NCBI GenBank assembly: GCA_947474565.1 | Contig: CANJIS010000020.1 | Location: forward strand, 1 to 37,686 | From: Alphaproteobacteria bacterium | Lineage (GTDB): Bacteria; Pseudomonadota; Alphaproteobacteria; Micropepsales; Micropepsaceae | Direction of reading: 5' to 3' | DNA: 37,686 bases | Part shown: positions 1-37,686 of the stretch, piece by piece | Layout of the letters: each line of letters begins with the position of its first letter | Position numbering within the stretch: position 1 is the stretch's first letter | The notes under the pieces: generated by a model | Database searches by the model: none | Seen by the model: the letters and a program-made list of their open reading frames with translations, nothing else | What the model was told of the DNA's origin: nothing | Made by a program: the position numbers and the translations under genes

Positions 1-92
1 AAGGGGCGGATCTGCTGCTGGGCCGAAGCGGGCGTAGTCGCCGCCAACAAACCAACAGCCAACGCGCTGTACGCCAAACGACGGATACGCAT
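1..92 (-). CDS. N-terminus of a secreted protein (partial)
   Basis: The minus strand opens with ATG at 92 and stays open to the window edge, giving 30 residues. They form a classic Sec signal peptide: basic start (MRIRR), a hydrophobic Ala/Leu/Gly stretch, then a TPASA cleavage site before QQQ. Everything past the predicted mature N-terminus lies outside the window, so the function cannot be inferred. The product is probably periplasmic, outer-membrane or secreted. Its 5' side faces a long gene-free stretch (93-483), which presumably carries its promoter. Confidence 0.6.
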   Translation of the reverse strand, partial: MRIRRLAYSALAVGLLAATTPASAQQQIRP

Positions 93-483
93 AAATACCC
101 CAGGGGCGGCGGAAGCGTGGAGCGCCTTCCAGCCATCATAATTTTCCAGAACTTAGCGGGAAGAATTAAGCAAAAGCAATCAGAAAGATGCCGCTGGATA
201 CGGAAAACGCCTTAGAAATCGAGCTATTTCGGGCCACCCGATAGGCAGATTACAGCGGCCAGATTAAATCCGTGAGAGTCCTGCGTTAATCGGTTCAGAA
301 AAGTCCACCGGGATCGGAGACGATGGGTTTGGCGCGGTGGCTTTTTTTCCCGGCGCTGTTCCGGCGCCATTGTCCGGAGGCTAAGAACGGGCGGCTTCGG
401 CGGACGATCTCAGACCTGACATTGGACAAGATGATATTGCAGGAAGCCGTGACCGGCCCCCACTGAGTGGTCCAGTTGCAATG
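93..483. other. Gene-free stretch of about 390 bases
   Basis: No convincing coding frame is seen here. The left part should hold the promoter of the leftward secreted-protein gene. The middle has a terminator-like hairpin (305-347). The right part, just before the transposase remnant, has the 11-bp palindrome CCACTGAGTGG at 460-470; it may lie near the outer end of the insertion sequence, but I cannot identify a terminal inverted repeat because the other end of the element is absent. Confidence 0.5.
305..347 (+). terminator. Possible Rho-independent terminator
   Basis: CCACCG (305-310) pairs with CGGTGG (335-340), followed by a C and seven T (342-348). The loop is long (24 nt) and contains a second small hairpin, ATCG-GAGA-CGAT. 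No gene on the plus strand ends just upstream, so it would terminate either an unseen short RNA or a decayed gene. The stem is short, so this is a weak call. Confidence 0.3.
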
Positions 484-750
484 TTAGTTTAGTGACGGGG
501 TTTGCGCTAGCGCCCCGCTGGCGGACTGATCCGGCGGCCAGCAGATTGCCTCTGGTGCTGGTGGGCGGTACCGAAGCGATGAGTGCGGCCTCACGGTATT
601 GTAGTGCCTTCTCCAGGCTTCGATCATGATCTTTGCCTCCTTCAGCGTGTAGAAGATCTCACCATTTAGCAGCTCATCACGAAGCTTTCCGTTGATGCTT
701 TCGCAGTAGCCATTTTCCCAGGGACTGCCTGGTTCGATGTAGGCGGTCTT
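484..750 (-). mobile_element. IS3-family insertion sequence remnant (transposase C-terminal end)
   Basis: About 85 codons from the end of an OrfB-type rve integrase remain. EPGSPWENGYCES contains the last acidic residue of the DDE triad (the E of CES), and NTVRPHSSL is the usual C-terminal signature of IS3 elements. The upstream part with the first two Asp residues is absent, as are orfA and the left end. The junction with chromosomal dehydrogenase sequence lies within 742-750. This piece cannot transpose by itself. Confidence 0.8.
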
Positions 751-858
751 CGCGGCGATGGCGATATTGGCGCCGTGCCGCGCCGCCTTGAGCGCGATGG
801 CCAGCCCGATGCCACGGCTGGCGCCGGTGATAAAGAGGGTTTTGCCTTTCAGGCTCAT
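484..858 (-). pseudogene. Chimera: SDR dehydrogenase N-terminus fused to IS3 transposase C-terminus
   Basis: From ATG 858 the frame reads as the start of a short-chain dehydrogenase/reductase: MSLKGKTLFITGASRGIG, with the TGxxxGIG cofactor loop at residues 11-18, then a Rossmann helix and strand to about residue 37. At KTA (residues 37-39) it changes without a frameshift into the end of an IS3-family DDE transposase, with EPGSPWENGYCES near residue 43 and the RRHYNTVRPHSSL motif further on, to the stop at 484-486. The SDR catalytic Tyr-x-x-x-Lys region and most of the transposase are missing, so neither half should work. The SDR start faces the YceI-like gene at 896. The origin is probably an IS-mediated deletion or insertion; an assembly join is possible. 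Confidence 0.8.
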
Positions 859-895
859 TTTGCCTTTCAGTCCTGGGGAGCCTATATGACAGACA

Positions 896-1423
896 ATGCG
901 CCGCTTTGTCCTCCTTTTGCCTTTCGCTTTCGCCGCCACGGCGGCGATCGGCCAGGCTTTGTCCGGCACCCAGACCCTGCGGATGGATTCCGATCATGTC
1001 GCCATCACCGTCACCCTGGACGGAAACAGGACCCGCTTTGCCGAGACGGCGGGCGCCCTGGAATATAACCCGGCCAACCCCCTGAAAAGCACCATCGCCC
1101 TGTCTCTCGATACCGCCAGCATCGAAGCCGAGACGCCGCGCAACGCCTTCGATCCGGAGCGTTTCCCGGAAATGCGGATTATTTCCACCACCGACGCAAA
1201 ACCCGGCAAGGCCGGCATGGAAGCCCTGCCCGTCAACATCACCATCCGCGATATCACCCGCCCGGCCCTGCTCCAGGTCAGTTTCAAGATCAGCTCCGCC
1301 CAGATCATCACCCTGCATGCCGAAACCGTGATGAAGGCGGCGGATTTCCGCCTTGGGCAGCGCGGCAATATCCCGCTGGTGATCGATGCGCCCTTTGTGC
1401 GGGTGAACCAGGCTTCGCGGTGA
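896..1423 (+). CDS. YceI-like periplasmic protein
   Basis: A 175-residue protein with a signal peptide (basic MRRF, Leu/Phe/Ala core, cleavage near IGQA-LSG). The mature part has the YceI pattern: alternating beta strands in the DSDHVAITVTLDG region, GALEYNPANPLKSTIALSLDTASIE (residues about 54-78), then an N-x-F-D-P-E-R-F-P-E-M segment matching the family's D-x-F-D-x-x-x-F-P hallmark. YceI proteins are lipocalin-like barrels that bind long isoprenoid or lipid ligands; the actual ligand here is unknown. The stop overlaps the GTG start of the next gene (GTGA), implying co-transcription with tsaC. It is slightly short for the family (about 190), and the final strand is less typical, so I am confident of the fold but not the role. 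Confidence 0.75.
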   Translation: MRRFVLLLPFAFAATAAIGQALSGTQTLRMDSDHVAITVTLDGNRTRFAETAGALEYNPANPLKSTIALSLDTASIEAETPRNAFDPERFPEMRIISTTDAKPGKAGMEALPVNITIRDITRPALLQVSFKISSAQIITLHAETVMKAADFRLGQRGNIPLVIDAPFVRVNQASR

Positions 1424-2373
1424 ATAATAGTCTTGCTTCCAAAGTCATGGCGGCAAGTCCCGCGGCCATTGCCGAAGCGGCGCGCATTCTGGCGCGCGGC
1501 GGGATGGTCGGTTTCCCCACCGAAACGGTTTATGGCCTGGGCGCCGATGCCACCAATGGCGAAGCCGTTGCTGCGATATTCGCCGCCAAGGGACGGCCGC
1601 GCTTTAATCCCCTGATCGTGCATGTGGAAGATCTGGAACAGGCGGAGACCCATGCCGAATTTTCAGACGGCGCGCGCGCCCTGGCAAAAGCCTTCTGGCC
1701 TGGCGCGCTGACGCTCGCCCTGCCCCGCCGCGCCGATTCAAATCTCTCGCATCTGGTAAGCGCCGGTCTTGATACCGTGGCGCTGCGCGCGCCTTCCCAT
1801 TCCGTGGCCCGCGACCTGCTGCTGGCAAGTGGATGTCCCATCGCCGCGCCCAGCGCCAATCTTTCGGGAAGCGTCAGCGCCACCACCGCCGCCCATGTCG
1901 ACGAAGGCCTGGGCGGGAAAGTGGATGTCATTCTGGATGGCGGCGCCTCTGCCTTGGGCCTGGAATCCACCGTCATCGGCTTTGACAAGGGCAAGCCGGT
2001 GCTGCTGCGTCCCGGCGCGGTGGCGCGGACAGAGATAGAGAAGATCATTGGCCCCCTCGCCGCCGCTGACGATATGATCCGCTCTCCCGGGCAGCTGGAA
2101 AGCCATTATGCGCCCCGCGCCGCATTGCGGCTGGGCGCAACAGCGCCGCAACAAGGCGAAGCCTTGCTTGGCTTTGGCGATGTAAAAGAAGCGCGCCTCA
2201 ACTTAAGTCCGCGCGGCGATCTTAAAGAAGCCGCCGCCAATCTTTTCGCCATGCTGCGGGACTTGGACAAGATCAGTTCCGCCATCGCCGTCTCGCCCAT
2301 TCCTGATACCGGGCTGGGCGAAGCCATCAATGACCGCCTTCTGCGCGCCGCCGCGCCCAGGAGCCCGGCATGA
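1420..2373 (+). CDS. tsaC: Threonylcarbamoyl-AMP synthase (Sua5 type)
   Basis: A 317-residue two-domain enzyme that makes L-threonylcarbamoyladenylate from threonine, bicarbonate and ATP, the first step of the t6A37 modification of ANN-decoding tRNAs. The YrdC domain (about 15-200) shows FPTETVYGLGAD, KGRPRFNPLIVHV and PSANLSGSVSAT, the usual ATP and threonine site segments. A Sua5 C-terminal domain follows (about 205-310, beginning SPGQLESHYAPRAALRL), connected by the typical S-P-G-x-x-x-x-H-Y linker. I chose GTG at 1420 because it overlaps the YceI stop as GTGA and leaves only a short leader before the domain; ATG at 1447 is an alternative. The 3' end overlaps the next gene by ATGA. Confidence 0.92.
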   Translation: MNNSLASKVMAASPAAIAEAARILARGGMVGFPTETVYGLGADATNGEAVAAIFAAKGRPRFNPLIVHVEDLEQAETHAEFSDGARALAKAFWPGALTLALPRRADSNLSHLVSAGLDTVALRAPSHSVARDLLLASGCPIAAPSANLSGSVSATTAAHVDEGLGGKVDVILDGGASALGLESTVIGFDKGKPVLLRPGAVARTEIEKIIGPLAAADDMIRSPGQLESHYAPRAALRLGATAPQQGEALLGFGDVKEARLNLSPRGDLKEAAANLFAMLRDLDKISSAIAVSPIPDTGLGEAINDRLLRAAAPRSPA

Positions 2374-3779
2374 ATGATATTGTTGCGCGGTTGAAAGCTG
2401 CCGCCGGAGAAAAAGGTTTCAGCGAAGACCCCAAGGAAATCGCCCCGCATCTGGAAGAATGGCGCAGCAAATACCAGGGCCGCTCCACTCTTTTGCTCAA
2501 GCCCGCCAGTACAAAGGACGTCGCCGCCATCCTGGGCATCTGTTTTGAAACCGGCACCCCCATCGTGCCCCAAGGCGGCAATACCGGCCTGGTGGGCGGA
2601 CAGATTCCCTTTCATGGCGAAGTGCTGTTGTCGCTGAAGTGGATGAACCGCATCCGCGGAGTGGACAAGGACGGCATGATCCTCACCGCCGAAGCCGGGG
2701 TGGTGCTTGCCGAGGCGCAAGCCGCTGCCACCGAGGCGGGATTGATGTTTCCCCTCAAATTGGGATCGGAAGGCTCCTGCACCATCGGCGGCAATATCGC
2801 CACCAATGCCGGCGGCAATCATGTGCTGCGTTACGGCATGATGCGGTCTCTGGTGATGGGGTTGGAAGTGGTGATGGCGGACGGCCGGGTGCTGGAAATG
2901 CTGCGGCCCCTGGCGAAAGACAATTCCGGCTATGACTTGAAGCAAATCTTCATCGGCTCGGAAGGCACGCTGGGCGTCATCACGGCTGCGAATTTGCGCC
3001 TCTTTCCCCGCCCTGCCGAAACCGTGGTGGCCTTTGCCGCAGTGCCCTCACCCGATGCGGCGCTGAAATTGCTGGGTCATATGCAGAGGCGCACCGGCGG
3101 CTTGCTGTCCGCTTTTGAACTGATCCCGCGCATCGCCATAGAATTGGTGAGCCACCACATTCCCCGCGCGCGCGATCCCCTGGCCGCGCCTTCGCCCTGG
3201 TATGTGCTGATCGAAGCAGCGGGGAGCGTCGCGGGCCTGAAAGATCAAGTCGAAGCGGCGCTGGGTGATGCCATTACGCAGAACCTTGCCCGCGACGCGA
3301 CCCTTGCCGCGAACGAAGCCCAGGCCCGGACGCTGTGGCACATCCGCGAAAGCATTTCCGAAGCCCAGAAGCGTGAAGGCGCCTCCATCAAGCACGACAT
3401 CTCCGTGCCGGTGGCGTCCATTCCCGCCTTCATCGAAAAGGCCACCCAGGCCGTGGCCGCCAAATTCCCCGGCGCGCGCCCGGTGACGTTCGGCCATCTG
3501 GGCGACGGCAATCTGCACTTCAATTTCAACGCCCCGCCCGGCCAGGACGAAGGCTTCCTGGCGCAATGGGACGAAATGCAGTTGACGGTGCATGACATCG
3601 TCAAGGAATTTTCCGGCTCGATCAGCGCCGAGCACGGCATCGGCGCCATGAAGCGTGATCTGTTGCCCCGCTACAAATCGAGCGAAGAGCTGGACGCCAT
3701 GCGCCTGCTCAAGAGCAGCTTCGATCCGAAGAATATTCTGAATCCGGGAAAAGTGATTCCGCCGGTTAGGCGCCTCTGA
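2370..3779 (+). CDS. FAD-binding oxidoreductase, GlcD / D-2-hydroxyacid dehydrogenase family
   Basis: A 469-residue flavoenzyme of the VAO/PCMH superfamily. The N-terminal FAD-binding domain contains PQGGNTGLVGGQIP (about 71-84), GSEGSCTIGGNIATNAGG (about 132-149) and GSEGTLGVIT (about 196-205). The C-terminal domain has the metal- and substrate-site motif FGHLGDGNLHFNF (near 374-386), SAEHGIGAMKRD (near 423-434), and ends with DPKNILNPGKV. Relatives oxidise D-lactate, glycolate or D-2-hydroxyglutarate, passing electrons to quinone, cytochrome or ETF; the substrate cannot be told from sequence alone, though length and motifs resemble D-2-hydroxyglutarate/D-lactate dehydrogenases. ATGA overlap with tsaC implies translational coupling. 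No FeS domain is fused. Confidence 0.9.
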   Translation: MNDIVARLKAAAGEKGFSEDPKEIAPHLEEWRSKYQGRSTLLLKPASTKDVAAILGICFETGTPIVPQGGNTGLVGGQIPFHGEVLLSLKWMNRIRGVDKDGMILTAEAGVVLAEAQAAATEAGLMFPLKLGSEGSCTIGGNIATNAGGNHVLRYGMMRSLVMGLEVVMADGRVLEMLRPLAKDNSGYDLKQIFIGSEGTLGVITAANLRLFPRPAETVVAFAAVPSPDAALKLLGHMQRRTGGLLSAFELIPRIAIELVSHHIPRARDPLAAPSPWYVLIEAAGSVAGLKDQVEAALGDAITQNLARDATLAANEAQARTLWHIRESISEAQKREGASIKHDISVPVASIPAFIEKATQAVAAKFPGARPVTFGHLGDGNLHFNFNAPPGQDEGFLAQWDEMQLTVHDIVKEFSGSISAEHGIGAMKRDLLPRYKSSEELDAMRLLKSSFDPKNILNPGKVIPPVRRL

Positions 3780-3780
3780 T

Positions 3781-3880
3781 GTCATGGCCCACCGGAGTGT
3801 GGGCCATCCAGTTGATACCGCGCTACTTCTGCAAAAAAGAGTCTGTCTCACCTGGATGGCCCGGATTCCCGGGCCATGAC
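3781..3880. repeat. Two dispersed palindromic units in inverted orientation
   Basis: Two hairpins sit between convergent genes. Unit 1 pairs ATGGCCCA (3784-3791) with TGGGCCAT (3800-3807). Unit 2 pairs ATGGCCCGG (3856-3864) with CCGGGCCAT (3869-3877), loop ATTC. Flanks match too: GTCATGGCCC (3781-3790) is the reverse complement of GGGCCATGAC (3871-3880), and GGGCCATCCAG mirrors CTGGATGGCCC, so the whole block is a large inverted repeat. A third copy lies at 21929-21966. The placement suits a bidirectional transcript end, but there is no clear T-tract. Confidence 0.75.
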
Positions 3881-3889
3881 AATTGAGTG

Positions 3890-6541
3890 CTAGGCGGCTT
3901 TAGCGACCGGCGCCAACGGCGCTTCTACAGGTTTCTGGTTCGACAGCGCGCTCACTGTGGCGGTGAAGAAGGTGGCCGCATACGGCAGCGCCTGGATTCC
4001 CAGCATCACCATCCACATGCCGATGGCAGGATCTTCGAAGCCGCGGTCGAAGATCATCGCAATGATTGCTGCGAACAGCAGAACCAGAAGCAGAGTTTCC
4101 TGCCACACCACGCGCAGCACCTGGCTGAACAGGGCCGGATCGGCGCATTTGGGCGTGCGCAGGAAGGGCTTGCCGGACGTGAACAATCCGGTCCAAACCG
4201 CCTTGGCCACGGTATGGGTCAGCGCCAGCCCCGCCACCGACGCCATCATCGCGCCCTTGAAGCCGGAGCCTACCTTGGGCGGATAGAGCGACAGGGTCTT
4301 GAAGCATTTGGTGAAGAACAATGCCATGGCCGCCACCGACAAGGCCGGCAAGGGCACATCAATCACCGCTGGAATCGCCCACATAGCCGCCGTCCACGCC
4401 AATGCCGTCATGGTAATCACCATGCTCAATCCATCCGAAATCCAGGGCAGCCAGCCGGAGATGAATTGATAGCGCTGCTCCCAGGACAATGAGGCGCGGC
4501 CCAGGACAATCTCGCCCCAATGGCGCTTCAGCATCTGCATGGCGCCATAGACCCAGCGATAACGCTGGGTCATGAACGCTTCCAGCGTATCGGGCTCCAG
4601 CCCCGCGCCCATGGCCTGGGGAATATAGGCGGCATGGTATCCGGCTTCGAACAAACGGAGCCCCAGCTCGGTGTCTTCGGTGATGCACCATTCGGCCCAG
4701 CCACCCACCTGCTCCAGCGCCTCTTTGGTCACCGCGGTCATGGTGCCGTGCTGGATGATGGCGTTGTGCTCGTTGCGCTCCACCATGCCGATATGGAAAA
4801 AGCCGCGATATTCCTCATAGGCCATGGCCTTGAAGAAATTGTCGCCAAAGTCGCGATAGTCCTGCGGCCCCTGCACCAGAGCGGTGCCCGGCGATGAGAA
4901 ATAGGGCATGACACGGCGAAGCCAGAAGGGCTCGACCTGATAGTCACTGTCGATCACCGCGATATGGGTGGCGGCGGGATCCGTCAGCTTCAGCGCATGG
5001 TTCAAGGCACCCGCCTTGAAGCCCTTCACATTGTCCAAATGAAAGAAGCGGAAGCGCGGGCTGGCCATTGCCGCATTCAGCACCGCACAATGCGCTTCCA
5101 CCGGTTTCCAAACTTCGGGATCGGGCGTGTTGTTGTCCAGCAGGATCACTTCGTAATCGTCATAGTCCAGCCGCGCCAGCGCATTCAGAGTCTCGATCAC
5201 CATCTGCGGCGGCTCGTTATAGGTCGGCACATGGATGGAGACGCGCGGGCTCTGCAGCGGAATGGCGGCATGCGCCACGCGGCGGTTCTCCCGCCACAGG
5301 CTGGCGGTCATCTCAATGCCCTCCGTGAAGATGATGACGCAGGCCAGGATGATCAGCGGCGACATGGCGATCATCGCGATGACATCGGTGGGGTCGATAT
5401 ATTCCAAGGCGGTGGCGTCGAACAGCGCCAACAGTCCGGTGGAGACCAGCGCGATCAAACTGCCCATCGCCACATAACCAGTCTGACGCAGGCGCGGCAT
5501 CCGCCCCAGGATGAAAACGCCCAGCGCCAGGATCAGCAGCGCCACGGCAAGGGCGTAGCGCCGCCATTCCGGGAAATTCCGTAAGAGGCCGGTGAACGCG
5601 AATTTGGGATTGCCGGTGGCGTCGAACAGGCCCCAATAGGCGCCCACCGCGCCTTCCGCATCGCGTTTCTTCAGCGGCTGGTCATAGGCTTCCAGCAGGT
5701 AATAGTCCCAGCCCTTGTCCATCGCCAGCTGCACGAAGCCGCGCACGAAAAAGGCTTCGTTGGAGAGCGAGGCTTCGGCGCTGCCATGGGTGCGCCCGTC
5801 GGAAGGCCAGCCCGCCTCACCAATCACCAGCGTCTTGCCGGGGAAAGCCTGCTGCACGGTGTCGTACCACTTCACCGTGGATTTCAGTGAACCGCGGATA
5901 TCGGAATTTTCCCAATAGGGCAGAAGATGCACCAGCAGAACATCGACATTGTTTCCGACATCGGGATTGAGCAGCCAGGTTGACCATGGCTCGGCGGTGG
6001 CGATCTTGATGCGCTGGGGCAGCGCCGCACGCACCTGGCGGATGTAATCGTTGATCTGGTCGGCGGAGAGATCGCCACGATACTGGGTTTCGTTGCCCAC
6101 GATCACCAGATCAATGGCCCGCCGGTTGGCCAGCGCGGTGCGGATGCCCAGCTCGATCTGTTCTTGATTCTTGACCATGTCCGGGCCAAGCCAGATGCCC
6201 AGCGATACCGTCATGCCGTAACGGCGGGCAATCTCAGGCACCTTGTCCATGCCGCCATCCACCGTATAGGTGCGGATATGGCCGGTGATCTGGGAAAGCT
6301 CCGCCAGGTCACGGTCGATCTGTTCCGGCGTGACGTGCTTGTCGTCTTCTTCCGTGAAATTGTGACTGTGGCTGTAGGCGATGCCACGCACCTGCCCGTC
6401 CCATTCGGGCGCGGTCACGGCATAATCGCGGCTGGCCCAGAACAGCACGCTGGCGGACAACACCAGCGCCAGGGCGAAGTAAATGCGGAAACGGCCGGTC
6501 GTCCGGGTCAGGCGGCGAAACAGGTTTTTCAGCCGCGACAC
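3890..6541 (-). CDS. Membrane beta-glucan synthase: GH17-like domain fused to GT2 glycosyltransferase
   Basis: An 883-residue inner-membrane protein. A short cytoplasmic tail and one TM helix (about 19-37) precede a periplasmic GH17-like domain (about 50-320) that keeps both glucanase acids, E151 in VGNET and E242 in GEAGWPS. Two or more TM helices (about 328-406) lead to a processive GT2 domain with VPTYNEPP (438-445), the DSD pair (531-533), TEDTEL (621-626) and QRYRW (659-663). Further TM helices finish the protein. Rhizobial NdvB/NdvC-type proteins with this layout make beta-1,3/1,6 cyclic glucans from UDP-glucose; the linkage made here cannot be read from sequence. It begins with GTG, 3 nt after the FKBP stop, so the pair is probably an operon. 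The 3' end abuts the palindromic block. Confidence 0.9.
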   Translation of the reverse strand: MSRLKNLFRRLTRTTGRFRIYFALALVLSASVLFWASRDYAVTAPEWDGQVRGIAYSHSHNFTEEDDKHVTPEQIDRDLAELSQITGHIRTYTVDGGMDKVPEIARRYGMTVSLGIWLGPDMVKNQEQIELGIRTALANRRAIDLVIVGNETQYRGDLSADQINDYIRQVRAALPQRIKIATAEPWSTWLLNPDVGNNVDVLLVHLLPYWENSDIRGSLKSTVKWYDTVQQAFPGKTLVIGEAGWPSDGRTHGSAEASLSNEAFFVRGFVQLAMDKGWDYYLLEAYDQPLKKRDAEGAVGAYWGLFDATGNPKFAFTGLLRNFPEWRRYALAVALLILALGVFILGRMPRLRQTGYVAMGSLIALVSTGLLALFDATALEYIDPTDVIAMIAMSPLIILACVIIFTEGIEMTASLWRENRRVAHAAIPLQSPRVSIHVPTYNEPPQMVIETLNALARLDYDDYEVILLDNNTPDPEVWKPVEAHCAVLNAAMASPRFRFFHLDNVKGFKAGALNHALKLTDPAATHIAVIDSDYQVEPFWLRRVMPYFSSPGTALVQGPQDYRDFGDNFFKAMAYEEYRGFFHIGMVERNEHNAIIQHGTMTAVTKEALEQVGGWAEWCITEDTELGLRLFEAGYHAAYIPQAMGAGLEPDTLEAFMTQRYRWVYGAMQMLKRHWGEIVLGRASLSWEQRYQFISGWLPWISDGLSMVITMTALAWTAAMWAIPAVIDVPLPALSVAAMALFFTKCFKTLSLYPPKVGSGFKGAMMASVAGLALTHTVAKAVWTGLFTSGKPFLRTPKCADPALFSQVLRVVWQETLLLVLLFAAIIAMIFDRGFEDPAIGMWMVMLGIQALPYAATFFTATVSALSNQKPVEAPLAPVAKAA

Positions 6542-6544
6542 GGT

Positions 6545-7102
6545 TTAACGGTTCATCTGCTCAAGCATCGCCTTGTCTTGAGGATCATTCGGATCCGGAA
6601 CGTAATCCGGATCGCCGCGCCGTGCCGCCGGCTTGGTCGCGATCAGCCTGAGATCAAAGACAAGCGTCTGGTTGGGCGGAATCAGGCCATTGGCGGCGCC
6701 GCGGTCGCCATAGGCCAGATTGGCCGGGATCACCAATTGCCAATGATCACCTTCGCGCATCAGGGTCAGCGCCTCGATCCAGCCGGGGATGACACTGTTG
6801 GCCTTGAAGCTGGCCGGCAGGCCCGGCGAAGTGCCATCGAAGATCGTGCCGTTGATCAGGACGCCGGTGTAATAGACCTGCACCGTGTCGGTGACGGTGG
6901 GGCGGCGGCCGAAGCCGTTCTGCAAAATCTTGAACTGCAATCCGTCGGGACGGACAATCACGCCCTGTTTTTTGGCGTTGTCCATCAGGAAAGCCTTGTT
7001 GGCCTCCGCGCTCAAGGCTTCGTCTGCTGCGCGCGCCGGAAGCGATGAGATCGCCGGCAGGCCAACCAACAGGAACGCAAAAAATACTACGACTCGCCGC
7101 AT
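6545..7102 (-). CDS. Secreted FKBP-type peptidyl-prolyl isomerase
   Basis: A 185-residue protein. I chose ATG 7102 rather than the upstream in-frame ATG at 7147 because it is preceded by GGAGAG about 7 nt away and starts a clean signal peptide (MRRVVVFF ... PARA-ADEA). An N-terminal helical segment with the conserved pattern DEALSxxANKxFL precedes one FKBP domain (about 55-155) with YYTGVLINGTIFDG, VIPGWIEAL and NLAYGDRG; the active-site Tyr, Phe-Asp, Trp and Tyr positions are retained. A charged 25-residue tail follows. It probably folds periplasmic proteins, and lies in one operon with the glucan synthase. A diverged paralogue is at 36230-36796. Confidence 0.9.
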   Translation of the reverse strand: MRRVVVFFAFLLVGLPAISSLPARAADEALSAEANKAFLMDNAKKQGVIVRPDGLQFKILQNGFGRRPTVTDTVQVYYTGVLINGTIFDGTSPGLPASFKANSVIPGWIEALTLMREGDHWQLVIPANLAYGDRGAANGLIPPNQTLVFDLRLIATKPAARRGDPDYVPDPNDPQDKAMLEQMNR

Positions 7103-7202
7103 GGGTGTTCTCTCCGGGCCGGGACTATACCCAGCCGCAATACGCATCCTAGCCCCAGCCCAAGGGAACCCCGGCTTTTTGGCGAATTTTGGACTTTTTT
7201 TG

Positions 7203-7254
7203 TGGTCGCGCGGCCTGCGGAAAACCGCGAGGCCACACTTTTCCGGGCCGACGC
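7203..7254. repeat. Dispersed palindromic element, copy A
   Basis: Starts TGGTCGCGC and contains the inner hairpin GCGG-AAAA-CCGC (7217-7228) and CACACTTTTCC. The outer stem GCGCGGCC (7208-7215) pairs with GGCCG-A-CGC (7246-7254) with one bulged A. Copy B is at 26214-26262. Both copies lie immediately 3' of a minus-strand gene (here LysE/RhtB). The core GGAAAACCG...CACTTTTCC resembles, from memory, intergenic elements common in alphaproteobacteria. Confidence 0.65.
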
Positions 7255-7264
7255 TCCGGGTGCC

Positions 7265-7921
7265 TTAAAAAGTCTTGGCGGCCAAATTTATCAGCACGGC
7301 CAGGCCGAAAAGGGCCACCAGGGCCCCGGAAAAGCGGTTGATCAGGCGGATGGCGTTGCTGTCTACCCGGGTGTGGAAAAGTCCGATCAGGCTGGTCAAA
7401 AACAGCCACCAGCCAGCCGATCCGCCCACCACCCCGGCGACCACAAAGGCGGCATCGCTGTAGCTGCCTGCCCCGCCGGCCAGCCCGCCCAGCCCGGCGA
7501 ACATGGCGGTGAAGGCCAGGAGCGTTGCCGGATTGGTGATGGTCAGGACAAAGGCCGAGGCAATGGCCCCGGCAAGGGAGCTGCCGCCGTTTTCCGGCGC
7601 GCTTTCGCAGCCGTCATTTTCGGCTTTGGGCGTGAGGGAAGAAAGAAAGGCGCGGACGCCGAAATACAAAAGCAGCGCCCCGCCGACCAGTTCGATGATG
7701 GTGGCATAGCCTTCGATCAGGATGGCGATCCAGGTCAGACCGAGGCCGGTGATGGCAGCGAAGATACCATCGCCCAAAGCTGCGCCCAGGCCGGAAATGA
7801 ATCCATTGAGCGGGCCAAACGCAAAGGTGCGCCGGATGCAGATAATGTTCACCGGACCAATGGGGACCGCCGCGATCAGGCCCATGATGATGCCTGAACC
7901 GATGAGAAGCAGATAATGCAT
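7265..7921 (-). CDS. LysE/RhtB-family exporter
   Basis: A 218-residue polytopic membrane protein with about six hydrophobic segments. The first helix ends in the family signature GLIAAVPIGPVN (about residues 14-25), and a second conserved stretch is TITNPATLLAF (about 128-138). LysE/RhtB proteins export amino acids or related small metabolites using the proton gradient; the substrate is unknown. A hydrophilic loop (about 96-113, Glu/Asn/Ser-rich) separates the two halves. The ATG shares one base with the dihydroorotase stop (TGATG), so translation is coupled. Whether it exports a pyrimidine-related compound is speculation. The palindromic element of 7203-7254 follows the stop. Confidence 0.85.
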   Translation of the reverse strand: MHYLLLIGSGIIMGLIAAVPIGPVNIICIRRTFAFGPLNGFISGLGAALGDGIFAAITGLGLTWIAILIEGYATIIELVGGALLLYFGVRAFLSSLTPKAENDGCESAPENGGSSLAGAIASAFVLTITNPATLLAFTAMFAGLGGLAGGAGSYSDAAFVVAGVVGGSAGWWLFLTSLIGLFHTRVDSNAIRLINRFSGALVALFGLAVLINLAAKTF

Positions 7922-9258
7922 CAGGCGGGCTGCAGCGTTTCGACAAAGCGCAACGGCTTGCCGCTTGACGCTTTGGCGAGGCCAAAATCGCGCATGACAA
8001 ATTCGCCGCGCAAGATGGTGGCCACCGCCCAGCCCTTGGTGGTCATGCCGTCGAACGGCGTCCAGCCACAGCGCGAGGCGATCCAGCTATTCTCAATCCT
8101 GCGGCTGTGATTCATGTCCACGATGGTGAAGTCCGCATCCCAGCCCCGGGCGATGCGGCCCTTGCCGGCGATGCCGAAAATGCGCTGCGGGCCATGCGCG
8201 GTGAGATCGACAAAACGCGCCAGGCTCATATTGCCTTTGTTGACATGATCCAGCAGCAGCGTGACCAGGGTTTGCACGCCGGGCATGCCCGACGGCGTAT
8301 CGGGATAGATCTTGTCTTTTTCCTCGCGCGTATGCGGCGCGTGGTCGGAACCGATCACATCAATCACGCCATCGCGCACGGCCGCCCACAATGCCTGGCG
8401 GTGGCTTTCATCGCGGATCGGCGGGTTCATCTGGGCATAGGTGCCCAGCCGCTCATAACATTCGGGGGCACTGAGGGTGAGATGCTGCGGCGTGGTCTCG
8501 GCGGTGGCGAAATCCTTGGCCGCGGCCAGAAGCGGAATTTCATCGCCGGTGGTGACATGCAGCACATGCAGCCTGCGGCCCGCCTGCTTGGCCAGCCGCA
8601 AAACCCGTTCGGTGGAAAGACGCGCCGCTTCGGCATCGCGCCACACCGGATGCGTGGTGGGCTTGCCCCGTTCCGCCAGCGCCTTGCGCGCGATCAGGCG
8701 GTCTTCATCTTCGGAATGCACCGCCACGCGGCGCGTGCCGGATTTCAAGGCGGCGAGAATATCTTCCGGCTTGTTAAGCAGCAGCGTGCCGGTGGACGAA
8801 CCAAGGAACGCCTTGATGCCGCAAACACCGGGCAACTTTTCCAGCGCCGCCAGCTCGGCGATATTGGCCGGCGTCGCGCCGGCATAGAAAGCATAGTCGC
8901 AATGCATGCGGTTCGCCGCGCGCGCCAGCTTGTCTTCGATTGCCGCCTTGTTGGTGGTCGGCGGGCTGGTGTTCGGCATTTCGAACACGCCGGTGATACC
9001 GCCCAGCACGGCAGCGCGGCTGCCGGTTTCCAGGTCTTCCTTATGTTCGTTGCCGGGCTCACGCATATGCGTCTGGCTGTCCATGGCGCCCGGCAGCACG
9101 TGCAGACCCTTGGCTTCGAAAATTTCCGCGGCCTTGGCGTTGGGGAAGGAACCGATGGCGGCGATGCGCCCGTCCTTGACGCCGATATCGGCCTCAGCGA
9201 TGCCGTTAACAGTGCCGGCAATGCCCCCACGGATCAAAAGGTCGAATGCCTCTGTCAT
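7921..9258 (-). CDS. Dihydroorotase-like amidohydrolase with altered metal motif
   Basis: A 445-residue cyclic amidohydrolase of the class I dihydroorotase/allantoinase group. The TIM-barrel metal motif reads DSQTHMREPG at 60-69, so the first His of H-x-H is Gln62 while His64 and Arg66 remain. Other site segments look intact: GIKAFLGSSTG with the carboxylatable Lys, VHSEDE, LHVLHVTT and IGSDHAPHT. Dihydroorotase converts carbamoyl aspartate to dihydroorotate in pyrimidine synthesis. From memory, D-x-Q-x-H is usual in a lineage of alphaproteobacterial dihydroorotases, so this may be the functional PyrC; no pyrB is adjacent to support that. An allantoinase or hydantoinase role is less likely. 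It heads a leftward operon with the LysE gene. Confidence 0.8.
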   Translation of the reverse strand: MTEAFDLLIRGGIAGTVNGIAEADIGVKDGRIAAIGSFPNAKAAEIFEAKGLHVLPGAMDSQTHMREPGNEHKEDLETGSRAAVLGGITGVFEMPNTSPPTTNKAAIEDKLARAANRMHCDYAFYAGATPANIAELAALEKLPGVCGIKAFLGSSTGTLLLNKPEDILAALKSGTRRVAVHSEDEDRLIARKALAERGKPTTHPVWRDAEAARLSTERVLRLAKQAGRRLHVLHVTTGDEIPLLAAAKDFATAETTPQHLTLSAPECYERLGTYAQMNPPIRDESHRQALWAAVRDGVIDVIGSDHAPHTREEKDKIYPDTPSGMPGVQTLVTLLLDHVNKGNMSLARFVDLTAHGPQRIFGIAGKGRIARGWDADFTIVDMNHSRRIENSWIASRCGWTPFDGMTTKGWAVATILRGEFVMRDFGLAKASSGKPLRFVETLQPA

Positions 9259-9324
9259 GGAGGCGTCGTTACCCCCTTAAGCCGCACCTTGGCAAGTTTG
9301 ATGGCAAGGATTACTTCCAGAGCC

Positions 9325-10128
9325 ATGGAAACTGTGCATTTGTCAGATCGCGCCGTCATTGCCCTGGAGGGGCCGGAAGCGCGGGATTTTCTCCAGGGCC
9401 TGATCACCAATGATCTTGGAACTCTGAAGCCCTATAACGGGCTTTATGCCGCGCTGCTGGGGCCGCAGGGCAAAATCCTCTTCGATTTTCTTATCATCGA
9501 AGGCGATGGCGCCTTGCTTCTGGATTGTGCCGCGGCCAGCGCCGAAGCGTTGATGAAAAAACTGAAACGATATCGCCTGCGCGCCAAGATCGAGATCGCG
9601 CTGCGCCCGCAACTTTCCGTTTATGCCGGTCTCACTGGCCGCCCCGGTGAACGGGCGATCAGTTTTGCCGATCCCCGCCTGCCCGCGCTGGGCACCCGCA
9701 GCATCGGTGCCGTGGCCGAGATGCCGGCCGATCTTCCAGGGCCCGCCACCTATCATGCCGCGCGTCTTGCCTTGGGCGTGCCGGAAGGCAGCGATTTCGG
9801 CAGCGACAAAATCTTCGCCCTGGATGCCGGGCTTGATGAGCTGCACGCCATTGCCTTCGACAAGGGCTGTTATGTCGGCCAGGAATTGACGGCGCGCATG
9901 AAGCATCGCGGCACCGATCGCAAACGCATTCTGGTTGCGACTGCCGATGCCGCCCTGCCCGCTTCGGGCGATGTCAAAGACGGCGGCACCGTGCTGGGCG
10001 AGCTGGTTTCGGTTTATGGATCAAAAGGCTTTGCGCTGGTGCGGCTGGATCGCGTGGCGGAAGCCAAAGGCCAACTCACGGTAGAGCAGATTCCGGTTGC
10101 ACTAACCCGGCCGCAATGGCTGGATTGA
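9325..10128 (+). CDS. ygfZ: YgfZ/GcvT-family folate-binding protein
   Basis: A 267-residue member of the YgfZ/IBA57 family, which binds tetrahydrofolate and helps assemble or repair certain iron-sulfur enzymes, such as radical-SAM tRNA modifiers. The diagnostic motif KGCYVGQE (about residues 187-194) with its conserved Cys is present, preceded by a GcvT-like N-terminal domain (DFLQGLITND near residue 18) and followed by a C-terminal barrel. ATG 9325 places VHLSDRAVIALEG at the usual distance from the N-terminus; ATG 9301, eight codons earlier in the same frame, is possible and neither has a strong ribosome site. An open frame continues upstream antisense to the dihydroorotase but is not part of the gene. 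Tag begins 3 nt after the stop. Confidence 0.88.
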   Translation: METVHLSDRAVIALEGPEARDFLQGLITNDLGTLKPYNGLYAALLGPQGKILFDFLIIEGDGALLLDCAAASAEALMKKLKRYRLRAKIEIALRPQLSVYAGLTGRPGERAISFADPRLPALGTRSIGAVAEMPADLPGPATYHAARLALGVPEGSDFGSDKIFALDAGLDELHAIAFDKGCYVGQELTARMKHRGTDRKRILVATADAALPASGDVKDGGTVLGELVSVYGSKGFALVRLDRVAEAKGQLTVEQIPVALTRPQWLD

Positions 10129-10131
10129 TGC

Positions 10132-10728
10132 ATGGCCGAGAAAACACGCTGTCATTGGCCGGGTGACGACGCGCTTTACTGTTCCTATCACGACAAGGAA
10201 TGGGGCGTGCCGGAATATGACGCCCGCGCGCTTTACGAAAAGCTGGTGCTGGATGGATTCCAGGCCGGGCTTTCCTGGATCACCATTCTGCGCAAGCGCG
10301 AGAATTTCCGCAAAGCCTTCCACAATTTCGATCCTGATAAGATCGCCCGTTACGGCAAGCGCGATGTGGAACGCCTGTTGAAGAATGAAGGCATCATCCG
10401 CTCCAAGGCCAAGATCGACGCCGCCATCAAGGGCGCCAAGCTATGGCTGGAGATTCAGGAAAAGGAACCGGGCGGCTTCACCGAAGTGATCTGGAGGCAT
10501 GTTGACGGCAAGCCCAAGATCAACCGCTTTAAAGACCGGAACCAGGTGCCGGCCCAGACCGAAATGAGCGAAGATTTGGCCCGCGACCTGAAGCAGCGCG
10601 GCTTTAGTTTCTGCGGCCCGGTGATTTCCTATGCCTTTGCCCAGGCGACCGGCATGGTCAATGACCATCTGACCGGATGTTTCCGGCATGCCGAATGCGC
10701 CACGCTGGGGCAAAGCAGAAAAGCTTGA
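10132..10728 (+). CDS. tag: DNA-3-methyladenine glycosylase I
   Basis: A 198-residue helix-hairpin-helix base-excision enzyme that removes 3-methyladenine from alkylated DNA. The zinc-binding pattern is complete: Cys7 (RCHW), His20 (YHDKEWG), His179 and Cys183 (NDHLTGC). The base-pocket segment LDGFQAGLSWITILRKRENF (about 40-59) has Asp41 where E. coli has Glu38; I believe Asp or Glu both occur in relatives. The gene is 3 nt downstream of ygfZ, so it is likely co-transcribed. It ends 31 nt before the cysteine synthase start. Length fits the family. Confidence 0.95.
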   Translation: MAEKTRCHWPGDDALYCSYHDKEWGVPEYDARALYEKLVLDGFQAGLSWITILRKRENFRKAFHNFDPDKIARYGKRDVERLLKNEGIIRSKAKIDAAIKGAKLWLEIQEKEPGGFTEVIWRHVDGKPKINRFKDRNQVPAQTEMSEDLARDLKQRGFSFCGPVISYAFAQATGMVNDHLTGCFRHAECATLGQSRKA

Positions 10729-10759
10729 AGGGCCCGCGCGGCCCCTCTAGGTTCCCCAC

Positions 10760-11797
10760 ATGTCTGCCATTCGACCTGACGTCATCGCCGCCATCGGCAA
10801 CACGCCCTTGATCCGCCTTAGCCACGCCTCTGAAGCGACCGGCTGCGAAATTCTGGGCAAGGCGGAGTTTCTCAATCCCGGCCAGTCGGTGAAAGACCGC
10901 GCCGCGCTTTTCATCATTCGCGATGCCTTGGCCAAGGGCACGCTCAAGCCCGGCGGCACCATTGTCGAAGGCACCGCCGGCAATACCGGCATAGGGCTGG
11001 CTGTTGTCGCCAACGCCATGGGCTTCAAGACGGTGATCGTGATACCCGACACCCAGAGCCAGGAAAAGAAAGACGCCCTGCGCCTGTTGGGTGCAGAGCT
11101 GATCGAAGTGCCGGCTGTTCCCTATAAAGACCCCAACAATTATGTCCGGCTTTCCGGACGGCTGGCCGAGCAGCTGTCCAAGACGGAAAAGAACGGCGCG
11201 ATCTGGGCCAACCAGTTCGACAATGTCGCCAACCGCCAGGCCCATATCGAAGGCACCGCGCCGGAAATATGGGAACAGACCGGCGGCAGGATTGACGGCT
11301 TCACCTGCGCCGTCGGCACCGGCGGCACCCTGGCGGGCGTCGCCATCGGGTTGAAGACATTCAATCCCAAGATCCGCATCGCCGCCGCCGACCCGCTGGG
11401 GGCCGCGATCTATAGCTGGATCAAGAAGGGCACGCTGGAGATGCATGGCGGCTCGATCACCGAAGGCATCGGCCAATCCCGAGTCACCGGCAATCTGGAA
11501 GGCGCGCCGATTGATGACGCCTATGAAATTTCCGACGAAGAAGCCCTGCCCCTGATCTTCGACCTTCTGGAGCATGAAGGCCTGTGCATGGGCGGCTCCA
11601 CCGGCATCAATGTCGCGGGCGCCATCCGCATGGCGAAAGATATGGGCCCCGGTCACACCATCGTCACGGTGCTGGCGGATTACGGCAACCGCTACCAGAG
11701 CAAGCTGTTCAATCCCGAATTCCTGAAATCCAAGAACCTGCCCGCGCCGCCATGGCTCACCAGGGCGCGTGTCGACATCAAGGTGCCCTTCGCATGA
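10760..11797 (+). CDS. cysK: Cysteine synthase (O-acetylserine sulfhydrylase family)
   Basis: A 345-residue fold-type II PLP enzyme. Lys45 in NPGQSVKDRAA is the Schiff-base lysine; EGTAGNTGIGLA (about 75-86) binds the substrate carboxylate and VGTGGTLAG holds the PLP phosphate. The E-G-T-A-G-N-T-G form differs from the E-P-T-S-G-N-T-G of E. coli CysK and, with the longer C-terminus, points to the variant often labelled cysteine synthase A in alphaproteobacteria; a cystathionine beta-synthase-like role cannot be excluded. The reaction is O-acetylserine plus sulfide to cysteine. It leads a cluster of sulfur amino acid genes and overlaps the sulfurtransferase by ATGA. No riboswitch or obvious CysB-like site is seen upstream. 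Confidence 0.9.
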   Translation: MSAIRPDVIAAIGNTPLIRLSHASEATGCEILGKAEFLNPGQSVKDRAALFIIRDALAKGTLKPGGTIVEGTAGNTGIGLAVVANAMGFKTVIVIPDTQSQEKKDALRLLGAELIEVPAVPYKDPNNYVRLSGRLAEQLSKTEKNGAIWANQFDNVANRQAHIEGTAPEIWEQTGGRIDGFTCAVGTGGTLAGVAIGLKTFNPKIRIAAADPLGAAIYSWIKKGTLEMHGGSITEGIGQSRVTGNLEGAPIDDAYEISDEEALPLIFDLLEHEGLCMGGSTGINVAGAIRMAKDMGPGHTIVTVLADYGNRYQSKLFNPEFLKSKNLPAPPWLTRARVDIKVPFA

Positions 11798-12621
11798 GTG
11801 ACACGATCGTTTCCACCGAATGGCTGGCAGCGCATCTGAACGATGTGAAAGTCATCGACGTCTCCTGGTACATGCCGGCCGACAAGCGCAATCCGAAAGC
11901 CGAGTTCGAAGCCGAACATATTCCCGGCGCGGTGTTTTACGATCTCGATGCCTTGTCCGATCCCTCATCCGGCCTGCCGCATATGCTGACGGCGCCGGAG
12001 GTTTTCGCCCGCGATATCGGCGCGCTGGGCATCGGCAATGGCGACAAGGTCGTCGTCTATGACGGCGCCGGCCTGTTCTCCGCGCCACGCCTGTGGTGGA
12101 TGCTTCGCGCCATGGGCCACACCCAGGTGGCGGTGCTGGATGGTGGCCTGCCGAAATGGAAAGCCGAAGGCCGCGCGCTTGAAAAAGGCGCTGCCGCGCC
12201 GAAAGCCGCGTCGTTCGCTGCCCGGCCCGTCGCCGGTCAGGTGCGCGACTTTGATTATGTGAAATCGCATCTTGGCCAGACCCAGATTCTGGATGCCCGC
12301 AGCAACATCCGCTTTACCGCCGAAGAAAAAGAGCCGCGCCCCGGCGTGCGTTCCGGCCATATGCCCGGTGCGGTCAATGTTCATTACAAAACCGTGCAAC
12401 ACGGCGACGGCACTTTGAAAAGCGAAGACGAACTGAAACGCCTGTTCGCGGAAAAAGGCGTCGATCTGCGCGCGCCCATCGTCACCTCCTGCGGCTCCGG
12501 CGTCACCGCTTCGGTTCTCATGCTGGCGCTGGCGCGGCTGGGTGCGCCGCAGACCTCGCTCTATGACAGCTCCTGGACCGAATGGGGCGGCCGTCCCGAA
12601 GCGCCAGTCGAAGAAGGATAG
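11794..12621 (+). CDS. sseA: 3-mercaptopyruvate sulfurtransferase
   Basis: A 275-residue tandem-rhodanese protein. The N-terminal inactive rhodanese module (about 1-130) contains HIPGAVFYDLDALSD, and the C-terminal module (about 155-270) carries the active loop CGSGVTAS with Cys233. The C-G-S-G-V-T form is typical of mercaptopyruvate enzymes, whereas thiosulfate rhodaneses have C-R-x-G-x-T/S. It moves sulfane sulfur from 3-mercaptopyruvate to acceptors, linking cysteine breakdown to sulfur transfer. The start is ATG 11794, overlapping the cysK stop by 4 nt, and the family N-terminus (VSTEWLAAHL) begins right there. A GNAT gene follows 2 nt after the stop. Confidence 0.93.
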   Translation: MSDTIVSTEWLAAHLNDVKVIDVSWYMPADKRNPKAEFEAEHIPGAVFYDLDALSDPSSGLPHMLTAPEVFARDIGALGIGNGDKVVVYDGAGLFSAPRLWWMLRAMGHTQVAVLDGGLPKWKAEGRALEKGAAAPKAASFAARPVAGQVRDFDYVKSHLGQTQILDARSNIRFTAEEKEPRPGVRSGHMPGAVNVHYKTVQHGDGTLKSEDELKRLFAEKGVDLRAPIVTSCGSGVTASVLMLALARLGAPQTSLYDSSWTEWGGRPEAPVEEG

Positions 12622-12623
12622 CC

Positions 12624-13160
12624 GTGGCCCGCCGCATCGCCATGACGGTGACGTTCCTGGAGATGGCGGCAAAGCCTTCGGCGCTGCCGCCGCCAAGCCC
12701 GCGCGGACGCCATGCCATCCTGCGCGCGGAAAAACCGCCGCCGCATTTCTATCGCTACCTCTACGACACCATCGGCGATAAATATTTCTGGGTGGACCGG
12801 CGCAAGATCGACCACGACAAGCTAGCCGAGATCATCCACACCCCCACCAACTTTCTTTATGTTCTGTATGCGGATGGAAATCCGGCGGGCATGGCGGAGT
12901 TCGATCTCAAAGCCGATGGCAGCGCCAATATCGCCTATTTCGGCCTGATGCCCGAAGCGCAAGGCCGCCATCTCAGCTTCTTCTTCCTCTATCACACCTG
13001 CATGAATGCCTGGGCCAATCCCATCTCCCGGCTCACGGTCAACACCTGCACCTTGGATAGCCCCCGCGCGCTGCCCCTGTATCAGCGCATGGGCTTTGCT
13101 CCGTATGCGCGCGAAGAACGTTTTGTCGAATTGCTGGAAGGCCAGAAGGGACCGGAATAG
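12624..13160 (+). CDS. GNAT-family N-acetyltransferase
   Basis: About 178 residues. The C-terminal two thirds form a GNAT fold: FLYVLYADGNPAGMAEFDL (strands 2-3), IAYFGLMPEAQGRHLS (strand 4 and the acetyl-CoA pyrophosphate loop, here Q-G-R-H-L in place of Q-x-x-G-x-G/A), then NTCTLDSPRALPLYQRMGFAPYARE, the usual strand 5 to helix 4 region. Substrate unknown. I start at GTG 12624 because AAGAAGGA lies about 5 nt upstream; ATG 12642 in the same frame has no ribosome site. The position between sulfurtransferase and peptide-transporter genes suggests an amino acid or amine substrate, but this is inference. Histone acetyltransferase HPA2-type annotations would be equally non-committal. Confidence 0.8.
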   Translation: MARRIAMTVTFLEMAAKPSALPPPSPRGRHAILRAEKPPPHFYRYLYDTIGDKYFWVDRRKIDHDKLAEIIHTPTNFLYVLYADGNPAGMAEFDLKADGSANIAYFGLMPEAQGRHLSFFFLYHTCMNAWANPISRLTVNTCTLDSPRALPLYQRMGFAPYAREERFVELLEGQKGPE

Positions 13161-13216
13161 CCGCATTGCAAGCTGGGCCCGGCTTGGGCACAGTCGCCGC
13201 CACCCTTCGAGGCCGC

Positions 13217-15148
13217 ATGAACCCGTTTGACGGCAAAGAACTGACTTGGCGCGGCGTCGGCCTGGGCGTGGTGCTGACGCTGGCGTTCACCGCCGCCAAT
13301 GTCTATCTGGGTTTGAAGCTGGGCATCACCTTTGCCACCTCGCTTCCCGCCGCCGTCATCTCCATGGCTCTGCTGGGCCTCTTCCCCGGCTCCAATATCC
13401 GCGAAAACAATATCGTGCAGACGGTGTGTTCGTCCGCAGGCGCGATGGCGTCGATCATATTTGTGCTGCCAGGGCTGGTGATTGTCGGTTTCTGGACCGG
13501 ATTTCCTTTCTGGACCTGCGTGCTGCTGGCGATTTCTGGCGGTGTGCTGGGCGTGCTGTTCACCGTTCCGCTGCGGCGCGGCCTCGTCACCCATTCCGAT
13601 CTTCCCTATCCCGAAGGCCTGGCGGGCGCTGAAGTGCTGCTGGCCGGATCGGAAGCGCGCGAAGCGGGGGCCAATCCCGAAGCCCGCGAAGGCTTGATGG
13701 CGATCGTCCGCGGCACCATGGCGTCGGCCACACTGTCCATCATCACCGCCGTGCGGCTGGCGATTGATGAAGCCTCCGGTTTCGTAAAGCTGGGGGCCAC
13801 CAGCGCCACCGGCTTCAGCGCGTCGTTCTCATTCGCGCTTCTGGGCGCGGGGCATCTGGTTGGCATTTCCGTCGGCGTCGCCATGGCATTGGGCATTGCG
13901 ATTGCGTGGTTGGGCGCAGTGCCATTGATCACGGCAGCGACACCGGACCAGGGTGCGGCGCTGGCCGATTTCGTCACCACGGTCTGGCGCACCCAGGTGC
14001 GCTTCATCGGCGCGGGCGCGATGTCGGTGGCGGCGATCTGGTCGCTGGCCCGCACCATAGGACCCATATTGGCGGGTTTGAAATATGTGTTGGCCGAGCG
14101 CAAGCTCACCCTCGGCGAAGGCGATCAGACCGACCGCGATATCTCCTTCAACTGGATGGTGGGTCTGACCGTGGCCGCCACGGTTCTTTCCACGGTGCTG
14201 GTCTGGCAGTTCGCCAGCGATGCGGGTTTGGGCGGCAGCGCCCTGGCTATTGCCGGGCTTTCCATTCCCATCATGCTGATCTTTGGATTCATCGTGGCGG
14301 CGATCTGCGGTTACATGGCGGGACTGATCGGCTCTTCCAACAGTCCCATTTCCGGCGTCGGCATTCTGGCGGTGACGGGATGCTCGGTGATCCTGGTGGT
14401 GTTCTTCTCAGGTGAACCGGCCAAAGCGCTGGTCGGCGTGGCGCTGTTCATCACCGCCATCCTGTTCGCCGCCGCCTGTTCCTCCAACGACAATCTGCAG
14501 GACCTCAAGACCGGCCAGCTGGTGGGCTCATCGCCCCGGCGGCAGCAGATCGCGCTTTTGATCGGTGTGGTGGCGTCTTCGCTGGTCATTCCGGTCGTGC
14601 TCAATCTTCTCGCCCAGGCTTATGGCTTTGCCGGCGCCGCCAACCTGAACACCATCACCGAACACCCCCTGGCCGCGCCGCAGGCCAATCTGATTTCCGC
14701 CCTCGCCCAGGGCGTGATCGGCGGGCAATTGAACTGGGCTCGCATTGAGCAAGGCGCGATGATCGGCGTCGCCATTGTGATCCTGGATGAGATTTGCCGC
14801 TGGCGCGGCTGGCTGCGCGTGCCGCCTCTTGCCGCCGGTTTCGGCATTTATCTTCCCATGTCGGTGACGTTGCTGGTGGTGGTCGGCACCGTGATTGGCT
14901 GGCTTTACAACCGTCACGTCAAAACCGAACGCGCCAAACGGCTGGGCGTGCTGGTGGCGTCCGGCATGATCGTGGGCGAAAGCCTGTTCGGGGTGATGAA
15001 TGCCGGCCTGATCGTGGCGGCCAATCGCGACGCGCCGCTGGCGGTGGTGGCGTCGGACTTCGCCTATCGCACCCCGATTGGGCTTGCGCTGCTCATTGGC
15101 ATGATGGTCTGGCTTTACGGCTGGCTGCTGGGGCGGAGCAAGGCGTGA
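13217..15148 (+). CDS. OPT-family oligopeptide transporter
   Basis: A roughly 643-residue membrane protein with about 14-16 hydrophobic segments. It carries typical OPT signatures: GLKLGITFATSLPAAVISMAL early on, NIRENNIVQTVCSSAGAMASIIF (about residues 60-82), FTVPLRRGLV, LPYPEGLAGAEVL (about 131-143) and GSSNSPISGVGILAV in the second half. OPT proteins import peptides or, in some branches, metal-chelate complexes using protons. ATG 13217 is chosen because GAGG precedes it and the family N-terminus (ELTWRGVGLGVVL) begins there; the frame is open a little further upstream. The stop overlaps the POT gene as GTGA. It lies in the sulfur amino acid cluster, consistent with scavenging peptide-bound cysteine or methionine (inference). 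Confidence 0.9.
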   Translation: MNPFDGKELTWRGVGLGVVLTLAFTAANVYLGLKLGITFATSLPAAVISMALLGLFPGSNIRENNIVQTVCSSAGAMASIIFVLPGLVIVGFWTGFPFWTCVLLAISGGVLGVLFTVPLRRGLVTHSDLPYPEGLAGAEVLLAGSEAREAGANPEAREGLMAIVRGTMASATLSIITAVRLAIDEASGFVKLGATSATGFSASFSFALLGAGHLVGISVGVAMALGIAIAWLGAVPLITAATPDQGAALADFVTTVWRTQVRFIGAGAMSVAAIWSLARTIGPILAGLKYVLAERKLTLGEGDQTDRDISFNWMVGLTVAATVLSTVLVWQFASDAGLGGSALAIAGLSIPIMLIFGFIVAAICGYMAGLIGSSNSPISGVGILAVTGCSVILVVFFSGEPAKALVGVALFITAILFAAACSSNDNLQDLKTGQLVGSSPRRQQIALLIGVVASSLVIPVVLNLLAQAYGFAGAANLNTITEHPLAAPQANLISALAQGVIGGQLNWARIEQGAMIGVAIVILDEICRWRGWLRVPPLAAGFGIYLPMSVTLLVVVGTVIGWLYNRHVKTERAKRLGVLVASGMIVGESLFGVMNAGLIVAANRDAPLAVVASDFAYRTPIGLALLIGMMVWLYGWLLGRSKA

Positions 15149-16506
15149 CGCGCGAGCTGTTTGGGCATCCGCGCGGCCTGACTGTTCTGTTCGGCACCGA
15201 GATGTGGGAGCGCTTTTCCTATTACGGAATGCGCGCCCTGCTGGTGCTTTATCTCACCAAATATCTGTTTCTCAGACCGCATGTCGAAACGGTTCTGTTC
15301 TATCCGCAGGTGAAAGCCTTCTTCGAAATGATGGCGGGGCCGCTGGAGGCACAGCCTTTTTCATCCTTGATCTACGGAACCTATACCGGGTTGATCTATG
15401 CCACGCCCCTTTTGGGCGGCTGGCTGGCCGACAATGTGCTGGGCCAGCGCAATACGGTGATGATCGGGATTGTGATGATGGCGTTCGGCCATTTCATGAT
15501 GGCCTTTCAGTCCATGCTGTTTGTCGCGCTGCTGCTGTTGATCTTCGGTGGCGGCTTGTTCAAGACAAACACCACGGCCCAGGTCGGCATGCTCTATACG
15601 GCGGGCGACAGCCGCCGCGACCGCGCCTATTCGGTCTTTTATGTCGGAGTCAATCTGGGCGCCTTCATCGCACCCTTGATCGCCGGCACATTGGGCGAGA
15701 CGGTGGGCTGGCATTACGGCTTTGGCGCAGCAGGCGTCGGCATGCTGCTGGCGCTGGCAGTCTATGTCGCGGGCTGGAAACATCTGCCGCCGGAGCGCGA
15801 GCGCGCCGCCAAGACCAAGCAACAAACACAGCACCAGAAATTCACGCTTCCGGAATGGAAATCCATCGGCGCCCTTGTCCTGCTGGTGCTTCCTCTTACC
15901 CTGTGGTGGGCCTGTTATGAGCAGCAGGGCAATATCATCACGCTTTTCGCCGACGCCAATACCGACCGCCGCCTGATCCCCGGCCTGATCGACTGGCAGA
16001 TTCCGGTGACCTGGTTTCAGGCCTTCAATCCGTTCTTTATTTTCAGTCTCACGCCGCTTCTGCTGGCGCTCTGGGTGCGTCAGGCCAAAAAGGGCACCGA
16101 ACCCAATTCAATCATCAAGATCGTCAATGGCTGCGCCTGCCTGACTGCGTCCTATATGCTGATCGCCTGGGCGTCATGGCATGATGGCGGCGGGCAGACC
16201 AGCTGGCTGTGGCTGTTTCTCTTTTTTGCCCTGATCACCATCGGCGAGATTCAACTTTCCCCCATCAGCCTGTCGCTCTTTTCCAAAGTAGCACCCCTGC
16301 GGATCGCATCCCTGATGATGGGCGTGGTGTTCCTGCCCAATTTTCTGGGCGGCGGCCTGCTGCAAGGATATCTGGGCACCTATTGGGGAGGGATGACGCA
16401 CCCGCTTTTCTTTTTGATGATGGCGGCGATCGGGGCGGTATCGGGTATCATCATCTGGAGCCTGGACAAGCCGCTCAGGCCTTATCTGGAAACACGGCAT
16501 GACTGA
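15145..16506 (+). CDS. POT/PTR-family proton-dependent di-/tripeptide transporter
   Basis: A 453-residue MFS-type permease. The start is GTG 15145, overlapping the OPT stop (GTGA); the first helix then carries the hallmark E-x-x-E-R-F-x-Y-Y-G at residues 19-28, the proton- and peptide-coupling motif of POT transporters. YTGLIYATPLLGGWLADNVLGQRNTV (about 73-98) includes the MFS loop 2-3 signature, and FYVGVNLGAFIAPLIAG is the PTR2 signature. A hydrophilic loop near residues 217-234 (QQTQHQ) separates the halves. Expected cargo is di- and tripeptides. The end overlaps the cystathionine beta-lyase gene by 8 nt. A fragment of open frame reaches upstream into the OPT gene but is not used. Confidence 0.92.
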   Translation: MTRELFGHPRGLTVLFGTEMWERFSYYGMRALLVLYLTKYLFLRPHVETVLFYPQVKAFFEMMAGPLEAQPFSSLIYGTYTGLIYATPLLGGWLADNVLGQRNTVMIGIVMMAFGHFMMAFQSMLFVALLLLIFGGGLFKTNTTAQVGMLYTAGDSRRDRAYSVFYVGVNLGAFIAPLIAGTLGETVGWHYGFGAAGVGMLLALAVYVAGWKHLPPERERAAKTKQQTQHQKFTLPEWKSIGALVLLVLPLTLWWACYEQQGNIITLFADANTDRRLIPGLIDWQIPVTWFQAFNPFFIFSLTPLLLALWVRQAKKGTEPNSIIKIVNGCACLTASYMLIAWASWHDGGGQTSWLWLFLFFALITIGEIQLSPISLSLFSKVAPLRIASLMMGVVFLPNFLGGGLLQGYLGTYWGGMTHPLFFLMMAAIGAVSGIIIWSLDKPLRPYLETRHD

Positions 16507-17659
16507 CCGCGACGACGACAAGCCCGACACCAAAGCCGTTTCCGCCGGGCGGATGAGCAAGGCGCATTTCGGCATGGTCAACACGCCGGTCTATCGCGCC
16601 TCCACCGTTCTGTTTCCCGATCTTCACACCATGGAGAGCCACACCCAGGAATATCATTATGGGCGGCGCGGCACGCCATCGTCCCGCAGCCTGGAAGAAG
16701 CGCTTTGCGCGCTGGAAGGTGGCGCGCGCACCGTGCTGGTGCCGTCGGGGCTGAATGCCTGCGCCACCGCCATCCTGGCCGTAATGGGCGCGGGCGATCA
16801 TCTGTTGATGGTGGATTCGGTTTACGAACCGACCCGGATTTTCTGCGACCGCGAACTGAGCCGCTTTGGCGTGGAGACGACTTACTATCCGCCCACCGCC
16901 GATATTGGGCCGTACCTGAAATCCAACACCAAAGCGGTGTTTTGCGAAAGCCCCGGCTCACTGACCTTCGAGGTGCAGGACATTCCCGCACTCGCGCAGA
17001 AGGCGCATGCGGCTGGCGCCTCCGTGCTGATGGACAATACCTGGGCGACGCCGCTGCTGTTTGCCGCCATCGCCCACGGCGTCGATCTGTCGATCCAGGC
17101 GGTGACCAAATATATCGGCGGCCATGCCGACCTGATGATGGGCGCCATCACGGCCAATGAATCTCACGCCAAAAGGCTGGAGCAATTCCACGGCACCAGC
17201 GGTCTGTTCTCCAGCGGCGACGATATGTTCCTGGCGCTGCGGGGCCTTCGCACGCTTCCGGTGCGTCTCAGGCGTCATGCCGAAACCGCCATGCGCTTGT
17301 CGCTTTGGTTGAAAGAGCGGCCGGAGGTAACGCGGGTGCTCAATCCCGCCCTGCCCGATGATCCCGGCCACGCCCTGTGGAAACGCGATTTCAAGGGCGC
17401 CAATGGCCTGCTGAGCTTTGAACTGAAGCCCGTCTCCAAAACGGCGCTGGCCGCCTTCATGGACGGATTTTCCCATTTTGGGCTGGGCTGGTCCTGGGGC
17501 GGATTTGAAAGTCTGATCGTTCCGTCCCATATCAAGCGAACTGTCACGCCGTTCCGGGCTGAAGGTCAGGTCCTGCGCATCCAGGCCGGTCTGGAGGATG
17601 CGGGGGACCTGATCGCCGACCTGGAAATTGCCTTTGAGCGCCTGGAACAGAAAAAATGA
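16499..17659 (+). CDS. metC: Cystathionine beta-lyase
   Basis: A 386-residue Cys/Met-metabolism PLP enzyme (fold type I). Lys204 in QAVTKYIGGHADLMMG is the PLP lysine, Asp179 (LMDNTWATP) contacts the pyridine nitrogen, and YHYGRRGTPSS (52-62) supplies the Tyr and Arg that bind PLP phosphate from the partner subunit. The bacterial beta-lyase type is favoured over gamma-synthase by the YGRRGTPT-like motif and WGGFESL near the end. It splits cystathionine into homocysteine, pyruvate and ammonia, and may also degrade cysteine. It overlaps POT (8 nt) and hisI (ATGA). Together with cysK and the sulfurtransferase, it makes this a sulfur amino acid operon. Confidence 0.92.
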   Translation: MTDRDDDKPDTKAVSAGRMSKAHFGMVNTPVYRASTVLFPDLHTMESHTQEYHYGRRGTPSSRSLEEALCALEGGARTVLVPSGLNACATAILAVMGAGDHLLMVDSVYEPTRIFCDRELSRFGVETTYYPPTADIGPYLKSNTKAVFCESPGSLTFEVQDIPALAQKAHAAGASVLMDNTWATPLLFAAIAHGVDLSIQAVTKYIGGHADLMMGAITANESHAKRLEQFHGTSGLFSSGDDMFLALRGLRTLPVRLRRHAETAMRLSLWLKERPEVTRVLNPALPDDPGHALWKRDFKGANGLLSFELKPVSKTALAAFMDGFSHFGLGWSWGGFESLIVPSHIKRTVTPFRAEGQVLRIQAGLEDAGDLIADLEIAFERLEQKK

Positions 17660-17997
17660 GCGAACAGCTGAGCCACGCCGCTTTCCTTGCAGCGGTCAAA
17701 TTCGACGAAAAGGGTCTGATGCCGGTGATCGCCCAGAGCCATGCCACCGGCCAGGTGCTGATGTTCGCCTGGATGACCAAAGAGACGCTGGAGCATACCC
17801 TTTCCAGCGGTGAGGTTACCTATTGGTCCCGCTCCCGCCAGAAAGTCTGGAAGAAGGGCGAAACCAGCGGCCACACCCAGCGGCTGGTAGACGCCTTTGT
17901 GGACTGCGACGGCGACGTTCTGCTCCTCAAAGTGGACCAGTTGGGGCCCGCCTGCCACACCGGGGCGCCTTCCTGCTTCTTCCGCCAATTGAAGTGA
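17656..17997 (+). CDS. hisI: Phosphoribosyl-AMP cyclohydrolase
   Basis: A 113-residue protein catalysing the third step of histidine synthesis (hydrolytic opening of the adenine ring of PR-AMP). Family motifs are complete: FAWMTKETLEHTL, YWSRSRQKVWKKGETSGHTQ (56-75), metal-binding DCDGD (83-87) and Zn ligands Cys100 and Cys107 (GPACHTGAPSC). It is the single-domain HisI, without the HisE part found fused in enterobacteria. It overlaps metC by ATGA and is separated from other his genes, at least within this window; scattered his genes are common in alphaproteobacteria. It appears to be the last gene of the long rightward block. Confidence 0.96.
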   Translation: MSEQLSHAAFLAAVKFDEKGLMPVIAQSHATGQVLMFAWMTKETLEHTLSSGEVTYWSRSRQKVWKKGETSGHTQRLVDAFVDCDGDVLLLKVDQLGPACHTGAPSCFFRQLK

Positions 17998-18062
17998 AGC
18001 CGAAAGACCTGTTTGCGCGCTATATTGGCTGAGGACTCGCCGATATTGGGCCTTAAGGACGC

Positions 18063-19928
18063 ATGGCCGATCTGAAAGTTTCACCGCCCAATCCGGATTC
18101 CCTGACCCGGAAATTCATGACCTCCGTGATCTTCACGGTGGTGGTGGCGGGAATCTATGTCGGCCGCGAAGTGCTGATGCCGCTGGCGCTGTCGGTGCTG
18201 ATGTCCTTCGCCCTCGCCCCGGTGGTGGGAATATTGCGCAAGGTCCGCCTGGGCCATGTGCCGTCCGTGCTGCTTGCCCTTACCTTTGCCCTGGTGCTGA
18301 TCGCGGGCATCGGCACCTTTGTCGGCTCTCAGGTCGCGGGTCTGGCCAGTTCCATTCCCAGCTATCAGAACAATATCTCCCGCAAGATCGTCTCGCTGCG
18401 CGGCACGGCTGATGGCGGCACCCTCACCAGACTGAACCGCACCATCGAAGCGGTGGGCGAAGCGATCAGCGGACGCGACCGTCCCTCTACTGTGGCCGCC
18501 GGAACGCCGACCGATGAGACGCCCGTGCCCGTGGTGGTGCAACGCCAGACCGTGGCGCCATGGGAACTGGCCGGCAGCATTCTGGGACCGCTGCTGGAAC
18601 CGCTCGCCATGGTGGCGCTGGTGCTGGTGTTTGTCGGTTTTATTCTTTTGCAGAAGGACGATCTGCGCGACCGCTTTATCCGGCTGGCGGGTTCGGGCGA
18701 TATGCAGCGCACCACCGTGGCGCTGGATGAAGCGGCTTCGCGGCTGGCGCGCTACCTGTCCTTGCAGACCGCGATCAATGCCGGGTTCGGCCTGATTATC
18801 GGGATCGGTCTTTTTATAATCGGAATTCCCAATCCCGGCCTGTGGGGCCTGATCGGAATGCTGTTCCGGTTCGTGCCGTATATTGGCGTGCCGATTGCGT
18901 TCCTGTTTCCCGCTGTCCTGGCTCTGGCAGTGGATCCCGGCTGGCAGATGCTGGTGTGGGTCGGCGCGCTCTATGGCGTGATCGAAGCCATTATCGGCCA
19001 GGCAATCGAGCCTTTCGTGTATGGCCGCAGCATGGGCCTGTCGCCGGTTGCGGTTTTGGTGGCGGCGGTGTTCTGGACGCTGCTGTGGGGGCCGGTGGGA
19101 CTTCTGCTCTCCACCACCCTCACCATGTGCTTTGTGGTGCTGGGACGGCATATCGACGATCTGAAATTCCTGGATGTGATACTGGGCGATCAGCCGGCGC
19201 TGGCGATGGATGAAAGTCTGTATCTGCGCATGCTGGCAGACGATCCCGATGATGCCACCCAGGATGCCGAGGAATTCCTGCGCGAACATTCCCTGTCGGT
19301 CTATTACGATGAAGTGGCGGCGCGCGCCCTGATGCTGGCGCAAGCAGACGTCAACCGCGGCGTGCTCGCCCCCTTGCGCCAGACCCGCATCCGCGACGCC
19401 ATCAAGGGCCTAATTGAAAATCTGTCCGACCGCAAAGACCGCGGCGCGGCCCAGGCGATGGCCGAGCTGCCGGCAGACTGGCGCAACATGCCGGTGATGT
19501 GCGTCGCCGGTCGCGGCCCGCTTGATGAAGCCGCCGCGCTTTTGCTGGTGGACATGCTGGCCAAGCATGGCGTCGCCGCGCGGGTGATCTCGTTCGATGA
19601 AGCCTCGTCGGCGCAGGTCAACGATCTGGATGTGGACGGCGTGCGGCTGGCTTGCGTCTCTTACCTAGAGCCCGGCACTTACAAGAATGCCCGTTATCAG
19701 GTGCGCCGCTTGCGCAAGCGCATGCCGGACGTGCCGGTGATCGCGCTGTTCTGGGGTATCGGCTCGGATCATTCGCGTTATCTCGATAGCGTCGAAGCCA
19801 CCGAATCCGATTTGGTCACAACGGGCCTGAAGGAAACCATCCATCATGTGCTGGCCTTCGCCCGGCGCGCCGGATCGAATCCGCCCCAGCCCTTGCGCGA
19901 AACCCCACAAGGCGTGCTGCAGGTTTAG
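18063..19928 (+). CDS. AI-2E/PerM-family permease with extra C-terminal domain
   Basis: A 621-residue protein. Residues 18-370 form the AI-2E (PerM/TqsA-like) membrane domain: paired N-terminal helices (18-58), a third at 66-86, a soluble segment (95-165), and the conserved block IGIPNPGLWGLIGMLFRFVPYIGVPIAF (254-280) with EPFVYGRSMGLSPVAVLVAAVFW (316-338). The family exports small molecules or acts as a Na+/H+ antiporter; the substrate is unknown. Residues about 380-621 are a soluble extension not found in E. coli homologues: a helical part, then an alternating beta/alpha region (MPVMCVAGRGPLDEAA near 488; DVPVIALFWGIGSD near 557) that resembles a Rossmann- or flavodoxin-like module. AAGGA lies 4 nt before ATG. 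It is probably transcribed alone or from the hisI side. Confidence 0.85.
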   Translation: MADLKVSPPNPDSLTRKFMTSVIFTVVVAGIYVGREVLMPLALSVLMSFALAPVVGILRKVRLGHVPSVLLALTFALVLIAGIGTFVGSQVAGLASSIPSYQNNISRKIVSLRGTADGGTLTRLNRTIEAVGEAISGRDRPSTVAAGTPTDETPVPVVVQRQTVAPWELAGSILGPLLEPLAMVALVLVFVGFILLQKDDLRDRFIRLAGSGDMQRTTVALDEAASRLARYLSLQTAINAGFGLIIGIGLFIIGIPNPGLWGLIGMLFRFVPYIGVPIAFLFPAVLALAVDPGWQMLVWVGALYGVIEAIIGQAIEPFVYGRSMGLSPVAVLVAAVFWTLLWGPVGLLLSTTLTMCFVVLGRHIDDLKFLDVILGDQPALAMDESLYLRMLADDPDDATQDAEEFLREHSLSVYYDEVAARALMLAQADVNRGVLAPLRQTRIRDAIKGLIENLSDRKDRGAAQAMAELPADWRNMPVMCVAGRGPLDEAAALLLVDMLAKHGVAARVISFDEASSAQVNDLDVDGVRLACVSYLEPGTYKNARYQVRRLRKRMPDVPVIALFWGIGSDHSRYLDSVEATESDLVTTGLKETIHHVLAFARRAGSNPPQPLRETPQGVLQV

Positions 19929-20062
19929 GCACGTCTTCCTCTTCGCAACTGCGGTGTAAGCGCCTGTTTTCAAGGGTTTACTGCGCTTGCCCTTTGCTTG
20001 AAAGCCTCATTTCCCGGTGTTACCGTCGCGCCAATTATAAAAAACCCTTGGGAGGAATTTTC

Positions 20063-20743
20063 ATGAAAAGAACTGCATTCAAATTGTTGCTTGCCGCCGC
20101 GATCATCACGCCCGTGGCCGTGTACGCCCAGACGCCCCTTCCCCAGTTTCGGCCGGGTAATCCCCAGACCGCGACCTTGCTGACCAGAGAAGAGATCGAG
20201 GCCATCAACAAGACCGAACAGACCCAGCAGACCCGCGACGAGAACGCCATTGTGGTGGATATCGGCGACAAGTGGAGCATGGAAGTCGGCGTCGTTCATC
20301 GCAAATCCACCCGCAACCCGCCCCCGCCGGCGGCTGGTGGCGGCGGCGCATCAGCGGCTGCCACGCGCGCTCCCTGCGGCGAGCAGATGGCCAACCCTCC
20401 GGCCGACGCCATGAAGGGCGCCCTGTCGCATGACAACCAGACCGAGGGTTACTACATCATCTCGGGCGGTGGCACCGGCTTCATTGACGGCAAGCTGATC
20501 AACGGCCGTCACAGCACGGAAAACCCCGATCTCGGCCCGAATGGTCCGAGCTGCGGCGGCGGCGTCTCCATCGGCTCGCGCAAGGTTGAGCTGAAGGTCG
20601 GCGACGTGCTGATCGTCCCGCCAGGCGTGGTGCATGGCTGGGCCGATATCCCCGACCATGTCGACTATCTCAGCTTCCGCCCGTCGCATGACGTGATGAA
20701 GAATGGCACGGTGAACCCCACCATCGCCGGCATGCACAAGTAA
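20063..20743 (+). CDS. Exported cupin-domain protein
   Basis: A 226-residue protein. GGGAGGA lies just before ATG 20063, which begins a signal peptide (MKRTAFKLLL, cleavage after VYAQ or nearby). A Pro/Gly/Ala-rich linker (about 87-105) separates an N-terminal region from a beta-rich cupin-like domain (about 115-215), with EGYYIISGGGTGFIDGK and VGDVLIVPPGVVHGWADI, the latter matching cupin motif 2 (P-x-G-x-x-H). Only one clear His is seen, so metal binding is uncertain. Two Cys (near 108 and 168) might form a disulfide. The gene is monocistronic, followed 22 nt later by a strong terminator. Substrate or role unknown. Confidence 0.8.
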   Translation: MKRTAFKLLLAAAIITPVAVYAQTPLPQFRPGNPQTATLLTREEIEAINKTEQTQQTRDENAIVVDIGDKWSMEVGVVHRKSTRNPPPPAAGGGGASAAATRAPCGEQMANPPADAMKGALSHDNQTEGYYIISGGGTGFIDGKLINGRHSTENPDLGPNGPSCGGGVSIGSRKVELKVGDVLIVPPGVVHGWADIPDHVDYLSFRPSHDVMKNGTVNPTIAGMHK

Positions 20744-20765
20744 GCAAGGCATACGGAATCAAGAG

Positions 20766-20794
20766 AGCCCCGGTCAAAAGACCGGGGCTTTTTT
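20766..20794 (+). terminator. Rho-independent terminator of the cupin gene
   Basis: AGCCCCGGTC (20766-20775) and GACCGGGGCT (20780-20789) form a perfect 10-bp stem with an AAAA loop, followed by six T. It lies 22 nt after the cupin stop. A near-identical stem ends the next gene. Confidence 0.95.
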
Positions 20795-21002
20795 GTTCGC
20801 GCCGTAAAGTTGCGGATGTAAACCAGCGTATCAAAATGTCGTGGGCCGAAATTTTTCTTCGGGAATTCAGATATTTATTAAACTCGGTAAAAAATCGCGC
20901 TTGTTCCCTTTTCCAAGTGGCGTTACGGGAGCCGCCTGTTGCGTATCAAAAGAATAAACCGGGGTACCCGGAAAAAAAACGCAATTTCCAAAGGGGATAT
21001 TC

Positions 21003-21650
21003 ATGAAAAACATTCTCACTACCGTGAGCGCTGCCGCCATTGCGGCTGTCGCTTTTTCCGCCCCCGCTTAAGCGGAAGGCACGTATTTCGAACTGAACGC
21101 CGGTCCGACTTTCTCGTTGGGCAGCATCGGCGCCACCACCTTGGGTTCGGTCTCGATCGGCACCGACACCGGCTATAATTTCGGTGGCGGTTTCGGCACC
21201 ACTGTCAGCTTCCTTCCGGAATCCTGGACGTTGGGCGCACAGGTTCTCTACACCTCGTCCGGCATCAGCACTGTCGGCGCCGCCGCGGTGACGGGCGGTA
21301 GCCTGGACAATTCCACACTCAGCGTAATGGGCGTGGTCAACTACCACTTCGATACCGGTTCGGATCTCGGCCTCTATGTCGGTGGCGGTCTGGGCATACT
21401 GCAGAAGGATCTGTCGGCCACCCTCGCCGGTACCACCATCACGTTGTCGGATCGGCAATTCGGCTGGCAGGGTCAGGTGGGCATGGATTACCCGATCGCG
21501 GAAAACACCAAGCTGTTCGCGGAATACCGCTATCAGGGTTCCCTGGACTGGGACATCAACTTCCCGGCCGGCCTTGGCCTTCCGGTGGTTGCGATCTCCA
21601 TCAACCAGAACACGCACAACATCACGATGGGCATTCGCTTCGCGATGTAA
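21003..21650 (+). pseudogene. Outer-membrane beta-barrel protein interrupted by a stop at codon 23
   Basis: AAAGGGG lies upstream of ATG 21003, which starts a clean signal peptide (MKNILTTVSAAAIAAVAFSA-PA). Codon 23 (21069-21071) is TAA, exactly where cleavage would occur, and the same frame then continues with AEGTYFELNAGP for 192 more codons. The mature part has alternating strands (YNFGGGFGTTVSFLP, LGAQVLYTSSG, VVNYHFDTG, LFAEYRYQGS) and ends in a final strand NITMGIRFAM, as in 8-strand OmpA/OmpW-like barrels. One C-to-T change (CAA to TAA) would explain the stop. The rest shows no other damage, so it is a very recent mutation, a sequencing error, or is read through. A terminator follows at 21672. 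Confidence 0.8.
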
Positions 21651-21671
21651 TCTGCGGGCATGTATCTGTTC

Positions 21672-21701
21672 AGGCCCCGGTCGAAAGATCGGGGCCTTTT
21701 T
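21672..21701 (+). terminator. Rho-independent terminator of the beta-barrel gene
   Basis: AGGCCCCGGTC (21672-21682) pairs with GATCGGGGCCT (21687-21697), with one G-T wobble and a GAAA tetraloop, followed by a five-T run. It nearly repeats the terminator at 20766-20794. Confidence 0.93.
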
Positions 21702-21734
21702 CTTTGGCGATGTTGAAAATGTGACCCGGAAAAA

Positions 21735-21811
21735 TGGTGACCCCGGCTGGATTCGAACCAGCGACCGCCGGATTAGAAATCTGGTGCTCTATCCAACTGA
21801 GCTACGGAGTC
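21735..21811 (-). tRNA. tRNA-Arg (anticodon UCU)
   Basis: A 77-nt cloverleaf with encoded CCA. The acceptor is GACTCCG with CGGGGTC (one T-G pair), the D arm GCTC/GAGC, the T arm GCTGG-TTCGAAT-CCAGC. The anticodon loop TTTCTAA gives UCU. The anticodon stem CCAGA/TCCGG has an A-C mismatch at pair 29-41. Confidence 0.95.
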
Positions 21812-21928
21812 ACGCGGGGCATTCTAGGGAGAAGGGCTTAAATTCCTATCCCCCGCCACCCTGTGATGGCCCGGGGGTTTGTGACGACAGCGTACAAAAC
21901 GGGCGACCCAGGTGTCCTTCGCGCCTGT

Positions 21929-21966
21929 CCACCTGGATGGCCGACACTCCGGTCGGCCATGACAAG
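21929..21966. repeat. Dispersed palindromic unit, third copy
   Basis: CCACCTGGATGGCCGA and TCGGCCATGACAA repeat the pattern of unit 2 at 3850-3883. The arms are ATGGCCGA (21937-21944) and TCGGCCAT (21953-21960). The inner stem bases differ from the 3.8-kb copies but pairing is preserved. It lies just downstream of the stop of the NDUFS4-like gene. Confidence 0.7.
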
Positions 21967-21980
21967 TAAGGGTTGCAGAG

Positions 21981-22286
21981 TCAGTGCGACCAGGGCTGCT
22001 TGCGGTCGAAGCGGAAATTATCCGAATAGGACTTGGGTCTGGGCTTGGGATTGTGCGGCTCGAACACCTGATACGGAATGCCATGCTTTTCAGCATAGGC
22101 AACCGCTTCGTCGCTGCTATCAAATTCCAGCGCTACCTGCTGGCGCATATCCGCCGAACTGGTCCAGCCCATCAAGGGATCAGGCGTCTTCGGGCTTTCC
22201 GGCTCATATTCCAGCAGCCATAGCTTGGTGCGGGCCTTGCCCGACTGCATCGCATTCTTGGCCGGACGATAAATACGAGCACGCAT
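21981..22286 (-). CDS. NDUFS4-like NADH dehydrogenase (complex I) accessory subunit
   Basis: A 101-residue protein of the ETC complex I conserved-region family, related to the mitochondrial 18-kDa AQDQ subunit. It begins MRARIYRPAKNAMQSGKA, and has WLLEYEPESPKTPDPLMGWTSSADM (residues 23-47), LEFDSSDEAVAYAEKHGIPYQV (53-74) and the C-terminal SYSDNFRFDRKQPWSH (86-101), all diagnostic. Such subunits sit on the peripheral arm near the NADH module and occur in bacteria mainly among alphaproteobacteria. A good AGGAG site lies upstream. It stands alone, between tRNA-Pro and tRNA-Arg on the same strand, far from a nuo operon in this window. Confidence 0.93.
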   Translation of the reverse strand: MRARIYRPAKNAMQSGKARTKLWLLEYEPESPKTPDPLMGWTSSADMRQQVALEFDSSDEAVAYAEKHGIPYQVFEPHNPKPRPKSYSDNFRFDRKQPWSH

Positions 22287-22357
22287 AATTCATCTCCTAA
22301 CTATCAACTCGCTCTGCCGCGCCGCCCTGCATCCGCTGACGCGGCGGGCGGACTTGG

Positions 22358-22387
22358 CATTTGTTCTCGCGCTTGTGCGAGAACAAA

Positions 22388-22389
<2 letters not shown>
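22358..22389 (-). other. Perfect hairpin at the 3' end of tRNA-Pro
   Basis: CATTTGTTCTCGC (22358-22370) is the exact reverse complement of GCGAGAACAAATG (22377-22389), with a 6-nt loop. On the minus strand it starts inside the tRNA's CCA end. No T-run follows on that strand, so it is either an atypical terminator or a processing signal. Confidence 0.6.
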
Positions 22390-22464
<75 letters not shown>

Positions 22465-22554
22465 AATCTTAAGGCAAGCCAAGGCAAAAATCAGCCTGCC
22501 CCCGTGCCGCAGTGCTTACACGCTTGAGGGGCGGCGGGCAATAAAATCCAGGGC

Positions 22555-23358
22555 TTAGGGCGTTTTGTCCGTAAAATGCCCCGCAAAGATCATCGGCCAC
22601 ATCTTGCCGGTGACATAGAACAGCTTCTGGCCTGCGTCATAAGCGATACCGTTCAGAACCGCGTCGCCATCACTGTTGACCTGATCCCTTTCGCCTGGGC
22701 TCATCTGGTCCCAGAGGGCACGCATATCGGCTTCCGCCTCGATGCATCCGGATTGTGGATTGATCCGCACAATCGTCTTGGTCATCCAGATATTGGCGAA
22801 GACCCGGCCATCGACATATTCCAGCTCATTGAGCTGATCGACCGTATGCCTGCCATGCCAAACCGTCACGCTCTTGCTGACTTTGAACGTCGCCGGATCG
22901 GCGTAAAAAATGCGCGCACTGCCATCGCTGAAAATCAGGTCATGACCATCATTGGTAAGACCCCAGCCTTCCTGGCGGTTGGGCATGGTGCCGATCAGCT
23001 TGAAGTCGGCGTCGTAGACGAACACCAGCCGGTCCTGCCAGGTCAGCTGATAGATACGGCCGCCCAGGAAGGTCAGGCCCTCGCCGAAAAATTTTCGGCC
23101 ATCGTCATGGATCACGCTCACATGACCTTCAGGCGTAATCCGCATCAGCCGCGTGCCGCCGCCCATTGGGCCGGTGCTTTCGTAAAGATCGGAACCATGC
23201 ACCTCCAGTCCTTCGGTGAATCCGGTGGTGGAGCGGGTGATCTTCTTCTGGACTTCAAACGCCATCGGCTTGGGCGCGGCACAGCCAGGCGGCTGCTGCG
23301 CCTGGGCGCTGAACGCCCCGGCTAAAAAAACCGCAATAGAGAGGCCGAAAATTCGCAT
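22555..23358 (-). CDS. Glutaminyl-peptide cyclotransferase (plant-type Q cyclase)
   Basis: About 267 residues from ATG 23358, which begins a signal peptide (MRIFGLSIAVFLAGAFSAQA-QQ); an in-frame ATG at 23400 would put 14 residues ahead of it and is less likely. The mature part is a five-bladed propeller of the Glu_cyclase_2 family, with FTEGLEV, ESTG, GEGLTFLGGRIYQLTWQ, EGWGLTNDG, FSDGSARI and LNELEYVDG as the repeated blade motifs, ending VLNGIAYD...FYVTGK. It turns N-terminal glutamine of peptides into pyroglutamate. Periplasmic location is expected. It diverges from the two-component system at 23535 with about 175 bp between the starts. Confidence 0.92.
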   Translation of the reverse strand: MRIFGLSIAVFLAGAFSAQAQQPPGCAAPKPMAFEVQKKITRSTTGFTEGLEVHGSDLYESTGPMGGGTRLMRITPEGHVSVIHDDGRKFFGEGLTFLGGRIYQLTWQDRLVFVYDADFKLIGTMPNRQEGWGLTNDGHDLIFSDGSARIFYADPATFKVSKSVTVWHGRHTVDQLNELEYVDGRVFANIWMTKTIVRINPQSGCIEAEADMRALWDQMSPGERDQVNSDGDAVLNGIAYDAGQKLFYVTGKMWPMIFAGHFTDKTP

Positions 23359-23534
23359 GGAAGGCGAATATCTCACGGGCCGGGGCAAAAGCAATTCCAA
23401 GCAAAACAGCCCTTTTTAAGCGGCTTTGCGCTTTGGTTTTTGGGGCAAATGCCACAGAATAAGGGAGTCAGCGACACGGTTTGCGACAAATCCCTGTTTG
23501 CGCAGAGGATTTGGAAGACGGAAGAATTGCCTCC

Positions 23535-24263
23535 ATGACCAAAGACGACACCAAACCGCATGTCCTTCTGGTGGAAGATGCGCGCGACATCCGCGAGCCC
23601 CTTGCCCGCTATATGCGCGAGCATGACTATCGCGCCACCACGGCGCCGGACGCCGCCGCCGCCCGCAAAGTCATGAAAGCCTCTGCCATCGATCTGGTGG
23701 TGCTGGACATCATGATGCCCGGCGAAGACGGCTTGTCGCTGTGCCGCTCCATCCGCGAGGCCTCCCAGATTCCGGTTATCCTGCTCACCGCCCGCGGCGA
23801 AGAAGTGGACCGCATCATCGGCCTGGAAATGGGCGCCGACGATTACATCGCCAAGCCTTTCTCGCCGCGGGAATTGATCGCCCGCGTTACCGCCGTGCTT
23901 CGCCGCACCATGTCGCTGCCGCCGCGCCAGAAAGCGCCGGGCGCCGACCGCATTCGCTTTGGCGACTGGACCCTGGACACCGGCCAGCGCGAACTGATCG
24001 GCATTGACGGCGTGGCGCTGCCGCTTTCCAGCGGCGAATTCCGCCTGCTCAGCGCCCTGCTGGAACGCCCCAGGATCGCGCTGACCCGCAACCAGCTATT
24101 GGACCTGACCAAGGGCCGCGACGCCGACCTGTTTGATCGCTCGATCGACAATCACGTCAGCCGCCTCAGGAAAAAGATTGAGCCCGACCCCAAGAACCCG
24201 CGCTACATCAAGACGGTCTGGGGCGGCGGCTACATTTTCGCGATGGAGCCGGAACCGGCATGA
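23535..24263 (+). CDS. OmpR-family response regulator
   Basis: A 242-residue regulator. The receiver domain (8-125) has the acidic pair Glu14-Asp15, phosphoacceptor Asp58 (VVLDIMMPGEDG), Thr85 and Lys107 (AKPFSPREL). The C-terminal winged helix (about 138-238) has RIRFGDWTLDTGQREL, SSGEFRLLSALLERP and the recognition-helix region RSIDNHVSRLRKKIEPDP, followed by YIKTVWGGGYIF. It is closest in pattern to OmpR. ATG 23535 gives a start immediately before the receiver. It overlaps the kinase gene by ATGA, so the two form one unit. Target genes are not evident here. Confidence 0.95.
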   Translation: MTKDDTKPHVLLVEDARDIREPLARYMREHDYRATTAPDAAAARKVMKASAIDLVVLDIMMPGEDGLSLCRSIREASQIPVILLTARGEEVDRIIGLEMGADDYIAKPFSPRELIARVTAVLRRTMSLPPRQKAPGADRIRFGDWTLDTGQRELIGIDGVALPLSSGEFRLLSALLERPRIALTRNQLLDLTKGRDADLFDRSIDNHVSRLRKKIEPDPKNPRYIKTVWGGGYIFAMEPEPA

Positions 24264-25624
24264 GACTGAGACTTTGGCCGCGCACTTTGGTGGTGCAACT
24301 GATCGCCGTGACCGCGGCGGCGGTGGTCGTGTCCAATCTGGCGGTGGCCTATTGGTTCAGCATCAGCAACGAACAGCAGAATGAAGCCTCGCTGATTGAG
24401 CGCGTTCTGGACCGCGCCACCACCGTTATCACCACCTTGCGCGCCATTCCGGGCGATAGCCGGCCGGTGGTGATGAAGACCCTGAGTTCGCGCATCTGGC
24501 AGTTCACCGCGATTCCGCGCCCCGACAAGCCGCTGCCCATGACCAAGGAAGAACAAGCCCTGGCGCGACGGCTGGCCGGGGTTCTGCCGCGCGCCGCGCA
24601 ACGCGCGCCGATCACGGTGCAGCTGCATGCCCAGCAAAAACTGATCGCGCGCGACGAATTGCCCGTCGGCAGCGACACCAAATCCGAAGCGGTGCACATC
24701 ATCGTGCCGCTGGACAAGGACACGTATCTCTCGGCGGTCAATGTGCGCCTGCCGGAGAATTGGCCGATTGAAATTATCGTCGCCGCCGTCACCGCCATTC
24801 TGGTGACATCCGCCGCCGCCGCCCTGATCGCGCGCCGCGTGGCCCGGCCGCTGGAAGAATTGACCCGAGCCGCGTCGGTGGTTGCCCAAGGCGGCAACGC
24901 CCCGCCGGTTGAAGAAAAAGGCCCGGATGACGTGCGCAACGCGGCCGTCGCATTCAACCGGATGACGGAAAAGGTGACCAAGACGCTGGATGCCCAGCGC
25001 CATCTTCTGTCTTCTGTCGGCCATGACCTGCGCACGCCCATCACCGCCATGCGCATCAACCTGGAATTCGTGGAAGAAGATGCCTTGCGCGAAGGGCTGC
25101 AAACCAACCTGCAAGAGCTTCAGGACCTGACTGAGCAGGTTCTGGCGGCGGCGCGCGGCACTGGTGGCGAAGCCAAGCGCAGCGTGGACCTGTCGGCGCT
25201 GGTGGAAAGCCTGGTCGCGGACCTGGACGATATGGGCGAGCCGGTCACCTGGCAGAGCCACAGCCCCGCCCCCGTCTCCTGCCGTCCCAACGAGATCCGC
25301 CGCGCCGTGCGCAATCTGGTTGAAAATGCCGTGGCCTATGGCGCAAAGGCCGAGGTCCAGATCACCGACAGCGGCGGCGGCTATGAGATCGTGGTCGAGG
25401 ACGAAGGCCCCGGCATCCCCGAGGATGACCGGCTGCGGGTGTTCGAGCCTTTTGTCCGGCTGGAAACCTCCCGCAACGCCGCCACTGGCGGCACCGGCCT
25501 GGGGCTGACACTGGTCAAAACCATTGCCGAAGGCCATGGCGGCGGCGTGGTGCTGGAGAATCGCGAACAGGGCGGGTTGCGGGTGCGCATGATCCTGCCC
25601 CGCCTGGACCTCGCGGCGCAGTAG
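24260..25624 (+). CDS. EnvZ-like sensor histidine kinase
   Basis: A 454-residue membrane kinase. TM1 (about 10-33) and TM2 (about 170-190) flank a periplasmic domain of about 135 residues, which is rich in Arg, Pro and Gln and not recognised. A HAMP linker (190-240) leads to the H-box SSVGHDLRTPITAMRINLEF with His255. The ATPase domain has NEIRRAVRNLVENAVAYGA (N box, about 345-363), VVEDEGPGIPEDD (G1) and TGGTGLGLTLVKTIAEGHGG (G2). The D-L-R-T-P form and the domain order match EnvZ/RstB-type kinases. It is the partner of the regulator just upstream. Signal unknown; osmotic or envelope stress is a guess from the family. Confidence 0.93.
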   Translation: MRLRLWPRTLVVQLIAVTAAAVVVSNLAVAYWFSISNEQQNEASLIERVLDRATTVITTLRAIPGDSRPVVMKTLSSRIWQFTAIPRPDKPLPMTKEEQALARRLAGVLPRAAQRAPITVQLHAQQKLIARDELPVGSDTKSEAVHIIVPLDKDTYLSAVNVRLPENWPIEIIVAAVTAILVTSAAAALIARRVARPLEELTRAASVVAQGGNAPPVEEKGPDDVRNAAVAFNRMTEKVTKTLDAQRHLLSSVGHDLRTPITAMRINLEFVEEDALREGLQTNLQELQDLTEQVLAAARGTGGEAKRSVDLSALVESLVADLDDMGEPVTWQSHSPAPVSCRPNEIRRAVRNLVENAVAYGAKAEVQITDSGGGYEIVVEDEGPGIPEDDRLRVFEPFVRLETSRNAATGGTGLGLTLVKTIAEGHGGGVVLENREQGGLRVRMILPRLDLAAQ

Positions 25625-25757
25625 TTGTCACTGCCCACACGATTTGCCTCTTTCCCGGAAATCTCATTGTTTCAGGATGATTACAGGCGGCCGCTGAAGT
25701 TCTTCCTGAAGCAAAATAGCCGTGCTTCCGCCACCATCCAGGCCTAAGATCAGCGCC

Positions 25758-26189
25758 ATGAGCGATCCGATCTATCGCAAGGAAATCCTCCGCCTCGCCG
25801 CCAATGCCGCCGGGGCCGGCCGTCTGGTCCAGGCCAGCTGCAGCGCCACCCTTGCCAACCCTGCCTGCGGCGACCGGGTAACGGTGGATGTGGTGGTGAC
25901 GGACGGGCGCATTACCGCCCTGGCTCACCATACCCATGCCTGCGTACTGACCCAGGCTTCGGCCGCCATTCTGGGCGCCGATTCCGTCGGGCTGAACCGG
26001 GGTGAGATCGAGCGCCTGGCCGGGGCGGTCCGCGCCCTGCTCAGCGGCGGCGGCAAGCCCCCTGCTCCGTTCGACTCCTATTCCGCCTTTGACGGGCTGG
26101 CCGATCACAGGGCACGGCACAAATGCGTGCTGCTGCCGCTGGAGGCCGCGTTGGAAGCGATGTCCGTTCTCGAACTTGAAAGCCGCTGA
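25758..26189 (+). CDS. Iron-sulfur cluster scaffold, IscU/SufU-like
   Basis: A 143-residue protein. It carries the three Cys positions of NifU N-terminal/IscU proteins: NPACGDRVTV (Cys near residue 38), HTHACVLTQASAAIL (Cys near 62) and RHKCVLLPLEA (Cys near 125). The Asp following the first Cys-Gly is also conserved. Such proteins build [2Fe-2S] or [4Fe-4S] clusters before transfer to targets. The second motif (A-C-V-L-T-Q-A-S) differs from S-C-x-A-S in IscU and resembles SufU/SufE-adjacent homologues. ATG 25758 starts the domain. The stop codon sits in the loop of a strong hairpin. No suf or isc genes lie nearby, so its pathway is unclear. Confidence 0.82.
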   Translation: MSDPIYRKEILRLAANAAGAGRLVQASCSATLANPACGDRVTVDVVVTDGRITALAHHTHACVLTQASAAILGADSVGLNRGEIERLAGAVRALLSGGGKPPAPFDSYSAFDGLADHRARHKCVLLPLEAALEAMSVLELESR

Positions 26190-26207
26190 GCGGCTTTCAA
26201 GTTCGAG
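26169..26207 (+). other. 18-bp perfect palindrome with the stop codon as its loop
   Basis: Bases 26169-26186 are the exact reverse complement of 26190-26207, and the 3-nt loop between them is the TGA stop of the scaffold gene. The stem begins CTCGAACTTG and encodes the last residues VLELESR. No T-tract follows (CTATTTTGG), so it is not a textbook terminator, though it should stop or stabilise a transcript. Confidence 0.8.
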
Positions 26208-26213
26208 CTATTT

Positions 26214-26262
26214 TGGTCGCGCAGCCGGACGGAAAACCGCTGCACACTTTTCCTGGCTGCGC
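26214..26262. repeat. Dispersed palindromic element, copy B
   Basis: Begins TGGTCGCGC like copy A at 7203. The outer stem GCGCAGCC (26219-26226) pairs exactly with GGCTGCGC (26255-26262); the inner hairpin is CGG-AAAA-CCG; CACACTTTTCC is shared. Relative to copy A, one outer-stem pair changes from G-C to A-T on both sides. The right arm abuts the stop of the leftward alpha-glucosidase gene. Confidence 0.7.
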
Positions 26263-27831
26263 TCACAACTGTCCGAACCAGGCGCTTAACGGCGGCAGGT
26301 TCAGCACGCCATTGTCCAGCCTGGCTCCACCGGTGCCCATCCCGATTTCTTGCGCCGCTTGGGAAATGGGCCAGCGTTGCGCCGTATCGCTGAGATTGAA
26401 AACACAGAGAAGCGCGCCGCCGCGGTTGAACGCGATTAAAGGATCGGGCGCGTCCAGCAGAACCAGATCGCCTTCGATCATGGCGGCCAATTTTTTGCGC
26501 GCTTTCAGGAAAGCGCGGGCATAGGACAAGGTTGAGTGGGCGTCCTTGTCCTGAGCAGACACTGCCAGCGTGGCATGCTCCGGCCCCAACGATAGCCAAG
26601 GCGCACCACTGGAAAAGCCAAGATTGGGCTTGCCCGCATCCCAAGGCATGGGCGTGCGGCAGCCATCGCGCCCCTTGAAGAGTGGATAATAAAGATCGCC
26701 AACCGGATCGCGCAGTTGATCGCGCTGCAAGTCCACCTCCGGCAGACCCAGCTCTTCGCCCTGATAGAGCAGCGCCGTGCCCCGCATCGACAGCAACAAC
26801 GCCAGCATCACCTTGGCGGAATCCGGACCGAAGCGGCTGACGGTGCGGGTTACGTCATGGTTGGAAAAGGCGATGCAGGGCCAGTGATCAGGATAAGCCG
26901 CCAGGGTTGTCAAATGGGCGAGAATGCCTTCGGCATCCCCGGTCAGCAGCAGCGCGAAATTGTAACCCGCGTGAAGGCCTTGATCGGACGGCAGGTAACA
27001 GCCGGAGCGTTCGAATTCTTCCGAGAATTCTCCAAACACAAAGCGGTCATCAAATCCTTCGACGCGGCGGCGCACCACATCGAGCAGCGCGCGGTTCTCA
27101 GCCAAGTTGGAATCGAACAAATGGCGCTGCATGTTGGCCGCCGCCGCCCATTCCAGAAAATTGCGTTCCGCAGCAGGAATGGCGGGGTTATCGGTAAGCC
27201 TGGCGTCGTGCAAAAAGGCATTGGCGACATCCAGCCGGAAACCATCCACGCCGCGCTGCAGCCATACATCCAGCACCGTCAAAGCCGCTTCGCGCGCGCC
27301 GGGATGGACCCAACTCAGCTTGGGCTGCTGGCGCAGGAATTTGTGATGATAATATTGCCGCCGCGCCGGTTGATAGGACCATGCGGGGCCGCCGAACACC
27401 GACAGCCAATTGTTGGGCACGGTACCGTCATCCTTGGGGTCGGCCCATACATACCAGTCACGTTTCGCCGTATCGCCATCGCGGCTGGCGGCAAACCAGG
27501 CATGTTCGTCTGAGGTGTGCGCCAGCACTTCGTCCAGGATGATCTTCAGGCCCCTGGCGTGGGCCGCCGCGACCAGCGCCCCGAAATCATCCAGCGTGCC
27601 GTAATCGGGATGCACGCCTTCATAATCGGAAACGTCATAGCCCCAGTCGCGATTGGGCGACGGATGGATGGGGGACAGCCAGATCGCGTCCACGCCCAGC
27701 CCGGCGATGTAATCGAGTTTGGAAACAAGGCCGGCGAAATCGCCCTGCCCGTCGCCATTGCTGTCGCAGAAACTGCGGACATAGACCTGATAGATGACCG
27801 CGCCACGCCACCATGGCGACGGGGCAGCCAT
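26263..27831 (-). CDS. GH13 alpha-glucosidase
   Basis: A 522-residue alpha-amylase-superfamily enzyme. It starts WWRGAVIYQVYVRSFCDSNGDG, typical of oligo-1,6-glucosidase and alpha-glucosidase subfamilies. The catalytic set is GFRLDVAN (nucleophile Asp201), VFGEFSEE (acid Glu268) and FSNHDVTR (Asp326). Conserved region I reads DEVLAHTSDEH (100-110) where many relatives have D-x-V-x-N-H-T-S. No signal peptide is seen, so it is cytoplasmic and would hydrolyse maltose-like or isomaltose-like sugars. The ATG shares one base with the ClpP stop (TGATG). It is the last gene of the sirtuin-ClpP-glucosidase unit; that grouping has no obvious functional logic. Confidence 0.93.
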   Translation of the reverse strand: MAAPSPWWRGAVIYQVYVRSFCDSNGDGQGDFAGLVSKLDYIAGLGVDAIWLSPIHPSPNRDWGYDVSDYEGVHPDYGTLDDFGALVAAAHARGLKIILDEVLAHTSDEHAWFAASRDGDTAKRDWYVWADPKDDGTVPNNWLSVFGGPAWSYQPARRQYYHHKFLRQQPKLSWVHPGAREAALTVLDVWLQRGVDGFRLDVANAFLHDARLTDNPAIPAAERNFLEWAAAANMQRHLFDSNLAENRALLDVVRRRVEGFDDRFVFGEFSEEFERSGCYLPSDQGLHAGYNFALLLTGDAEGILAHLTTLAAYPDHWPCIAFSNHDVTRTVSRFGPDSAKVMLALLLSMRGTALLYQGEELGLPEVDLQRDQLRDPVGDLYYPLFKGRDGCRTPMPWDAGKPNLGFSSGAPWLSLGPEHATLAVSAQDKDAHSTLSYARAFLKARKKLAAMIEGDLVLLDAPDPLIAFNRGGALLCVFNLSDTAQRWPISQAAQEIGMGTGGARLDNGVLNLPPLSAWFGQL

Positions 27832-28469
27832 CAGACCTCGGAAGCGTTGCTGATGACCTTGTTCACCAGCCCGTACTTGATCGCCTCTTCCGCGCCCATC
27901 CAGAAATTGCGCTCGGTATCGGTGACGACCTTTTCATAAGGCTGACCGGTTTCCACCGCGATCTCTTTGATGAGACGCGCGCGCATCTTGATGATCTCTT
28001 CCGCCTCGATGGTGATGTCCGAGGCCTGGCCTTGCACGCCGCCCAGGGGCTGGTGCAGCAGGAAGCGGGTGAACGGCAGGCAGAAGCGGTTTTCCTTTTT
28101 GGCACCCAGGAAGATATGCGCGCCGGCAGAAGCGACCCAGCCGGTGCCGATCATCTTCACCTTGGAGCCGACGAAACGCAGCATGTCATGGATGGTGTCG
28201 CCCGATTCCACATGGCCGCCCGGCGAGTTCACGAATACGCGGATGTCGCCTGAGGTTTCATTGAGGGCGAGAAGCTGGGCCGTGACCCGCTCCGCCATCT
28301 TCATGTTCACTTCGCCGAAAATCAGAACCGTGCGCGACTTGAACAGCGCGGCGGCGACCGGAGAGGATTGCACCTCGGGCGCCTTGTCCTTGTCGTCGTT
28401 CTTTTCGTCATTGTCTTCATCAGCGCGGCGCAAGGCTTTTACTCCGGGAATTGGGGATTGATTCGACAT
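27831..28469 (-). CDS. ClpP-family protease subunit with Asn at the catalytic Asp position
   Basis: A 212-residue protein. After an acidic, Lys/Asp-rich N-terminal tail (residues 12-32), a ClpP fold shows VFVNSPGGHVESGDTIHDM (78-96), the Ser site GWVASAGAHIFLGA (Ser114) and LLHQPLGGVQGQASDI with His139. The third triad residue, Asp185 in E. coli ClpP (T-E-R-D-R-F), is Asn188 here (T-E-R-N-F-W). The family also departs from Q-A-A-S-M-G at the Ser. I believe this is a known alphaproteobacterial ClpP-like branch; whether it is fully active is open. ATG 28469 is favoured, with ATG 28481 four codons earlier possible. It lies 32 nt after the sirtuin gene. Confidence 0.85.
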   Translation of the reverse strand: MSNQSPIPGVKALRRADEDNDEKNDDKDKAPEVQSSPVAAALFKSRTVLIFGEVNMKMAERVTAQLLALNETSGDIRVFVNSPGGHVESGDTIHDMLRFVGSKVKMIGTGWVASAGAHIFLGAKKENRFCLPFTRFLLHQPLGGVQGQASDITIEAEEIIKMRARLIKEIAVETGQPYEKVVTDTERNFWMGAEEAIKYGLVNKVISNASEV

Positions 28470-28501
28470 ACTAACGATCATTGGCGGGCGGGCAACCGGG
28501 C

Positions 28502-29272
28502 CTAAATACCCTGTATTGCGGCTGTCATGACCGGCCCTATCTCGCCGTGAATGACCAGATCGGCATACGAATCCTGCTCGGTTTCGTCCCGGTTCAGGAT
28601 CACCAATTGGGCGCCGCTGCGTTTGGCCAGAAGCGGGAACGCCGCCGCCGGATAGACCGACAGCGAGGAACCTATCACCAGGAACAGGTCCGCGTTCAGG
28701 CTGGCGGCTTCGGCCCGGGCCATTTCGCCTTCCGGCATGGCCTGGCCGAAGGAAATGGTGGCGGTTTTGACGATCCCGCCGCACAGCCGGCAATCGGGAG
28801 CATCGCCATGCTTTTCGAAATGGCTCTTGATGGCGTCAATTTCCACCCGCGCGCCGCAGGTCAGACATTTGGCATGGCGCGTATTGCCGTGAAGTTCGAT
28901 CACATGGCTGTCCGGCACGCCGGAGGCCTGGTGCAGATTGTCGATATTCTGGGTGATGACATGGGCGATATGGCCCTTGTCGATCAGCCGGGCGACGGAG
29001 CGGTGGCCGTCATTGGGCGTCACGCTGTTCCAGGTCGCTTCCATTTCGAAGCGGCGCTCCCACGAAACCCGCCGCGCTTCGGGATCGGAGACATAATCCT
29101 GGTAATGCACCGGCATCATCTTGGTCCAGATGCCGCCGGGCGAGCGAAAGTCGGGAATGCCGCTTTCGGTGGAAATACCGGCGCCAGTGAAGACCACGCC
29201 ACGCCGCGCCTCCCGCAGCAAGCTGCCCAAGGCTGCAATGTCGCTTTCGGTGGCCTGCGCGCGAATGGTCAT
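28502..29272 (-). CDS. cobB: NAD-dependent protein deacylase (sirtuin)
   Basis: A 256-residue Sir2-family enzyme. NAD-binding GAGISTESGIPDFRS (30-44), TQNIDNLH (107-114) and catalytic His128 in ELHGN are present, as is the zinc module Cys136-x2-Cys139 and Cys161-x2-Cys164. GSSLSVYPAAAFP and LNRDETEQD follow. It removes acetyl (or other acyl) groups from lysines in the cytoplasm. The Tyr and Arg of class III desuccinylases (A-x-x-Y-x-x-R after the PDFRS helix) are not clearly present: YQDYVSDPEARR gives YxxY, so a plain deacetylase is more likely. It leads the unit with clpP and the alpha-glucosidase. Confidence 0.94.
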   Translation of the reverse strand: MTIRAQATESDIAALGSLLREARRGVVFTGAGISTESGIPDFRSPGGIWTKMMPVHYQDYVSDPEARRVSWERRFEMEATWNSVTPNDGHRSVARLIDKGHIAHVITQNIDNLHQASGVPDSHVIELHGNTRHAKCLTCGARVEIDAIKSHFEKHGDAPDCRLCGGIVKTATISFGQAMPEGEMARAEAASLNADLFLVIGSSLSVYPAAAFPLLAKRSGAQLVILNRDETEQDSYADLVIHGEIGPVMTAAIQGI

Positions 29273-29325
29273 GTCCCGGAGAAATAGGTACGAAATCTGG
29301 CATGTCCAGGGACCGGGGAAAAGGC

Positions 29326-29835
29326 TTAGGCGGCCAGCCCCAATTCCACTTTATTACGGCCCGTCTCCCTGGCGCGGTACAGAGCGCTATCGGCACGCGC
29401 CAGCACGGCGGCGATATCAGGATCGTCCCTGTTAAATTCCGCCGCGCCGATACTGGCGGTGACCACCCATCTGCCCTGAAGGTCCGGCACCAGCATCGCC
29501 ATGATGTTTTTGCGCAGGCGTTCCAGAACCGGACCCGCCTGCGTCAGGCTGGTGGCGGGCAGCAGCAGCGCCAGTTCCTCGCCACCATAACGCGCCACCA
29601 TGTCGGGGGCGCGCAACGTCGTCTGGCATAACTGGCCGATGGCGCACAGCACCGCGTTACCCGCTGCATGGCCGAACATGTCGCTGATGGTCTGGAACTG
29701 ATCGATCCCGATCAGAGCGGCGGTGAGCGGCTCGCCAGCCCGGCGAGCCTGCGCCATTTCGTGGCAAGCGATCTCGTCCAGGACGCTGCGGCTGTAAAGG
29801 CCGGTAAGCGGATCATCGGTGGGTGGGGCTTGCAT
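29326..29835 (-). CDS. Stand-alone GGDEF diguanylate cyclase
   Basis: A 169-residue protein made almost only of a GGDEF domain: DPLTGLYSRSVLDE (8-21), metal-site Asp45 in IGIDQFQTISD, FGHAAGNAVL, the active motif RYGGEEL (82-88) and, five residues before it, the allosteric I-site R75-A-P-D78. GARETGRN-like ALYRARETGRNKV closes the domain. It should make c-di-GMP from two GTP with product inhibition. Without an N-terminal sensor or dimerisation region, and with no TM helix, it is unusually short; dimerisation must come from elsewhere. The start is not supported by a strong ribosome site, but little extra coding sequence could precede it. Confidence 0.9.
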   Translation of the reverse strand: MQAPPTDDPLTGLYSRSVLDEIACHEMAQARRAGEPLTAALIGIDQFQTISDMFGHAAGNAVLCAIGQLCQTTLRAPDMVARYGGEELALLLPATSLTQAGPVLERLRKNIMAMLVPDLQGRWVVTASIGAAEFNRDDPDIAAVLARADSALYRARETGRNKVELGLAA

Positions 29836-29958
29836 GGCCGCAATGTCGCGCGGCCTGTGTTTCCTGCGGGTTAAAAACCTGTTGGGAACTCTGTTCCGGA
29901 ACGAGACAGGCCGGTGCGTCTATTTCAGCTCCAGGTCGGCTACAACAGCGTGCTGCAT

Positions 29959-30351
29959 TTACTTTGCGCACCAGCGCGCCTCGATCGCGGCGCGCACCAA
30001 TTGCGCGCCTTGTTCCGGACGGCGCTCGGGATGGGCGATCAGATAAGCGATCAAAGTCTGCTGGATCGCAATCTGGTCAACTTTGCCCAGGCCCTGGGGA
30101 TAGCAATCGGGCAAGCCCGCCTGTTTGCGTTCCCAGACGAAAAGATCGTTCACGCCTTCCAGAAAGCCCAGACATTCCAGCAGCTGGGTTTCATCCTCGG
30201 CGGCGCAAAGACGAAGGACATCAAGACCATCCTTGTAGCCGGCATTGGCATCGCGCGCCGGCAGCAAGCGGCCGAAGCCGCCATATTGGGCGCTGGCAGG
30301 CAGGATCACGAACAAGGCAGCGGCCATGGCGACGGCAAGCAGTTTTTTCAT
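29959..30351 (-). CDS. Rap1a/Tai-like secreted protein
   Basis: A 130-residue protein with a signal peptide (MKKLLAVAMAAALFV, cleavage near ASA-QYG). The mature part matches the Rap1a pattern: GLDVLRLCAAED, then LECLGFLEGVNDLF, DCYPQGL, and a helix with YLIAHPERRPEQGAQLVRAAIEARWC. Four Cys (near 49, 60, 83 and 128) would form two disulfides. Rap1a proteins in Serratia neutralise type VI amidase effectors in the periplasm, but many homologues occur without any effector and are of unknown role. No T6SS gene or Tae4-like partner lies here. It is 35 nt downstream of the MarR gene on the same strand. Confidence 0.75.
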   Translation of the reverse strand: MKKLLAVAMAAALFVILPASAQYGGFGRLLPARDANAGYKDGLDVLRLCAAEDETQLLECLGFLEGVNDLFVWERKQAGLPDCYPQGLGKVDQIAIQQTLIAYLIAHPERRPEQGAQLVRAAIEARWCAK

Positions 30352-30386
30352 TGGATCCCCCAGGGTAAAATCTTAAGTGAAACTGT

Positions 30387-30818
30387 TCAGGCTGTTTTCA
30401 GATCTTTGAGGAGCGCGCGCAGCTGCGCCGCATTCTCCTTGCCATTGAGCGTTTCAAAGCGCGTCTGGGCTCTGCGCCACAGCGGAACGGCCTGCTCGAA
30501 CACGGCCTGGCCCGCTGGCGTCAGGCTGATCGCCCGCGCCCTTCGGTCGTTTTTCGAACGCGCGATGCGGATCAGTTTTGCCGCTTCCAGAGGGCGCAGA
30601 TTCTTCCCGGCCGTGGTGCGGTCCAGTTCCAGCCTTCCGGCGATGGAATTGACCGTAACCTCGCCTTCCCGATTGACCATCGCCAGGATGGCAAATTGCG
30701 TGGCGCGAAGCCCCGCTACGGCCAGTTCGGAATCATAATAGTTGGAAATGCGCCGCGCCGCCTTGCGCAGCACGGCGCAATTGCATTCGGGGGAAGAGGT
30801 ATGCGTCGCTTCTGCCAT
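30387..30818 (-). CDS. MarR-family transcriptional regulator
   Basis: About 143 residues from ATG 30818; an upstream ATG at 30863 is in frame but overlaps the palindrome of the divergent promoter. The winged helix is visible as LRATQFAILAMVNREGEVTVNSIAGRLELDRTTAGKNLRPLEAAKLI, with RSKNDRRARAISLTPAG as the wing. The N-terminus has ECNCAVLRKAARRI; the Cys-x-Cys is common in this subgroup and might sense oxidants or a reactive ligand (inference). It diverges from the iorAB operon, and the 12-bp palindrome between them is a good candidate for its operator. The Rap1a-like gene follows. Confidence 0.9.
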   Translation of the reverse strand: MAEATHTSSPECNCAVLRKAARRISNYYDSELAVAGLRATQFAILAMVNREGEVTVNSIAGRLELDRTTAGKNLRPLEAAKLIRIARSKNDRRARAISLTPAGQAVFEQAVPLWRRAQTRFETLNGKENAAQLRALLKDLKTA

Positions 30819-30839
30819 GATTGCCGTCAGCGCCTGGGT

Positions 30840-30869
30840 TTGACTGGACTTGATTAGGAGCATATGCTC
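30840..30869 (+). promoter_or_regulatory. Sigma-70-type promoter of iorA with palindromic operator over the -10 box
   Basis: TTGACT (30840-30845), 17 nt, then TATGCT (30863-30868) is close to the housekeeping consensus and lies about 70 nt before iorA. The perfect palindrome GAGCATATGCTC (30858-30869) covers the -10 box. This is where a repressor of the divergent MarR type would bind. The match and spacing are seen directly; regulation is inferred. Confidence 0.6.
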
Positions 30870-30937
30870 GCAACTGGCGCAAGGCCATTTGGATTGGGAA
30901 TTTTCCGAGCCGCGGCGTCATGCAAAGGAGCAAGGCG

Positions 30938-31393
30938 ATGGTCACGCTTTCAATCAACGGTCAACCGCATACCATAGACGCCGCGAACGACACCCCGCTG
31001 CTCTGGGCCCTGCGCGACTTTGTCGGCCTGACCGGAACCAAATTCGGTTGCGGCATCGCGCAATGCGGCGCCTGCACGGTTCATGTTGACGGCAAGGCGG
31101 TTCGCTCCTGCCAGCTCACAATCGGCAATGTCGGCAACAAGGCCATCACCACCATCGAGGCTATCGGCGAGACGCCCATTGGCGCCAAGATCCAAAAAGC
31201 CTGGGCGGAAATTGACGTGGTGCAATGCGGCTATTGCCAGTCGGGCCAGGTTATGTCGGCGGTGGCGTTGCTCAACCGCACACCAAACCCCGATGACTCT
31301 GATATCGACGCCGCAATGGCGGGCAACATCTGCCGCTGCGGCACCTATGTCCGCATTCGCCAGGCGATCAAGAACGCCGCGAAATCGGCCTGA
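30938..31393 (+). CDS. iorA: Isoquinoline 1-oxidoreductase-type small subunit, two [2Fe-2S] clusters
   Basis: A 151-residue electron-transfer subunit of a molybdenum hydroxylase. The N-terminal ferredoxin-like domain binds one cluster through Cys38, 43, 46 and 58 (CGIAQCGAC...C); the helical C-terminal domain binds the second through Cys97, 100, 132 and 134 (CGYCQSG...CRC). ATG 30938 is chosen over an upstream ATG because AAAGGAG lies 7 nt before it. It passes electrons from the Mo cofactor subunit to an outside acceptor, probably a cytochrome or the respiratory chain, because no FAD subunit is present. It lies 11 nt before iorB. A near-consensus promoter with a palindrome lies upstream. Confidence 0.93.
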
Positions 31394-31404
31394 GGGAAAA
31401 CATC

Positions 31405-33579
31405 ATGACCATTCAGAAAAAGAGCGGAAATGCCACTGCACTCTCCCGCCGCAATCTTTTGAAAGTCGGTGCCGCCGCGGGCGGCGGACTTCTGCTCAGC
31501 TTCCACACTCCTTCGGCCCTGGCACAGGCGCCGGCCGCCACGCCCTATGTCCTCAACCCCAACGCCTTCATCGCCATCGCACCGGATGGAAAAGTTACGT
31601 TCCAGATTCCGCAGCAGGAAATGGGACAAGGCGTCTATACATCGCTGTCCCAGCTTCTCGCCGATGAGTTGGATGTTTCCTTCGATATGGTCACCCCCCT
31701 GCCCGCGCCGCCTGTCGACGCGCTCTATGGAAGCCCGCGCTCGCACCGCATGGGCACCGGCGGCTCGCAATCCATACGCAGCTTCTATTATCCCCTGCGC
31801 CAGGTGGGCGCCTCGGGCCGCGCCATGCTGGTGCAAGCCGCCGCGAACCAGTGGAAAGTAAATCCCGCCACGCTGCGCACCGAAGCCGGGCAGGTGATCG
31901 ACGATGCCCATGGCGGGCGCAAACTGTCTTATGGCGAGCTTGCGCCGCGCGCTGCCAAGCTGCCCGCGCCGCAAAATCCCAAAATCAAGGATGACAAAGA
32001 TCTCAAGCTGATCGGCCGCTCCGTCCATCGCCTGGACGCCGTGCAGAAAGGCAACGGCACCGCGCAATACGGCATTGACGTTCGTTTGCCGGGCATGAAA
32101 TTCGCGGCGCTTTCGGCATCCCCGGTGGTGGGCGGCAAAATCGGCCATATCGATTCCGCCAAACTTGCCGCCAACCTGCAGCTTGTCCAGTTAGACGACA
32201 TCGTAGCCGTGATTGGTCCCGATTACTGGTCGGCGCAGAAGGGCTTGCGCTCGCTCAATATCACCTGGGACGGCGGCGAAAACAGCAAGCTTGATTCAGC
32301 GCAGATCTGGAAAGAACTGCGCGCCACCAGCGAACAGAAAGGCGTCGAAGCGGTTAGCTTTGGCGACGCCGCCAGAGGCCTGGCGGACGGCGCGCGCCTG
32401 GATGCCGCTTATGAAATGCCCTTCCTGTCCCATGCGCCGATGGAGCCGCAAAATTTCACTGTGCATGTCACGGCGCGCGTCTGTGAGATGTGGGGCGGCA
32501 GCCAGTCCCAGACCGGCGCGGTCGCTGCCGCGGCGAAGGCGCTGGGCATCACGCCGGACAAGATAACATTCCACAATTACATGATGGGCGGCGGCTTTGG
32601 CCGCAGGCTCGACAGCGACATGGTGGTGAAGTCCGCGCGCATCGCCCAGAAAGTGGACGGCCCCGTTCAGGTGATCTGGAGCCGCGAAGAAGACACCACC
32701 CAGGACATGTATCGCCCCGCCTATCGAAATGTGATGTCGGCCAGCCTGTCACCCAAGGGCAGGATCAATGGCTGGAGCCACCGCATCGCCGGCGGCTCTA
32801 TCTCGGTTCGCATGTCGGGAAAACCGCTCACCGGCGGCCTGGATCGCGGCAATGTCGATGGCGCGCTGGACAATGTCTATGGCGTGGACAACTACCGGGT
32901 CGAGTATATCCAGGCCGAACCCCGCGCCCTCAATCTGGGTTACTGGCGCGGCGTAGCGCCCAACAACAATGTCTTCGCCATTGAAAGCCTGATGGATGAA
33001 CTGGCGCGCAAGGCCGGCCAGGATCCGGTGGCGTTCCGCCTGGCGCATCTGGACAAGACCCCGCGCCTGAAAGCGGCGTTGAGCCAAGTGGCGCAGAAGG
33101 CCAACTGGGGAAAGAAAATGCCGCCCCGCTGGGGTCAGGGCGTTTGCGCTCAGTTCGCCTTCGGCACCTACATAACCACCATCGCCGAAGTGGAAGTGGG
33201 CACCGATGGCGAAGTGCGGGTGCATAAATTCACTTCGGTGGTGGATGCCGGCCGCACCGTCAATCCCGACACCATTGTCGCCCAGCTTCAGGGCGGACTG
33301 ATCTTCGGCACCACGGCCGCCCTGTTTGGCAACATCACCGTGAAGGATGGCCGGGTGCAGCAGACCAATTTCAACAATTACCGCATCATGCGCATCAACG
33401 AAGCTCCCGCGACCGACATCACGGTGGTCAAAAGCATTGAAGCGCCAGGCGGAATCGGCGAACCGGGTTGTTCGGCCGGCCCACCTTCCATCGTCAACGC
33501 CATAGCGGCGGCCACGGGCGTGCGCTTGCGCAGCCTGCCAATTGATCGCCAGTTGCTGGCCGCAAAACGCTCAGTATAG
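31405..33579 (+). CDS. iorB: Isoquinoline 1-oxidoreductase-type large subunit, molybdopterin-binding, Tat-exported
   Basis: A 724-residue subunit. The N-terminus carries a twin-arginine signal (SRRNLLK, residues 14-20, then a Gly/Ala/Leu core and ALAQ), so the folded Mo enzyme should go to the periplasm together with iorA. The body has the two molybdopterin-binding regions with MGQGVYTSLSQLLADELD near residue 73, MGGGFGRRLDSDMVVKSA near 393, and GGIGEPGCSAGP with catalytic Glu686. Relatives hydroxylate N-heterocycles such as isoquinoline or oxidise aldehydes; the substrate here is unknown. No cytochrome or XdhC-like chaperone gene is adjacent. The neighbouring alcohol dehydrogenase is compatible with an aldehyde substrate (inference). 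Confidence 0.93.
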   Translation: MTIQKKSGNATALSRRNLLKVGAAAGGGLLLSFHTPSALAQAPAATPYVLNPNAFIAIAPDGKVTFQIPQQEMGQGVYTSLSQLLADELDVSFDMVTPLPAPPVDALYGSPRSHRMGTGGSQSIRSFYYPLRQVGASGRAMLVQAAANQWKVNPATLRTEAGQVIDDAHGGRKLSYGELAPRAAKLPAPQNPKIKDDKDLKLIGRSVHRLDAVQKGNGTAQYGIDVRLPGMKFAALSASPVVGGKIGHIDSAKLAANLQLVQLDDIVAVIGPDYWSAQKGLRSLNITWDGGENSKLDSAQIWKELRATSEQKGVEAVSFGDAARGLADGARLDAAYEMPFLSHAPMEPQNFTVHVTARVCEMWGGSQSQTGAVAAAAKALGITPDKITFHNYMMGGGFGRRLDSDMVVKSARIAQKVDGPVQVIWSREEDTTQDMYRPAYRNVMSASLSPKGRINGWSHRIAGGSISVRMSGKPLTGGLDRGNVDGALDNVYGVDNYRVEYIQAEPRALNLGYWRGVAPNNNVFAIESLMDELARKAGQDPVAFRLAHLDKTPRLKAALSQVAQKANWGKKMPPRWGQGVCAQFAFGTYITTIAEVEVGTDGEVRVHKFTSVVDAGRTVNPDTIVAQLQGGLIFGTTAALFGNITVKDGRVQQTNFNNYRIMRINEAPATDITVVKSIEAPGGIGEPGCSAGPPSIVNAIAAATGVRLRSLPIDRQLLAAKRSV

Positions 33580-33636
33580 GCTGAAAACCGCCGCGCCGCG
33601 TTCAAACTTCCATTTCACAACATCGGGGAGCTATCC

Positions 33637-34554
33637 ATGAGCGAAGGAATTGAACGCCGCACTGTTCTGATGGCGGCTGCGGCCGCATCCGGCATTGCCG
33701 CCATTGCGCAAGCCTCGGCGCAGCCGGCTCCCAGCGCCCGGCTCGCCGATGTGCCGCTTGCACCGGGCGTGCGGGCGACGGTGGAACGGCGCGGCCAGAT
33801 TGTGCTGATCGGCATCAATCGGCCCGAAGTGTTTAACCGCATGGACCCCGCCGGCAGCCGCGCTTTGGCGCTGGCGCTCACCGGCTATGACCGCGATGAC
33901 AGTTTGCGTTGCGCCATCCTGTTTGGGCAGGGCGAAAATTTCTCCCGCGGCGTCGATGTCGATGCGCGCCAGGCCGCCATCACCGCGCCGACGCCCGCAC
34001 CGGCGGACGCCAATGATCTCATCCGGCTTTCCGGCAACAATCCCAAACAGCGTTTGAGCAAGCCCATCATCGTGGTCGCCCATGGCGATACCTGGAATGC
34101 CGGCCATGAGATGTTCCTGGCCTGCGATATTCGCGTCTGTTCCGCCGATGTACGCTTCGGCCAGGACGAAACCAGCCATGCCCGCTTTCCCGGCGGCGGC
34201 GGCACCATCCGCATGGTGCGCGAGACCGGCTGGGGCAATGCCATGCGTTACATTCTGACCGGCGATCACTGGGGCGCACAGGAAGCGTTCCGCATGGGCC
34301 TGGTGCAGGAGATTGCGCCGACCAAGGAAGCGGCAATCGAAGCCGCAGTGCGTCTTGCCAACAAGGTGGCCGGTTGCGGGCCGCTGGGAATCAAGACCGC
34401 TCTTGCCAACGCCCATCTGGCGCTGGACGAAGGCGAGCCAGCGGCCTTTGCCGTGGCGGGCAAGCAATATGGCGATCTGTACCTCACCAAAGATTTCCTG
34501 GAAGGCCGCAAGGCCGAAGCCGAGAACAGGCCAGCTGTTTATATCGGCCAGTAA
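33637..34554 (+). CDS. Crotonase-fold protein with a predicted twin-arginine signal
   Basis: A 305-residue protein. GGGGAG lies 6 nt before ATG 33637. Residues 1-29 look like a Tat signal: ERRTVLM, an Ala-rich core, AQASAQP. Residues about 44-300 are an enoyl-CoA hydratase-like fold: INRPEVFNRMD (first oxyanion region), GQGENFSRGVDVD, NAGHEMFLACD with Glu158, and FGQDETSHARFPGGGGT with Glu178, the two acids of hydratases. The Gly-Gly-Gly before the first Glu is A-G-H, so the second oxyanion loop is altered. CoA thioesters are cytoplasmic, so an exported crotonase is unexpected; it may act on a non-CoA substrate, or the N-terminus may be a cytoplasmic extension. It lies 57 nt after iorB. Confidence 0.82.
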   Translation: MSEGIERRTVLMAAAAASGIAAIAQASAQPAPSARLADVPLAPGVRATVERRGQIVLIGINRPEVFNRMDPAGSRALALALTGYDRDDSLRCAILFGQGENFSRGVDVDARQAAITAPTPAPADANDLIRLSGNNPKQRLSKPIIVVAHGDTWNAGHEMFLACDIRVCSADVRFGQDETSHARFPGGGGTIRMVRETGWGNAMRYILTGDHWGAQEAFRMGLVQEIAPTKEAAIEAAVRLANKVAGCGPLGIKTALANAHLALDEGEPAAFAVAGKQYGDLYLTKDFLEGRKAEAENRPAVYIGQ

Positions 34555-34588
34555 GCCGATCGACCAGTAAGCCGATTGATAAGTAAGC
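34548..34588 (+). repeat. 16-bp tandem repeat across the crotonase stop codon
   Basis: CCAGTAAGCCGATCGA (34548-34563) is followed directly by CCAGTAAGCCGATTGA (34564-34579), one base different, and then by a partial third unit TAAGTAAGC (34580-34588). Unit 1 contains the crotonase stop. Two further TAA triplets follow, one in each later unit. Confidence 0.75.
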
Positions 34589-34644
34589 TTCTTATCGCCG
34601 CCACATCCCGCTATTAGTTTCGTCCGAATTCGACAGGAGCCGTC

Positions 34645-35700
34645 ATGAACGTCAAAGCCTATGCCGCCCAATCCGCCACCACGCCGCTGGCGCCCTGGAC
34701 CGTGGACCGCCGCGCGCCCGGGCCCAAGGATGTTGCGATTGAGATTCTGTATTGCGGCGTTTGCCATTCCGACATGCACACCGCGCGCGGCGAATGGCAC
34801 GGCGTGCAATTTCCGGCCGTGCCGGGGCATGAGATCATCGGCAAGGTGGCGGCGGTCGGCAAGGAAGTGACCAAGTTCAAGCCCGGCCAGGTTGTCGGTG
34901 TGGGCTGCATGGTGGCTTCCTGCCGCGTTTGCGACAGCTGCGGCGAAGGCCTGGAACAGTTTTGCAACGGCCCCGTCAGCTTCACCGGCACCTATAACGG
35001 TCCGGTTGGCGGCGGTGCGAATACCTATGGCGGCTATTCCACCGCCATCACGGTGGATCAGGATTTTGTGCTTGCCGTCAATCATGGCGAGAAAGACCTG
35101 GCCGGCGCCGCCCCCTTGCTCTGCGCCGGCATCACCACCTGGTCGCCCTTGCGCCACTGGAAAGCCGGACCCGGCAAGAAAGTCGGCATTGTCGGTATCG
35201 GCGGGCTCGGTCATATGGGCGTCAAGCTGGCGCACGCGTTGGGCGCGCATGTCGTGGCCTTCACCACCTCCAAGGACAAAGTTGCCGACGCCAAGAAGCT
35301 GGGCGCCGACGAAGTCGTGATCTCCAAAGATCCCGAAGCCATGAAGAGCCACGCCAACAGCTTCGACCTCATCATCAACACCGTGGCGGCGTCGCACGAC
35401 CTGGACGCTTACATGGTGCTGCTCAAGCGTGACGGCACCCAGGTTCTGGTGGGCGCGCCGCCCACCCCGCACCCCTCGCCCGCCGCCTTCAACCTGATCT
35501 TCAAGCGCCGCAGCCTGGGCGGCTCGCTGATCGGCGGCATCGCCGAGACGCAGGAGATGCTGGATTTCTGCGCCAAGAACGGCATCACTTCGGATATCGA
35601 GATGATCCCGATGCAGGACATCAACAAAGCCTATGACCGGATGCTGAAAAGCGATGTGAAATATCGCTTTGTCATCGACATGGCATCGCTCAAGGCATGA
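34645..35700 (+). CDS. Zinc-dependent NAD(P) alcohol dehydrogenase, cinnamyl-alcohol type
   Basis: A 351-residue medium-chain dehydrogenase. The catalytic zinc site has Cys40 (CGVCHSDMH), His62-Glu63 (PGHEIIG) and a Cys in LLCAGITTWSP; structural zinc is bound by Cys93, 96, 99 and 107. The nucleotide-binding motif is VGIVGIGGLGHMGVKLAHALG (about 185-205); the residue after the second strand (FTTSKDK) suggests NADP preference. This is the YahK/AdhC/CAD branch that reduces a range of aldehydes or oxidises primary alcohols. AGGAG precedes ATG 34645. It overlaps CutA by ATGA. It could supply or consume an aldehyde for the adjacent Mo enzyme, though one is cytoplasmic and the other exported. Confidence 0.93.
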   Translation: MNVKAYAAQSATTPLAPWTVDRRAPGPKDVAIEILYCGVCHSDMHTARGEWHGVQFPAVPGHEIIGKVAAVGKEVTKFKPGQVVGVGCMVASCRVCDSCGEGLEQFCNGPVSFTGTYNGPVGGGANTYGGYSTAITVDQDFVLAVNHGEKDLAGAAPLLCAGITTWSPLRHWKAGPGKKVGIVGIGGLGHMGVKLAHALGAHVVAFTTSKDKVADAKKLGADEVVISKDPEAMKSHANSFDLIINTVAASHDLDAYMVLLKRDGTQVLVGAPPTPHPSPAAFNLIFKRRSLGGSLIGGIAETQEMLDFCAKNGITSDIEMIPMQDINKAYDRMLKSDVKYRFVIDMASLKA

Positions 35701-36023
35701 CCGCGGCTGCGTTCGGCGTCGTCACAACGACAGTGTCCAAGCCCGAGGACGCCGAGCGGCTTGCCGAACTTGTGCTGTCGGAAAAGCTGGCGGCCTGTGT
35801 GCAGATCCTGCCCATCGCCAGCCGCTACGTGTGGAAGGGCGAAAAGATGCAGGAGCAGGAAAGGATGCTCCTGATCAAGACACGCGCCAGCCTGTTCGAC
35901 AAAGTGATGGCGCGGATCGCGCAAGATCATCCCTATGAAACACCGGAGCTGGTGGCCACGCCCTTCGCGGCCGGAGCCGCCGGTTATCTGGGCTGGATTG
36001 CGCAAAACACGAAAGACGCCTGA
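35697..36023 (+). CDS. cutA: CutA1 divalent-cation tolerance protein
   Basis: A 108-residue trimeric ferredoxin-like protein. VVTTTVSKPEDAERLAELVLSEKLAACVQILPIASRYVWKGE covers the typical first half with the conserved Cys; EERMLLIKTRASLF and HPYETPELVATPFAAG follow (the H-P-Y-x-x-P motif). It has been linked to copper tolerance in E. coli, but the true role is debated. It overlaps the alcohol dehydrogenase by 4 nt and converges on the small lipoprotein gene, whose stop begins one base after its own. Confidence 0.94.
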   Translation: MTAAAFGVVTTTVSKPEDAERLAELVLSEKLAACVQILPIASRYVWKGEKMQEQERMLLIKTRASLFDKVMARIAQDHPYETPELVATPFAAGAAGYLGWIAQNTKDA

Positions 36024-36233
36024 TTATTTCGGCGAGGCCGCCATGCGGCAGGTCAGATGCTGCGTCGTTCCAGGCATGGCATTCTTGTTGCAGCCGGTAT
36101 AGGCCGCGCGTTCATGCTGCTGCTGATCGAACCGCGCCTTGTCGGTTTTCAATTGATCGAATTTCTGCGGCACGCCGCAGGCGCAAAGAGCAAGAGGCAG
36201 CGCAAGACATAAAAGTGTCCGCACCATCATCAT
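36024..36233 (-). CDS. Small putative lipoprotein
   Basis: A 69-residue protein that I do not recognise. The N-terminus (MMMVRTLLCLALPLALCACG) looks like a lipoprotein signal: a basic residue, a Leu/Ala core, and a possible lipobox L-C-A-C with Cys19. The mature part is short and Gln/Asp/Lys-rich, with two more Cys near residues 48 and 62. It starts inside the FKBP stop (ATGA overlap), so it is probably translated with that gene; there are three consecutive candidate ATG or GTG codons. A role beside the secreted FKBP in the periplasm is plausible only from context. Confidence 0.65.
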   Translation of the reverse strand: MMMVRTLLCLALPLALCACGVPQKFDQLKTDKARFDQQQHERAAYTGCNKNAMPGTTQHLTCRMAASPK

Positions 36234-36796
36234 TGCGGGAAGCTCAAAAACGCCCCTGCCCGCCGCTCAAAGCCCTGCGATGACGAACTGACGCCGAAGC
36301 CAACGCCCGGGGCCTGGCCCGGCGGTGGCCCGTCGAGCACTGAGATCAGCGTAATGTCGAACACCAGACTCTGATTGGGCGGGATGGCGCCATTGGCTGC
36401 ACCGGCGGAGCCGAAGCCCAGACTGGCGGGCATCACCACCTGCCAGCGTTCGCCGACATGCATCAACTGCAGCGCCTCATTCATGCCCCGGATCAAGGCG
36501 CTGACCGCGGCGGTAGCGGGAAGGCCGGGCGACGCGCCGTCGAACACCGTGCCGTTGATCAGCTTGCCGCTATAGACGATCTGCACAGTGTCGCGCGGAC
36601 CGGGCCGCTTGCCGAAACCGGGCGTCAGAATGCGGTACTGCAAACCATCGGGCAGTTTCACCACGCCCGGCTTGGCGGCATTGGCGGCGAGGAAGGATTT
36701 GTTGGCGCCATCGCTCAGCGCCTCGTCCACAGCCTGGCCAAACGCTGGACCAACGCAGGCAGCAGCAAGAACAAGGATCAAGGCGGGCAAACGCAT
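36230..36796 (-). CDS. Second secreted FKBP-type protein, diverged active site
   Basis: A 188-residue paralogue of the protein at 6545-7102, sharing the unusual N-terminal helix pattern (DEALSDGANKSFLAANAAKPGVV). ATG 36796 begins a signal peptide (MRLPALILVLAAACVGPAFG-QA); a longer frame is open upstream but has no such signal. The FKBP domain (about 60-155) keeps IVYSGKLINGTVFDG, but the active-site Trp (G-W in the paralogue) is Met (RGMNEAL), and the Tyr of A-Y-G-D-R-G is Phe (SLGFGSAG). A Gly/Ser-rich tail follows. It may be a weak isomerase or a pure chaperone (inference). It is followed by the small lipoprotein. Confidence 0.85.
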   Translation of the reverse strand: MRLPALILVLAAACVGPAFGQAVDEALSDGANKSFLAANAAKPGVVKLPDGLQYRILTPGFGKRPGPRDTVQIVYSGKLINGTVFDGASPGLPATAAVSALIRGMNEALQLMHVGERWQVVMPASLGFGSAGAANGAIPPNQSLVFDITLISVLDGPPPGQAPGVGFGVSSSSQGFERRAGAFLSFPQ

Positions 36797-36970
36797 ATTT
36801 GTGAGGTAGCGGATAATCGGGCTGCCGCCAAATGGCGATCGGGCAATTATCCCACAGCCGCTCCCGATATCCATTTGATTCTGCCTAGTTTTTAAACAAT
36901 TTCGCTTTTGCAACAATAGCTAAAGACGCTTTGCAACACCATGACGTGCATGTAACCTGCGCCGCAGAGT

Positions 36971-36995
36971 GGGGAAACCGATGACAGGTTTCCCC
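36971..36995 (+). promoter_or_regulatory. Hairpin in the leader of the propeller gene
   Basis: GGGGAAACC (36971-36979) pairs exactly with GGTTTCCCC (36987-36995) over a 7-nt loop. The hairpin ends 4 nt before the ribosome site GGGAG (36999-37003) and 17 nt before ATG 37013. It could stabilise the mRNA 5' end or serve as an operator; no T-run follows, so it is not a terminator. Confidence 0.55.
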
Positions 36996-37012
36996 TGCGG
37001 GAGAAATTGTTC

Positions 37013-37686
37013 ATGATCAAACGTACGAAGTTCTTGATTGGCGCCGCCATGACTGTGGCGCTCGCCGGTGCTGGCATCAGCCAGCACGTGTTCACCAGCC
37101 CTGCTGAAGCCCAGGCCTCGACGCCGGGCAGCACGATGGTTCCGAAGTTCAGCGTTGAGCCGCTTTGGCCCAAGCCGCTGCCGAACCATTGGCGCATTGG
37201 CTCGACCATCGGTGTCGGCGTCGACAAGCAGGACAACATCTGGATCATCCATCGTCCTGGCACGCTGGAAGCCAAGGAATCCTATCTGACCCGCAAGGAA
37301 GCGGATTGCTGCACGGCTGCTCCGGACGTTCTGGCCTTCAATCAGGCTGGCGTTCTGATCAAGTCCTGGGGCCGCGACGCCGGCAAGGTCGGCACCGCCG
37401 GTCATGACTGGCCCACCTCCAACCACGGCATCACGATCGATCCCGAAGGCAATGTCTGGCTCGGCGCCAACAGCGCCGCCCAGCCTGGCGAAGCGCCCGG
37501 TACGGCGGCGCAGTTTGCGGCCGCCCAGAAAGCTGCTGCCCGCCGTGCGGCGGCGGCTGCTGCCCCTGCTTCCGGCGCGTCTGCTGGCGGCGAAGGCGGT
37601 GGTGAAGTCGGCAAGTATCACGACAGCTTCATGCTGAAGTTCACCCCGGATGGTAAGTATCTGGGCGAAATCGGCACGGCCAACGG
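37013..37686 (+). CDS. Secreted NHL/six-bladed beta-propeller protein (partial)
   Basis: The frame is open from ATG 37013 to the window edge (224 codons, 3' end missing). GGGAG lies about 9 nt upstream. A signal peptide (MIKRTKFLIGAAMTVALAG, cleavage near AEA-QA) precedes propeller blades of the NHL or amidating-lyase type: IGVGVDKQDNIWIIHRPG, DVLAFNQAGVLIKSWG, HGITIDPEGNVWLGAN and MLKFTPDGKYLGEIG. Between the last two lies a low-complexity insert of about 40 residues rich in Ala, Gly and Pro (about residues 158-200). A Cys-Cys pair occurs near residue 101. Substrate unknown; related proteins bind ligands or lyse peptide-like bonds in the periplasm. Confidence 0.8.
   Translation, partial: MIKRTKFLIGAAMTVALAGAGISQHVFTSPAEAQASTPGSTMVPKFSVEPLWPKPLPNHWRIGSTIGVGVDKQDNIWIIHRPGTLEAKESYLTRKEADCCTAAPDVLAFNQAGVLIKSWGRDAGKVGTAGHDWPTSNHGITIDPEGNVWLGANSAAQPGEAPGTAAQFAAAQKAAARRAAAAAAPASGASAGGEGGGEVGKYHDSFMLKFTPDGKYLGEIGTAN

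Follow-up and report, generated by a model that had tools for sequence, protein, structure and literature searches.

The crotonase encoded in the window, by which we mean the whole 37,686-nucleotide stretch of contig CANJIS010000020.1 from a Micropepsaceae alphaproteobacterium (GCA_947474565.1), appears to be a Tat-exported member of a CoA-independent clade that would act on a free unsaturated carbonyl compound. We put the probability of this reading, which is drawn from sequence, at roughly two in three, and we regard the protein as one of a small, scattered crotonase family in which many members bear export signals and the CoA pocket appears lost. Crotonases are textbook CoA enzymes that use CoA as a handle. 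The features that bear on the argument are:

30390..30863, minus strand: MarR-family regulator gene (Pfam MarR_2, E 3.2e-9), divergent from iorA, alternative start at 30818
30840..30868, plus strand: weak sigma-70-like promoter, TTGACT-17-TATGCT, upstream of iorA
30858..30869, no strand: 12-bp perfect palindrome GAGCATATGCTC, overlapping the -10 element and the more upstream marR start
30938..31393, plus strand: iorA-like 2Fe-2S subunit (Fer2 and Fer2_2 domains)
31405..33579, plus strand: iorB-like molybdopterin subunit (MoCoBD_1/2), Tat leader in the first ~40 codons
33637..34554, plus strand: crotonase (ECH_1, E 1.1e-31; predicted-model fold match 3swx_A)
33637..33720, plus strand: twin-arginine leader of the crotonase (ERRTVLM...ASA)
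33838..33840, plus strand: Arg68 codon, replacing adenine-facing Ala60 of rat ECH (Arg in 44/45 clade rows, His in 1)
34081..34110, plus strand: clade signature HGDTWNxxHE, residues 149-158, the last being Glu158 (Glu144 of rat ECH)
34168..34170, plus strand: Glu178 codon (Glu164 of rat ECH; 45/45)
34516..34518, plus strand: Glu294 codon, replacing adenine-facing Phe279 of rat ECH (Glu, Gln or Asp in 43/45)
34645..35700, plus strand: zinc alcohol dehydrogenase (adh), Ahr-like
35697..36023, plus strand: cutA, its start overlapping the adh stop, in the same chromosomal block as adh

All six genes (marR, iorA, iorB, crotonase, adh and cutA) lie in the order given by the initial annotation, which had begun its span at 30818; marR is indeed present, but this position is an internal ATG and most of the gene lies to the left of that span.

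Membership of the crotonase superfamily is clear from the ECH_1 profile (110.6 bits against a curated cut-off of 27), and the predicted model (pLDDT 81.6, falling below 50 at residues 179-186 in the active-site loop) matches 3swx_A with a Z of 30.2 and an rmsd of 2.4 over 252 residues at 36% identity. PRK06563 (NF005126) and the solved structures 3swx and 3lao are the closest NCBIfam and structure matches, and the NF005126 score of 231.9 bits falls under the subfamily cut-off of 261. Enoyl-CoA hydratase (rat mitochondrial ECH and the DmdD of Ruegeria; PMC3660561 and PMC13126182) is also among its closest known counterparts; the window crotonase shares the fold and both catalytic glutamates with these enzymes, and differs from them in its replaced adenine pocket, its N-terminal export leader and its HGDTWNxxHE signature. 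The clade (45 rows, SH-aLRT 100) has members in Pseudomonadota, Acidobacteriota and Bacteroidota, with seven of the 52 family rows (L033, L071, L073, L074, L077, L078 and L080; truncated, frameshifted or partial) excluded from the residue counts and the tree. Matches above 50% identity were found in G000 and G355 among 385 genomes of the class, a lower bound with few candidates scored per genome, and matches at E <= 1e-70 in at least three of 398 genomes of the phylum, scored in the same way. Among the 39 genomes of the family of G355, the only crotonase match was G355 itself, and no FAH match was found. Plasmid records gave 11 crotonase matches, all below 40% identity; the one viewed, from Comamonas, adjoins the cluster of a gene of the acyl-CoA dehydrogenase family. 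Our searches turned up no clade member whose structure, ligand or activity is known and, among titles and abstract openings, no paper about an enoyl-CoA hydratase or crotonase fold that is exported or Tat-dependent; passages of PMC8538451 concern rubber-degradation genes.

The twin-arginine leader that had been noticed on the crotonase is borne out, as the N-terminus, MSEGIERRTVLMAAAAASGIAAIAQASA, presents an RR motif, a hydrophobic stretch and an AxA-like site. It is unlikely to have arisen by chance because the nearest relative found carries a leader, MADDGLERRTLLKSAAVLAGLVTVAAEATA, that is closer to the Tat consensus, because a home-made leader rule scores 29 of the 52 family members as positive and none of 30 control crotonases, and because a TatC gene is present in the source genome. 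On the tree, 20 of the 45 rows have a Tat leader, 9 a Sec leader and 15 no leader, after five labels were altered by eye: four rows scored 'none' by the rule (L034, L047, L060 and L068) became Tat, and one scored Sec-like (L075) is unlabelled. The same mature domain carries both leader types across the clade, and the Sec-led rows require two separate origins, one in Pseudomonas and one in Bradyrhizobium; export was therefore re-equipped and not just inherited. Leaderless homologues, which the initial annotation had named as a result that would speak against its proposal, make up the 15 rows without a leader, so export is not universal in the clade; they weigh against the proposed cluster and not against the export of this crotonase.

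A substrate other than an acyl-CoA had also been suggested, and judged from the residues this is likely because those of the CoA pocket have been replaced. According to the excerpted text of PMC13126182, ECH contacts CoA through Ala60 and Phe279 in the adenine pocket and through the 3'-phosphate lysines Lys101 and Lys282, the adenine part of CoA sets up the oxyanion hole, and pantetheine in place of CoA lowers kcat/KM about a million-fold; we mapped these contacts by way of an alignment that includes T. cruzi ECH, whose numbering is shifted by a constant 23. With R68, E294, D109 and N297 at the corresponding positions, the window crotonase has neither the adenine pocket nor the phosphate lysines of ECH. 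The Phe279 position is Phe or Met in 24/24 controls, and the Lys282 position (297) is non-basic in 33/45 clade rows and Lys or Arg in 12/45. The Lys101 position (109) is Asp or Glu in 42/45 clade rows; this lysine is also missing from most of the 24 controls (Pro in 13), and so the position alone does not separate the groups. Positions 68, 294 and 297, all outside the family search patterns, are together ECH-like in 23 of the 24 leaderless controls on the PRK06563/NF005126 side, whereas none of the three is ECH-like in 32/45 family rows and one is in 13/45, the controls being the closest leaderless relatives, with CoA use assumed, and not a sample of all crotonases (30 served for the leader rule, 24 of them for the residue counts and tree). 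The pocket replacements extend to leaderless clade members. The catalytic glutamates E158 and E178 are present in 45/45 clade rows, and HGD[TC]WNxxHE in 50/52 family and 0/30 control sequences, a constancy that stems partly from selection, HGDTWN being one of the two family search patterns. Outside those patterns, D70, H157, R166, R183, H211 and W212 are constant and specific to the clade.

The crotonase is probably exported in the cell, as its leader suggests. With Glu158 and Glu178 as its catalytic residues, it would hydrate or dehydrate its substrate, or move a double bond, at the position adjoining a carbonyl; this substrate would be a small acid, aldehyde or ketone in free form, and certain conserved Arg and His residues would bind its charge instead of CoA. 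6-Oxocamphor hydrolase is a crotonase-fold enzyme with a CoA-free substrate and a His/Asp active site. It was absent from the displayed structure and alignment rows, which excludes nothing, and our literature search found no paper on it; hydrolysis of this kind was set aside because both ECH glutamates are retained.

The six genes had further been proposed to form one cluster, and it is in principle conceivable, though unlikely, that a single MarR-controlled operon encodes a periplasmic pathway in which the crotonase works on what IorAB makes by oxidising an aldehyde or N-heterocycle. The local layout accords with this, given that iorB and the crotonase lie 57 bp apart on the same strand, that both carry Tat leaders, that no terminator-like site was found on the plus strand from 30300 to 36250, and that the palindrome upstream of iorA is a candidate operator (the sigma-70-like promoter there is weak, with 1 observed against 1.4 expected in shuffles). 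Comparison with relatives argues otherwise. Across 50 loci of related crotonases, of which 3-20 kb each was fetched, iorB was found in none, iorA in one, 7.3 kb from the crotonase, and MarR-like genes in two, kilobases distant; of 96 genomes from the same family, 2 contain the crotonase and 18 contain iorB, with both in the source genome only. The corresponding chromosomal block of G451 includes the crotonase, with marR and iorAB absent from the 12-kb contig of that genome, and G462 and G459 have this block, including adh-cutA, without crotonase or iorB. We therefore reject the six-gene cluster as a system, and the lack of a conserved neighbourhood counts against the cluster but not against crotonase export. 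The adh gene is probably a neighbour from the older chromosomal block, outside the crotonase unit: it stands next to cutA in G451, as it does in 3 of 10 other cutA regions (10 of 25 matches fetched, besides G451 and the window). The crotonase-iorAB pairing is local to the source genome, where the Mo hydroxylase may feed the crotonase or share its substrate.

The marR-iorAB genes encode a separate, exported Mo hydroxylase that is probably an aldehyde dehydrogenase. The Tat signal claimed on iorB is confirmed by a leader that reads ...SRRNLLKVGAAAGGGLLLSF...ALA, and the description of the enzyme as a periplasmic IorAB Mo hydroxylase stands in outline: a 2Fe-2S subunit is paired with a Tat-led MoCoBD subunit, and the closest PDB sequence match of iorB is 8gy3_C, an aldehyde dehydrogenase large subunit (E 3.7e-74). 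From the surroundings fetched for 14 of 24 iorB matches, a cytochrome c gene, not a crotonase, lies 3' of iorA-iorB in 9/9 same-genus loci, whose iorA is 72-87% identical to that of the window, and in one iorB fragment locus; no marR was found adjoining the relatives' iorAB. The window has no cytochrome c gene directly downstream of iorAB and so departs from the three-gene aldehyde dehydrogenase arrangement. In this it also differs from Pseudomonas putida PP_3621-PP_3622-PP_3623, an IorAB-type exported Mo hydroxylase (PMC7188995, in excerpt) with which it has the 2Fe-2S and Mo subunits in common, the Mo subunit of the window being Tat-led. On contig 16, a cytochrome 67% identical to that of the relatives lies between second iorA-like and iorB-like genes.

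That the window protein is an ordinary acyl-CoA crotonase, holding CoA in an altered pocket and having a cryptic leader or a misread start, strikes us as distinctly improbable. Its clear ECH_1 membership, its catalytic glutamates and the leaderless tree rows would suit such an enzyme; however, the adenine and phosphate contacts are swapped for residues of opposite character, the Sec-led rows form two separate groups, and we know of no acyl-CoA pool outside the cytoplasm. A non-enzymatic role, in which the crotonase scaffold would serve an exported protein for binding or structure, would agree with the loss of the CoA pocket and with the lack of a known substrate, but is very improbable, because a dead enzyme would hardly retain both the catalytic and the clade-specific residues.

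The neighbours of the crotonase in related loci are themes and no fixed neighbourhood: Pfam places a tautomerase upstream in L033, L035 and L062, and the translation alone suggests one there in L032, an NmrA-like cluster occurs in five loci (Pfam-tested in one), and a Rieske oxygenase cluster lies within about 6 kb in five (Pfam-tested in two). In L039, L046 and L054 the crotonase is directly preceded by a Tat-led FAH gene, and both proteins are leaderless in L069. A conserved exported FAH-crotonase pair was rejected, as only 3 of the 15 FAH matches in the genus of G687 (265 genomes) have the crotonase alongside, all in close relatives; matched localisation, which these four loci had suggested, is also spoken against by L079, where the hydrolase next to a leaderless crotonase has an N-terminus that resembles a signal. 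No paper on an exported FAH in Bradyrhizobium was found in the literature. In a few soil bacteria, the crotonase lies beside putatively exported versions of catabolic enzymes that are normally cytoplasmic, namely an FAH-fold protein and an FMN-dependent dehydrogenase.

Extending the reading of an exported, CoA-independent crotonase to the clade at large is more tentative, and we hold it at somewhat less than even odds: the whole clade may have abandoned CoA, with most branches extracytoplasmic and performing hydratase-type chemistry on free carbonyls, and the neighbours hint at a periplasmic, CoA-free catabolic route. The clade proteins resemble enoyl-CoA hydratases by profile and are likely annotated as such, an annotation that would need correction. 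If our reading is true, a natural clade in which the catalytic pair is retained but the CoA pocket is gone would reveal how crotonase chemistry can run CoA-free and would offer a starting point for CoA-free hydratases, and it suggests that some chemistry usually assigned to the cytoplasm takes place in the periplasm.

All six genes that the initial annotation had placed in this cluster (marR, iorA, iorB, a crotonase gene, the zinc alcohol dehydrogenase gene adh, and cutA) were found where it put them, and the sole correction to its span concerns marR, which reaches left of the start originally given. Reading the sequences also bore out the twin-arginine leaders on IorB and the crotonase, and revealed none on IorA, Adh or CutA; the genome contains one match to TatC. 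The positions concerned, with other frames seen in the window, are:

30390-30863: marR, corrected extent
33637-34554, + strand: crotonase
484-969, - strand: frame starting short-chain dehydrogenase-like and ending IS3-type transposase-like (named by eye), perhaps an insertion remnant
6545-7147, - strand: FKBP-type isomerase frame, signal-like N-terminus
36230-36916, - strand: similar FKBP-type frame and N-terminus, the only one of the two profile-tested (88.3 bits against a BamJ cut-off of 100)

The + strand has one promoter-like site upstream of iorA, against a chance expectation of 1.4; its -10 element is overlapped by a perfect 12-bp palindrome. Terminator-like sites were not found on the + strand, so a single transcript over these genes would be possible.

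Our findings highlight a clade of crotonases in which residues of the CoA pocket are replaced and the catalytic pair is intact. In rat enoyl-CoA hydratase (ECH), the accessible portion of PMC13126182 places the adenine between Ala60, Ile100 and the adjoining subunit's Phe279, describes the 3'-phosphate as held by Lys101 and Lys282, and assigns the chemistry to Glu144 and Glu164; DmdD, treated in PMC3660561, serves as a comparison. We aligned the window crotonase to Trypanosoma cruzi ECH (9qwv), whose numbering differs from that of the rat enzyme by a constant 23, and counted residues in 45 rows of its clade (the family) and 24 rows of its nearest leaderless relatives (controls).

Residues at ECH pocket and catalytic positions (rat; T. 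cruzi; window position; family; controls)
Ala60; Ala37; 68; Arg 44, His 1; Gly/Ala 22/24
Ala96; Ala73; 104; Arg/Gln/Lys/His 45/45; Ala/Gly 24/24
Lys101; Lys78; 109; Asp 28, Glu 14, other 3; Pro 13/24
Glu144 and Glu164; Glu121 and Glu141; 158 and 178; both constant in 69/69 rows, family and controls
Phe279; Phe256; 294; Glu 32, Gln 9, Asp 2, Tyr 1, Thr 1; Phe/Met 24/24
Lys282; Lys259; 297; basic 12/45; basic 24/24

All three of positions 68, 294 and 297 are ECH-like in 23/24 controls, whereas the family keeps none of them in 32/45 rows and one in 13/45. The replacements at 68, 109, 294 and 297 make the earlier proposal of a non-CoA substrate likely. Ten further residues (D70, H149, D151, W153, N154, H157, R166, R183, H211 and W212) are invariant across the family and uncommon among controls, though the constancy of 149-154 stems partly from selection, because the patterns ILFG[QH]G[ED]N and [VA][AV]HGDTWN served to pick loci in the scan; positions 68, 104, 109, 157, 158, 178, 211, 294 and 297 lie outside these patterns. 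As a guess, Arg68 might pair with Glu294 across the subunit interface and so occupy the adenine site. The presence of conserved Arg and His residues points to a small, charged substrate.

The predicted model (45 sequences, mean pLDDT 81.6, below 50 in the leader, 1-29, and at 179-186) is an ordinary crotonase, matching 3swx_A with Z 30.2 and an rmsd of 2.4 over 252 residues. Since both glutamates are kept, the most economical reading of the chemistry would be addition or removal of water, or double-bond migration, next to a carbonyl. The enzyme may work like enoyl-CoA hydratase on another substrate, but it should not carry that name, because the CoA-binding features tested are absent; we file the clade as a variant within the crotonase superfamily. 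Judged by title or abstract opening, no literature was found on crotonases or enoyl-CoA hydratases that are exported or depend on Tat, most subscription papers being out of reach.

The genes from marR through iorAB and the crotonase to adh-cutA are not a unit, contrary to the single cluster first proposed. A profile built from two rows, the window protein and a relative from another family of the class, found 53 crotonase loci when run against the species-genome collection; of these, 49 show 47-67% identity. Searching these 49 and L031 (n=50; 3.3-19.9 kb each) with the window proteins at E <= 1e-6 returned iorB, adh and cutA in 0/50 each, marR-like genes in 2/50, kilobases distant, and iorA in L042 alone, 7.3 kb distant and where the fetched stretch ends, its downstream side lying outside view. 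Among 96 genomes of the window's family, the crotonase occurs in two (E <= 1e-50), iorB in 18 (E <= 1e-150) and both together in the window's genome only. The window neighbourhood is therefore not conserved across these loci and genomes, and marR-iorAB beside the crotonase was seen in one genome. In genome G451, the crotonase occupies the same place as in the window, flanked by sir2-clpP and adh-cutA, but its 12-kb contig lacks marR and iorAB, and a gene that by eye encodes an apparent inorganic pyrophosphatase separates the crotonase from adh. Elsewhere, adh adjoins cutA in 3/10 further cutA regions and is missing from the other seven; two of the three (G462 and G459) keep clpP, amylase and the two-component genes ordered as in the window, and neither crotonase nor iorAB intervenes, which implies that adh-cutA would have stood in the block before the crotonase or iorAB, or survived loss of both.

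Among proteins of solved structure, the best sequence match to IorB is 8gy3_C, an aldehyde dehydrogenase large subunit. Among 14 fetched iorB regions of relatives, a cytochrome c gene lies directly downstream in 9/9 carrying both iorA and iorB and also in one region whose iorB fragment sits where the contig ends, and is absent from that position in four iorB-only regions. A Pseudomonas putida three-gene set is described, in the accessible portion of PMC7188995, as an aldehyde oxidase complex with an adjacent cytochrome c gene; unlike that set, the window iorAB has none adjoining, and none lies directly downstream of iorB. Contig 16 of the same genome encodes a cytochrome 67% identical to those of the relatives, within a second set of iorA-like, cytochrome c and iorB-like genes ordered iorA-cytochrome-iorB (L140:2063-6193). 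We infer that the window IorAB is an exported hydroxylase of the aldehyde type and that it borrows its electron acceptor. Four iorB relatives (L113, L114, L115 and L117, from G452, G414, G413 and G454; 63-65% identity to that of the window) lie near dsbD-like and mutL-like genes (named by eye), and the 11-14 kb fetched for them contain neither an iorA match nor a cytochrome c match.

Neighbours of the crotonase in other genomes (tautomerase, FAH-fold, Rieske oxygenase, aldehyde dehydrogenase and NmrA-like genes, none constant) lean toward carbonyl and aromatic catabolism. At L039, three enzymes predicted to be exported follow in succession: an FMN-dependent dehydrogenase (PF01070; 5272-6522) with a Tat-like RR leader by eye, a Tat-led FAH-fold protein immediately downstream, and a Sec-like-led crotonase. 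Among 265 genomes searched, FAH pairs with the crotonase in 3/15 genomes with FAH (the genus of G687; L143-L157); 12/15 FAH-fold matches lack an adjoining crotonase, and 11/15 bear an RR leader by eye. The normally cytoplasmic FAH-fold seems to be another fold that is exported.

Our home-made leader rule called 17 Tat, 12 Sec-like and 23 without leader among 52 family members, and a leader in 0/30 control crotonases. By eye, four tree rows called leaderless (L034 and three Methylobacterium rows) carry Tat leaders, and the Sec-like call for L075 is doubtful. A quick tree built from 45 family rows and 24 control rows groups the family as a single clade (SH-aLRT 100), labelled 20 Tat, 9 Sec, 15 leaderless and 1 unlabelled; leaderless homologues, which the initial annotation had counted against its reading, are therefore present. 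These labels require six changes, with Sec-led Pseudomonas rows on one starred branch and Sec-led Bradyrhizobium rows on another, and Tat may be the older state, though 30/66 inner branches are open. Upstream of two leaderless Bradyrhizobium crotonases (L037 and L043) are remains resembling a leader end; a Methylobacterium copy (L071) has a Tat-like leader in another frame. Leaderless members share the pocket changes, which indicates that loss of CoA and export are, as far as sequences tell, separable traits. Two export routes on one mature domain are stronger evidence for an extracytoplasmic workplace than any lone leader prediction.
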